Assembly: GCA_002722695.1 (NCBI GenBank) | Contig: PBMS01000013.1 | Coordinates: forward strand, 1 to 44,108 | Origin: Methanobacteriota archaeon | GTDB lineage: Archaea > Thermoplasmatota > Poseidoniia > Poseidoniales > Poseidoniaceae | Direction: 5' to 3' | DNA length: 44,108 nucleotides | Shown here: in pieces, positions 1-44,108 of the stretch | Position numbering within the stretch: the stretch's first letter is position 1 | How the letters are laid out: every line of letters starts with the position of its first letter | Translations under genes and position numbers: made by a program | Notes under the pieces: model-generated | The model's database searches: none | What the model saw: the letters and a program-made list of their open reading frames with translations, nothing else | Told to the model about the DNA's origin: nothing

Positions 1-1
1 T

Positions 2-1036
2 TTGCTTGTGACGGCCTCGCCCGTTCTGTACTACCAAGCAGGCAACCTCGTCTACACTCAAGCGGCGGCGAACAGCCCAGATTGTTCGGGTCATTCAGCG
101 AGGAACTCTCCCGATGAGTTCAGCGTCACGTTGTGGCACGAAGACGTCGATGTGGTTACGCACGAGAAAAACGACACACTTGCCTCGAATTTGAAACCCT
201 TGTGGTTCGATCATTGGGAGAACGCTTCCATTGAGGTCCCTGACGAACCGATCACGTTGGCAGCTTGGGTCATGGAGCACAACAATTCAAGCCCTTGGGT
301 CATCGTTGTCCACGGCATACGATCGTGCAAAGCAAACCACGAGACTCTTATTCCTGCAGCATGGCTTTACCAAGCTGGGTTTAACGTGATTCTATTCGAC
401 ATGCGCGACCATGGAAACAGCACGACAGAGGATGGTTTGATTTCCGCAGGACAACGTGAACACCGCGATGTCTTGGCGGTATGGCAGTGGCTTCAGGACA
501 CGAAAGGTGTCGAGCCTGAGCGGATTGGAGCGGTTGGAATCTCGATGGGCGCTGGAGCGGTAACCATTGCGTTTGAACAAGAGCCCAGACTTCAATCCGT
601 CTTTTTGGAATCGCCGTATTCAAGCATGGGCAACGTGCTCGAGGAGGAACTGGTCTTCGCTGGTTTTCCAACGTTCCTGAAAGACGCTGCTCTCTTTGCC
701 GGTAAGGTCTCCTCCGGTGATAATCTGGTCAAATACGAGCCGATTGACGCCATGAAAGTGGTTGGAAACCGCTCTGTTTACATCACGCACTCCTTGGAGG
801 ATGTGCGAATCAACTCCTATCACGGCGTGGCCATGTGTGACACCGCCAAGGAAAGTGTTGACCCAGACGGAACGGTGAAATGCTGGTTTGACTCCTCAGC
901 CATCGCTCATAACGATGGCGGGCGTGAAGGGATTCTTTCGCACATCACGCTCATGCTCACTCAGCCCGATGAATATCGGGACCGGATGGTCAGTTTCTTC
1001 GAACAAAGCATCGGTCAGCCCGATGCGGTGGTTTGA
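2..1036 (+). CDS. alpha/beta hydrolase (serine hydrolase), possibly 5'-truncated by the window edge
   Basis: ORF track; VIVVHGI oxyanion region, GISMGA nucleophile elbow, DMRDHGNS motif. Confidence 0.8.
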   Translation: MLVTASPVLYYQAGNLVYTQAAANSPDCSGHSARNSPDEFSVTLWHEDVDVVTHEKNDTLASNLKPLWFDHWENASIEVPDEPITLAAWVMEHNNSSPWVIVVHGIRSCKANHETLIPAAWLYQAGFNVILFDMRDHGNSTTEDGLISAGQREHRDVLAVWQWLQDTKGVEPERIGAVGISMGAGAVTIAFEQEPRLQSVFLESPYSSMGNVLEEELVFAGFPTFLKDAALFAGKVSSGDNLVKYEPIDAMKVVGNRSVYITHSLEDVRINSYHGVAMCDTAKESVDPDGTVKCWFDSSAIAHNDGGREGILSHITLMLTQPDEYRDRMVSFFEQSIGQPDAVV

Positions 1037-2238
1037 AGCGGGAGACGCTGACGCCCCACCCGGTGGACACCATGTCGGACGTCAATTCTCTTCGTCTGCT
1101 CGGCAGCGGGGAAAAGGCGTTGCGCATTCACGACTTGGTCAAAGCCCCTGCCAACACCCCGTGGGCCAAAGCCAAGCAGCAATCCTGGGACGCCAGCGAA
1201 CCGGCAACGCTTTACACCACTCCTGAAGTTTTGGCCGACGGCACCCCGTGCAGCGCCGTGACGGTCATCTTGCGCACCAAGGGCTGCCACTGGTGGTGGT
1301 CATCCGGGTGCACGTTTTGCGGCTACTTCAACGACACACGCGACGATGTGACCAACGAAGATCTCCACGCTCAATGGGCGGCTGCAAAGGCAAAGTTTGA
1401 CGATTTCAAGGACCAAGCCATGGTGAAGGTGTACACCTCCGGAAGTCTGCTTGAAGACCGAGAAATCCCCGTTGAATTTCAGGAGACTGTGTTGCGAGAT
1501 TGCGCGGATCTTGGAAAGGAGCTCATCGTGGAGAGTCGTTGTGAACAGTTGACCGAGGAGAAGCTCGCTTGGGCCACCTCGATCAATCCGACCTTCACCG
1601 TGGCCATTGGATTGGAGGCGTACGACGACGAAGTGCTTCGTTTTCATGTGAACAAAGGCTTCACCACAAAATCGTGGGACAGGGCCGTTGCTAATCTGAG
1701 CAAATTCAATCTTCGCATCAAAACGTACCTGATGTTCAAGCCCCCGTTCATGAGCGAAGCCGACGCCCTGGACCACAGCGTGAAGTGGATTTCCGCCGTG
1801 GCCGAGCGTTCCGACGAGATTTCCGTTAACCCGATGAACATCCAGCGCGGGACGGTCATCGACCGCCTTCATCGCCACAACGAGTATCGTCCACCGTGGT
1901 TGTGGTCGTTGGTGGAAATGATTCGTCAAGCACATCCATACATCCACCCGGAGGGGGGCATCAACGGCGATTCTGGTCAGGTCGCTCGCCTTATCGTTCA
2001 CCCGACGGCCGGGGGAAAAATTCGCGGCTCTCACAACTGCGGCTCCTGCGACGGAGAAGTCGTGGCCGCCATCGAACGCTACGCCGTCTCAGGCAGCCTT
2101 CTTGAGTTCGAGGGACTCTCTTGCGAATGCGAATCTGTCTGGAAAAACGAGCTCAGCCTTGAACGAAAGCTGCCCGTACCCCTTGGTCTCTCCAAACCTC
2201 GACGAGGTTCCGTGATTGAACGACTGCGCTCTCCTTGA
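1033..2238 (+). CDS. radical SAM protein, archaeosine biosynthesis RaSEA-like (Elp3-related)
   Basis: GCHWWWSSGCTFCGYFND cysteine cluster, YTSGSLLEDREIP, ESRCEQLT, C-terminal HNCGSC; actual start possibly the internal ATG encoding MSDVNS. Confidence 0.75.
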   Translation: MKRETLTPHPVDTMSDVNSLRLLGSGEKALRIHDLVKAPANTPWAKAKQQSWDASEPATLYTTPEVLADGTPCSAVTVILRTKGCHWWWSSGCTFCGYFNDTRDDVTNEDLHAQWAAAKAKFDDFKDQAMVKVYTSGSLLEDREIPVEFQETVLRDCADLGKELIVESRCEQLTEEKLAWATSINPTFTVAIGLEAYDDEVLRFHVNKGFTTKSWDRAVANLSKFNLRIKTYLMFKPPFMSEADALDHSVKWISAVAERSDEISVNPMNIQRGTVIDRLHRHNEYRPPWLWSLVEMIRQAHPYIHPEGGINGDSGQVARLIVHPTAGGKIRGSHNCGSCDGEVVAAIERYAVSGSLLEFEGLSCECESVWKNELSLERKLPVPLGLSKPRRGSVIERLRSP

Positions 2239-2344
2239 GCGGGGTTGAGCACTGCGTTTTTTCCTCATTGAGAGTGGTGAATCTTTATGACCGCCCATCA
2301 AGTGGACGATGTGTCCCCTATGGGGTCAATTTGAGGTGAATCGC

Positions 2345-2617
2345 ATGACAAACTCACGAGCCCTCCCCGACACGACCGTCGGAACGGGGGAACCGACCGC
2401 CAGCCGAATTGTCCTGACGTTGTTCTTCGTGGGTCTTCTCGGTCTTTACTCTCTCTTTTCCAACGTGTTTGGGTGGGACAACCTCCCCCTGCTGGGTGAG
2501 TTGGTACCCCTGGTACAGAATCTTGGCGGAAGCGGAATCTGGTACTATCTCATCGGCTTCTTGGTGGGTGTGGGCGCCATTGTTGCAACCCTTGTTGGCG
2601 AGGTCCTCGCCGAGTGA
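2345..2617 (+). CDS. small membrane protein (about 2 TM helices)
   Basis: ORF with hydrophobic segments; SD-like GAGGTGA precedes ATG 2345; directly upstream of and co-directional with the oxidase-like gene. Confidence 0.6.
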   Translation: MTNSRALPDTTVGTGEPTASRIVLTLFFVGLLGLYSLFSNVFGWDNLPLLGELVPLVQNLGGSGIWYYLIGFLVGVGAIVATLVGEVLAE

Positions 2618-2632
2618 ACGGAGGTGTGGTGC

Positions 2633-4618
2633 ATGGAGACCATCTTCATCTCAGCCGGTTTTCTGGCCGGTGCCCTTTTCTTTCTTTCACAGTCCCTCTC
2701 AAAGGGTGTTGGCTCCGTCGGTGGGGCTTTGAAGCAAATCGGTCTTTTCATCCTGCGAAAGAATCCCCCTGGCCTCGTCGATATCTTTGATGACAGGGAC
2801 GGCAGCGGTTCTCGCACGTGGATGAACTTCGGTATGTTGTGGTTGGTGTTCGCCACCCTTCTCGGATTTCTGATGGGTTGGCACACCTACGATCCCACCG
2901 CACTTGATTCGCTTGCCAGCGTCGGCTGGTCCTACGACGACGGCTCCTCCTTGACCGATGCAACACTGAACTTCCTGACCATTGCTCTGCTCTACGGATT
3001 GATCGGCAGTGGCATGGTCGCAACGGCTCGCAACGGCAACGGACGGTTGGCCAGTGAGGCCAACGCCTCGATGGTCGCAGTGTTGCTCTCAGCTGTCTTT
3101 CTTGCAACCTACATCCTGCCGTTCATCTTCGGGTTTCTCGACATCGACACCGAGGAGGGCGGGGTTGCGATTCTGCTCTACAGCCTCGAGACGCTCGCCA
3201 TGGGCATGCTGCTGATTCCGGTGTTCATCAATCTCCTCATCACCGCAGCCAATCGAGGCGAGCAAGCGTTGCAAACAAGCGTGTGGTTCCTGCTCATCGG
3301 CGTTGCAGCGTTCATCTTATCGATGCTGTACATGTTTTTCGGAGAACTCGCCGGTGCCACTCAAACGGTGTGGCTCGCTGAGCGCGTGGCCCACGGCTGG
3401 GTCCCACTTGCACTCATGTTTTCCGTTGGCTACCACGTCATTCCCATGACCGCCAAGCAACCGATTTGGTCCGCTTCAATGCGAACGGCCAGCATGTTTC
3501 TTCTTTTCATCACCGTTCCTCCGTTCTTCATGACCGACGCATCCGGCAGTAACTTCGTCACAAACATCGGTGCTATCTTGCTGACGTTGGGCGTGCTGCC
3601 CATCTTTGCAGCTTCCAGCAATCTTCTGTTCACCGCAGGATCGGGCCTCAGCGCCGTGGTGAAAAAACCGGGCGCCATGGCTGCCACAATGGCGTTCCTC
3701 GCGCTACCGTTCTTCGCTGTTGGTGGCTACTTTACCGCCATGGACACCTTTGTTGGAACCGGTGAACTCGGAACCATGGGGCAAGTCATCGACATGGGGA
3801 TGCTGTTCACCGTCGGCGGCTTGCTCGTGCTTGCAGGTGTGTTTACGAACTATCCAAACGCCATCGGAAAGCCTCTGGCCACACCTTCCACGGGTACGCT
3901 CGCCTCGTGGATGGTCTTGGTGGGCGGCGTGGCATCGACGATGGCCTACCTCATCGGGGAGTTCACGGCCAACGCAGTCTCAGCATCTGAGATTGAAGAC
4001 GTGGTCGCCAACAACGGTGGCTTCTACCTCACGGGATCCGGTCTCTTCTACATGGCCGCCATCGGCACCATTCTCGCCACGATGGTTGTGATTCGCACCG
4101 GTATTTCGGCCACCGGACGCTCACTTGATGTCGTCGAGACGTCCGATGTCAGCACCTACACCCTGACGTCGGGCTCCTCCACGACCATCCGTGACCTCAT
4201 TGGCCGTGGCGTGGGTGTCGACACCGCGCTTGTGATCAGTGAAACCGAAGAAAACAAGGGCGGCTCAACCCTCATCGCCGTCGATTCAGCGCTTCACAAC
4301 GATGAGATCAACGAATTCCCACCCAGTTCGGACACCACCATGGTGGCCTTTGTCCAGTTCCTTACCGACACCGATCAATCGGTGTTTGACCTTTTCAGAA
4401 GCATGGACTTGGACGATTCCGGAAAAATTGATGCAAGCGAATTCTTGGCCGCACTGGAATCTTCTCCGATCGGTGCTCTCTCTTCGATAGAAGCCTCGGA
4501 TTTGGTGGCCAGCATGGATTTGGACGGGGACGGGGAATTGAACCTCCCCGAGCTCGACATCGCCATTGCTCAAGTCAAGCGGGACCACGACCTCGTCCCC
4601 TCCGTAGAAGAGGAGTGA
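2633..4618 (+). CDS. polytopic membrane protein resembling heme-copper oxidase subunit I (CcoN-like) lacking most metal ligands, with C-terminal EF-hand pair
   Basis: Alignment by eye to CcoN landmarks (QTVWLAERVAHGWVPLALMFSVGYHVIPMTAKQPIWSASMR); EF-hands DLDDSGKIDASEF and DLDGDGELNLPEL. Confidence 0.65.
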   Translation: METIFISAGFLAGALFFLSQSLSKGVGSVGGALKQIGLFILRKNPPGLVDIFDDRDGSGSRTWMNFGMLWLVFATLLGFLMGWHTYDPTALDSLASVGWSYDDGSSLTDATLNFLTIALLYGLIGSGMVATARNGNGRLASEANASMVAVLLSAVFLATYILPFIFGFLDIDTEEGGVAILLYSLETLAMGMLLIPVFINLLITAANRGEQALQTSVWFLLIGVAAFILSMLYMFFGELAGATQTVWLAERVAHGWVPLALMFSVGYHVIPMTAKQPIWSASMRTASMFLLFITVPPFFMTDASGSNFVTNIGAILLTLGVLPIFAASSNLLFTAGSGLSAVVKKPGAMAATMAFLALPFFAVGGYFTAMDTFVGTGELGTMGQVIDMGMLFTVGGLLVLAGVFTNYPNAIGKPLATPSTGTLASWMVLVGGVASTMAYLIGEFTANAVSASEIEDVVANNGGFYLTGSGLFYMAAIGTILATMVVIRTGISATGRSLDVVETSDVSTYTLTSGSSTTIRDLIGRGVGVDTALVISETEENKGGSTLIAVDSALHNDEINEFPPSSDTTMVAFVQFLTDTDQSVFDLFRSMDLDDSGKIDASEFLAALESSPIGALSSIEASDLVASMDLDGDGELNLPELDIAIAQVKRDHDLVPSVEEE

Positions 4619-4634
4619 GTTCCGCTCGCAAGAT

Positions 4635-5924
4635 GTGGTGTCCGTGCGCATCGGCCTCGTGGGAAAACCCAATGTGGGAAAATCGACGTTCTTCAGCGCA
4701 GCGACGCTCGCTCAGGTGGACATCGCCAATTACCCCTTCTGCACCATCGATCCGAACGTGGGTGTGGCGTTTGTTGAGGCTCGTCTGCCGTGCCCGTGCG
4801 GTGCACTGAGGAGCAAACTGGAAGCCGATGGGCGACTGGAGGCGCCCAGCGAGGACGACGACCGACACGGCAGTCTCTGCCAGCCCAGAACCGGTTCATG
4901 CATCAATCACCGACGTTTTGTTCCGGTGTCCCTCGTCGATGTTGCAGGGTTGGTCCCGGGCGCCAGCGAAGGCCGGGGACGAGGTAACGCCTTTCTGGCG
5001 GATCTGGCCAACTGCGACGTGTTGATTCAGGTGGTTGACGCCGCTGGCTCAACCGACCTCGAAGGCCAGTTCACCGGAGCGGCCACCAGCACAGAGGCAG
5101 CCATTGAATGCGTTCGAGCGGAGATAGAATTCTTGGAGCACGAGTTGGATGCGTGGATCGGCGGTCTGTTGCAGGACGGCTGGCATCGCGGCGTTCGACG
5201 CGTGCAGGCAGAGGGAGAAAAGGGACTGACCTCGTTCGTTAGCGACCGTTTGAGTGGCTTGGGAGCAACCCCTTCCCGCGTGGCTCAAGGCATGCACGCG
5301 TTCGATCAACGGCATCGCACCGATAAGCAACCGTGGGATTGGGACTCGTCCTCGCTTCACCTCCTCGGCCAGTGCATGCGGGAGCAGTTGTTTCCCATCG
5401 TTTATGCAGCCAACAAAATGGACATTGCACCACCCGGCGTCCTGGATGCTTTTCCAGACCGCACCATGGTGGCCTGTATGTCGGACATGGAACTCGCTCT
5501 GAGTCGAGCCGCCTCGGCTGGACTTATACGCTATCAAAAAGGAGCCACAACCTTTGCCGTGAACGATTCTGCGGACCTGACCGAGGCTCAATCAAAGGCT
5601 CTGACCCACATGCAGGCCCGCCTCGAACAGGCCGGAGGGACCGGTCTGGCTCGCCTTCTTGACGAGGTTCTCTTCGACCAACTCAACCGCATCGTGGTCT
5701 ACCCCGTTCAGGACGAAACGCACTGGGTGGACGGCGACGGGCGAATCCTGCCCGACGCATTGGTCGTTCCGTTGGGCATTCACGCCAAAGCACTCGCGGG
5801 GCATGTCCATACCGATCTCGAGGAGGGCTTCATCCGAGGTGTTGACGGGCGAACGCGCCGTGTGGTCGGGGCCGATCACGAGTTGGGCGACGGTGACGTG
5901 TTGAAAATCCACGCTAAAACGTGA
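4635..5924 (+). CDS. YchF/Obg-like GTP-binding protein with C-terminal TGS domain
   Basis: GLVGKPNVGKSTFF (P-loop), DVAGLVPGASEGRGRGNAFL, NKMD, TGS-like C-terminus. Confidence 0.88.
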   Translation: MVSVRIGLVGKPNVGKSTFFSAATLAQVDIANYPFCTIDPNVGVAFVEARLPCPCGALRSKLEADGRLEAPSEDDDRHGSLCQPRTGSCINHRRFVPVSLVDVAGLVPGASEGRGRGNAFLADLANCDVLIQVVDAAGSTDLEGQFTGAATSTEAAIECVRAEIEFLEHELDAWIGGLLQDGWHRGVRRVQAEGEKGLTSFVSDRLSGLGATPSRVAQGMHAFDQRHRTDKQPWDWDSSSLHLLGQCMREQLFPIVYAANKMDIAPPGVLDAFPDRTMVACMSDMELALSRAASAGLIRYQKGATTFAVNDSADLTEAQSKALTHMQARLEQAGGTGLARLLDEVLFDQLNRIVVYPVQDETHWVDGDGRILPDALVVPLGIHAKALAGHVHTDLEEGFIRGVDGRTRRVVGADHELGDGDVLKIHAKT

Positions 5925-5931
5925 TGACGTC

Positions 5932-6318
5932 TCAGTGCCCTTTTGGTCGATCGTACGACGGTGTGAGTCGAGCCATATCGCCCGAATATTGACCACCTCG
6001 GTAAATGAAGAGGATCGGGGAAGCAAGGGTTAGCAAAATCAAGAGAATCAGGAAGAACAGACCCCATGGCTCTACATCGGAGAGGGTTGAACCCCACAGC
6101 ACCCACAGAAACGGCAGGTAGAGGAAGATGCTGTACCGGCGCGCCACCGCTGAAAATCGTGCGCTGGACGTGCTCCGTTCGAACAACACCGGGACCTCTT
6201 CCTTGCTGACGAGGTTGTTGTCCACGCCGCAGCGCACACAAACCTGTGCATTTGGACCGTTTCCGTGGATGAAAAATTCTCGGGGATAGGTGCTCCCACA
6301 AAGGCGACAGGTTGGCAT
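5932..6318 (-). CDS. small zinc-ribbon plus 2-TM membrane protein
   Basis: CRLC...CVRC cysteine pairs followed by two hydrophobic helices; start set at MPTCRLC (ORF opens to 6369, overlapping the pab stop). Confidence 0.6.
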   Translation of the reverse strand: MPTCRLCGSTYPREFFIHGNGPNAQVCVRCGVDNNLVSKEEVPVLFERSTSSARFSAVARRYSIFLYLPFLWVLWGSTLSDVEPWGLFFLILLILLTLASPILFIYRGGQYSGDMARLTPSYDRPKGH

Positions 6319-6365
6319 GGTGCTCCCTGATGACCCCAGTCGTTTGGGATTCTTCAACCATCCGC

Positions 6366-8594
6366 TCAACCTGAAAGGAAACGGGCGATGAGCCGGTGCC
6401 CTTCGTGCGAACCGATGGATTCAGGGTGCACCTGAACCCCATGGACGTTGAGGCTTGGATGCCTCAATCCCATGATGAGTCCTGAGGCGGCTTCTGTGGC
6501 GTTGACGAGCATCGAATGCTCGCCGTCGTCGAGGGCCACCAAGGAGTTGTATCGAGTGAGCGTCATTGGCGATGTTTGCGACTCAAAGACACCTGAGCCG
6601 TCGTGGGCCACTTCAACCGGTACACCATGCACCGGTCCGTGCGGTGAGGGGGTGACGGGGCGGCCGTCGGCCACTGCGAGAGCTTGGTGGCCCAAGCATA
6701 CGCCCAACACGGGTACCTTCAGTTGACCAGCCAGCGCATGGTGCGCCAGCGCCATCGTAAGTCTGGCATCTTCTGGACGACCCGGGCCGGGTCCCAGAAC
6801 GATGTGAGATGGCTGCAAGGTTTCCAGCAAGTCGTGAAGCGCCACCGGGTCAAGCCAGCGTTCGCTTTGAGGCGATCGTCCTTCCAGCACGGTGACGTTT
6901 CGTCCTGTCTGGGCGATGGCATCGGCGATGTTTAGAGAAAATGAATCGAGGTTATCCACGAACAGCACACCGGTTTTCGCAGTCGTTTCGACGGCCTCAG
7001 AAAGCGACTGGATGGTGCCGAGTTTGCGAATCGACTCGGAGCTGTTTGGGGATTTCATTGGGTGAATGCCGAGGGCTCCCGTGGGCAGCGGCGTGTGCTC
7101 TTCATCCATCCAGCCTGCTGCGATTCGTAGGGCTGCTCCTTTCCATGCCGCTTCCTCCACCTCGTTTTTTGGCTCCGAAGCGATGGTGATTCCTCCACCC
7201 GCACCCACCGACCCCTGCCATCGGCCGTTCGAGAGGTGAGCTTCAAGCGTTCGTATCAGAATGTTCCAAGCGGAACGTCCAGAATGCACGTCGATGTAGC
7301 CAATTGAACCTGTCCAAAACGACCTTGGCATCTGCTCAAGTTGGTCGATGACGGCGCAAACCACCGTGCGCGGGCAGCCGGTGATGGAGCCACCCGGAAA
7401 GACGGCTTGAAGCGCCGAAGCACCGTTGTGGTCGGGTCGTAGTGTTGCCGTGATGTGACTGACCAGGTGCTGAACATTTGCGTAGGCTTCAACATCGAAT
7501 CGGCTGACCTTCACACTGCCGGGAATCGCCACCTGGGTCAGGTCGTTGCGCATTAGATCGACCAGCATGCGGTGCTCCGCTCGCTCTTTTTGATCGGCGA
7601 TCATTTGCTGGCGCAGGCTGGCTGCTTCGGTCAAGTTGGCCCCCTGCGGGCAGGTCCCTTTGATGGGAGAAGTTTGGAGGGTCGCTCCATCCAGCATGAG
7701 CAGGGATTCCGGGGATGAACTGGCAAGAGCGAAGCCCAAATCCTCCGCGTGAGTGTACGCAGAAAACGGGGCTGGATTTTGGTCCATCAATCGTTGAAAA
7801 ACAGCGTAGGGATCATCGATTTCACCCTGCCAGTGTTTCCCAATGTTGACCTGATACACCTGGCCGTTGACGATGCCTTGACGCACCGCCTCAACGTTGT
7901 CAGCGTGCGCCTCATCGGTGTGTGTAACGGATTCTCTGTGATGATGAAGAGGAGAAATTGACGCCTCGGTTCGCCTTTTGTCAATGCACGCCTTCGCAGC
8001 GGTGCACCACGATTCGTCCGATCCGAAGATGCGCACTTCATCCGCCTCATGGTCGACCACAGCACCGCCATGGATGCACCAAAGCACGGCGAGGAGGGCC
8101 CCCTCATCGGGTGGGTGCTGCAGACGAAGCGGTTGGGTCCACTGCACCAGGTCGTACGCCAAAGCCCCCGACCAAAAGGGTCCATCCGGCAAATCAACAC
8201 CGTGCGACCGTTCGAACGACTCCCGGCTCGTTTCCGTCCTTAACTTCTCGAACAGGTCGCCAAGGTCTCGGGCGCGAAGCGTCACGCTGTGGTACCATGA
8301 ACCGTGTTTCCATTCTTCCACTTCGGCTCGCAGAAGCACCCGCTCTTCGTTCACTCGGACGTCGCCCGAAAGGGGGTCGTGCGGTTCTGCAGCGGGAAGA
8401 ACACCTCGCAGGGGTTGACGCACCACGACCCGCTTTGCGGAAGGTGCTGCCACCAAGGACCACTTGGCAAGGTGAGACACCGGACCTCCTGAGACCAACA
8501 ACACTCGGTCAGGTGAACCGAAGCGAAAGGCGGCTTCACCCAGCAGTCCATTGGCGGCAAACCGGTCAACAAGAGCCATCACGCGTTTCGACAT
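6366..8594 (-). CDS. pabBA: aminodeoxychorismate synthase, fused PabB (N-term) and PabA glutamine amidotransferase (C-term)
   Basis: PIKGT (PabB-type lysine), GGSITGCPR, ERAEHRMLVDLMRNDL; GPGPGRPEDA, GVCLGHQ, HPES triad of class I GATase. Confidence 0.85.
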   Translation of the reverse strand: MSKRVMALVDRFAANGLLGEAAFRFGSPDRVLLVSGGPVSHLAKWSLVAAPSAKRVVVRQPLRGVLPAAEPHDPLSGDVRVNEERVLLRAEVEEWKHGSWYHSVTLRARDLGDLFEKLRTETSRESFERSHGVDLPDGPFWSGALAYDLVQWTQPLRLQHPPDEGALLAVLWCIHGGAVVDHEADEVRIFGSDESWCTAAKACIDKRRTEASISPLHHHRESVTHTDEAHADNVEAVRQGIVNGQVYQVNIGKHWQGEIDDPYAVFQRLMDQNPAPFSAYTHAEDLGFALASSSPESLLMLDGATLQTSPIKGTCPQGANLTEAASLRQQMIADQKERAEHRMLVDLMRNDLTQVAIPGSVKVSRFDVEAYANVQHLVSHITATLRPDHNGASALQAVFPGGSITGCPRTVVCAVIDQLEQMPRSFWTGSIGYIDVHSGRSAWNILIRTLEAHLSNGRWQGSVGAGGGITIASEPKNEVEEAAWKGAALRIAAGWMDEEHTPLPTGALGIHPMKSPNSSESIRKLGTIQSLSEAVETTAKTGVLFVDNLDSFSLNIADAIAQTGRNVTVLEGRSPQSERWLDPVALHDLLETLQPSHIVLGPGPGRPEDARLTMALAHHALAGQLKVPVLGVCLGHQALAVADGRPVTPSPHGPVHGVPVEVAHDGSGVFESQTSPMTLTRYNSLVALDDGEHSMLVNATEAASGLIMGLRHPSLNVHGVQVHPESIGSHEGHRLIARFLSG

Positions 8595-9330
8595 GGTCTG
8601 GCCCCGTCGATGACCATGTGGCCTCCTCGGTAAAATGTTGGGACAGCAAACGATGGCAGGCGGTTGAAAGAGCGGTAGAATCGCCTGTTTTGACGCCGTC
8701 GATCGTGTCGACTCGACAAACGCCCATGCCGGTTCCAACGAGCACGAATTCTGCGCATCGAGCAACGGTTCGTTCGTTCAATCTCCCTTTGACCACCGGG
8801 AGGCCGAGGGAAGGAAGCATGGCCTCAAGCACAGTAGCCGTGATCCCGTTCACGCCACCTTCGGAGGCATGAGCGACCCAAACCGTCCCGTCCTCATCGA
8901 GGACCATGGGGGTTGCCCGGTCTGCGTCGACGACAGCGTGCTCATGAATCAGCAACGCTGCGTCACAGCCGACCTTTTCAGCAGCTTCAGCAGCGTCCTT
9001 GTAGGCCGTCCAATCCCCGTGTTTTGTTCCGTTTGTGCGTGCGTTCCATCGAGGCGCTGCCACCGATATGGCGTCGACGGGCTCGTTTCGAAGTTGGAGG
9101 GGACGCACACTTACGCTCCATCCATGCTCGGGGGAGAAGCCGATGCGGGCGAGACACCGCTGTTCGCTTTGGGGTACGCTCACGGTTGGTCCTGTTTCTG
9201 GCAGTTCAATTCGCAACCGAGCGGCGTGATCGTTCATTCGTTGTCGGTGTTGCGGCCAGTCCGCAACCATGCCGCGTTCGTTGACCAGCACGGTCGTGAA
9301 GACTTCAGAGCGCGGCCCGCTGGAAGCCAT
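8566..9330 (-). CDS. pabC: aminotransferase class IV / 4-amino-4-deoxychorismate lyase
   Basis: Class IV fold signatures; overlaps the start of pabBA by about 29 bp, typical translational coupling. Confidence 0.75.
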   Translation of the reverse strand: MASSGPRSEVFTTVLVNERGMVADWPQHRQRMNDHAARLRIELPETGPTVSVPQSEQRCLARIGFSPEHGWSVSVRPLQLRNEPVDAISVAAPRWNARTNGTKHGDWTAYKDAAEAAEKVGCDAALLIHEHAVVDADRATPMVLDEDGTVWVAHASEGGVNGITATVLEAMLPSLGLPVVKGRLNERTVARCAEFVLVGTGMGVCRVDTIDGVKTGDSTALSTACHRLLSQHFTEEATWSSTGPDHVETRDGSC

Positions 9331-9340
9331 GGTGTCGCCC

Positions 9341-12300
9341 TCACAACAGATCGTCGAGGAACGACGTGTCAATCTCCGGTTTCTTCGGCGTCGACGGTTC
9401 GTCGAGCAGACCGTCCAACAAGGCAGGGTCTACCTGCGGTTTCAGAACGGGTTGCGGCGCTTGGTAGGCCGATCGCCCGTAGGTTTCGGCTTGACCTTGA
9501 CCGGTTGGGGCGTAGATGTTGTTGCCTTGTTGGGTCGTAAGGCCCGGTGGAGGCGCTGGAGCCGATACGGGGGCCGCAGTTGAAGCGATGGGCGTGTCCC
9601 ACGAAGCGTCTTGGATGCCCCACGTGGCTTCTTGCAGTTCGTAGGTTTTGGACCGCTGCGTGGCGCTGCTTCGAGAACGGACCACGACGGCCAAGAGGAG
9701 CACGATGATCAGAAGCATGCCTGCCGCGATGAGGTTGGGTGTTGTCAGCAAGGACTCAAGGGACAACTGTCCGTCGTCTTGTCCACCGTCGCCGACGGTC
9801 TCGGCACCCCCCAGGGGCGCGACCATGATGGCTTCCACCGTTTTCTTGGCGACGCCTTCGCGGTCGTAGGGCGTGACCGCAACGTAGTAGGTGGTCTCGT
9901 TGTTGAGGCCTGGGAACGTCTCCGGCGTGATGAGAATCTCGTTGGCAGATTTCTTTTTATCGAGGTACGTTGCGTTGTCGGTGGACGTGAACATTTCTTC
10001 GCTGATGTAGATGTGATAGCCTTCGACGTTGGCATCGACAGAGTGCTGCCATTCCACAAAGATGTTCACCTCCTCGTACCACTCAGCCTCCACCCGCTCA
10101 ATGTCTGGAAGATAGACGCCTGGGTCGGTGATGCCTTGGTCGGTGGGGGTTGCTGAAACCATTGTGAGCATGGTTGTGTGTGCATTGCCCGAGGAGTCCA
10201 TGGCCACCACGGCCACCCAAACCTGTTGTTCGGCCTGAACAGGGGTGTCGCGGCCAACCCGTTCGATCACCAGCGGGAGGCTGGGGTTTCTGTCCAGTTC
10301 AGCAATCCACAACGGGTTGTTGTACAGGTCCGTCTGTTGATCCACCGAACCACCGAAGTCGTAGGTGTCGGCGAAGACGAGGTAGGACGCGATGTCGTCT
10401 GCATCCGACAGCTCGAAGTCAAGGAGCAAAGCCTTCCCGTCGTCGTTGGGACGGTCGAGCAATTCAATGTCGACCAGGCGGTCTGGGGCGGTGTTGTCGT
10501 TGACGTTGTCGACCGGCGTCACCGTTGCTTGCGTAAGGTCGGTGAGATGGACGTTGCCTTTGAGGTCGTGGACCGTCACGGCGACGAACAGTTCCACGCC
10601 GGGTTGAATCAGACCGGGGATGCCGTCGGACAGATCATCGCCGTCCGGCGTGTACAGGGCAGCGGACAGGGGGAGTTCAATCGGGTTGGTTCGCTCGTCG
10701 ATCCACTGCTTGTTGAAACTGAAACAGCCGCAGACATCGGGGTTGTTGCCAAACGTAGCGTAGGCGCGGGACAGGTCCTCCACCGGTGCATCGGCAACCC
10801 AGACGGTGTAGGAGGCGAAGTCTTCCACCGTGGACGGTTCCCACACCACATCGATGGTCGTGCCGTCGTCGTCCGGGTGGTCAAAGGCCATCAGCGACGT
10901 GATTCGGGGCGGTGTGGCGCCCTGTCCGACGATGTTTTGCAGCGGCTCAGCGGCTCTTAGGAGGACTTCGTCGGTGTTCCCGTTCAACCAAACATCGTAG
11001 GCAACAATTCCAACGGTGTAGATTTGCCCGTCGATGAGCGGGACACCGTCAAGCGTTGAGACAACGGTTTCGATTTCGTCGCACGGATTGATGACGGCGG
11101 CTTGGGAATACCCTTCAACGCTGCCGAGTTCTCCCTCAGGCAGCGTGTGGTCGCCCTGCTTCATGTACACGGTGTAGAAGGCGCAATCCTCGGCTTCGCT
11201 TGCGGTCCACGTCATCACCAAGCGACCTCCTTCGTCGTCGGGGACGTCGCTGACGGTGGTGTCTTGAATCGGCGCAGGAGCCTCGTTGTCGTTCAGTTCT
11301 CCGGTGGGGACGATCGGCCCAACCACTGCGACATCGGAGAGGTTCTCTTGTCCGGCTTGATCGACGCACGTCAGTCCAATCCACACCGGTACGCCGGGTG
11401 TCTGCTTGATGATCGATTGATTTCCTTCGTTTGGTGCGTAGGACGTGTATGGGGTTCGTCCAAGGGCGTCAGCCATCGGCGTGGTCGAGACGTAAACGTT
11501 GGTGCTGGCAAGATCGATGGCCGTGCATCGGGCCCACTCGAGCTCGATGTCGCCGTCCTCTCCATTGCTGCCCATGGCGCTAGCTGCGACCCATGCTGGG
11601 GCGCGGGGCACCTCATCGCTTGGTGAGGCTGGACCGAACGGCGATGAGACCTTACCCCATCGCCCATCACTGTATTCAACAACGGCCACAGCGTAGTAGT
11701 CCGTGCCGTCCTTCAGGGGCTGACCGTTGGCGGTTTCGATGTCGGCTGCTAAACGGCTGTGGAGCGAGACGGCCTTGTCGGGGGCTTGGCCGAGGAGATC
11801 CGGTTCACCCGGCGGGCTGGTCCACGGACCTTCGTTGAGGAAGATGAGATAGCGAGCAAAGTCTTCGTCGTGGACCAACGACCAGGAAGCGGTCAAAACG
11901 CCGCCGCCGTCGTCGGGGCGGTCTTCGAGACCTTGGACGACCACCGGGGTGTCGGTGCGAACGTAATCGTAGGTCAATCGAACTTCAAGCGATCCGTTGG
12001 CCGGAGAGAACAATCGCAGCGAAACGTGCCGCGTGTTGTTGTAGAGCTGACCGTTGTCAACAGCGTCTTGAAGGTTGCTTTGCAGGCTCGGGTCCTCGCT
12101 GATGTTCAGGGTAACGTCGTATTCCATGGCGATGGATTTCGCCCAAACAGCGGCGCCGGTTGTGGGCGAAGTCAAGACGACAGGAACGTTTTGGAAGAGC
12201 AAGCCGTGCACACCGGGGGTGCCTTGTGCTGCATCAAGGGGGTAAGGGTCGCTTGGGTCGACCAGTTCGATGGGCATGCCCAAGTGCGTCATGTCAGAAA

Positions 12301-15300
12301 TGTTGAGCCCTCCACCGTTGCCCATGGCTCGGACGGTCAGGGGCAACGCTCTGCGCATGCTGCTGGGTTCCACCGGTGTGTACTGGCCGTTGGTCTGCCA
12401 GCCGTTCAATCCGTCGGTGTTGACGATCCACACGTGGTTGGCGCCCAGCGTTCCGGCGATGACTTCACCGGGTCGGAAGCCGGCGAGGTAGGTGTGAGCG
12501 GAGGTTTGTGCTTCAACGAGCATTCCATCGTTTTCGCCGCCCAGTGCAAGCACCTCGTCGCCGTTGCTGTACATGCTGTGAATGGGGTATTGAGTTTGGA
12601 AGAAACCGACGCCGTCTTCGAAGTCCCCGCTGCTTACGTTCCAGTGGGTGAGGGGCCATCCTTCCGTGGCGATGTGGATGCCCCACCAATCGGAAGCAAG
12701 GGCGGTCACCGTGTTGGAGGGAAGCTGATCAAAGCGATGAATGGAAACGACTTGTTGGGCGCTCGGGTCGACCAAACTCACGCCGGGTCGGTCGGAGCCA
12801 CGACCGTCATGGCTGACGAACACGGTGGTGGTGCCGGTGCTTGGGGAGTTGGCAACGGTCAGACCCCACGCGGACTGGCCCATGAGACCATCACCGGTGG
12901 TCAGCGTGCTTCCCGTTTGCGTGGATGGGTCCCAGATGAAGAGCCCTGACGGTGTGGCCATGTACACATCGTTGCCCACAGCGTACACGTCCTCCACAAC
13001 GTCGTTGGGTAGACCGTTGCTGACGGTGATGGAATCCATCCAGTCATCGGTGGTGTAGTTCCATCGTCCGATGCCGCCGTTGGTGGCGATGTACAGCACA
13101 TCGCTTGTGTCCGTGAAGCCGTTGACGATGTTGGACGGAAGGCCAGAGATGAGGCGACCGTTTCCAAACTGAGAGGTGAGTGGATTGAACATTTGGACAC
13201 CCGGAGGGCTTCCACCATCACCAGCGAGCCCGACAACCAGTTGCGTATTGTAAACGTGCATGGTGTCGAGTTTGCCGTGCAAAGAGCCTCCGATTGGAGA
13301 GATGAATCGGGTCAGAGTGTCCAGTTTCAACATGCCTCCGGGATTGGTCGCAATGAACAAATCCGTTCCTTGGAGGTGGAGGTCCCCCGCAACCGTGTTG
13401 CCGGGGAGGGTCCAGCCGAACTCCCATTCAACCGTGCCGTTGGGCATGAAGGTGCCCTGAAGCAACCCTGTTCCCGAGGCGCCCTGGCCGGAGGACCCGG
13501 TGGTGGCCCAGACGTGGGTGGCGTTGGCCACCATCGACGTCACTTGTCCGCTGACCAGACCGGGCAGATCCACCACCGTCTGCATGCCGTTGGAAGAGAG
13601 TGTGGCGACCTCGCTGTAGCCCGACGAGCCGCCGGCACGCCCCACCAACCATTCCGAGGAACCGCTGAGCCACTGGAGAGAGGTGACGGGGGAACCGGCG
13701 CCCTGTATTTGCGCTTGGAGCGCAGTGGCACCGCTTGCGACCAGCGTTGAGAATCCACCGGAGATGAGATTCGATCCCGAGTTCCCCACGGCGTGGCCAA
13801 CGATGAGTTGTGAGCCTGAGTGCGAGAGCGCGTCGTACCACACTCGGTCGCTTGGCAGGTTGTGACTCGAGGTGGTCAAGCTGCCCAAGAACGCTGAGGT
13901 GGAGTAGCTGTATCGACTGATGGGTTGGTTGTCGTTGTAGTAGCCGATGTAGAGGGTGTCTTGGTTGTCGCACGTCACCGATGCCGGCCCGGTGCCGTCC
14001 AGTTGACTGCGGTCAAAATCCGAAAGCACTGTGGCGTTTGTGAGGTCGATTCGGGCGATGCCTCCGTTGTTGTTGTACATGGCGATGTTTAGGACGCCGC
14101 CGCACATCTCCATCGAGATGGGATAGCCGTCAGGCATGTTGTTGGTCGAATCTGCGGCGTAGGACGTCCAAGTGCCGGCGCCGTTTTGATGCGAGATGAT
14201 CCCTTCTTGGAACTGGCCAAAGTTGTTGAATTCAGCACCGCCCACAACAAGGTTGGTGCCGTCGGTCCACAGTTCATAGAAGATGTCGCCGGCATTGCCC
14301 GGTAGACCGTTCCCCGCCTCCCAAGTGCTGTTCCATGTGTTCGTGGCTTCGTCGTATCGAGCGACACCGTCTTCGGTGGCAAACATGGTTTCGCCGTTGT
14401 GTTCCACAATGCCCCGTATCGGGAATTCGAAGTCGTCCCACGAATTGACGAGCGTTTGACTGCTGTCGTAGAGGTCCAGCTTGAGTTCACCCCATGCCAC
14501 CCACGTGTTGCCGTTTGAGGACCGGTAGCTCGTCACTCGGTCGATGGAACCGGTGGGCAGTATGTTCGTTTCGTACGTGGACGTGGTGGTGTTCCAGCGA
14601 GCGATACCGCCCGAACCGTCGGCGTTCCACCACTGTCCAGAAACCACGCTGACCATGAGGGTGTCACCCGACAGTTCCATGCCCACGATGTCGCCACCGT
14701 TTTGTCCGACCTGCGCCCCAATGTCGAGGTTTGACAGCGTGGCGCCGTTTGAAACGTTGAGGCGACTTACTTCGTCACTCTCCTCTCCCGAGTGGTAATA
14801 CATGATGTTGTTGTGAATCATCATGTCGTAAGGGCTGCCGTCGGCGGTGTACTGGTTGCTCGTGCTTTCAATGTCGTACTCTTCGGCCCCGTTGGTGATG
14901 TTGATCAGTTGGAAACCATCGCTTCCGCCGACCCAAATCATGTTTTGGCGAATGTCCGCCACCAAGCCGGTCACATCGTCGTTGCCGCCGTCGAGGACAC
15001 CGTTGTCCTCGGTGAAGGGCACGAGCCAGCGGTTGGCGGTGATGTTGTATCGAAGAACACCCAACCCGTCCGTGCCGATGTAGGCGATGTCGCCCATGAT
15101 CTCAACCACGGCGTTGCCGGTCTGGGTGCCTTCACCCCAATTGTAATCGTGCTGGAAATTGGATTTTGTGATGAGGCCGACGCCTGACGTCGTCCCTCCG
15201 TAGACGTAGTCGTTGTCCACACCAACGCTGATGGTGGCCCAGTTGGGCATGCCGTCGTAGACGTTCTGGCAGTCGTCGATGTTCATCGTGTTGATGTCGT

Positions 15301-17662
15301 ACTTGCACACCCCGATGTTGGTGCCGGCGTAGATGTCTCCGCTCCCACCAGACCCGTCGATGACGAAATCGTAGAACTGTTGGGGTCGGGTCTGCCATGA
15401 ATTGCCCTGACCGAAACTGGTCGCTTGATTTCCGTCCCACTTTCGGGCGCCTTGTTGTGTTCCGATGTAGAGGCTTGATCCGTCGGATTCAAGGGCAAAA
15501 ATTTGGCTCGACGGTAGAGGGCCGCCTCGATTTCCAGCGAGGATTGGCGAGAGAATCTCGCCGGTGTTCAGATCTTTGCGGGCCACACCGTACCCTGGCA
15601 GTCCGAGGTGGAGCACATCACCCACAACGGCCACAGGAGCGCTGTCCACGCCGTTGATGCCGGTTGATCCCCACGGCTCAAGCCAAGTGTCGTTGCTGAT
15701 GTCGTAGCGCAGGACACCCCGGTCTTCGGTGGCGAGGTAGGCCATGTCGCCGTAAAGCGCAACATCGCCAACAAACGAGGTGGGCAGACCGTTGGTGGTG
15801 TCGTAGGCGGTGCATCCTCCGTTTGCCCGATCAAAGTGGACGAACACCCCTCCGTCAAGAGACATGACCACGCTGTTGGCGTCGGCGACCATGCTGAGAA
15901 CGGTGGTTGAGGAAGAGTAGCAACCAGCGGTTCCGTCGTACGTTTGCAAGACGGTCCCGGCGGTGTCCATCTCTTCCACAACAGGGCTGCCTTCCATGGC
16001 GAGGAAGAGGGAGGTGGAACCGGCTGCGTCCGTGGCAACCGTCATGTCCAGGACGTTGTCGCTGACGTCCAAAGGGGTCAACCATGCAGCGCTACCGACG
16101 TCGTAGCGTAGGACCACCATCGAGTTGTCTCCCGACCCGATGTACAGAACGTTGTCGAGTTCCACCAACGCCGTCATGTCGTCGGTGGCTGGGGCACTGG
16201 CGAGGCGAATCGTGCCTTCCACGAATGGGGTTTGGTCGGGCGATAGATGGATCAGTTGGCCACTGCCATCGTTCACGAGGAGCCCGTTGTTGTTCGGCGC
16301 CGCCGAGGCTCCCGCAGGCCATGAAAGCAAGGAAACGCCGTCGTAAGCCAGTCCAAGTGTGGAAAGGTCGTACGTTGTGGAAAACACACCGTTGGTGGTG
16401 TTGTAGGAGTGGAGTGCATCTCCACTGAGAACGTAGAGGGTGGGTCCCACTCGCTCAACGCCGGCGATGGTGTCGCTGGTCAACCAGTTTGCTGAATTCC
16501 ACGTGGACAGCCAAAATCCGGCGACGAAATCAAACCGAGCCAACCCGCTGTCCGAGGACCCCAACAACAATTGGTTACCCGAAGTGGTCATGTGCGTGAT
16601 GCTGTCGGAGTGCAGTGTGTTGGCTGAACTCCATGTGGAAAGTGGGTTTGATGCGCTCGTGTCATAACGCAGCACACCGACGCCGTCAACGGCTGCGTAA
16701 ACGATTCCGTTGACCTCAATCATGGAGAGTGCGGCTCCGCTGCTTCCGACTGCGGCGGAGGAAACGACCGTCCACGCAGCGCCGTCCCACATCACCAGTC
16801 CTGAGGAGCCAGCTGCGAAGACATCGCCCGCTGCGGTCATCGTGAAGCGGTCCACGTCTCCGTCGCCGAGAGGGGTTTGGAATTCACTGTCCGTCAGTGA
16901 CATCGCACGAAAGCTCCCGTCTCCCAACAAGAGATGGAGCAATCCACCGTTGTTGTCCATCACCATGTCGACCACGCCGTTTTCACTTTCAAAATCGTAC
17001 ACGTCGATGATGATCGGGTCGTTGTTGGCGTTGAGCAACAAAAGTTGGTTGTTGGCAGCCACGTACAGGACGCCCGTTTCGGGGTTCACCGCCGAGTCTC
17101 TGAGTTCAAAGTCGTAGGGCGTGAGCGACACCAGCGGGTCGGCTGGAGCCAGCACTTCAACAATTATTTTTGTCAATTCGGCGTCCGATGGGAGATCCCA
17201 GCCAGCACCGGAGTTGCTGTTGGGATTCAATCGGCCCGTGTAGGTCGTGCCGGTGGTGAAGGCACTTGCTTCGCCCAGGACGCCCAATCCTCGCCAGTCG
17301 AACAGAGAAGTGCCCATGCCGTCCACCACGAGATGCGGTTCTTCGATGGTCGTACCGTCCTGTCCGCTGGCGCGAACTTCGAGCGTGACGTTGGACAACT
17401 CGGCTCCGGGTGCGAAGGCCAAGTCCCAATCTGCAGTGGCGCGCTGACCCGTATCGGGAACCGCTCCAACCGCATTCAATGTGACCCAGCCGGTGTCGTT
17501 ACTTCCTTCAAGCGGCCACGTCACACCGCTTGGCTCGCCGTGGGCCGAGACGACCGGCGTGGTGAGCAGTGGGCCCAACGACATCAGGAGCATCAACACC
17601 ACCATCGATAGGGCGCGTTGAGGTCGCCCCTCGAGGATTTGGGTTGAACCACCCTGTTTCAT
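9341..17662 (-). CDS. giant surface protein: signal peptide, beta-propeller (PQQ/Reg_prop-like) repeats, FN3-like domains, C-terminal TM helix and cytoplasmic tail
   Basis: ORF 2780 aa; repeated units such as GVLRYDISNDTWLEPW, GVARYDEATNTW, GIGRWNYTTDDW; FN3-like DDEGGRLVMTWTASEAEDCAFYTVY; TM LIAAGMLLIIVLLLAVVV. ATG 17662 preferred to GTG 17683 because a TATA-like box lies 23 nt upstream. Confidence 0.85.
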   Translation of the reverse strand: MKQGGSTQILEGRPQRALSMVVLMLLMSLGPLLTTPVVSAHGEPSGVTWPLEGSNDTGWVTLNAVGAVPDTGQRATADWDLAFAPGAELSNVTLEVRASGQDGTTIEEPHLVVDGMGTSLFDWRGLGVLGEASAFTTGTTYTGRLNPNSNSGAGWDLPSDAELTKIIVEVLAPADPLVSLTPYDFELRDSAVNPETGVLYVAANNQLLLLNANNDPIIIDVYDFESENGVVDMVMDNNGGLLHLLLGDGSFRAMSLTDSEFQTPLGDGDVDRFTMTAAGDVFAAGSSGLVMWDGAAWTVVSSAAVGSSGAALSMIEVNGIVYAAVDGVGVLRYDTSASNPLSTWSSANTLHSDSITHMTTSGNQLLLGSSDSGLARFDFVAGFWLSTWNSANWLTSDTIAGVERVGPTLYVLSGDALHSYNTTNGVFSTTYDLSTLGLAYDGVSLLSWPAGASAAPNNNGLLVNDGSGQLIHLSPDQTPFVEGTIRLASAPATDDMTALVELDNVLYIGSGDNSMVVLRYDVGSAAWLTPLDVSDNVLDMTVATDAAGSTSLFLAMEGSPVVEEMDTAGTVLQTYDGTAGCYSSSTTVLSMVADANSVVMSLDGGVFVHFDRANGGCTAYDTTNGLPTSFVGDVALYGDMAYLATEDRGVLRYDISNDTWLEPWGSTGINGVDSAPVAVVGDVLHLGLPGYGVARKDLNTGEILSPILAGNRGGPLPSSQIFALESDGSSLYIGTQQGARKWDGNQATSFGQGNSWQTRPQQFYDFVIDGSGGSGDIYAGTNIGVCKYDINTMNIDDCQNVYDGMPNWATISVGVDNDYVYGGTTSGVGLITKSNFQHDYNWGEGTQTGNAVVEIMGDIAYIGTDGLGVLRYNITANRWLVPFTEDNGVLDGGNDDVTGLVADIRQNMIWVGGSDGFQLINITNGAEEYDIESTSNQYTADGSPYDMMIHNNIMYYHSGEESDEVSRLNVSNGATLSNLDIGAQVGQNGGDIVGMELSGDTLMVSVVSGQWWNADGSGGIARWNTTTSTYETNILPTGSIDRVTSYRSSNGNTWVAWGELKLDLYDSSQTLVNSWDDFEFPIRGIVEHNGETMFATEDGVARYDEATNTWNSTWEAGNGLPGNAGDIFYELWTDGTNLVVGGAEFNNFGQFQEGIISHQNGAGTWTSYAADSTNNMPDGYPISMEMCGGVLNIAMYNNNGGIARIDLTNATVLSDFDRSQLDGTGPASVTCDNQDTLYIGYYNDNQPISRYSYSTSAFLGSLTTSSHNLPSDRVWYDALSHSGSQLIVGHAVGNSGSNLISGGFSTLVASGATALQAQIQGAGSPVTSLQWLSGSSEWLVGRAGGSSGYSEVATLSSNGMQTVVDLPGLVSGQVTSMVANATHVWATTGSSGQGASGTGLLQGTFMPNGTVEWEFGWTLPGNTVAGDLHLQGTDLFIATNPGGMLKLDTLTRFISPIGGSLHGKLDTMHVYNTQLVVGLAGDGGSPPGVQMFNPLTSQFGNGRLISGLPSNIVNGFTDTSDVLYIATNGGIGRWNYTTDDWMDSITVSNGLPNDVVEDVYAVGNDVYMATPSGLFIWDPSTQTGSTLTTGDGLMGQSAWGLTVANSPSTGTTTVFVSHDGRGSDRPGVSLVDPSAQQVVSIHRFDQLPSNTVTALASDWWGIHIATEGWPLTHWNVSSGDFEDGVGFFQTQYPIHSMYSNGDEVLALGGENDGMLVEAQTSAHTYLAGFRPGEVIAGTLGANHVWIVNTDGLNGWQTNGQYTPVEPSSMRRALPLTVRAMGNGGGLNISDMTHLGMPIELVDPSDPYPLDAAQGTPGVHGLLFQNVPVVLTSPTTGAAVWAKSIAMEYDVTLNISEDPSLQSNLQDAVDNGQLYNNTRHVSLRLFSPANGSLEVRLTYDYVRTDTPVVVQGLEDRPDDGGGVLTASWSLVHDEDFARYLIFLNEGPWTSPPGEPDLLGQAPDKAVSLHSRLAADIETANGQPLKDGTDYYAVAVVEYSDGRWGKVSSPFGPASPSDEVPRAPAWVAASAMGSNGEDGDIELEWARCTAIDLASTNVYVSTTPMADALGRTPYTSYAPNEGNQSIIKQTPGVPVWIGLTCVDQAGQENLSDVAVVGPIVPTGELNDNEAPAPIQDTTVSDVPDDEGGRLVMTWTASEAEDCAFYTVYMKQGDHTLPEGELGSVEGYSQAAVINPCDEIETVVSTLDGVPLIDGQIYTVGIVAYDVWLNGNTDEVLLRAAEPLQNIVGQGATPPRITSLMAFDHPDDDGTTIDVVWEPSTVEDFASYTVWVADAPVEDLSRAYATFGNNPDVCGCFSFNKQWIDERTNPIELPLSAALYTPDGDDLSDGIPGLIQPGVELFVAVTVHDLKGNVHLTDLTQATVTPVDNVNDNTAPDRLVDIELLDRPNDDGKALLLDFELSDADDIASYLVFADTYDFGGSVDQQTDLYNNPLWIAELDRNPSLPLVIERVGRDTPVQAEQQVWVAVVAMDSSGNAHTTMLTMVSATPTDQGITDPGVYLPDIERVEAEWYEEVNIFVEWQHSVDANVEGYHIYISEEMFTSTDNATYLDKKKSANEILITPETFPGLNNETTYYVAVTPYDREGVAKKTVEAIMVAPLGGAETVGDGGQDDGQLSLESLLTTPNLIAAGMLLIIVLLLAVVVRSRSSATQRSKTYELQEATWGIQDASWDTPIASTAAPVSAPAPPPGLTTQQGNNIYAPTGQGQAETYGRSAYQAPQPVLKPQVDPALLDGLLDEPSTPKKPEIDTSFLDDLL

Positions 17663-17684
17663 GCATAATCGTGTTTTTTTCACT

Positions 17685-17693
17685 TATTTGAAA
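17685..17693 (-). promoter_or_regulatory. TATA-like box TTTCAAATA
   Basis: Ends 23 nt upstream of ATG 17662 on minus strand. Confidence 0.5.
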
Positions 17694-17731
17694 GAGAGCC
17701 CTCGCTGACCGTACAATGCTCGGTTAAAACG

Positions 17732-17815
17732 GCTCTTGCATGGCGGGGTTTTCGTTCCAATACGAAGGTCCTCGGGCGCTCGAGCGGTTGGCGTAAACAC
17801 GCTTCATGCAAGAGC
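17732..17815. repeat. perfect 11-bp inverted repeat GCTCTTGCATG / CATGCAAGAGC upstream of maeB
   Basis: Arms 17732-17742 and 17805-17815, read directly. Confidence 0.85.
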
Positions 17816-17862
17816 GAGGCCGCACAACAATCAAACCCTGTCTTCCCGCCGTTTTGTTTGGG

Positions 17863-20193
17863 ATGTCCATGTCCACGAGCAAAAAAGACACGAGGTTACG
17901 CAAGGAAGCCCTCGAATACCACGAGGCCGATCCCCGTGGGAAAATCAAGGTCGTTCCCACAAAACCTCACGCGACCGCCCACGAATTGAGTCTGGCCTAC
18001 TCTCCGGGGGTTGCGTACCCATGTTTGGAGATTGAAGAACGCCCGGAAGACGCGTACCGCTACACCTCAAAGGGCAACCTCGTCGCTGTTGTCTCAAACG
18101 GCACCGCCGTTCTCGGTTTGGGCAACATCGGGGCGTTGGCCAGCAAACCCGTCATGGAAGGCAAGGGGTTGCTGTTGAAGACCTTCGCAGGCATTGACGT
18201 GTTTGACATTGAGGTGGACACCGAGGATCCGGAGGAATTCATCAGCACCGTGGTGAACATTTCAAAGACGTTTGGAGGCATCAATCTCGAAGACATCAAA
18301 GCGCCCGAATGTTTTGAGATTGAGCGCCGCATCGCTGAGGCAACAGACATCCCGGTCATGCACGACGACCAGCACGGCACCGCCATCATTTCCGCCGCCG
18401 CTCTTCTCAACGCCGCTGAGCTTCAGGGCAAAGCCCTCGGCGAGCTGAAAATCGTGGTCATCGGAGCGGGGGCATCGGCCATTGCTTGCGCCAACCACTA
18501 CGTCGCCGTGGGGGTCTCAATGGACAACATCACCCTCGTTGACAGTCAAGGAATCATCACGAAGTCTCGGTTGGAGGCGGGTGAACTCAACGAGTACAAG
18601 GCACCCTTTGCCCAGGACCGTTCTGCTGGTGATTTGGCCGATGCCCTCAGCGGTGCCGACGTGATGCTGGGCCTTTCTCGAGGGGGGCTGGTGACCAAAG
18701 AAATGATTGCGAGCATGGCCGACAAACCAATTATTTTTGCCCTTGCAAACCCGACGCCTGAAATCCTGCCCGAGGAGGTGCTCCAGGTCCGTAAAGACGC
18801 CATCATTGCAACGGGGCGTTCAGACTACGCAAATCAAGTCAACAACGTGTTGGGCTTTCCCTACATCTTCCGCGGGGCTCTTGACGTTCGAGCGCGAGAC
18901 ATCACTCAGAACATGAAAATGGCTGCAACAACGGCGCTGGCGGCTCTCGCCAAAGAACCGGTGCCCGATTACATCTCGGCAGCGTACGACGGGGTCGTGA
19001 TGCAATACGGTCCCGAGTACATCATCCCCAAACCCTTCGATCGTCGCGTACTCATTTGGGAGGCCGCTGCTGTTGCTCAAGCCGCCATCGACGAGGGCAT
19101 TGCCGGGGTGTCGGCCGAGGAATTCAACATCGACCGTTATCGCGAGCAGCTGGAAGCCCGATTGGGAGAATCGTATTCCGTCATGCGACAGATGATCAAC
19201 CAGGTCAAGGGCAAAGGCAAGCGCATTGTTTTCCCCGAAGGCGACAAGGAACCGGTGCTTCGGGCGGCAGCCCAGTTGGTTGATCAGAACATCTGTCACC
19301 CCATTCTGCTCGGCCCGGTCGATCGCATTGACCAAATGGTGGAGGATTTGGGCTTGAACTTTGATTACGATGCCTTCGACCCTCGCTACGACGAACGACG
19401 GAAAACCGAGTACGCCAACGCCTTTTTCCGTCGACGGCAGCGAAAGGGCACCACGTGGGCTGATGCGGCGCGCTTGCTGAAAAGTCGACCGTACTTCGCT
19501 GCACAAATGGTCCATGCCGGCGACGCAGACGGTTTTGTGGGGGGCGTCAGCCGAAATTATGCGGACGTTTTGCGACCCACGCTGGAACTCATCGGGAAGG
19601 CAAACGATGCACATTGCGTCATCGGTTGCTACATGATGAACGTTAAAGGTCGAACAATCTTCCTTGCAGACGCCACCGTGAACGTGTACCCAGACAGTCG
19701 AACGCTGGCTGAAATTGCCGTACAGACCGCTAAGGTTGCGCGGCGCTTTGGTGTGGCTCCTCGGGTGGCGATGCTCTCGTTTTCGAACTTTGGCTCAACA
19801 AGGACTCATCGGTCCGATCGTATCGAAGAAGCGGTGGTGATGGCTCGTACGCTCGATCCGACCTTGATGATCGACGGTCCGATGCAAAGCGACACTGCGC
19901 TGAACCCCTCGGTGCAGGAAGAATATCCGTTCATGAAACTCGTTGGCCCGGCCAACGTGCTCATCCTCCCCAATTTGGCCTCAGCCAACATCGCATACAA
20001 ACTTCTTGAGGAGCTTGGCGATGCGGAAATGACCGGTCCGATTCTCGAGGGCATGGCTCACCCAGTTCAACTCGTGGCGCGCCAAGACGGTGTTCGACAC
20101 ATCGTCAACATGGCCACGATTTGCACCGCTGACGCCATACGCAAGGACACCTATTGGGCCACGCTCATCGACGAAGATTCAACGTCGTCGTAG
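17863..20193 (+). CDS. maeB: malic enzyme with C-terminal phosphotransacetylase-like domain (MaeB type)
   Basis: SLAYSPGVAYPCLEI, GTAVLGLGNIGALASKPVMEGK, MHDDQHGTAII; C-terminal PTA-like GKGKRIVFPEGDKEPVLRAA. Confidence 0.92.
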   Translation: MSMSTSKKDTRLRKEALEYHEADPRGKIKVVPTKPHATAHELSLAYSPGVAYPCLEIEERPEDAYRYTSKGNLVAVVSNGTAVLGLGNIGALASKPVMEGKGLLLKTFAGIDVFDIEVDTEDPEEFISTVVNISKTFGGINLEDIKAPECFEIERRIAEATDIPVMHDDQHGTAIISAAALLNAAELQGKALGELKIVVIGAGASAIACANHYVAVGVSMDNITLVDSQGIITKSRLEAGELNEYKAPFAQDRSAGDLADALSGADVMLGLSRGGLVTKEMIASMADKPIIFALANPTPEILPEEVLQVRKDAIIATGRSDYANQVNNVLGFPYIFRGALDVRARDITQNMKMAATTALAALAKEPVPDYISAAYDGVVMQYGPEYIIPKPFDRRVLIWEAAAVAQAAIDEGIAGVSAEEFNIDRYREQLEARLGESYSVMRQMINQVKGKGKRIVFPEGDKEPVLRAAAQLVDQNICHPILLGPVDRIDQMVEDLGLNFDYDAFDPRYDERRKTEYANAFFRRRQRKGTTWADAARLLKSRPYFAAQMVHAGDADGFVGGVSRNYADVLRPTLELIGKANDAHCVIGCYMMNVKGRTIFLADATVNVYPDSRTLAEIAVQTAKVARRFGVAPRVAMLSFSNFGSTRTHRSDRIEEAVVMARTLDPTLMIDGPMQSDTALNPSVQEEYPFMKLVGPANVLILPNLASANIAYKLLEELGDAEMTGPILEGMAHPVQLVARQDGVRHIVNMATICTADAIRKDTYWATLIDEDSTSS

Positions 20194-21017
20194 GACAGGA
20201 CGGGGCGCCTTGGCCGCCACAACGCTCCGGTGAAAAAGCCGGCCACCAATCCACCGAACAGGAGATTGAACCATCCCTCCGTGGCGTAGTCACCCATGCC
20301 TCTGAGCACCGGGATGAGAAACGAAGGCACGACGCCCAACACGGTCGTCCAGAGAAATTCCGAACGCACGTTCTTCCACACGTCGGTTCGATGTGGAACG
20401 CGTTTTCCGACACCCTCTCGAACGGGGGTGAGCGCAAGCCGAGCCACGACGTTGGGAAGCGGTCGTTCGTAGGGCACGCTTCCAACGGCGGTCACATCCT
20501 CGTTGCGTGGGTGAACGGCAATGGCTGCAATTTGCGATGCAGCAGGGCCGAGAAGGTCGTTGGGGCGGGGGCGCCCGTCCATCATGGCCCCTCGATTGTT
20601 GGAGGCGGGGGCATCGGCCAGTCGTTCTGTGAACCCATTTGGCAGCTGCAACGTTGACTGCGCCCTGGCAGCAACCCACTCCGATTGCGTGAGCGCTCGT
20701 ACCTCCCATGAGCCTGGCAAAGCGTCGACGACTGCAGAAAAGTCTTCCTGCGCCATCAAATGTTGGGACAATTCCCTGACGTCGTGCGATGTTAACGAAT
20801 CCATGGGACGGTCGTTTTCCTCCGTCGTGCCGCCCATCGCCTCCACGACTTGACGGTGCGTTAGGGGGTGTTCCATCGTGTAGAACGCTGGTGTTCTTGC
20901 TTCGTAGCACGGGCGTTGTCCTGCATACACCCAACCGCCTTTGGTGGTTCCAAGGACCGTCGTTGCTTCGTCCACAGCGTTGAACGTCATGCCGCTCAGG
21001 GTGATTGTCACGTTCAT
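20151..21017 (-). CDS. membrane-anchored protein with degenerate formylglycine-generating-enzyme/sulfatase-modifying-factor-like domain
   Basis: FYTMEHPLTHRQVVEAMG ... PMDSLTSHDVRELSQHL ... WEVRALTQSEWVAAR resembles the FGE-sulfatase pattern; two C-terminal hydrophobic helices. Confidence 0.5.
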   Translation of the reverse strand: MNVTITLSGMTFNAVDEATTVLGTTKGGWVYAGQRPCYEARTPAFYTMEHPLTHRQVVEAMGGTTEENDRPMDSLTSHDVRELSQHLMAQEDFSAVVDALPGSWEVRALTQSEWVAARAQSTLQLPNGFTERLADAPASNNRGAMMDGRPRPNDLLGPAASQIAAIAVHPRNEDVTAVGSVPYERPLPNVVARLALTPVREGVGKRVPHRTDVWKNVRSEFLWTTVLGVVPSFLIPVLRGMGDYATEGWFNLLFGGLVAGFFTGALWRPRRPVLSYDDVESSSMSVAQ

Positions 21018-21020
21018 CCC

Positions 21021-21713
21021 TCAACTCAGCGTGGCTTCCATGCGTCGGTACCATGCCATGCCGTTGACGTGGTCGGTCAGCTGGCTGAATTGTGGGTAGG
21101 GCGAAATTGAACGCATGTAGCCAAAGGCGGCAAAATCAACCAAATCGGGTGTTTCGCCGCCAAAGAACGGTTTAGCATCGTGAGCCGCCGTAAATTCCGT
21201 CAGCAGGTCGTGCCACAGTTTCTTGGGTTTTCGGCCGTCGCTTTTGACGCGCTTCCGTGCGATGATGCCCCACATGATGGGGAAACCTGCCCACGCATAG
21301 AGTCGCTTTGAAATGAAACCGAAGTTTTCGATTTTTGATATCCGCGTGGTCGTTTTCAGAGCGGAGCTTAGGCTTCCGTACAGGATGGGGACCGTGGCCC
21401 GAGAGAGATGCGTATCGACCCACTCCATCCATTCGTGTTGGCGAGCAGCATCGCCTTGATTGGCCATTTTTCCTTCGTTGTACGTCTCGTCAATGACGCG
21501 TAGGATGGGCGTGGAATCCACGTGGTGCACACCCTCGATGTCGGTGAAGACAGGAACCTTTCCCCAGTCGCCGGCAAACGCCACGTCTTTTTTGATCTTC
21601 ATTCCGTTAACAGCAACGTACTCCACGTCCACGTCAAGGTGTTCCAGGAGGCCTCGCACCTTCCAGCAAAACGGACAGGAGTGGAGGAGGTGCAACGAAG
21701 GGGTCTGACCCAT
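21021..21713 (-). CDS. glutathione S-transferase/glutaredoxin-like protein (mPGES-2-like)
   Basis: LHSCPFCWKVRGLLEHL, GKVPVFTD, C-terminal PFFGGETPDLVDFAAFGYMRS typical of GST C-domain. Confidence 0.75.
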   Translation of the reverse strand: MGQTPSLHLLHSCPFCWKVRGLLEHLDVDVEYVAVNGMKIKKDVAFAGDWGKVPVFTDIEGVHHVDSTPILRVIDETYNEGKMANQGDAARQHEWMEWVDTHLSRATVPILYGSLSSALKTTTRISKIENFGFISKRLYAWAGFPIMWGIIARKRVKSDGRKPKKLWHDLLTEFTAAHDAKPFFGGETPDLVDFAAFGYMRSISPYPQFSQLTDHVNGMAWYRRMEATLS

Positions 21714-21739
21714 GTCTTAGCCTGCAGACCAATCCTTCT

Positions 21740-22078
21740 TCAAGCCTCGTTCTCGTCGTCTTGGCCGGGTTTCCAACCGGCCTTCCAGAATTTCAAATCA
21801 TCGAGCCAGCCAATCCATTCTTGGTCGGTGCAGTTCAACAATCGAAAGGCCCGGCCCTCCAACCCTTCCCTCAGAGAGGGGGTCATGTCGCCTCTGTCCA
21901 TCGCTTCCTTCCACTCAACCTGCATGTGGCGTATTTGTCGACGAGCCTCCTCGGGTGCATCAAAGTTCATCTCGCAAGCGTCCCTGAGTTCAGACAACCA
22001 GGTGCGAGTGTCCTTGAGGATGGGGTCGTTAGGATTTGAGGCCACCTTTGGCTTCTTTCCAAAAGGCCACCACCCCAT
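21740..22078 (-). CDS. hypothetical small protein
   Basis: ORF; start MGWWPFGKKPK chosen because the longer form would abut/antisense the rlmH start. Confidence 0.45.
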   Translation of the reverse strand: MGWWPFGKKPKVASNPNDPILKDTRTWLSELRDACEMNFDAPEEARRQIRHMQVEWKEAMDRGDMTPSLREGLEGRAFRLLNCTDQEWIGWLDDLKFWKAGWKPGQDDENEA

Positions 22079-22157
22079 GACATCCCGACGTTGTGGTTGG
22101 TTCATGGACTTGTCCGTTGGCCAACGAATTGAAAGGGCGTCTCGGTACAAGACGACC

Positions 22158-22592
22158 ATGGGCCGACTGACCGTTCACACCCACGGGGCTCCGAAGGACA
22201 GTGCCATGGCTCAGCTCATTGAGCGGTACGGGGAACGAATCAGGTCACGCGGGGTATCGCTGGAACACCATTCCGCAAAATTGGACGGTGTTGGGTATGT
22301 TGACCGACTTCTCGGGCGCTCGGGGCGATTGATTCTGATGGACGAGGGTGGCTCCCAAGAGGACTCCGTGGCGTTTGCTCGTCGCTTTGAAGAGTGGCAG
22401 TTGGGGTCGGACGACGTTCACCTTGCGGTTGGTCCAGCAGAAGGTTGGCCACCTCACGATGGTCTGCGCGCGATTGAACGCCTTTCGTTGTCGGCGATGA
22501 CCTATCCACACGAATTGGCTGCTGCGATGGTGGTTGAACAACTCTATCGGGCTACGGAGATCCAACGCGGTTCGGGATATCACAAAGCATGA
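22158..22592 (+). CDS. rlmH: RlmH-like SPOUT methyltransferase (23S rRNA pseudouridine N3)
   Basis: MTYPHELAAAMVVEQLYRATEIQRGSGYHK C-terminal signature; upstream part of the track ORF is antisense to another gene and not coding. Confidence 0.8.
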   Translation: MGRLTVHTHGAPKDSAMAQLIERYGERIRSRGVSLEHHSAKLDGVGYVDRLLGRSGRLILMDEGGSQEDSVAFARRFEEWQLGSDDVHLAVGPAEGWPPHDGLRAIERLSLSAMTYPHELAAAMVVEQLYRATEIQRGSGYHKA

Positions 22593-22619
22593 TATCGGTG
22601 CGATGCAGAGGGAAAAGCA

Positions 22620-23369
22620 ATGGCCACGATGTTCCTCGATGAGTCCTCGGGAAAAGTGCTCGCGGTGGCGGTGCTTGCTGTTGTCTCCGTGGCCCTCATT
22701 GCAGGGAGCCGCCATCAGCCGTTTCCGGAAATCTCCGGTCGATTTGGATGGGTCCTCGCCAGCATCGCTGGGCTGCTCGCACTGAGTGAGACCGCCCCCC
22801 GACCGATGTCCCTGACCACCTTGCTCGTCGCCGTTCTCGTAACGGGCAGTTATGGCGTTCTCGTTGGCGTTTACCACATGGTGCGAACACGGCGGGACGT
22901 GTTCATCGCACCGATGTCAGGGTTCGTGTTTTGCATCGGTGCGGGGGGCCTTATGGTGGTGACTTGGCCGGAGCTCAACACGCTTGAGCAGTGGGCAGGC
23001 TTCCTTTTGTTGGTGTTGTTGGGTGGAGGCCAGACGTGGATGGTCTTTCGAGGCCTTCTGATCGGTCGGCTACCTCTGGCCTGGAGTCAGGCTGGCATGG
23101 TGGCGCTTCAACGCGGTCAACTTCAGGGCCCCCACGGCGCTCTCTCGTGCTTTGAAAACGGGTGGGATGCGGATGAAGAGCATCTCAATCCAATGGCTTA
23201 CGTCGCTCTGCATCGAATTCATGTGTTTTTGGAACAACCGGACGAAGCACGTCGCTGGCTTGAGTCCTTTGAGGACGCAGGAGGTGAGGCAGCCGTGGCG
23301 CCCGAGTGGATTGAAGCCGTCGAAGAAGCGCTCATCGCCCTGGGAGCAGACCCGACGTTTTCAGCCTGA
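22620..23369 (+). CDS. membrane protein with soluble C-terminal helical region
   Basis: ORF with about 4-5 hydrophobic segments and a helical (TPR-like) tail. Confidence 0.6.
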   Translation: MATMFLDESSGKVLAVAVLAVVSVALIAGSRHQPFPEISGRFGWVLASIAGLLALSETAPRPMSLTTLLVAVLVTGSYGVLVGVYHMVRTRRDVFIAPMSGFVFCIGAGGLMVVTWPELNTLEQWAGFLLLVLLGGGQTWMVFRGLLIGRLPLAWSQAGMVALQRGQLQGPHGALSCFENGWDADEEHLNPMAYVALHRIHVFLEQPDEARRWLESFEDAGGEAAVAPEWIEAVEEALIALGADPTFSA

Positions 23370-23464
23370 AATCAGCGTCGGAAAACGGCCGTGGGTCCCT
23401 TTTTCTGGAAAAAGCGTGTTCAAAACAAACGAGGATTCATATCCTTCAAGGTCGATTTAGTGTC

Positions 23465-23743
23465 ATGAAGCATCTAAAGAGAGCTCCAGCCGACTGGCCA
23501 ATGGGCAACATTCTCTGGTTTGCGGTGTTGATTTGGTTTTCATCGAGTCTCCTCTCTCAGTCCGCCTACATGGCCATTCACGGCCTGCCTTACGACGCCG
23601 TCGCCATGCTTGAGACGCTCGGTCCAGCGTACTACGTCATCGTTGGGCTGGAGTTGGCGATGTGGGGCGGCCTGCTGTTCATGGGTTGGACCAAACTTTC
23701 TCGTGCTCGCCGAGGTGACAATCTCGCCGCCTCCACGGCCTGA
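23465..23743 (+). CDS. small 2-TM membrane protein
   Basis: ORF; TATA-like TTCATATC ends 22 nt upstream of ATG. Confidence 0.55.
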   Translation: MKHLKRAPADWPMGNILWFAVLIWFSSSLLSQSAYMAIHGLPYDAVAMLETLGPAYYVIVGLELAMWGGLLFMGWTKLSRARRGDNLAASTA

Positions 23744-23839
23744 GTTCGCCCGGTCGGATGTCTGTTTTTCATCAAAAAACACCGATTCCTCATGGACATC
23801 CTCCGGTGACTACAAGAAGCGTCAAGTTAAGCAGGACTC

Positions 23840-24325
23840 GTGTCTAAACCCGCCGACGAACCTCTGTATTCGGGGCTACCAATGGAATTGAACGAGCTCT
23901 CTGCCGAGGAAACCCTGCCGTATCCGCTTCCCGACGGGGCTGTGGTCGTCACCATTGAACAAGCCCGTGCCACGCTTCCGGAGGCAAGTAACGTCCTGAT
24001 GGTGCTTCAGGCCATGAGCGATGAAGCTCACGACTTGACCAACGAGCTTGAGCTGTTGTTGGACCAGTTTGCCATGACGCACCCTCACGTTCTGGAGGTC
24101 GCAGAACATCTGGGTGGCCTGGTGTCTCAGTGGCAAAACAACGTCGCTCGTCTGGAACGCATCGGGGCACGCATTGTTTCGATGGATCCCGGTCGTCTCG
24201 AATGGTACGGCGTGGTGGACCGCCGCATGGCTCTGTTTTCATGGGCGGTGGGCGAGATGGACATCGAGTGGTATTATCGCATGGAGGAAGGATTTCCTTC
24301 CCGCAAACCCCTCATAGAAGCATGA
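23840..24325 (+). CDS. DUF2203-like protein
   Basis: VTIEQARATLPEASNVL at N-term; GRLEWYG ... LFSWAVGEMDIEWYYRMEEGFPSRKPL at C-term matches DUF2203 layout; GTG start uncertain (ATG 23882 possible). Confidence 0.6.
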   Translation: MSKPADEPLYSGLPMELNELSAEETLPYPLPDGAVVVTIEQARATLPEASNVLMVLQAMSDEAHDLTNELELLLDQFAMTHPHVLEVAEHLGGLVSQWQNNVARLERIGARIVSMDPGRLEWYGVVDRRMALFSWAVGEMDIEWYYRMEEGFPSRKPLIEA

Positions 24326-24348
24326 CTTCGCAGGTGTGAGGGGCGTCC

Positions 24349-25044
24349 ATGGTCAAGATCAATCGCGTGTACACAGGCGGAGGGGACGGTGGGGAATCTT
24401 CCCTGGTTGACGGTTCCCGACGAGCAAAATCCGATGTGCGATTCAACGTCGTGGGCACGTGCGACGAAGTGAACAGTTGGCTGGGCATGGTGCTTGCTGA
24501 AGTCCACCGTCTCCCCGACCACGAGGACGGCGGAGAACGCACCAATGTTCAGCGAGTTCAAACCGTGCTTACCGAAGCGCTGTCTCGCGTCCAAAACGAA
24601 CTTTTTGATTTGGGTGCTGAACTCGCATGCCCGCCGGCCACGCTTCCCGAGTACATGGTGCTCATTTCTGAAGGACAAACCGATGTCCTCATGGATGAAA
24701 TGGATGCATGGTTGGAGACAATTCCCGAACTCACGAGTTTCATCCTACCTGCGGGGTCGCCTTCGATCACGTGCATGCACGTGGCGCGAACGGTGGTGCG
24801 GCGCTTGGAGCGAACCATGGTCCACCTCATGAAAAGCGAAGGTGACGACGCCGTCCGACCTCTTGCGTTGGTCTACGTCAACCGGCTTTCCGACTGGTTG
24901 TTCGTGATGGGGCGTTGGGTCAGCATGATGCTGAACGAGGAAGAAACCCTCTGGGTGCCGCTTGGCATGCGTCTTGCAGAGAAGGGCGTGGCGCATCGAG
25001 TGAACCAGATGAAAGCCAACGACGAGGACTTCGAAGCTCTCTGA
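24349..25044 (+). CDS. PduO-type cob(I)alamin adenosyltransferase
   Basis: KINRVYTGGGDGGESSLVDGSRRAKSD ... VVGTCDEVNSWLGM; HVARTVVRRLER; YVNRLSDWLFVMGRW. Confidence 0.92.
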   Translation: MVKINRVYTGGGDGGESSLVDGSRRAKSDVRFNVVGTCDEVNSWLGMVLAEVHRLPDHEDGGERTNVQRVQTVLTEALSRVQNELFDLGAELACPPATLPEYMVLISEGQTDVLMDEMDAWLETIPELTSFILPAGSPSITCMHVARTVVRRLERTMVHLMKSEGDDAVRPLALVYVNRLSDWLFVMGRWVSMMLNEEETLWVPLGMRLAEKGVAHRVNQMKANDEDFEAL

Positions 25045-25455
25045 TCACTGCGTGCCGTGAAGGTTCACGTACCGCTGAGCCAATCGAACAATGTCCCTGG
25101 TTTCATCGTGAGTGATGGTCTCCAGCGCCTGTTCCCAATCCAGCCAAAGGTAGCCTCGATGCTCATGGGACAGCTCCACGTTCATCTGTTCGGTCTCTGC
25201 CACGTACCAGTAGACCTCCTTGTTCTGTCGTTTCCCTTTGTGTCGGAAGGAATATTCGGATCGCTCGACAAAGCCTTCGAGGACTGCGACCTGGGTGATG
25301 CCTGTTTCTTCAGCGAGCTCGCGGAGCATGGTGGACCGACGGTCACCGTCGTTGGTCTCAACGTGACCCTTGGGTAAATCCCAATGGCCCTGCGGGTACT
25401 GAAGCAGGAGAACGGTCCCGTAATTGACCAGCACAACACCGCATGAGGTCTCCAT
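25045..25455 (-). CDS. Nudix hydrolase (Ap4A hydrolase-like)
   Basis: PKGHVETNDGDRRSTMLRELAEETGI Nudix box (variant spacing). Confidence 0.85.
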   Translation of the reverse strand: METSCGVVLVNYGTVLLLQYPQGHWDLPKGHVETNDGDRRSTMLRELAEETGITQVAVLEGFVERSEYSFRHKGKRQNKEVYWYVAETEQMNVELSHEHRGYLWLDWEQALETITHDETRDIVRLAQRYVNLHGTQ

Positions 25456-25539
25456 GTTGTCCCCTCAACACTTCTCATTCATGGTCATAACGGGTGTTCA
25501 TCACCCAACCTTGATGGACATGGGGGGTGCCGGGCAACC

Positions 25540-26529
25540 ATGACCGTCCTGCCGTTGCGAGAGGACGAGGTTCCCGAATACACACACATCGTTGCTGATT
25601 CGGACATGGACGGGTTGTTTGGAGCGGCTGTTTTGAAGGCCTTTCGTCCCGAAGCAACGGTCATGTTTTCCCATGCAGCAGCTCTGCGAGGGGGCTTGGT
25701 TGACGACCACATCGACCGAAACACCGTGCTCGTGGATTTGCCGTTCCACTCAGCGTGCGGGTGGTACGTTGACCACCACCTCACGAATCGACCCGACCGA
25801 GCGCGGGCTGCCTCGTTTGAGGCAGACGGTGGAACACAGCATTGGGAAGCCACGCCCTCCGCCGCCCGACTGGCGTACGACCTTTTGATCGACATCACCG
25901 ACATGGAGCATCTGGCGCCGATGATGCCGGTTGTCGATGCGTTGGATTCGGGGGGCATCACGAAGGAGGCTTTCCTCGCTGACGGCCCTCTGTTGCAACT
26001 GTCGAGAACCTGCACGTCTCGCGACCCGGAGTACATGCTTCACTTGGTGAACCTCCTTGCCAACGGGGCGTCCTACGAAGTCTTGATGGATGACTCCGTG
26101 GTCAAGCAGCGGTGCCGTCAAGCGGCTGCCGACCGCGCTGTTGCACAACGCCATGTGGAGGCCAACACCACCGTTCACGATCGGTTGGCTGTTTGCCGAA
26201 TGGACGAGTCGGGCTTGCGCAGCAACGGCTATCTCGTCACCGCGTGGGTGGGCGATGCTGCTGACGCGTGTTGCATCGTTCACGGATACGCCGACGGCGA
26301 TTTGTCCGATCCCGAGCGTCCACCGCTCTCAGCCAGTTTTTACGCCAACTCGTTTCTTACCAACGGACAGGGTAAGTTCGACCTCTCACGAATGGCCACA
26401 GCGCTCGACCCAACTGGGGGCGGACACGCCAACGCCTGCGGCTGTCGAATTCAACCTCCGGGGCTTGAATCAAACATGAACCACTGGTTGGACATGTGGT
26501 CAAACCGAGACGTCGTGCTGAAACTCTGA
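25540..26529 (+). CDS. DHH-family phosphoesterase
   Basis: VADSDMDGLFGAAVL, VDHHLTNRP, GGGHANACGC. Confidence 0.85.
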   Translation: MTVLPLREDEVPEYTHIVADSDMDGLFGAAVLKAFRPEATVMFSHAAALRGGLVDDHIDRNTVLVDLPFHSACGWYVDHHLTNRPDRARAASFEADGGTQHWEATPSAARLAYDLLIDITDMEHLAPMMPVVDALDSGGITKEAFLADGPLLQLSRTCTSRDPEYMLHLVNLLANGASYEVLMDDSVVKQRCRQAAADRAVAQRHVEANTTVHDRLAVCRMDESGLRSNGYLVTAWVGDAADACCIVHGYADGDLSDPERPPLSASFYANSFLTNGQGKFDLSRMATALDPTGGGHANACGCRIQPPGLESNMNHWLDMWSNRDVVLKL

Positions 26530-26530
26530 C

Positions 26531-26770
26531 TCAGAACTTGCGCGTCATCGTGATGTTTGAGGAATTTTCAATGTCGAGATCTTCGTCCATCTCGTCCATT
26601 GCCGTCTCTTCGGCAGGAGCGGGTTTCGTCTTCAGTCGCTTCACCGTTGCTTTGAGAACTTCAAATTCAATCTCGAGGTCTTCGAGAGCATCGCGCGTTT
26701 GCTCAATGTGTTTTTCGACACGGGCCAACACCTTGTTGACTTTCTTGAGGGTGCGTTCCTCACGTGCCAT
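26531..26770 (-). CDS. small coiled-coil protein
   Basis: ORF with heptad-like LKKVNKVLARVEKHIEQTRDALEDLEIEFEVLKATVKRL. Confidence 0.6.
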   Translation of the reverse strand: MAREERTLKKVNKVLARVEKHIEQTRDALEDLEIEFEVLKATVKRLKTKPAPAEETAMDEMDEDLDIENSSNITMTRKF

Positions 26771-26820
26771 GACTGTCCGTCACGCCTCGTGGATTTGAAG
26801 GTTCTCAATCTGGAAGCGTC

Positions 26821-29178
26821 TCATTCTTGCTCAGAATCCCCGCCTGACCCGTCGGATTGGGTGAGTGGTGCGGTTGCATCATGGGTGGTGGGAGAGGGTC
26901 GCAAAAACGCTGGGGCCCACCAGTTCCACTTGCCCATAAGTCGCATCGTTGACGGCACGACCAGGGCTCGTACCAACGTTGCATCGATGAAGATGGCAAG
27001 AGCAAGGCCGAGGCCGATTTGCTTGAGAATGATGACCGAGGAGAGTCCAAAGGAGCAGAACACCACCACCATGATGGCGGCTGCACCGGTGATGAGGCCC
27101 CCGGTTTTCTGAAGTCCGTTGGCCACAGCGAGGGTGTTGTCGCCGGTTCGCTCCCATTCTTCGTGAATGCGGGAGAGCATCAGAACTTCGTAATCCATGG
27201 ACAGCCCGAAGACGATGCAGAACATGATGACGGGATTGCCGGAGTCGATGGGTTGCGCGGTAAAATTCAGTAGCTCTGCGCCGAAGCCCCATTGGAACAC
27301 CCACACCAGCATACCAAACGATGCTGAGATGGATAGAATGTTCATCGCGATGGCCTTGATGGGAATAATGACCGAACGAACTTGGATGAAAATCAGGGCA
27401 GTGGTTGCTAACAAAATAAAGGCCAAGGCGCGAGGAAGGTTGTCCGCAATCGCTTCGAGATTGTCGGCGTTGTATGCCGCAAAACCGGCCACGAGAAGAC
27501 GGTCGTTCTCACCTGACAAATCAGCAAGGTAATCGTCTCGGTCCTGCCGAATTTCCTCCACCAATTCCCGAGAATCAACGTTGGTTTGTACGCCTTTGAG
27601 CTGAACCGACATGAACGTGGCGTTGTCGCCCACGAAGGCCTTGCGAAGGCTTTCGCGAACCGCGATCTGTTCCGGTGTGAGGTATTCGTCGGGCGTTTGC
27701 CAAAACTGAACCGTTTCGTTGGCCGTGATGTTGTCCGGCATGCCAACGCCTGTGCCTCCCAGTACACGCGGGTCGGTCAGGAGTTCCTTTAGGAAGGCAT
27801 GCTGCGCTCGCAGGTTGGCTTCGCTGAGGGGATCGGCACCATCGGTGTCGACGATGATGAAAATCGTGTTCGCCGCTTGGTCGGGCCACTGTTCGTCGAT
27901 GAGTTCCATGCCAAGGCGAGCTTCGTCGTCCGGCGGGAGGGCTTTCCACGAGGACAATGAAAACTCAGCATAAGCGAACGGTAGGCCAGCCCCGATCAGC
28001 AAGACCAAGGTTGGAATCAGGACGGCCCAAGGCCTGTCCATCACGCGCTTGGCGATGCGCGCCCACATCCCGTCGTCCTTGGCGGACATGTCAAACGCGT
28101 AGGGTATTTTCAGTTTGTTGATGCGGGGTCCAAGCCACGCCATAACAGCGGGTAGGACGATGGTTGAGTAGACCATGGCGATGGTCACCGCGATGGTTCC
28201 ACCGATGCCAAGGGATGGAAGGGACGTGTTGGCGAAAAACAGCATCCCCATCAAGCCGATGGCAACCGTAATGCCCGAGTAAAAGACCGCTTTACCAGCA
28301 GTGGCGCAACTCATCGCTGTCGCCGTTCGGACGTCATGACCGCGACTCAATTCCTCCCTGAAGCGGTTGACGAGAAACAGTGAGTAGTCGATGGAAACAC
28401 CGATTCCGATGAGGGACACAATGTTGGTGGCGTAGACCGTCACATCCGTTATGTTGGAGAGCCAAATCGTCATGCCGATGGCTGCGACGAGCGTTCCCCC
28501 ACCGATGCCCATGGGCAAAATCGCTGCAATCAGCGAACCAAAAATAAGGCCCAAAATGATGAGTGTTAACGGAACAGCGACGACTTCTGCCTTGATCAAG
28601 TCGTTTTTGATTCGGTCGTCAAAGGTCCAATCAACGAAGATGCCGTCCGTCATCCAACTTTCGAAGCCGTTTTCGATGTCCACGGAATCCCTGAGTTCGG
28701 TCATCACGGATTTGGCGTCTTTTCGGTTCATTTCCATGGTGATTTTGTTGATAGCGTACGTGCCGTCTTCGTCGCTCTGAACCACGTCTTTTCGGTCCAC
28801 GTCCTCTGCCTGCCAGGAATAATTCACGGTGATGTCTGGGTGGCTATCGAACTCCGCCAAGGCGGCCATGACGGCCGTTTTCCAGGCCTCTGAAGTGTCG
28901 TTGTGGGTAGGGTGGAACACGAGGTATCGGAACGATTGCCCGCCCGAGTCGTCTTCCGTAGCAAACCTTTGAGAGAGCAGGCGCAAACCGTTGATGGATT
29001 CAACATCGTCTTCACCAAAACCCTCGGCCCAATCAGACCCGATGGTGATGAGGCTGCCCATGAGGATGCATGAAATCAAGCCAAACGCCATCATTGAGGC
29101 TTTGTGATCGTGTATAAACAGGCCGAATTTGAAAAACGCTCTGTCTTTGAGCATTTCGGGATCGGTGGCGCCTTCCAC
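26821..29178 (-). CDS. MMPL/RND-superfamily exporter
   Basis: Two-fold TM topology with large extracytoplasmic loops; GVSIDYSLFLVNRFREEL and FGLSMDYEVLMLSRIHEEW. Confidence 0.9.
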   Translation of the reverse strand: MEGATDPEMLKDRAFFKFGLFIHDHKASMMAFGLISCILMGSLITIGSDWAEGFGEDDVESINGLRLLSQRFATEDDSGGQSFRYLVFHPTHNDTSEAWKTAVMAALAEFDSHPDITVNYSWQAEDVDRKDVVQSDEDGTYAINKITMEMNRKDAKSVMTELRDSVDIENGFESWMTDGIFVDWTFDDRIKNDLIKAEVVAVPLTLIILGLIFGSLIAAILPMGIGGGTLVAAIGMTIWLSNITDVTVYATNIVSLIGIGVSIDYSLFLVNRFREELSRGHDVRTATAMSCATAGKAVFYSGITVAIGLMGMLFFANTSLPSLGIGGTIAVTIAMVYSTIVLPAVMAWLGPRINKLKIPYAFDMSAKDDGMWARIAKRVMDRPWAVLIPTLVLLIGAGLPFAYAEFSLSSWKALPPDDEARLGMELIDEQWPDQAANTIFIIVDTDGADPLSEANLRAQHAFLKELLTDPRVLGGTGVGMPDNITANETVQFWQTPDEYLTPEQIAVRESLRKAFVGDNATFMSVQLKGVQTNVDSRELVEEIRQDRDDYLADLSGENDRLLVAGFAAYNADNLEAIADNLPRALAFILLATTALIFIQVRSVIIPIKAIAMNILSISASFGMLVWVFQWGFGAELLNFTAQPIDSGNPVIMFCIVFGLSMDYEVLMLSRIHEEWERTGDNTLAVANGLQKTGGLITGAAAIMVVVFCSFGLSSVIILKQIGLGLALAIFIDATLVRALVVPSTMRLMGKWNWWAPAFLRPSPTTHDATAPLTQSDGSGGDSEQE

Positions 29179-29200
29179 AAGTCTGTCTAAAAAAAAGAGG

Positions 29201-29208
29201 TATTTGAA
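29201..29208 (-). promoter_or_regulatory. TATA-like box TTCAAATA
   Basis: Ends 23 nt upstream of the GTG start at 29178. Confidence 0.5.
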
Positions 29209-29242
29209 TCGGCGTCATGGGGCCTTGGAGGTCACCCCTCGG

Positions 29243-29713
29243 TCAGCCCAGGACATCGAAGGTGTAGATGAAGCCCAAGAAGGCGTGAATGAAAACCATG
29301 TAGACGATCAAGTCGGCGGCTCGGCCGTGCTTGAGTTTCGTCGCCTGAAAGGACTCACCCGCTTGGCGTTGGGACCGTGTTTGCTTTCCCAGTCGGGTCA
29401 TGAACACCATCAACCCAAAACCCACTGGACCCATGAAACCGTGCAACGATTGCGGAACGAGGGACGGAAGCAACGCCTGGCCGTCGTACAACCCGGTGAT
29501 TCCCCGCGCCGTAAATGCGACGAGGATAACGCCACCCGTAGCCCAAAGCAATCGTTCACCGTTGCGCTCGTGCCGAGCCAGGTGCACCGCACGTTCCTCG
29601 CCTTTCAACTCGTACGACTTCTTTCGCCAGGCGTACTGCCACCATATCCAAACCACCAGACCGCTCGCCAAGAGCGGGTGGAGCAAGAGAACAATCGTGG
29701 TGATGAGGTCCAT
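29243..29713 (-). CDS. 4-TM membrane protein, DUF4079-like
   Basis: LLLHPLLASGLVVWIWW, SLHGFMGPVGFGLM, VYMVFIHAFLGFIY; histidines in TM segments. Confidence 0.55.
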   Translation of the reverse strand: MDLITTIVLLLHPLLASGLVVWIWWQYAWRKKSYELKGEERAVHLARHERNGERLLWATGGVILVAFTARGITGLYDGQALLPSLVPQSLHGFMGPVGFGLMVFMTRLGKQTRSQRQAGESFQATKLKHGRAADLIVYMVFIHAFLGFIYTFDVLG

Positions 29714-29840
29714 GCAGTATCACCATCGGGGAGGCGGCTTTGGTTCATGGAGGTATGCTTTGCGCTCTTGAATTGATGAAAGAACCGCATCGGTGGGTTG
29801 AAATGGCTCCTGTCGTGGCAAGAGATGAGGGGATGAAAGG

Positions 29841-32800
29841 TTGGACGAATCGTACATGGAAACCTGTCTCAAGGCAGCGTTTTCAAAACCCAAGTCGGGT
29901 GCAGTACGCGTCTCAATCATGAACCGAGAATCGGCTTGGAAAATGCTTGACAAACCCCTCAGGGCCCACCTTGTTATCGCTGCTCACGAGCAAGAGCCTC
30001 CTGCAACCGACGACGACGACAACGACGCTGCCGCCCCGCGCCGTCCGACCATGAACCGGCCTCGAGGCCGTATGCGGCGCTCAGGTCGCCAAACCGGCCC
30101 GGCTCACATGCAGTGGCTGCACGCTCCACAAGCCGTCATCGACGAATCACCCTACACGACCGCTTACCAACTCGCCACCCTCCTCGTTCACAAGCAGATG
30201 GATGAAGAGCATTGGGACGAGGCATGGAATGCGCCCGAAAACCTCCTGCGCGAGACCTGCATGGTCGAGGGGGTTCATCCCGTCTGGCATCTCATCGGTG
30301 AAAAAACGCCACTTTTGGGTCAGTTTCTCGCCTTTCCCAAAGCAAAGGCCTCGAAAACCACGACCGTTTCATCCTTGACCACAGACTTCTTCTGGATTGA
30401 TCCACGAAACAAGGACGAGGTCATCACGGTGCTGAAACTCACCGGTGCCGGCGTCAGTGACCCCGACATCAAAGTCGCGCTGCAAAAAGCCACCAACCAG
30501 ATTGCTGGTGGCCGTAAACTCGACCTTGAACCGCCGTTGCGGGATCTCACAGGGTCCATGGCGTTCATCACGGTGTTGCTGGCCGTTCACGGTGGACACG
30601 ACGTCAAAAAAGCGGTGCGAACAGCAGCCTCGAAAGCCGATTCGGAGCTGGCGGGGGCGTTGGAAGACCTTGAACGACTTCTTGATGGTCATGTGGACGA
30701 TTGGGACGGGTTGATGGCCATCACCCGGGAAGATTCTCTTTCAAACGCTCGTCGAGTCCTTGGCTGGCAGCACGCTCCTCCTGAAGCAGAAGCTTGCACG
30801 GCTGCTCAACTGGAAGCAGGGCTTCAACTCCTCGAGAGCGCAAACGTCCACAAAGGACGAGACCGCCTGACATGGTGGCGCCTGAACGCTTTGTTGCGTG
30901 AAGGGAAAAAAGACGACGCCATGGACGTGCTCGATGAGCGCCGTCTCGACGCCTCATCGGACATCACTGAACTGCTCCCTCTCGTGGTTTCTCTGGAAAG
31001 CGAACGGGCGAATGAATGGCTTCTCAGGTTCATGGACGATGTCGACGAGCAGGCTCTCCTTCACGTGCTTCACGAGCAGCATCTCTCGACGAAACTTCGT
31101 CTCAAAGCGGCTCAGCGATTGTGCGATGAGCGCGGAGCAATGTGGGAAGAAGCAAGGACCTTGGCCTTGACGACGTTGCTGCAAGCGTTGGATTTGGAGC
31201 GATTGGCGGACGTGTTCACCTCAGACTCCATGCTCCCGCTCACCCATCCTTATGCGGCCTTGCTGGTCAGTCATTTGGCACCGGCCAGTCTCGATGCTTC
31301 GCTGAAGGAACAGGTCTTCTCCTGTCGAACGCAAGCTCTTCGCGCCATTCACGGCGCTGAGCTTCCTGAGGTGTTGACGCCGTTGGCTGAACATCTTCTT
31401 CTTCTGATGGAGGGCATCTACAAGGAAACGCCTGAGGTCGGCGAGGTGCTCAACGCTGCCGCCTTGAAGGCGTTTTCCCCCATCAGCCGAGCCTTGGCTG
31501 GGAACGGCGTTGTCAGCTCAAAACACATACGAAACATGGGCAACAGTCTGGATGAACTCGACTTGACACCGATCGAACGACGATTGTTCGACGTCATGCT
31601 TCTGACCTTGACCATGAACGGTCATCTCCAGGCTCACAACATCGGCATGGCCAAAGCCAGCGACGCCGATGAACTTGATCAACTCCTTCTCAACCCCGTG
31701 CTTCCGTTCCGACTCATCAATTCTTATTCTATCCTGATGGTCGAGCACGACCTTGGCCTGCCCAACCTGGTGACCTGGTATCAGAAAAACGACCCACTGT
31801 CGCCCTGGGCACCGCTGGCTCGTGCTGCACTGTTTGCCTCGACGGGGGATGAACTCAATTCCGCTCGGGAGTATTCCCGGGCAGCCGAACTCTTCACAAA
31901 ACTCCGCAAGGCAGGTGGCTCGGCCGCAGGCAAAACCACCGACAGCGACGACAACGATTTTGCGTTGGCCCTGCCGTTAACGCTCTATCGTAAGTCACTC
32001 ATCCATTACGCTCACGCCACTTCGTGGTCGGGGGCCGTTGACTTGCTCGAGAAAGTTCCCTCTCTGAAAACAGCCATCACAGAGCGTTTCAAGCTCTACC
32101 TCCGAGTCTGCCATGTTTCCAAAACGGACACCAACGCTGCCGCTCGGCTCATTCGTCAACACGTTCAGCAGCGCATCACGGTCCAAGAGGAGGATGTTGA
32201 GGGCAACATTGTTGAGAGAACCCGCACAATTTACAACGAAGAAGAACTCGATCTGCTTCGAAATTATCCCTTTGAGCAAGCTCACCTCTTGCCCCCAGAA
32301 CCGTTTCTCGGTCGTGTGACCGCTGCCTCAACGCACATCAGCCGTGACCTCCGACGTTCTCGAACGCAATACCAGCACCAGTTCCGTCAGGCCATGCAGA
32401 GCCCCTCACCGTCCATGGAGGAAATCTACGACATCGCGAAAAGCGCAGCCGAGGAAGTGGCGTTTGAAGGCCTGATGTACCTCGAACGAGCGCAAAACTC
32501 AACGAAGTTTTCGTCCACGGCCCGCAACCGACTCGCCGGTGTTGAGCAGGCGTTGTTCTCGCAGTACAAGGACGACATTCCCACCTCCAAACGCCGATTC
32601 CTCCACAACTTATCGCTCACTCCACTGGTGATTGTGGACACCAACGTTTTGGTTGACGCCCTTGTTGAGAAAATGTATCAGCGAATGGATTTGGTCTTCG
32701 AGACCAACGTGAACATCATCGGTTCAAACCAGTTCCATCGAATCCTTCTCCACCATGCCCGAGCCAAGCGCTTGGTCATGATGATCCCCGACGATGTCCG

Positions 32801-33305
32801 CGGTGAACTGAAGCAATTTGCAAAAGATCAGCGGCTGATGCCACGTTTCAAGAGCGGCATGGTCAACGCCGACAAGCTCGAGGAAACCCTGACCGAATCG
32901 GTCGTTATGGACTTGGTGAACGAGGTGCTCTTGGAATTCAACACGTGGACGACGAGCAGCGACATGGTGGAAGGCGTCGCCGACCATTCGGAGGAATTGA
33001 ATCGTTTCTTGGTGCGCCACAGCGATGTGTTTGAAGAATTGACTGAATTGAAAGGGTATCGCGGGGCGACGTATCGAACCGAACTGGAGGGTCGAGCGAT
33101 TTACCCCGAGCGTACGGATCTCGACATATACCGTCTGGCAACCCACCTCGCATCGCTCCCCTTGCCCAACATCGGCGCTGTGATCGTGGCAACGATGGAT
33201 GGGGATTTCACCCTGGTCGACCGAGCCATAGAGGAGCGGTTTGGGTTCAGCGTCGCCAAAAACCATCGGTCACTCAAGCCGTGGCTCCAAGGTCCGTCCA
33301 CGTGA
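29841..33305 (+). CDS. large helical-repeat protein with C-terminal PIN domain
   Basis: 1154-aa ORF; PIN acidic residues in VIVDTNVLVDAL, DDVRGEL, TDLDIYRLA, ATMDGDF; start uncertain (29841/29856/29919). Confidence 0.75.
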   Translation: MDESYMETCLKAAFSKPKSGAVRVSIMNRESAWKMLDKPLRAHLVIAAHEQEPPATDDDDNDAAAPRRPTMNRPRGRMRRSGRQTGPAHMQWLHAPQAVIDESPYTTAYQLATLLVHKQMDEEHWDEAWNAPENLLRETCMVEGVHPVWHLIGEKTPLLGQFLAFPKAKASKTTTVSSLTTDFFWIDPRNKDEVITVLKLTGAGVSDPDIKVALQKATNQIAGGRKLDLEPPLRDLTGSMAFITVLLAVHGGHDVKKAVRTAASKADSELAGALEDLERLLDGHVDDWDGLMAITREDSLSNARRVLGWQHAPPEAEACTAAQLEAGLQLLESANVHKGRDRLTWWRLNALLREGKKDDAMDVLDERRLDASSDITELLPLVVSLESERANEWLLRFMDDVDEQALLHVLHEQHLSTKLRLKAAQRLCDERGAMWEEARTLALTTLLQALDLERLADVFTSDSMLPLTHPYAALLVSHLAPASLDASLKEQVFSCRTQALRAIHGAELPEVLTPLAEHLLLLMEGIYKETPEVGEVLNAAALKAFSPISRALAGNGVVSSKHIRNMGNSLDELDLTPIERRLFDVMLLTLTMNGHLQAHNIGMAKASDADELDQLLLNPVLPFRLINSYSILMVEHDLGLPNLVTWYQKNDPLSPWAPLARAALFASTGDELNSAREYSRAAELFTKLRKAGGSAAGKTTDSDDNDFALALPLTLYRKSLIHYAHATSWSGAVDLLEKVPSLKTAITERFKLYLRVCHVSKTDTNAAARLIRQHVQQRITVQEEDVEGNIVERTRTIYNEEELDLLRNYPFEQAHLLPPEPFLGRVTAASTHISRDLRRSRTQYQHQFRQAMQSPSPSMEEIYDIAKSAAEEVAFEGLMYLERAQNSTKFSSTARNRLAGVEQALFSQYKDDIPTSKRRFLHNLSLTPLVIVDTNVLVDALVEKMYQRMDLVFETNVNIIGSNQFHRILLHHARAKRLVMMIPDDVRGELKQFAKDQRLMPRFKSGMVNADKLEETLTESVVMDLVNEVLLEFNTWTTSSDMVEGVADHSEELNRFLVRHSDVFEELTELKGYRGATYRTELEGRAIYPERTDLDIYRLATHLASLPLPNIGAVIVATMDGDFTLVDRAIEERFGFSVAKNHRSLKPWLQGPST

Positions 33306-33330
33306 ACGGCTCGTCACGTACCATGAGCGG

Positions 33331-35064
33331 TTACTCGCTGGTGATCCAGTTCAATATTTGATTGTACTTCGAATCGCTCTGATAGGGAGGGTGGTGCCCT
33401 GCCGACGGGCTGTGCACCTGTGCACAATCAGAGAATTTCTGGGCGAGCGCCGGCGCCATGTCTTTGAAGCTGTTGTCGTTCTCACCCGAGAACACCATGG
33501 CCGGTTCAGAAAAGGGCGCCGCCTCATTGATGGTGTCCATCAACCCTTCATGCGTGGTCGGTAAGTAGCCGTTGTACATCAGCACTTTCTCGAACGTGTT
33601 TTCGGAGTTGGCGAGGTAAACCGGAATCATCGCAGCGCCTTGGGAATAGCCCAATATGGCGTGGAAAGGACCTTCTTGTTCAACGATTTGGTCGAGATAG
33701 GAGATGGATGCGTCGGCCCAGTCTCGGTCGGTCGTGGGCTGACCTTTCCCTCCAGGCGGGTCTCGGATCCAGACGTTGTTGCTCTCAGGTGTGCTGGCAA
33801 AGAAGAATTCGTAATCGCTCAAACTTGCCATCAAGTCTTGCATGCCCTGCATGCTTCGAAAGCTGTTGGCCGTTTGTCCGCCGCCGTGGAGGGCGAGAAT
33901 CTTCAACGGTCCTTGTGGACCGATCTGGCTGTCGGAACACCCCACCTCATTGACGGTCTCGCCACTGGGGGTGTTGGGGCAGGTGTCAACGTCGTTGCTG
34001 ACTCCATCGTTGTCATCGTCCTTTTGCGATTCTGAACATCCAAACGTGTCAACCTGTTCTCCAGCGGGCGTCCCCGGACACGCATCGACGTCGTCGGTGA
34101 GCCCATCGGCATCGGTGTCTTTCTGAGCATCGGCGCACCCGTCAACGTCCACCATGGCACCGGTTGAGGTGTTCGGGCATTGGTCGTTCGAGTTTACCAC
34201 ACCATCGCCATCGTCGTCGGTTTCGGAATCCGAACATCCATTCGAGTACACTGGTTCACCAGCGGGGGTGTCGAGGCAGGCGTCGACGTCGTCGAGCACC
34301 CCGTCCTGATCCTCGTCGCCAACCGGCTCAGGCGGCAGAGGCAGGTTGACGGAGAGGCTCTGTTCGGACTCGTCAAACATGCCGCATTTGGCCACCAAGA
34401 CGCCCCTCGTGCTGTGCTCTTCGGTGTCGAGAGAAAGGGTGTAAGTGCCGTCGGTCACGGACACGTTTCCTGCGACGAACGTGGCAGAGTTTTGATTGCT
34501 TGGGCGATACTCAACCGAACAGGTTTCTGGGAATTCATGGAGAACCGCACCCTCAACGATGCCCATCGTTTCGTTCTCAGCCGGGGGTGTCCACCCAAAG
34601 GTGAGGCGGACATCACTTTCTTCGGGAGGGCTGATGATGAGCATGACGGGGTTTCCTTCGCTCTCAAGCCCTTCTGCATCGTAGGCAGTGATGGCGAGCA
34701 CGAACGAACCCGGCCCGGTGATGCTTGTTTCAGCGGACCATTTTCCGGAGGGGAGGATGCTCAGGTTCATCGATTCAATCACGGCAAAGTTTTCGTTCAA
34801 GACCGACAGGATGACCCAGGAGGTTGCTAAGCTCTCGTCGTAGACATAGCCCTCGATGGTGGTCGCAGTTCCATCCCATGTCATCGTGATTTCTTCGTCG
34901 ATCATCAGTTTGGGCGGGTAATTGTTCACCTTGACCTCCTGATCGGTGTCAATTTTCTCTTCTTCGGTGTCAACGGTGGTGGTGTTCAGCGTGTACACAA
35001 CGGCGCCTGAGCTGCCCATGATGACGGCAACGAGCAGACTGAGTGCGATGGTCTTGGTGTCCAT
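33331..35064 (-). CDS. secreted/anchored serine hydrolase (esterase/phospholipase, FSH1-like) with thrombospondin type-3 repeats
   Basis: N-terminal hydrophobic anchor; four DxDxDG TSP3-like repeats; LALHGGGQTANSF, GYSQGAAM, SGENDNSF, GHHPPYQ catalytic motifs. Confidence 0.8.
   Translation of the reverse strand: MDTKTIALSLLVAVIMGSSGAVVYTLNTTTVDTEEEKIDTDQEVKVNNYPPKLMIDEEITMTWDGTATTIEGYVYDESLATSWVILSVLNENFAVIESMNLSILPSGKWSAETSITGPGSFVLAITAYDAEGLESEGNPVMLIISPPEESDVRLTFGWTPPAENETMGIVEGAVLHEFPETCSVEYRPSNQNSATFVAGNVSVTDGTYTLSLDTEEHSTRGVLVAKCGMFDESEQSLSVNLPLPPEPVGDEDQDGVLDDVDACLDTPAGEPVYSNGCSDSETDDDGDGVVNSNDQCPNTSTGAMVDVDGCADAQKDTDADGLTDDVDACPGTPAGEQVDTFGCSESQKDDDNDGVSNDVDTCPNTPSGETVNEVGCSDSQIGPQGPLKILALHGGGQTANSFRSMQGMQDLMASLSDYEFFFASTPESNNVWIRDPPGGKGQPTTDRDWADASISYLDQIVEQEGPFHAILGYSQGAAMIPVYLANSENTFEKVLMYNGYLPTTHEGLMDTINEAAPFSEPAMVFSGENDNSFKDMAPALAQKFSDCAQVHSPSAGHHPPYQSDSKYNQILNWITSE
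33922..34320 (-). repeat. four in-frame TSP3-type calcium-binding repeats (about 36 aa each)
   Basis: DEDQDGVLDDVDACLDTPAGEPVYSNGCSDSE / DDDGDGVVNSNDQCPNTSTGAMVDVDGCADAQ / DTDADGLTDDVDACPGTPAGEQVDTFGCSESQ / DDDNDGVSNDVDTCPNTPSGETVNEVGCSDSQ. Confidence 0.9.
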
Positions 35065-35085
35065 GGGATATGAACGCTTGAACCG

Positions 35086-35095
35086 ATTATAAAAA
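35086..35095 (-). promoter_or_regulatory. TATA box TTTTTATAAT
   Basis: Ends about 22 nt upstream of ATG 35064. Confidence 0.6.
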
Positions 35096-35141
35096 TGTGT
35101 GACGCCTTGTCTGCGCCGTCATCAGAGCCACCGGTCATGGT

Positions 35142-36368
35142 TCACATGTGTTGGATCATGGCTTCGCCGAACGCACTGCACGACAGCAGTGTGGCGTCGT
35201 CCATCAATCGCTCAAAGTCGTAGGTCACCGTCTGGTTCGAGATGGCGCCCTCCATGCCTTTGACGATGAGGTCGGCAGCTTCTTTCCAACCCATGTGGCG
35301 AAGCATCATCTCAGCAGACAGGATGAGAGAACCGGGGTTCACCTTGTCCTGACCTGCGTATTTTGGTGCGGTGCCGTGGGTGGCTTCAAAGATGGAAATG
35401 CCTGTGTCGTAGTTGATGTTTGCACCTGGAGCAATGCCGATGCCGCCGACTTGTGCAGCCAAGGCGTCGGAGATGTAGTCTCCGTTCAGGTTCATGGTCG
35501 TCAACACGCTGTATTCTGCAGGGCGAGTGATGATTTGCTGAAGCATGGCGTCAGCGATGACGTCCTTGATGAGGATGGTGTTTCCCGTCGTGGGGTTGGT
35601 CAGAGTGCACCACGGACCTCCGTCAAGTTCGGATGCACCAAACTCTTCCTTGGCGAGTGTGTAGCCCCAATCTCGGAACCCCCCCTCGGTGAACTTCATG
35701 ATGTTGCCTTTGTGGACGAGGGTGACACTGGGTTGGTCGTTGTCAATCGCGTATTGGATGGCTGCCCGAACGATTCGAGCCGTTCCTTCCTTTGACACGG
35801 GCTTGATGCCGATGCCCGAGGTGTTGGGGAAGCGAATCTTGTCAACGCCCATTTCGTTTTGGAGGAAATCAATGACGCGTTTTGCACCGTCGCTTTCGGC
35901 CTCCCATTCGATGCCAGCGTACACATCTTCGCTGTTCTCACGGAAGATGATCATGTCCACGTCTTGAGGGGCTCGAACGGGGGAAGGCGTTCCGTCGTAC
36001 CATCGAACGGGACGGACACAAGCGTAGAGGTCAAGCTTCTGTCGCAGGGCGACGTTCAGAGAGCGGATGCCACCGCCAACAGGGGTGGTGAGCGGCCCTT
36101 TGATTGAGACGAGGCCGGATTTCATGGCATCAAGCGTGTCTTGGGGCAACCATTCTCCGGTGGCGTTGAAGGCTTTCTCACCCGCCAGCACCTCGGACCA
36201 CACGATGCCTTTTTCTCCACCGTAGGCCTTGTGAACCGCTGCATCAACAACACGGATCATGACCGGCGTGATGTCGACACCGATGCCGTCTCCCTCGATG
36301 TAGTGGATGATGGGGTTGTTGGGAACCCTGAGGGTTCCGTTGTTCATGGTCACCGGTGCACCTGGCAT
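35142..36368 (-). CDS. icd: isocitrate dehydrogenase (NADP-type)
   Basis: [94 protein letters not shown]. Confidence 0.95.
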
Positions 36369-36425
36369 GTCTCTCGCTTTACCGACAGACCTCTCCTTCA
36401 AGAATCAACCGCCCTTGGCCTGTCC

Positions 36426-36821
36426 ATGCAGGGGCGCGTGGAGTGGACCGGCGGCACGACCATGGACGGCATCAATGCCGCAGGACAGCGAATCTCAATG
36501 GATTGGGAATCCGGACCATCGCCCATGCAACTCACGCTTCAAATGGTGGGCGCATGTTCACTTGTGGACGTGGTCGTCGGGCTGAAGAACCGCCCCTTCA
36601 CCGCTGCTTGGGTGGAGATGGATTCCGTCCGGGCAGGGGAATCTCCACGCCGATTTACGTCCATGACAATGGTCTATCACGTCAAAGGCGACGTACCCAA
36701 AAAACTCGTGGAGCGGGTTGTCGCAAAGAGCCACGAAAAATACTGCAGCGTGTCCAACTCCCTCGACCCGAGCATCACCATCGACTGGCGGGTCGAGGTT
36801 CAATCATCTTCAGATGGTTGA
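36426..36821 (+). CDS. OsmC/Ohr-family protein
   Basis: SPMQLTLQMVGACSLVDVV, YHVKGDVPKKLVERVVAKSHEKYCSVSNSL; ATG at 36426 confirmed in sequence. Confidence 0.85.
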   Translation: MQGRVEWTGGTTMDGINAAGQRISMDWESGPSPMQLTLQMVGACSLVDVVVGLKNRPFTAAWVEMDSVRAGESPRRFTSMTMVYHVKGDVPKKLVERVVAKSHEKYCSVSNSLDPSITIDWRVEVQSSSDG

Positions 36822-37319
36822 GGGTCGGCCTTGACGGGTCAGTGCTTCGGTGAGCGCCCGACAGAGTGAATCGTACACGGGCTTCCATGCAGCGTGGAGG
36901 CTCTTGGGTGCCGTCATGGGCTGCCATGTGTCTTCGATTGCAAGAACGGTGGCAAACGGTTTGATTTGTTCTCCACCCATGTCAACGATCAGCGACAGAT
37001 GATAGGCATCTCGATCTCGCTCGATTCGCAGGCTGTCCATGTCCACCCGTCCTCCGGAAAGTGAGGCGCTGAGTCGCTCATGGTCCAGGAGGTCCCGCGC
37101 CAGCGTGGCTAGCAGCACCTCCACATTTTCGTCGGACACAGGGCTGGTCTGCACAAACACACCCGCCTCAATCGGCTCATCGTCGTCCATGAACGCAGCG
37201 AGAGGGTCGTACACAGGGACAGAGGCTGCCGCTTTGCCTGTGGGTGTGTTCAGGCCCAGTGCATCGTAGATGTCCATGTCGTCATCAACGTCTTCGGGGA
37301 GGTCAAGATTCCCTATCAT
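36810..37319 (-). CDS. hypothetical protein
   Basis: ORF in convergent arrangement with 12-bp 3' overlap with osmC gene. Confidence 0.6.
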   Translation of the reverse strand: MIGNLDLPEDVDDDMDIYDALGLNTPTGKAAASVPVYDPLAAFMDDDEPIEAGVFVQTSPVSDENVEVLLATLARDLLDHERLSASLSGGRVDMDSLRIERDRDAYHLSLIVDMGGEQIKPFATVLAIEDTWQPMTAPKSLHAAWKPVYDSLCRALTEALTRQGRPSTI

Positions 37320-37430
37320 GAAGGCATTTCCGTTCTTTTCATACTTAATGCATGGTTTCTCTTGGAGCCTCCTGCATCATGGTCGCTTCCAAAAAGCAAG
37401 CCTCTTACCACCCCGTCCTGTCGAATGTGC

Positions 37431-38045
37431 ATGACCCGTCGTCGCATCATGGCCACGGGCGTGCTCCTCCTCGCCTTGGCGATGAGTAACCTGGTCGTCG
37501 CATCGCCCCACGGTTTGGGCTCGGAAGCCAACGAAGGGTGTTTGTGTCATACGCCCGAGGAAGGAACGATCGTCGATCTGGCAGGCCTTCCCGAGGCCTT
37601 CGCATCGAACTCCACGTACCAACTTACGTTGACCGTGACCAGTCCCATCGCCGTCGTGGAAAACGGGTCTCAGGGTGGGTTCCGACTTCTCGTCGACGAA
37701 GGGACCATCGACGTTGGGAACAGCACGATGGTTCAGGTGATCGACGGCGGATGGACCCATACCACCAACGGGTCGAATCATCGCTCGTGGGTGTTTGAAT
37801 GGCGTACGCCGGAGGTCAACGATACGGCCGCCACGTTCGTTGTGCACGGCAACGCCGTCAACGGAAACAACGCACCGACCGGTGACGCATGGAAAACTCT
37901 TGAGGTCGTGGTCCCAGGGGAAGCCTACCAGGGTCCCCTCACCCCCAACGAAGGAATCGACGGGGTGAGCGCATCGGACCGAGTGCTGTTGGTGATTGGC
38001 TTGGTCCTCATCGGTGCTTTGATCTGGGCGGTGGCCCGGCCCTGA
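37431..38045 (+). CDS. secreted membrane-anchored protein, choice-of-anchor-V/reelin-like, with CxCH motif
   Basis: Signal peptide MTRRRIMATGVLLLALAMSNLVVA, EGCLCHTPEEG, beta-rich body, C-terminal TM VLLVIGLVLIGALIWAVARP. Confidence 0.65.
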   Translation: MTRRRIMATGVLLLALAMSNLVVASPHGLGSEANEGCLCHTPEEGTIVDLAGLPEAFASNSTYQLTLTVTSPIAVVENGSQGGFRLLVDEGTIDVGNSTMVQVIDGGWTHTTNGSNHRSWVFEWRTPEVNDTAATFVVHGNAVNGNNAPTGDAWKTLEVVVPGEAYQGPLTPNEGIDGVSASDRVLLVIGLVLIGALIWAVARP

Positions 38046-39173
38046 TCAGTTGACGAATTCGATCTGCCTGTTTCGTAGGGCTCGCAATTGGCGGTTCTCG
38101 CTCGACCCGTGAATTTGGTCACTTTTTACCCCGGTCAACACCAACATGACCCGAAGTTCGTCTTGAAGTTCTTCTTTGACAGCGGCTCCCCAAATGATTT
38201 TCGCGTTGGGTGAAATTTGTTCTTTGATCAACTGAGAACACCGTTCGGCTTCGCCCAACGTGAGACTTGAGCCGCCTACGACGTTGATCAGAGCGCCACG
38301 GGCGTCACTCATGTCCAAATCCAGAAGTGGAGAGTGCAGAGCCTCCATGGTCGCCGCTTCGGCACGACCCGGTCCTTTGGCACTGCCAAGGCCAATCATT
38401 GCTACGCCACCGCCAGAGTTGACGATGGCCTTGAGGTCCTCGAAGTCAAGATTGACCATGCCGTCCGTGGTGAGGAGTTCGGTGACACCCGTTATCGATC
38501 GAACCAAGAGTTCGTCGCCCACGCGAAACGCACTGGCAATCGGCAAATCTTTCACGCCCTCGATTTCCAGGAGTCGTTCGTTGGGAATGACGAGAATGGT
38601 GTCGCAGTATTCTCTCAACCGCTCAAGCCCCCACTCGGCGTTTTGTTTGCGCAAGGAGCCTTCCGACTTGAACGGGTAGGTGACGACGGCGATGGTCATT
38701 GCGCCTTGTGCCTTGGCAAGACGGGCAACATGGCCCGCTGCACCGGTCCCTGATCCACCGCCCATGCCCGCTGTGATGATGGCGAGTTGGGTGTCGTTGG
38801 TGATGCGACGGAGGACCCGTTCGGACTCCAATGCAGCCGCTTCTCCCTTGGTGGGGTCTCCGCCTGCACCTCGGCCTCGAGCTGTGCGCCCAATCAGGAT
38901 CTTTTCTTGTATCGGTGATTGGAGAAGGGCTTGTGCGTCGGTGTTGATGGCGTACCCCGTGACGTAGGACGACTCAAACAAATGCTCATCGAACAGTCGG
39001 TTGATGGCGTTGCAGCCTGCGCCGCCCACACCGTACACCCGGATCCGAGGCTGAAGCGATTCCAACAAGGCCTTGAGTTCTTCCTCTGACCCCACATCGG
39101 GTGCAGGTTGGTGGTGAACCACACGCTGCTCTTCGTCGGAGAGTTCCAGCACTCGTTCAATCAAATGGCGCAT
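38046..39173 (-). CDS. ftsZ: cell division GTPase FtsZ
   Basis: GVGGAGCNAINRL, GMGGGSGTGAAG, T7-loop NLDFEDLK; ATG at 39173 confirmed; ORF extension to 39443 is antisense-free readthrough into radA and not used. Confidence 0.93.
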   Translation of the reverse strand: MRHLIERVLELSDEEQRVVHHQPAPDVGSEEELKALLESLQPRIRVYGVGGAGCNAINRLFDEHLFESSYVTGYAINTDAQALLQSPIQEKILIGRTARGRGAGGDPTKGEAAALESERVLRRITNDTQLAIITAGMGGGSGTGAAGHVARLAKAQGAMTIAVVTYPFKSEGSLRKQNAEWGLERLREYCDTILVIPNERLLEIEGVKDLPIASAFRVGDELLVRSITGVTELLTTDGMVNLDFEDLKAIVNSGGGVAMIGLGSAKGPGRAEAATMEALHSPLLDLDMSDARGALINVVGGSSLTLGEAERCSQLIKEQISPNAKIIWGAAVKEELQDELRVMLVLTGVKSDQIHGSSENRQLRALRNRQIEFVN

Positions 39174-39195
39174 GAGCAGATTTTCCTTCGCGATG

Positions 39196-39202
39196 ATTTG
39201 AA
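39196..39202 (-). promoter_or_regulatory. TATA-like box TTCAAAT of ftsZ
   Basis: Ends about 22-23 nt upstream of ATG 39173. Confidence 0.45.
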
Positions 39203-39225
39203 TGTGCCGCCCAAAGGGCGGTGCA
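39203..39225. repeat. GC-rich dyad CCGCCC-AAA-GGGCGG between radA and ftsZ
   Basis: Core 39207-39212/39216-39221; outer pairs g-t, t-g, g-c, t-a extend on plus-strand RNA. Confidence 0.85.
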
Positions 39226-39261
39226 GGACATCGGTTTGATGCCCTCGCTCTACGAGCCGCT

Positions 39262-40296
39262 TCAGTCGCGCAAGCCTTCTTCGCACACTTGGTACACGCA
39301 CTCACCGTCGGGCAGGTTGGGCGAGTCCACCAGGCGAGCGATTCGTCGTCCGCCCTTGGCTTTGCGAAGATAGAGTCGGAACGTGCTGGCGTGGGCCAAG
39401 ATGTGTCCGCCGATCGGCTTGGTTGGGTCGCCCCACATGGCATCGGGCTTTGAGTGAACTTGGTTGGTGACCAGGACGAGCGCGTTGTTGACGTCCGCCA
39501 GCTTCTTTAGGTCCTTCAGGTGGCTGTTGAGCTTCTGCTGTCGGCGGGCAAGCATACCACGTCCGATGAACTCAGCACGGAAATGACTGGTCAGTGAATC
39601 AACGATGATCATCTTGACGTTGAGGCCTTTGCTCATTCGCTTGATCTCGTCGGCAAGAAGCATTTGATGCGCGGAGTTGTAAGCACGGGCCACGTGGATG
39701 CGGGAGAGAACGTATTCCGGATCCAGTCCGTGGCCGCGGGCCATCTGCGTGATTCGCTCGGGGCGGAACGTGTCCTCGGTGTCGATGTAGAACACGTCTC
39801 CGTCAAGACCGCCTTTGTCTTCGGGTGTGGTGCAGTTCACGGCCAGTTGATGACCGATCTGGGTCTTTCCGCTTCCGAATTCACCGTAGACTTCCACAAG
39901 TGCTTGCGTTTCAAAGCCCCCTCCGAGCAAATCGTCGATGGATTGGACTCTGGACGACAATTTCTGAACTTCTCGGCGACGCTCCAACAGTGCATCGCCG
40001 GACACGAAGCCGCCGATGTTGGCCATTTTCTTGGCCGCTGCGATGATTTTGGCAGAGACGGCCTCGCCCAATTCTGCTTCTTCGGCAAGGTCGGCTGGCG
40101 ACATGACGGCGAGTGCCAAAAGTTCGTCAAACCCGGCTTCTCGCAGCTTTTCAGCCGTTGCGGGGCCAACTCCCGGCAGGTCTTCGATGGTCACCTTGAC
40201 CTCCTCTTCTTCGGTCATCGGTACGGCCTCTTCCTCCAAAGGTGCTTCATTCTTTTCAATCTCTATGCTCGCTTTTTTCTTCGATTTTGTTGGCAT
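39262..40296 (-). CDS. radA: DNA repair/recombination protein RadA
   Basis: Hh[19 protein letters not shown], Walker [53 protein letters not shown]. Confidence 0.96.
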
Positions 40297-40422
40297 GTGT
40301 CATCCCTTCAACTCACCTGTGGCGTGGCTCACTATATGAATAGGCGAAAGAGGGCTGACACAACATCCGCTGAGAATATGGCCATCGCCAATCCACGAAT
40401 CATCGCTCAGTCTGGTGTTTTT

Positions 40423-40460
40423 TTCACTTTCACTTCTGATTTCGTCATTGTGAAAGTGAA
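40423..40460. repeat. perfect 11-bp inverted repeat TTCACTTTCAC / GTGAAAGTGAA
   Basis: Arms 40423-40433 and 40450-40460 with 16-nt spacer, read directly. Confidence 0.9.
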
Positions 40461-41281
40461 TCCTTGCGCCGTTCTGCATCTTCAAGGGCCAGCGGATTGG
40501 GTTCCGTCTCGTTTGTCTCGTATGCGATGAGCACCACGTGGTGGACGTTGAGGGATTCGTTTCCCGAATCGATGGTCACGTTGAGCACCCAATCACCTGC
40601 ATCCACGGCGTATTGGTCGTGCGTCCAAGATGCTTCCTGACCTTCACCAATTTGTTCGGTGTGGAAGGCTTGCTCCTCGCCCGCTGGGTCTTCAAGATGC
40701 CAAGTGACCTCGGCACGTGGACTGGCGATGAGGTCGTTTGGGTTCTCGATGGTCGAGTCGATTTCGAGGCGCTCGGGCGATGCGCACTCGCAGTCTGGGA
40801 CGGTCGAAATCACCATCAAATCGGGGTTGTTGGTGTTGGTGTCGGTCCAGTCAATTTCCTTGTCAATCCGGACCACAACCTCGACGGTCGCAACGTTGTC
40901 GCTTTCGTCGGTGGCTGAGAGGAGAACGGTGAACAATCCGTGCGTCATGTAGGTGTAGCTGATCTCCGCCTGTTCGTTGGCGTCGACGGTCACAGCGTTC
41001 GAACCGTCCTCGTCATCGCCAGGGTCAAGCGAAAGGGTTGTGATGCTTCCAGCTCGAGAGGTGACACGTGCAAAATCAAACGAGAGCTCAACGCCTGTTT
41101 GCGAGATCACAGCACCGTTTTGGACCCGCTCTTCAATCGTCCCGGTGGTGGCGTCGTAATGAACGTTCATCGTGATGGGGTTCTCCGTGCTGTCGTCGTC
41201 GGTGCTTGAGAGGCAACCTGCCAGCGAGGCGAACACCAGCACAGCGAGTAGAGACATCGCCTTGGCTCGCTTGACTCGCAT
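40445..41281 (-). CDS. lipoprotein with PKD-like domain
   Basis: Lipobox-like LASLAGC after hydrophobic N-terminus; beta-rich body. Confidence 0.7.
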   Translation of the reverse strand: MRVKRAKAMSLLAVLVFASLAGCLSSTDDDSTENPITMNVHYDATTGTIEERVQNGAVISQTGVELSFDFARVTSRAGSITTLSLDPGDDEDGSNAVTVDANEQAEISYTYMTHGLFTVLLSATDESDNVATVEVVVRIDKEIDWTDTNTNNPDLMVISTVPDCECASPERLEIDSTIENPNDLIASPRAEVTWHLEDPAGEEQAFHTEQIGEGQEASWTHDQYAVDAGDWVLNVTIDSGNESLNVHHVVLIAYETNETEPNPLALEDAERRKDSLSQ

Positions 41282-41376
41282 GAGACGGTGGAGGGCTCAC
41301 CACCTCATGAAACCATTCATTTTCACGATGGGTCGCCGACGGTGGTTTGAAAGCGGTGAACAGTGGCGCAAGGGGT

Positions 41377-41454
41377 AGCGAGGTGGGGTAGTCTGGATAT
41401 CCCGTCGGGCTCATAACCCGGAGATCGATGGTTCAAATCCATCCCTCGCTACCA
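41377..41454 (+). tRNA. tRNA-Met (CAT), initiator-type; 3' CCA encoded
   Basis: Acceptor AGCGAGG/CCTCGCT, anticodon arm TCGGG-CTCATAA-CCCGG (three consecutive G-C pairs), A1:U72 pair, GGTTCAAATCC T-arm. Confidence 0.93.
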
Positions 41455-42204
41455 TCACCCGTATTGGTAGTAGTCGTGTTTCGGTTGCAAACTGTCGAGA
41501 GCGGATTGCAGCCGAGCGTTCGCAGCCTGTTCCCCCGCAACGATGGCGGCCCGCTGGCCTTCCAATTCTCGGCGGAGGTTTTGGCAACGATCAGCGTGCA
41601 GAGGCACGGCTGAAGCGGCACGGTTGAGTGTTGCAAGCACCGTATCGAGCGGCACGGGCGGCGACCCTGTCGGCGTGAGTTGGTAGCGACCGTTGGTAAG
41701 GATCACCGCTCCCGCAGATTGAACAGCGTTCAGAAGGCGCTCGACGTGAGCTTTGGTGGGTACGGCGTCCACGGCTGTGTGGGCGGCGGCGAGATGACCG
41801 GGGGACAATTTTTCACATCGCGCAAAGGACTTTGTCGCTGCACGTGTTTTACCTGCCGCTGCGTACAATCGCCCAGCACGCAGGTGGTCCTCGTGCTCGG
41901 GCTGCATCGACTCCAGCATTTGCGGTGCATGTCTCTGCAGTAGTTTGACGAGGGCCTTTCGTTCGCCGTGCATTCGTTTGATGCTGGCCATGCTCTGGTC
42001 CGCCTTCTCCCGCAAAAGGTACACATCGCACATCAACCGCAGTCCTTTCAGGAGGAAGATTTGGGCCTGCACGTCTCGTTTTTTCTTGGCGAGCATCATG
42101 TCACAAAACTGCGTGGCCATCACTTCGGAGAGTTCCAAGCGGCCCTCGGACATGTAGCGCTCAATTTGCAGCAGGGTTTGGGACGGATCTTGCATCCCGA
42201 ACAT
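41455..42204 (-). CDS. hypothetical helical/TPR-like protein
   Basis: ORF with good length and no overlap; stop codon directly abuts tRNA CCA. Confidence 0.65.
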   Translation of the reverse strand: MFGMQDPSQTLLQIERYMSEGRLELSEVMATQFCDMMLAKKKRDVQAQIFLLKGLRLMCDVYLLREKADQSMASIKRMHGERKALVKLLQRHAPQMLESMQPEHEDHLRAGRLYAAAGKTRAATKSFARCEKLSPGHLAAAHTAVDAVPTKAHVERLLNAVQSAGAVILTNGRYQLTPTGSPPVPLDTVLATLNRAASAVPLHADRCQNLRRELEGQRAAIVAGEQAANARLQSALDSLQPKHDYYQYG

Positions 42205-42273
42205 GGTATCGTTTTGCTGACCACCACCGAGGCTATGATGCCTTTGCTTTTTTGACGACCTTCACCGTCTTCG

Positions 42274-42281
42274 TTTATTGA
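42274..42281 (+). promoter_or_regulatory. TATA-like box TTTATTGA
   Basis: Ends 23 nt upstream of ATG 42304. Confidence 0.45.
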
Positions 42282-42303
42282 CCATCGCCGACGGGTTTGT
42301 TCC

Positions 42304-42855
42304 ATGGGCCGTTCGTGCGTTTTGGCCGTTTCGGGGACCCCCGGAGTCGGAAAAACCCGTCTCTGCGCCGAGATGGCCCTCAACGGTTGGAAGGTCCTCT
42401 CCCTCGCCGATTTGGCAAAGGAACACGGCTGTCTGGGTTCGGTGGACGAAGAGGACGGTGCTGCGCCCATCGACGTGCATCAACTGGCCGATGCATGGAC
42501 TCCACCGGGTGAAGGGCGGTGGTTGGTCGACGGTCATTTGTCTCATTTATTGGACCTTGACGGCATCGTTCTGTTGCGGTGCTCACCAGCCCTTCTTGAG
42601 CAACGGCTGTTCGAACGAGGCTACTCGACCGACAAGGTGCGGGCCAACGTTGAATGGGAGATGGTGGCCGGCCACCGGTCGGAACTGATGGAATTCGAAA
42701 TCGAGTACCCGCTGCTCGAGTTGGACGCCGGTGCAATGAGCACCTCCGAACTGGTCAAGCGTGTTTCAGCTTGGGTTGAGGGCGGCCTTGATTCCCCCTC
42801 CCCCGGGGGACAAGCCAACGCCGCCATCGATTGGTTGTCGGAAACCTCGGATTGA
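42304..42855 (+). CDS. AK6/Fap7-like nucleotide kinase
   Basis: VLAVSGTPGVGKTRLCAEMALNGWKVLSLADLAKEHG; VDGHLSHLL; LRCSPALLEQRLFERGYSTDKVRANVEWE. Confidence 0.88.
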   Translation: MGRSCVLAVSGTPGVGKTRLCAEMALNGWKVLSLADLAKEHGCLGSVDEEDGAAPIDVHQLADAWTPPGEGRWLVDGHLSHLLDLDGIVLLRCSPALLEQRLFERGYSTDKVRANVEWEMVAGHRSELMEFEIEYPLLELDAGAMSTSELVKRVSAWVEGGLDSPSPGGQANAAIDWLSETSD

Positions 42856-42904
42856 CCGGTCTTGCTTCCACAAACCATAACACCTTCACGGGGATGGTTC
42901 CTTC

Positions 42905-43603
42905 ATGGCGCTGGAAAAGATGCGAAAGCGATGGGAAGCAGGACTTCAACCGGTGCTGAAGGCCTTCTCTGGATTTTCACCAGCAACCGTGACTTGGATG
43001 GCGGTACCGTTCGGTGTTGCCGGAGGTCTGCTGGCCATGTACGCACCCGACCAGCCCGCCGGTGGCTGGTGGTTGCTGGGCGGAGCACTCAGCATCGCAT
43101 TGGCCATGCTGTTTGACGGTCTGGACGGCTCACTCGCCCGTGCGAAGGGGGAAGTGACGCGATGGGGCGATTATCTCGACCACACCATCGACCGCGTGCT
43201 TGACGCCGTTTGGGTGGTGTGCATCAGCGCCTCGGTGTTTGTGGGCGACGTGACGCTTGGTTTTGCTGCCGCCTTCCTGACCCTCATGGGCTCGTACATG
43301 GGGACGCAAGCCCAAGCCGTTGCGGGTTCGAGAAACTATCGCGGATTCTCCCGCGCGGACCGCACTGTTCTGACGCTTGTGTCGCTGATCGTCATGGGCG
43401 TGATGCTTCTGGCAGGTTGGTCGTTGGACGCCACATACCCGGGATGGTTTGACCACATTCAGGTGAATCCTTTGAGCCTGGTTGTGTTCATTTGCGCCCT
43501 TGGCGGAGCGTGGACGTTCAGCGTTCGCTTCCTCCAAGCTAAAGGTGAAATTCAGCGTCTCGACGCCGAGGATCCTTTGCCCCAACCGGGTCCTAAAAAA
43601 TAG
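42905..43603 (+). CDS. CDP-alcohol phosphatidyltransferase (archaetidylinositol-phosphate-synthase-like)
   Basis: FDGLDGSLARAKGEVTRWGDYLDHTIDRVLD catalytic motif, multiple TM helices. Confidence 0.88.
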   Translation: MALEKMRKRWEAGLQPVLKAFSGFSPATVTWMAVPFGVAGGLLAMYAPDQPAGGWWLLGGALSIALAMLFDGLDGSLARAKGEVTRWGDYLDHTIDRVLDAVWVVCISASVFVGDVTLGFAAAFLTLMGSYMGTQAQAVAGSRNYRGFSRADRTVLTLVSLIVMGVMLLAGWSLDATYPGWFDHIQVNPLSLVVFICALGGAWTFSVRFLQAKGEIQRLDAEDPLPQPGPKK

Positions 43604-43707
43604 CCTCCAGTGGCGCTCCATGGCAACGCCTGTTCGCTCGGTTGATGGCTTGTTTTGCCCACTTTGAAGCGACATAGTGATAACGGACGAAGGCGACATA
43701 TAGACTG

Positions 43708-44108
43708 ATGGGTAGCCCAACGGCTGAACAAAACGGTGGTCTGCGCGCCGTCATGCTAACCGCAGTCATGCTTCTGGCCCTGGCCCCTCTGAGCCACGTG
43801 CATGCCGAGAGTGAAGGGCATCCAGACAACCTGCAAGCTCAGAACATTCAGGCCACGTTCAACAGCGAGTCCGAAACGACTCTCATCACGTGGGACAACA
43901 TCGCAACGGCCGGCTCGGAGCTGCAGGGTTTGTTCAGCGCCACGTACCGTCTGTATCGGCACTCCGCACCGATCGATTCAACCAATCTTGACACCCTCAA
44001 TCACTTCAGCGAAGTTGACGCATGCGACGCTGGTTCGGCGGGTGGAAACCCGTTCAACTGCCAAGGAGGGACGCACCCCGGCCACACCTATGTCTTCCCC
44101 GTTGAGCC
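43708..44108 (+). CDS. secreted protein, FN3-like N-terminus, truncated by window edge
   Basis: Own translation from ATG 43708: MGSPTAEQNGGLRAVMLTAVMLLALAPLSHVHAESEGHPDN...; open to window end (not in ORF track since no stop). Confidence 0.65.
   Translation, partial: MGSPTAEQNGGLRAVMLTAVMLLALAPLSHVHAESEGHPDNLQAQNIQATFNSESETTLITWDNIATAGSELQGLFSATYRLYRHSAPIDSTNLDTLNHFSEVDACDAGSAGGNPFNCQGGTHPGHTYVFPVE

Follow-up and report, generated by a model that had tools for sequence, protein, structure and literature searches.

The window analysed here, a stretch of 44,108 nucleotides corresponding to contig C13 of its source genome (1.63 Mb, 70.7% complete, with relatives carrying the names Poseidonia or Candidatus Poseidoniaceae), encodes a 661-aa membrane protein (2633..4618, + strand) that is almost certainly both a homologue of CcoN, subunit I of the cbb3-type oxidases, and stripped of the metal ligands of that enzyme. 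The open reading frame is intact (ATG at 2633, stop codon at 4616-4618) with a GC content of ~57% that matches its surroundings. In the best explanation, the protein has no cofactors and either descends from subunit I of the C-family (cbb3-type) heme-copper oxidases or branches off beside it, and works together with a small neighbouring protein as a scaffold or regulator; in this full form, functional role included, we hold it tentatively and at slightly under even confidence. The protein is a member of the superfamily by fold and descent but not by the enzyme's defining features, and it seems that an oxidase fold has here been put to a new, non-catalytic use.

Poseidoniales, also known as Marine Group II, are abundant archaea of the ocean. 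Metal ligands are the defining feature of heme-copper oxidases, and a ligand-free branch strongly conserved across this order suggests that the fold can outlast its chemistry. Annotating such proteins as cytochrome oxidase would be wrong, which bears on the respiration that is inferred from genomes of uncultured marine archaea. In the part of the literature covered, neither an oxidase-fold family without any ligands nor a heme-less homologue was described.

Relationship to CcoN and the oxidase fold

Searches of Pfam, NCBIfam, PHROGs and PDB sequences with the window protein alone returned EF-hands or nothing, with no membrane family among the results and no match to NCBIfam ccoN (TIGR00780). 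One NCBIfam match, to XopAW (34 bits, cut-off 120), was discarded since it covers the EF-hand pair only. The relationship emerges from the family: a member from another genus of the window's family (L073) matches Pfam COX1 at 40.6 bits, above the cut-off of 34.8, and gives 7e-8 in tblastn against a real ccoN. A profile built from 38 members found only CcoN (E 4e-12 to 2e-9) and NorB (0.007) among 177,635 PDB sequences, and CcoN was found as well by a profile of the members lacking EF-hands alone (1e-8). In profile-profile alignment with hhalign, seven CcoN proteins were matched with 98.6% probability and a score of 130.7 over 415 columns, compared with 18-27 for block-shuffled controls.

The predicted structure points the same way. 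An AlphaFold model made without templates (pLDDT 80.5) places 12 helices where the oxidases have theirs and adds one at the N-terminus, and the AlphaFold helices, Foldseek and hhalign together delimit a CcoN-like membrane domain of 12 helices at residues 58-491 (2804..4105, +). All of the best 42 PDB matches of this model in Foldseek are heme-copper oxidases, headed by cbb3 CcoN (E ~1e-7, TM-score up to 0.77 of the target), and the first unrelated fold follows at a TM-score of 0.13. A significant sequence-profile relationship to the heme-copper oxidase superfamily is therefore accompanied by its 12-helix fold, the latter on a predicted model. The initial annotation had proposed distant homology to CcoN by eye, and would have given it up for an unrelated transporter or channel fold or for want of a significant oxidase profile match; given the CcoN profile matches and the oxidase-only top folds, neither is the case, and the profile, profile-profile, pairwise and fold evidence concur with the proposal.

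Near-invariant residues of the family equal the CcoN consensus at 14/27 positions, against 36/266 of the variable ones, which indicates that the scaffold was retained as the cofactor sites went; W218, S280, N330, P408, W426 and G431 are among the scaffold residues shared with CcoN (PDB 3mk7, 9g6b, 8smr). The present family has the 12-helix fold and the 415 alignable columns in common with CcoN and differs from it in having no heme or CuB ligands and no ccoO/ccoP neighbours, and in carrying extra parts: an N-terminal helix, a cytosolic element at the C-terminus and, in one of the order's two families, EF-hands. Nitric oxide reductase NorB (PDB 3o0r, 4xyd) shares the fold (TM-score 0.71-0.73 of the target) with a weak profile match, so that its similarity stays below that of CcoN, and again the present family lacks the ligands. 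A further possible comparison is offered by the halobacterial fam02696, which is reported to have no KEGG or Pfam annotation but distant homology to oxidase subunit I (PMC9258230), and which often lies beside oxidase genes.

The failure of the window protein alone to match COX1, or any PDB entry beyond EF-hands, would be expected if it had no homology to oxidases at all. We give practically no credence to that reading, as the lines of evidence above are all concordant, nor to a decaying pseudogene. The gene is present in 278/293 Poseidoniales genomes, including all 35 of good quality, and comparison of the window gene with close relatives (dN 0.05-0.12, dS 1.1-1.8) yields dN/dS values of 0.04-0.09, hence strong purifying selection.

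Heme and copper ligand positions

To map the cofactor sites we used H60, H207, H347, H349 and H257/H258 (P. stutzeri numbering), the ligand positions established for the cbb3 structure. None of the six canonical ligands is kept in the window protein. The low-spin heme pair H60 and H349 corresponds to A110 and M388, and the two His never occur together in any of 40 members; the high-spin heme ligand H347 corresponds to I386, in a column without His in 40/40 members. At the CuB site, H207 is replaced by R251 (codon 3383..3385, +, placed by the alignments), and the TM7 stretch of H257/H258 (residues 290-306) holds no His. The hhalign and HMMER registers differ by about ten residues near TM10 and by a few in TM7, and in every register these sites are without His. 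Across the 40 members, which represent 22 genera, any one protein has at most 1 canonical ligand.

Most of what the initial annotation had read from the motifs holds under this mapping, namely that the TM2 heme ligand, the TM10 heme ligands and the CuB His pair are gone, and its suggested survey of homologues likewise bears out the ligand loss. Its one exception does not: H254 had been taken as a retained CuB ligand of the GHNAV type, and is ruled out by the alignments, being three residues off the position of H207, so that the count of kept ligands falls to zero.

His is found at position 251 in ten of the 40 members and at position 388 in four, requiring three and two changes on the tree, respectively; such scattered changes are the pattern expected from piecemeal loss or replacement. 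These single canonical His left in some lineages, together with the 9-12 membrane-domain His of the L080-L083 clade, would suit a protein that still binds heme or another metal through non-canonical ligands. For the family we consider this very unlikely: the window protein has five His (84, 254, 268, 555 and 652), three of them in the membrane domain (84, 254 and 268), a congener (L047) has two membrane-domain His, and there is no column in which all 40 members have His. One of the His in the L080-L083 clade lies at residue 111, one off the TM2 heme ligand, and this clade may still be metal-binding.

Gene neighbourhood and distribution

At 40/40 loci, the gene directly upstream of the oxidase-like one encodes a protein of ~90 aa that is predicted to have two membrane helices. 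In the window this two-helix protein (2345..2617, +; 90 aa, helices 18-42 and 65-89) ends with a stop codon 15 nt before the ATG of the oxidase-like gene. The earlier reading of the locus was incomplete in having overlooked this obligate small neighbour. The partner occurs in 33 genomes of a 145-genome sample, all of them Poseidoniales, and 33/33 also carry the oxidase-like gene. No relatives were recognised in searches that included Pfam and NCBIfam, and its structure model has low overall confidence (pTM 0.33). Judging from gene adjacency and co-occurrence, the two proteins probably form a complex.

In both families of the order the pair lies between the genes for the archaeosine radical SAM protein RaSEA (1033..2238, +; TIGR01210, 290.7 bits) and a YchF-related GTPase (4635..5924, +; NF007171, 405 bits, and PF08438), whose places are conserved by synteny. 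These, with the two-helix protein, stand where ccoO/ccoP cytochrome c subunit genes might be sought as neighbours, and the latter are absent. Nothing evident connects RaSEA or the GTPase with an oxidase fold, and we treat them as context; the gene adjoins tRNA-modification and GTPase genes, with no candidate client among them, which counts against the best explanation. Further along the window, on the minus strand, a PabB/TrpE-type synthase that appears to be fused to a glutamine amidotransferase (6366-8765) adjoins a class IV aminotransferase (8566-9372), and these genes are probably a p-aminobenzoate (folate) cluster.

Whole-profile searches were run within the phylum, and in a sample of 243 genomes from it the gene was found only in Poseidoniales. 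A marginal match outside the order (G471, E 4e-4) was rejected, as the only plausible membrane frame overlapping it is VIT1/CCC1-like by eye. The tree of the family splits cleanly into the two families of the order, where the family names of compared genomes were deduced from the literature and from those relatives whose records carry a name. One genome (G263) has the gene twice at full length, on contigs C17 and C39, with products sharing 84 and 85% identity with the window protein, which probably reflects mixed strains in the bin.

The initial annotation had asked for a bona fide oxidase elsewhere in the genome. Such an oxidase is present in the lineage, with COX1 over the cut-off in 107/116 genomes of the order, and was not found in the window's own, 70.7% complete genome; ccoN exceeded its cut-off in 0/116. 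The aa3-type COX1 of Poseidoniales (~780 aa) belongs to the same superfamily and occurs in the same genomes as the present family, and retains its HH and HFHY motifs. These same cells' aa3 oxidase might, for example, be the respiratory complex that the oxidase-like protein serves as an accessory or assembly subunit, bound via its oxidase-like surface. The oxidase fold and the near-universal COX1 are in favour of such a role, which we nonetheless regard as improbable: no oxidase gene lies beside the gene, the hhalign score to the lineage's own COX1 is 29.2, near the shuffle level, and the co-occurrence with COX1 is uninformative because both are near-universal. According to Tully 2019 (PMC6336850), low-affinity cytochrome c oxidases are part of the respiratory chain of Marine Group II; the passages found there make no mention of the present protein. 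A divergent protein of the COX1 family (L153, on contig C12 of genome G019; 559-aa frame, 129.5 bits) stands apart from the usual COX1 of the order.

The cytosolic tail and possible roles

After the membrane part, the initial annotation had pointed out two canonical EF-hands, and this is borne out: the pair matches PF13499 at 31.5 bits (cut-off 30), and loop inspection finds canonical ligand positions in both loop 1 (DLDDSGKIDASE, residues 592-603, 4406..4441, +) and loop 2 (DLDGDGELNLPE, residues 629-640, 4517..4552, +). With paired canonical loops over the Pfam cut-off, Ca2+ binding is predicted. The two loops are paired as in the calmodulin-type EF-hand pair, and differ from it in forming the tail of a membrane protein and in their restriction to a single family of the order. 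EF-hands are present in all 20 of the Poseidoniaceae examined and in none of 20 members from the order's other family. Since the other family has the same protein without them, calcium must be an add-on and not the core function, and was probably an input added in Poseidoniaceae. The earlier suggestion of a hemeless, possibly calcium-responsive protein is upheld for the ligand loss and set aside for calcium as a core function.

The predicted outer loops contain no Lys or Arg and the inner loops 14, which by the positive-inside rule places the EF-hands in the cytosol together with a family-specific C-terminal element (residues 508-536, 4154..4240, +; T-x-I-R..G-x-D-T). This predicted cytosolic element is conserved with or without EF-hands and lies beyond the CcoN-aligned part. 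For these two reasons, if members share a site of output or docking, this element is the likeliest candidate.

We favour, with some hesitation, a scaffold or regulator as the role of the protein, ahead of a channel and then of a respiratory accessory subunit. The oxidase-like protein and its two-helix partner would make up one membrane complex, with the CcoN-like bundle as a structural or regulatory body rather than a redox enzyme, and residues 508-536 as its putative site of output or docking; in Poseidoniaceae, Ca2+ control would be added by the EF-hand pair in the cytosol. Much of the evidence would equally suit a channel, or a protein accessory to the aa3 oxidase. In a channel or transporter of ions or solutes, the emptied heme/CuB cavity and the former proton paths would conduct, gated by the Ca2+ tail in Poseidoniaceae. 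The predicted 12-helix oxidase bundle and the cytosolic side of the EF-hands are in keeping with this, as is the residue at the former CuB position, which is basic (R, H or K) in 29/40 members and could bind ions. We still think a channel unlikely, given that in the remaining 11 members the same position is taken by A, V, I, S, T, Q or E, that EF-hands are absent from the core family in half of the order, and that none of the charged residues within the helix cores is invariant, an observation that speaks against a conserved ion path. A more novel and more doubtful reading is that of an order-wide core membrane device, built from a cofactor-less oxidase fold and the two-helix partner and Ca2+-switched in one family, which might act as a sensor or a gated channel. 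The family in any case opens a testable question, that of what a bare oxidase scaffold is capable of.

The tail varies further among members. A SAP domain (PF02037) replaces or follows the EF-hands at the C-termini of L068, L080 and L083; by eye, L077 has repeated segments resembling helix-hairpin-helix motifs, and L071 contains four EF-hand loops. Domain additions are thus concentrated in the cytosolic tail. Poseidoniales-specific modules with calcium-binding domains have been described (PMC9258230). Four more open reading frames with EF-hand pairs, one of them below the cut-off, were found on contigs C1, C15, C18 and C32 of the source genome (G000), compared with any EF-hand-pair match in 1/14 control genomes, and EF-hand proteins seem to be common in this lineage.
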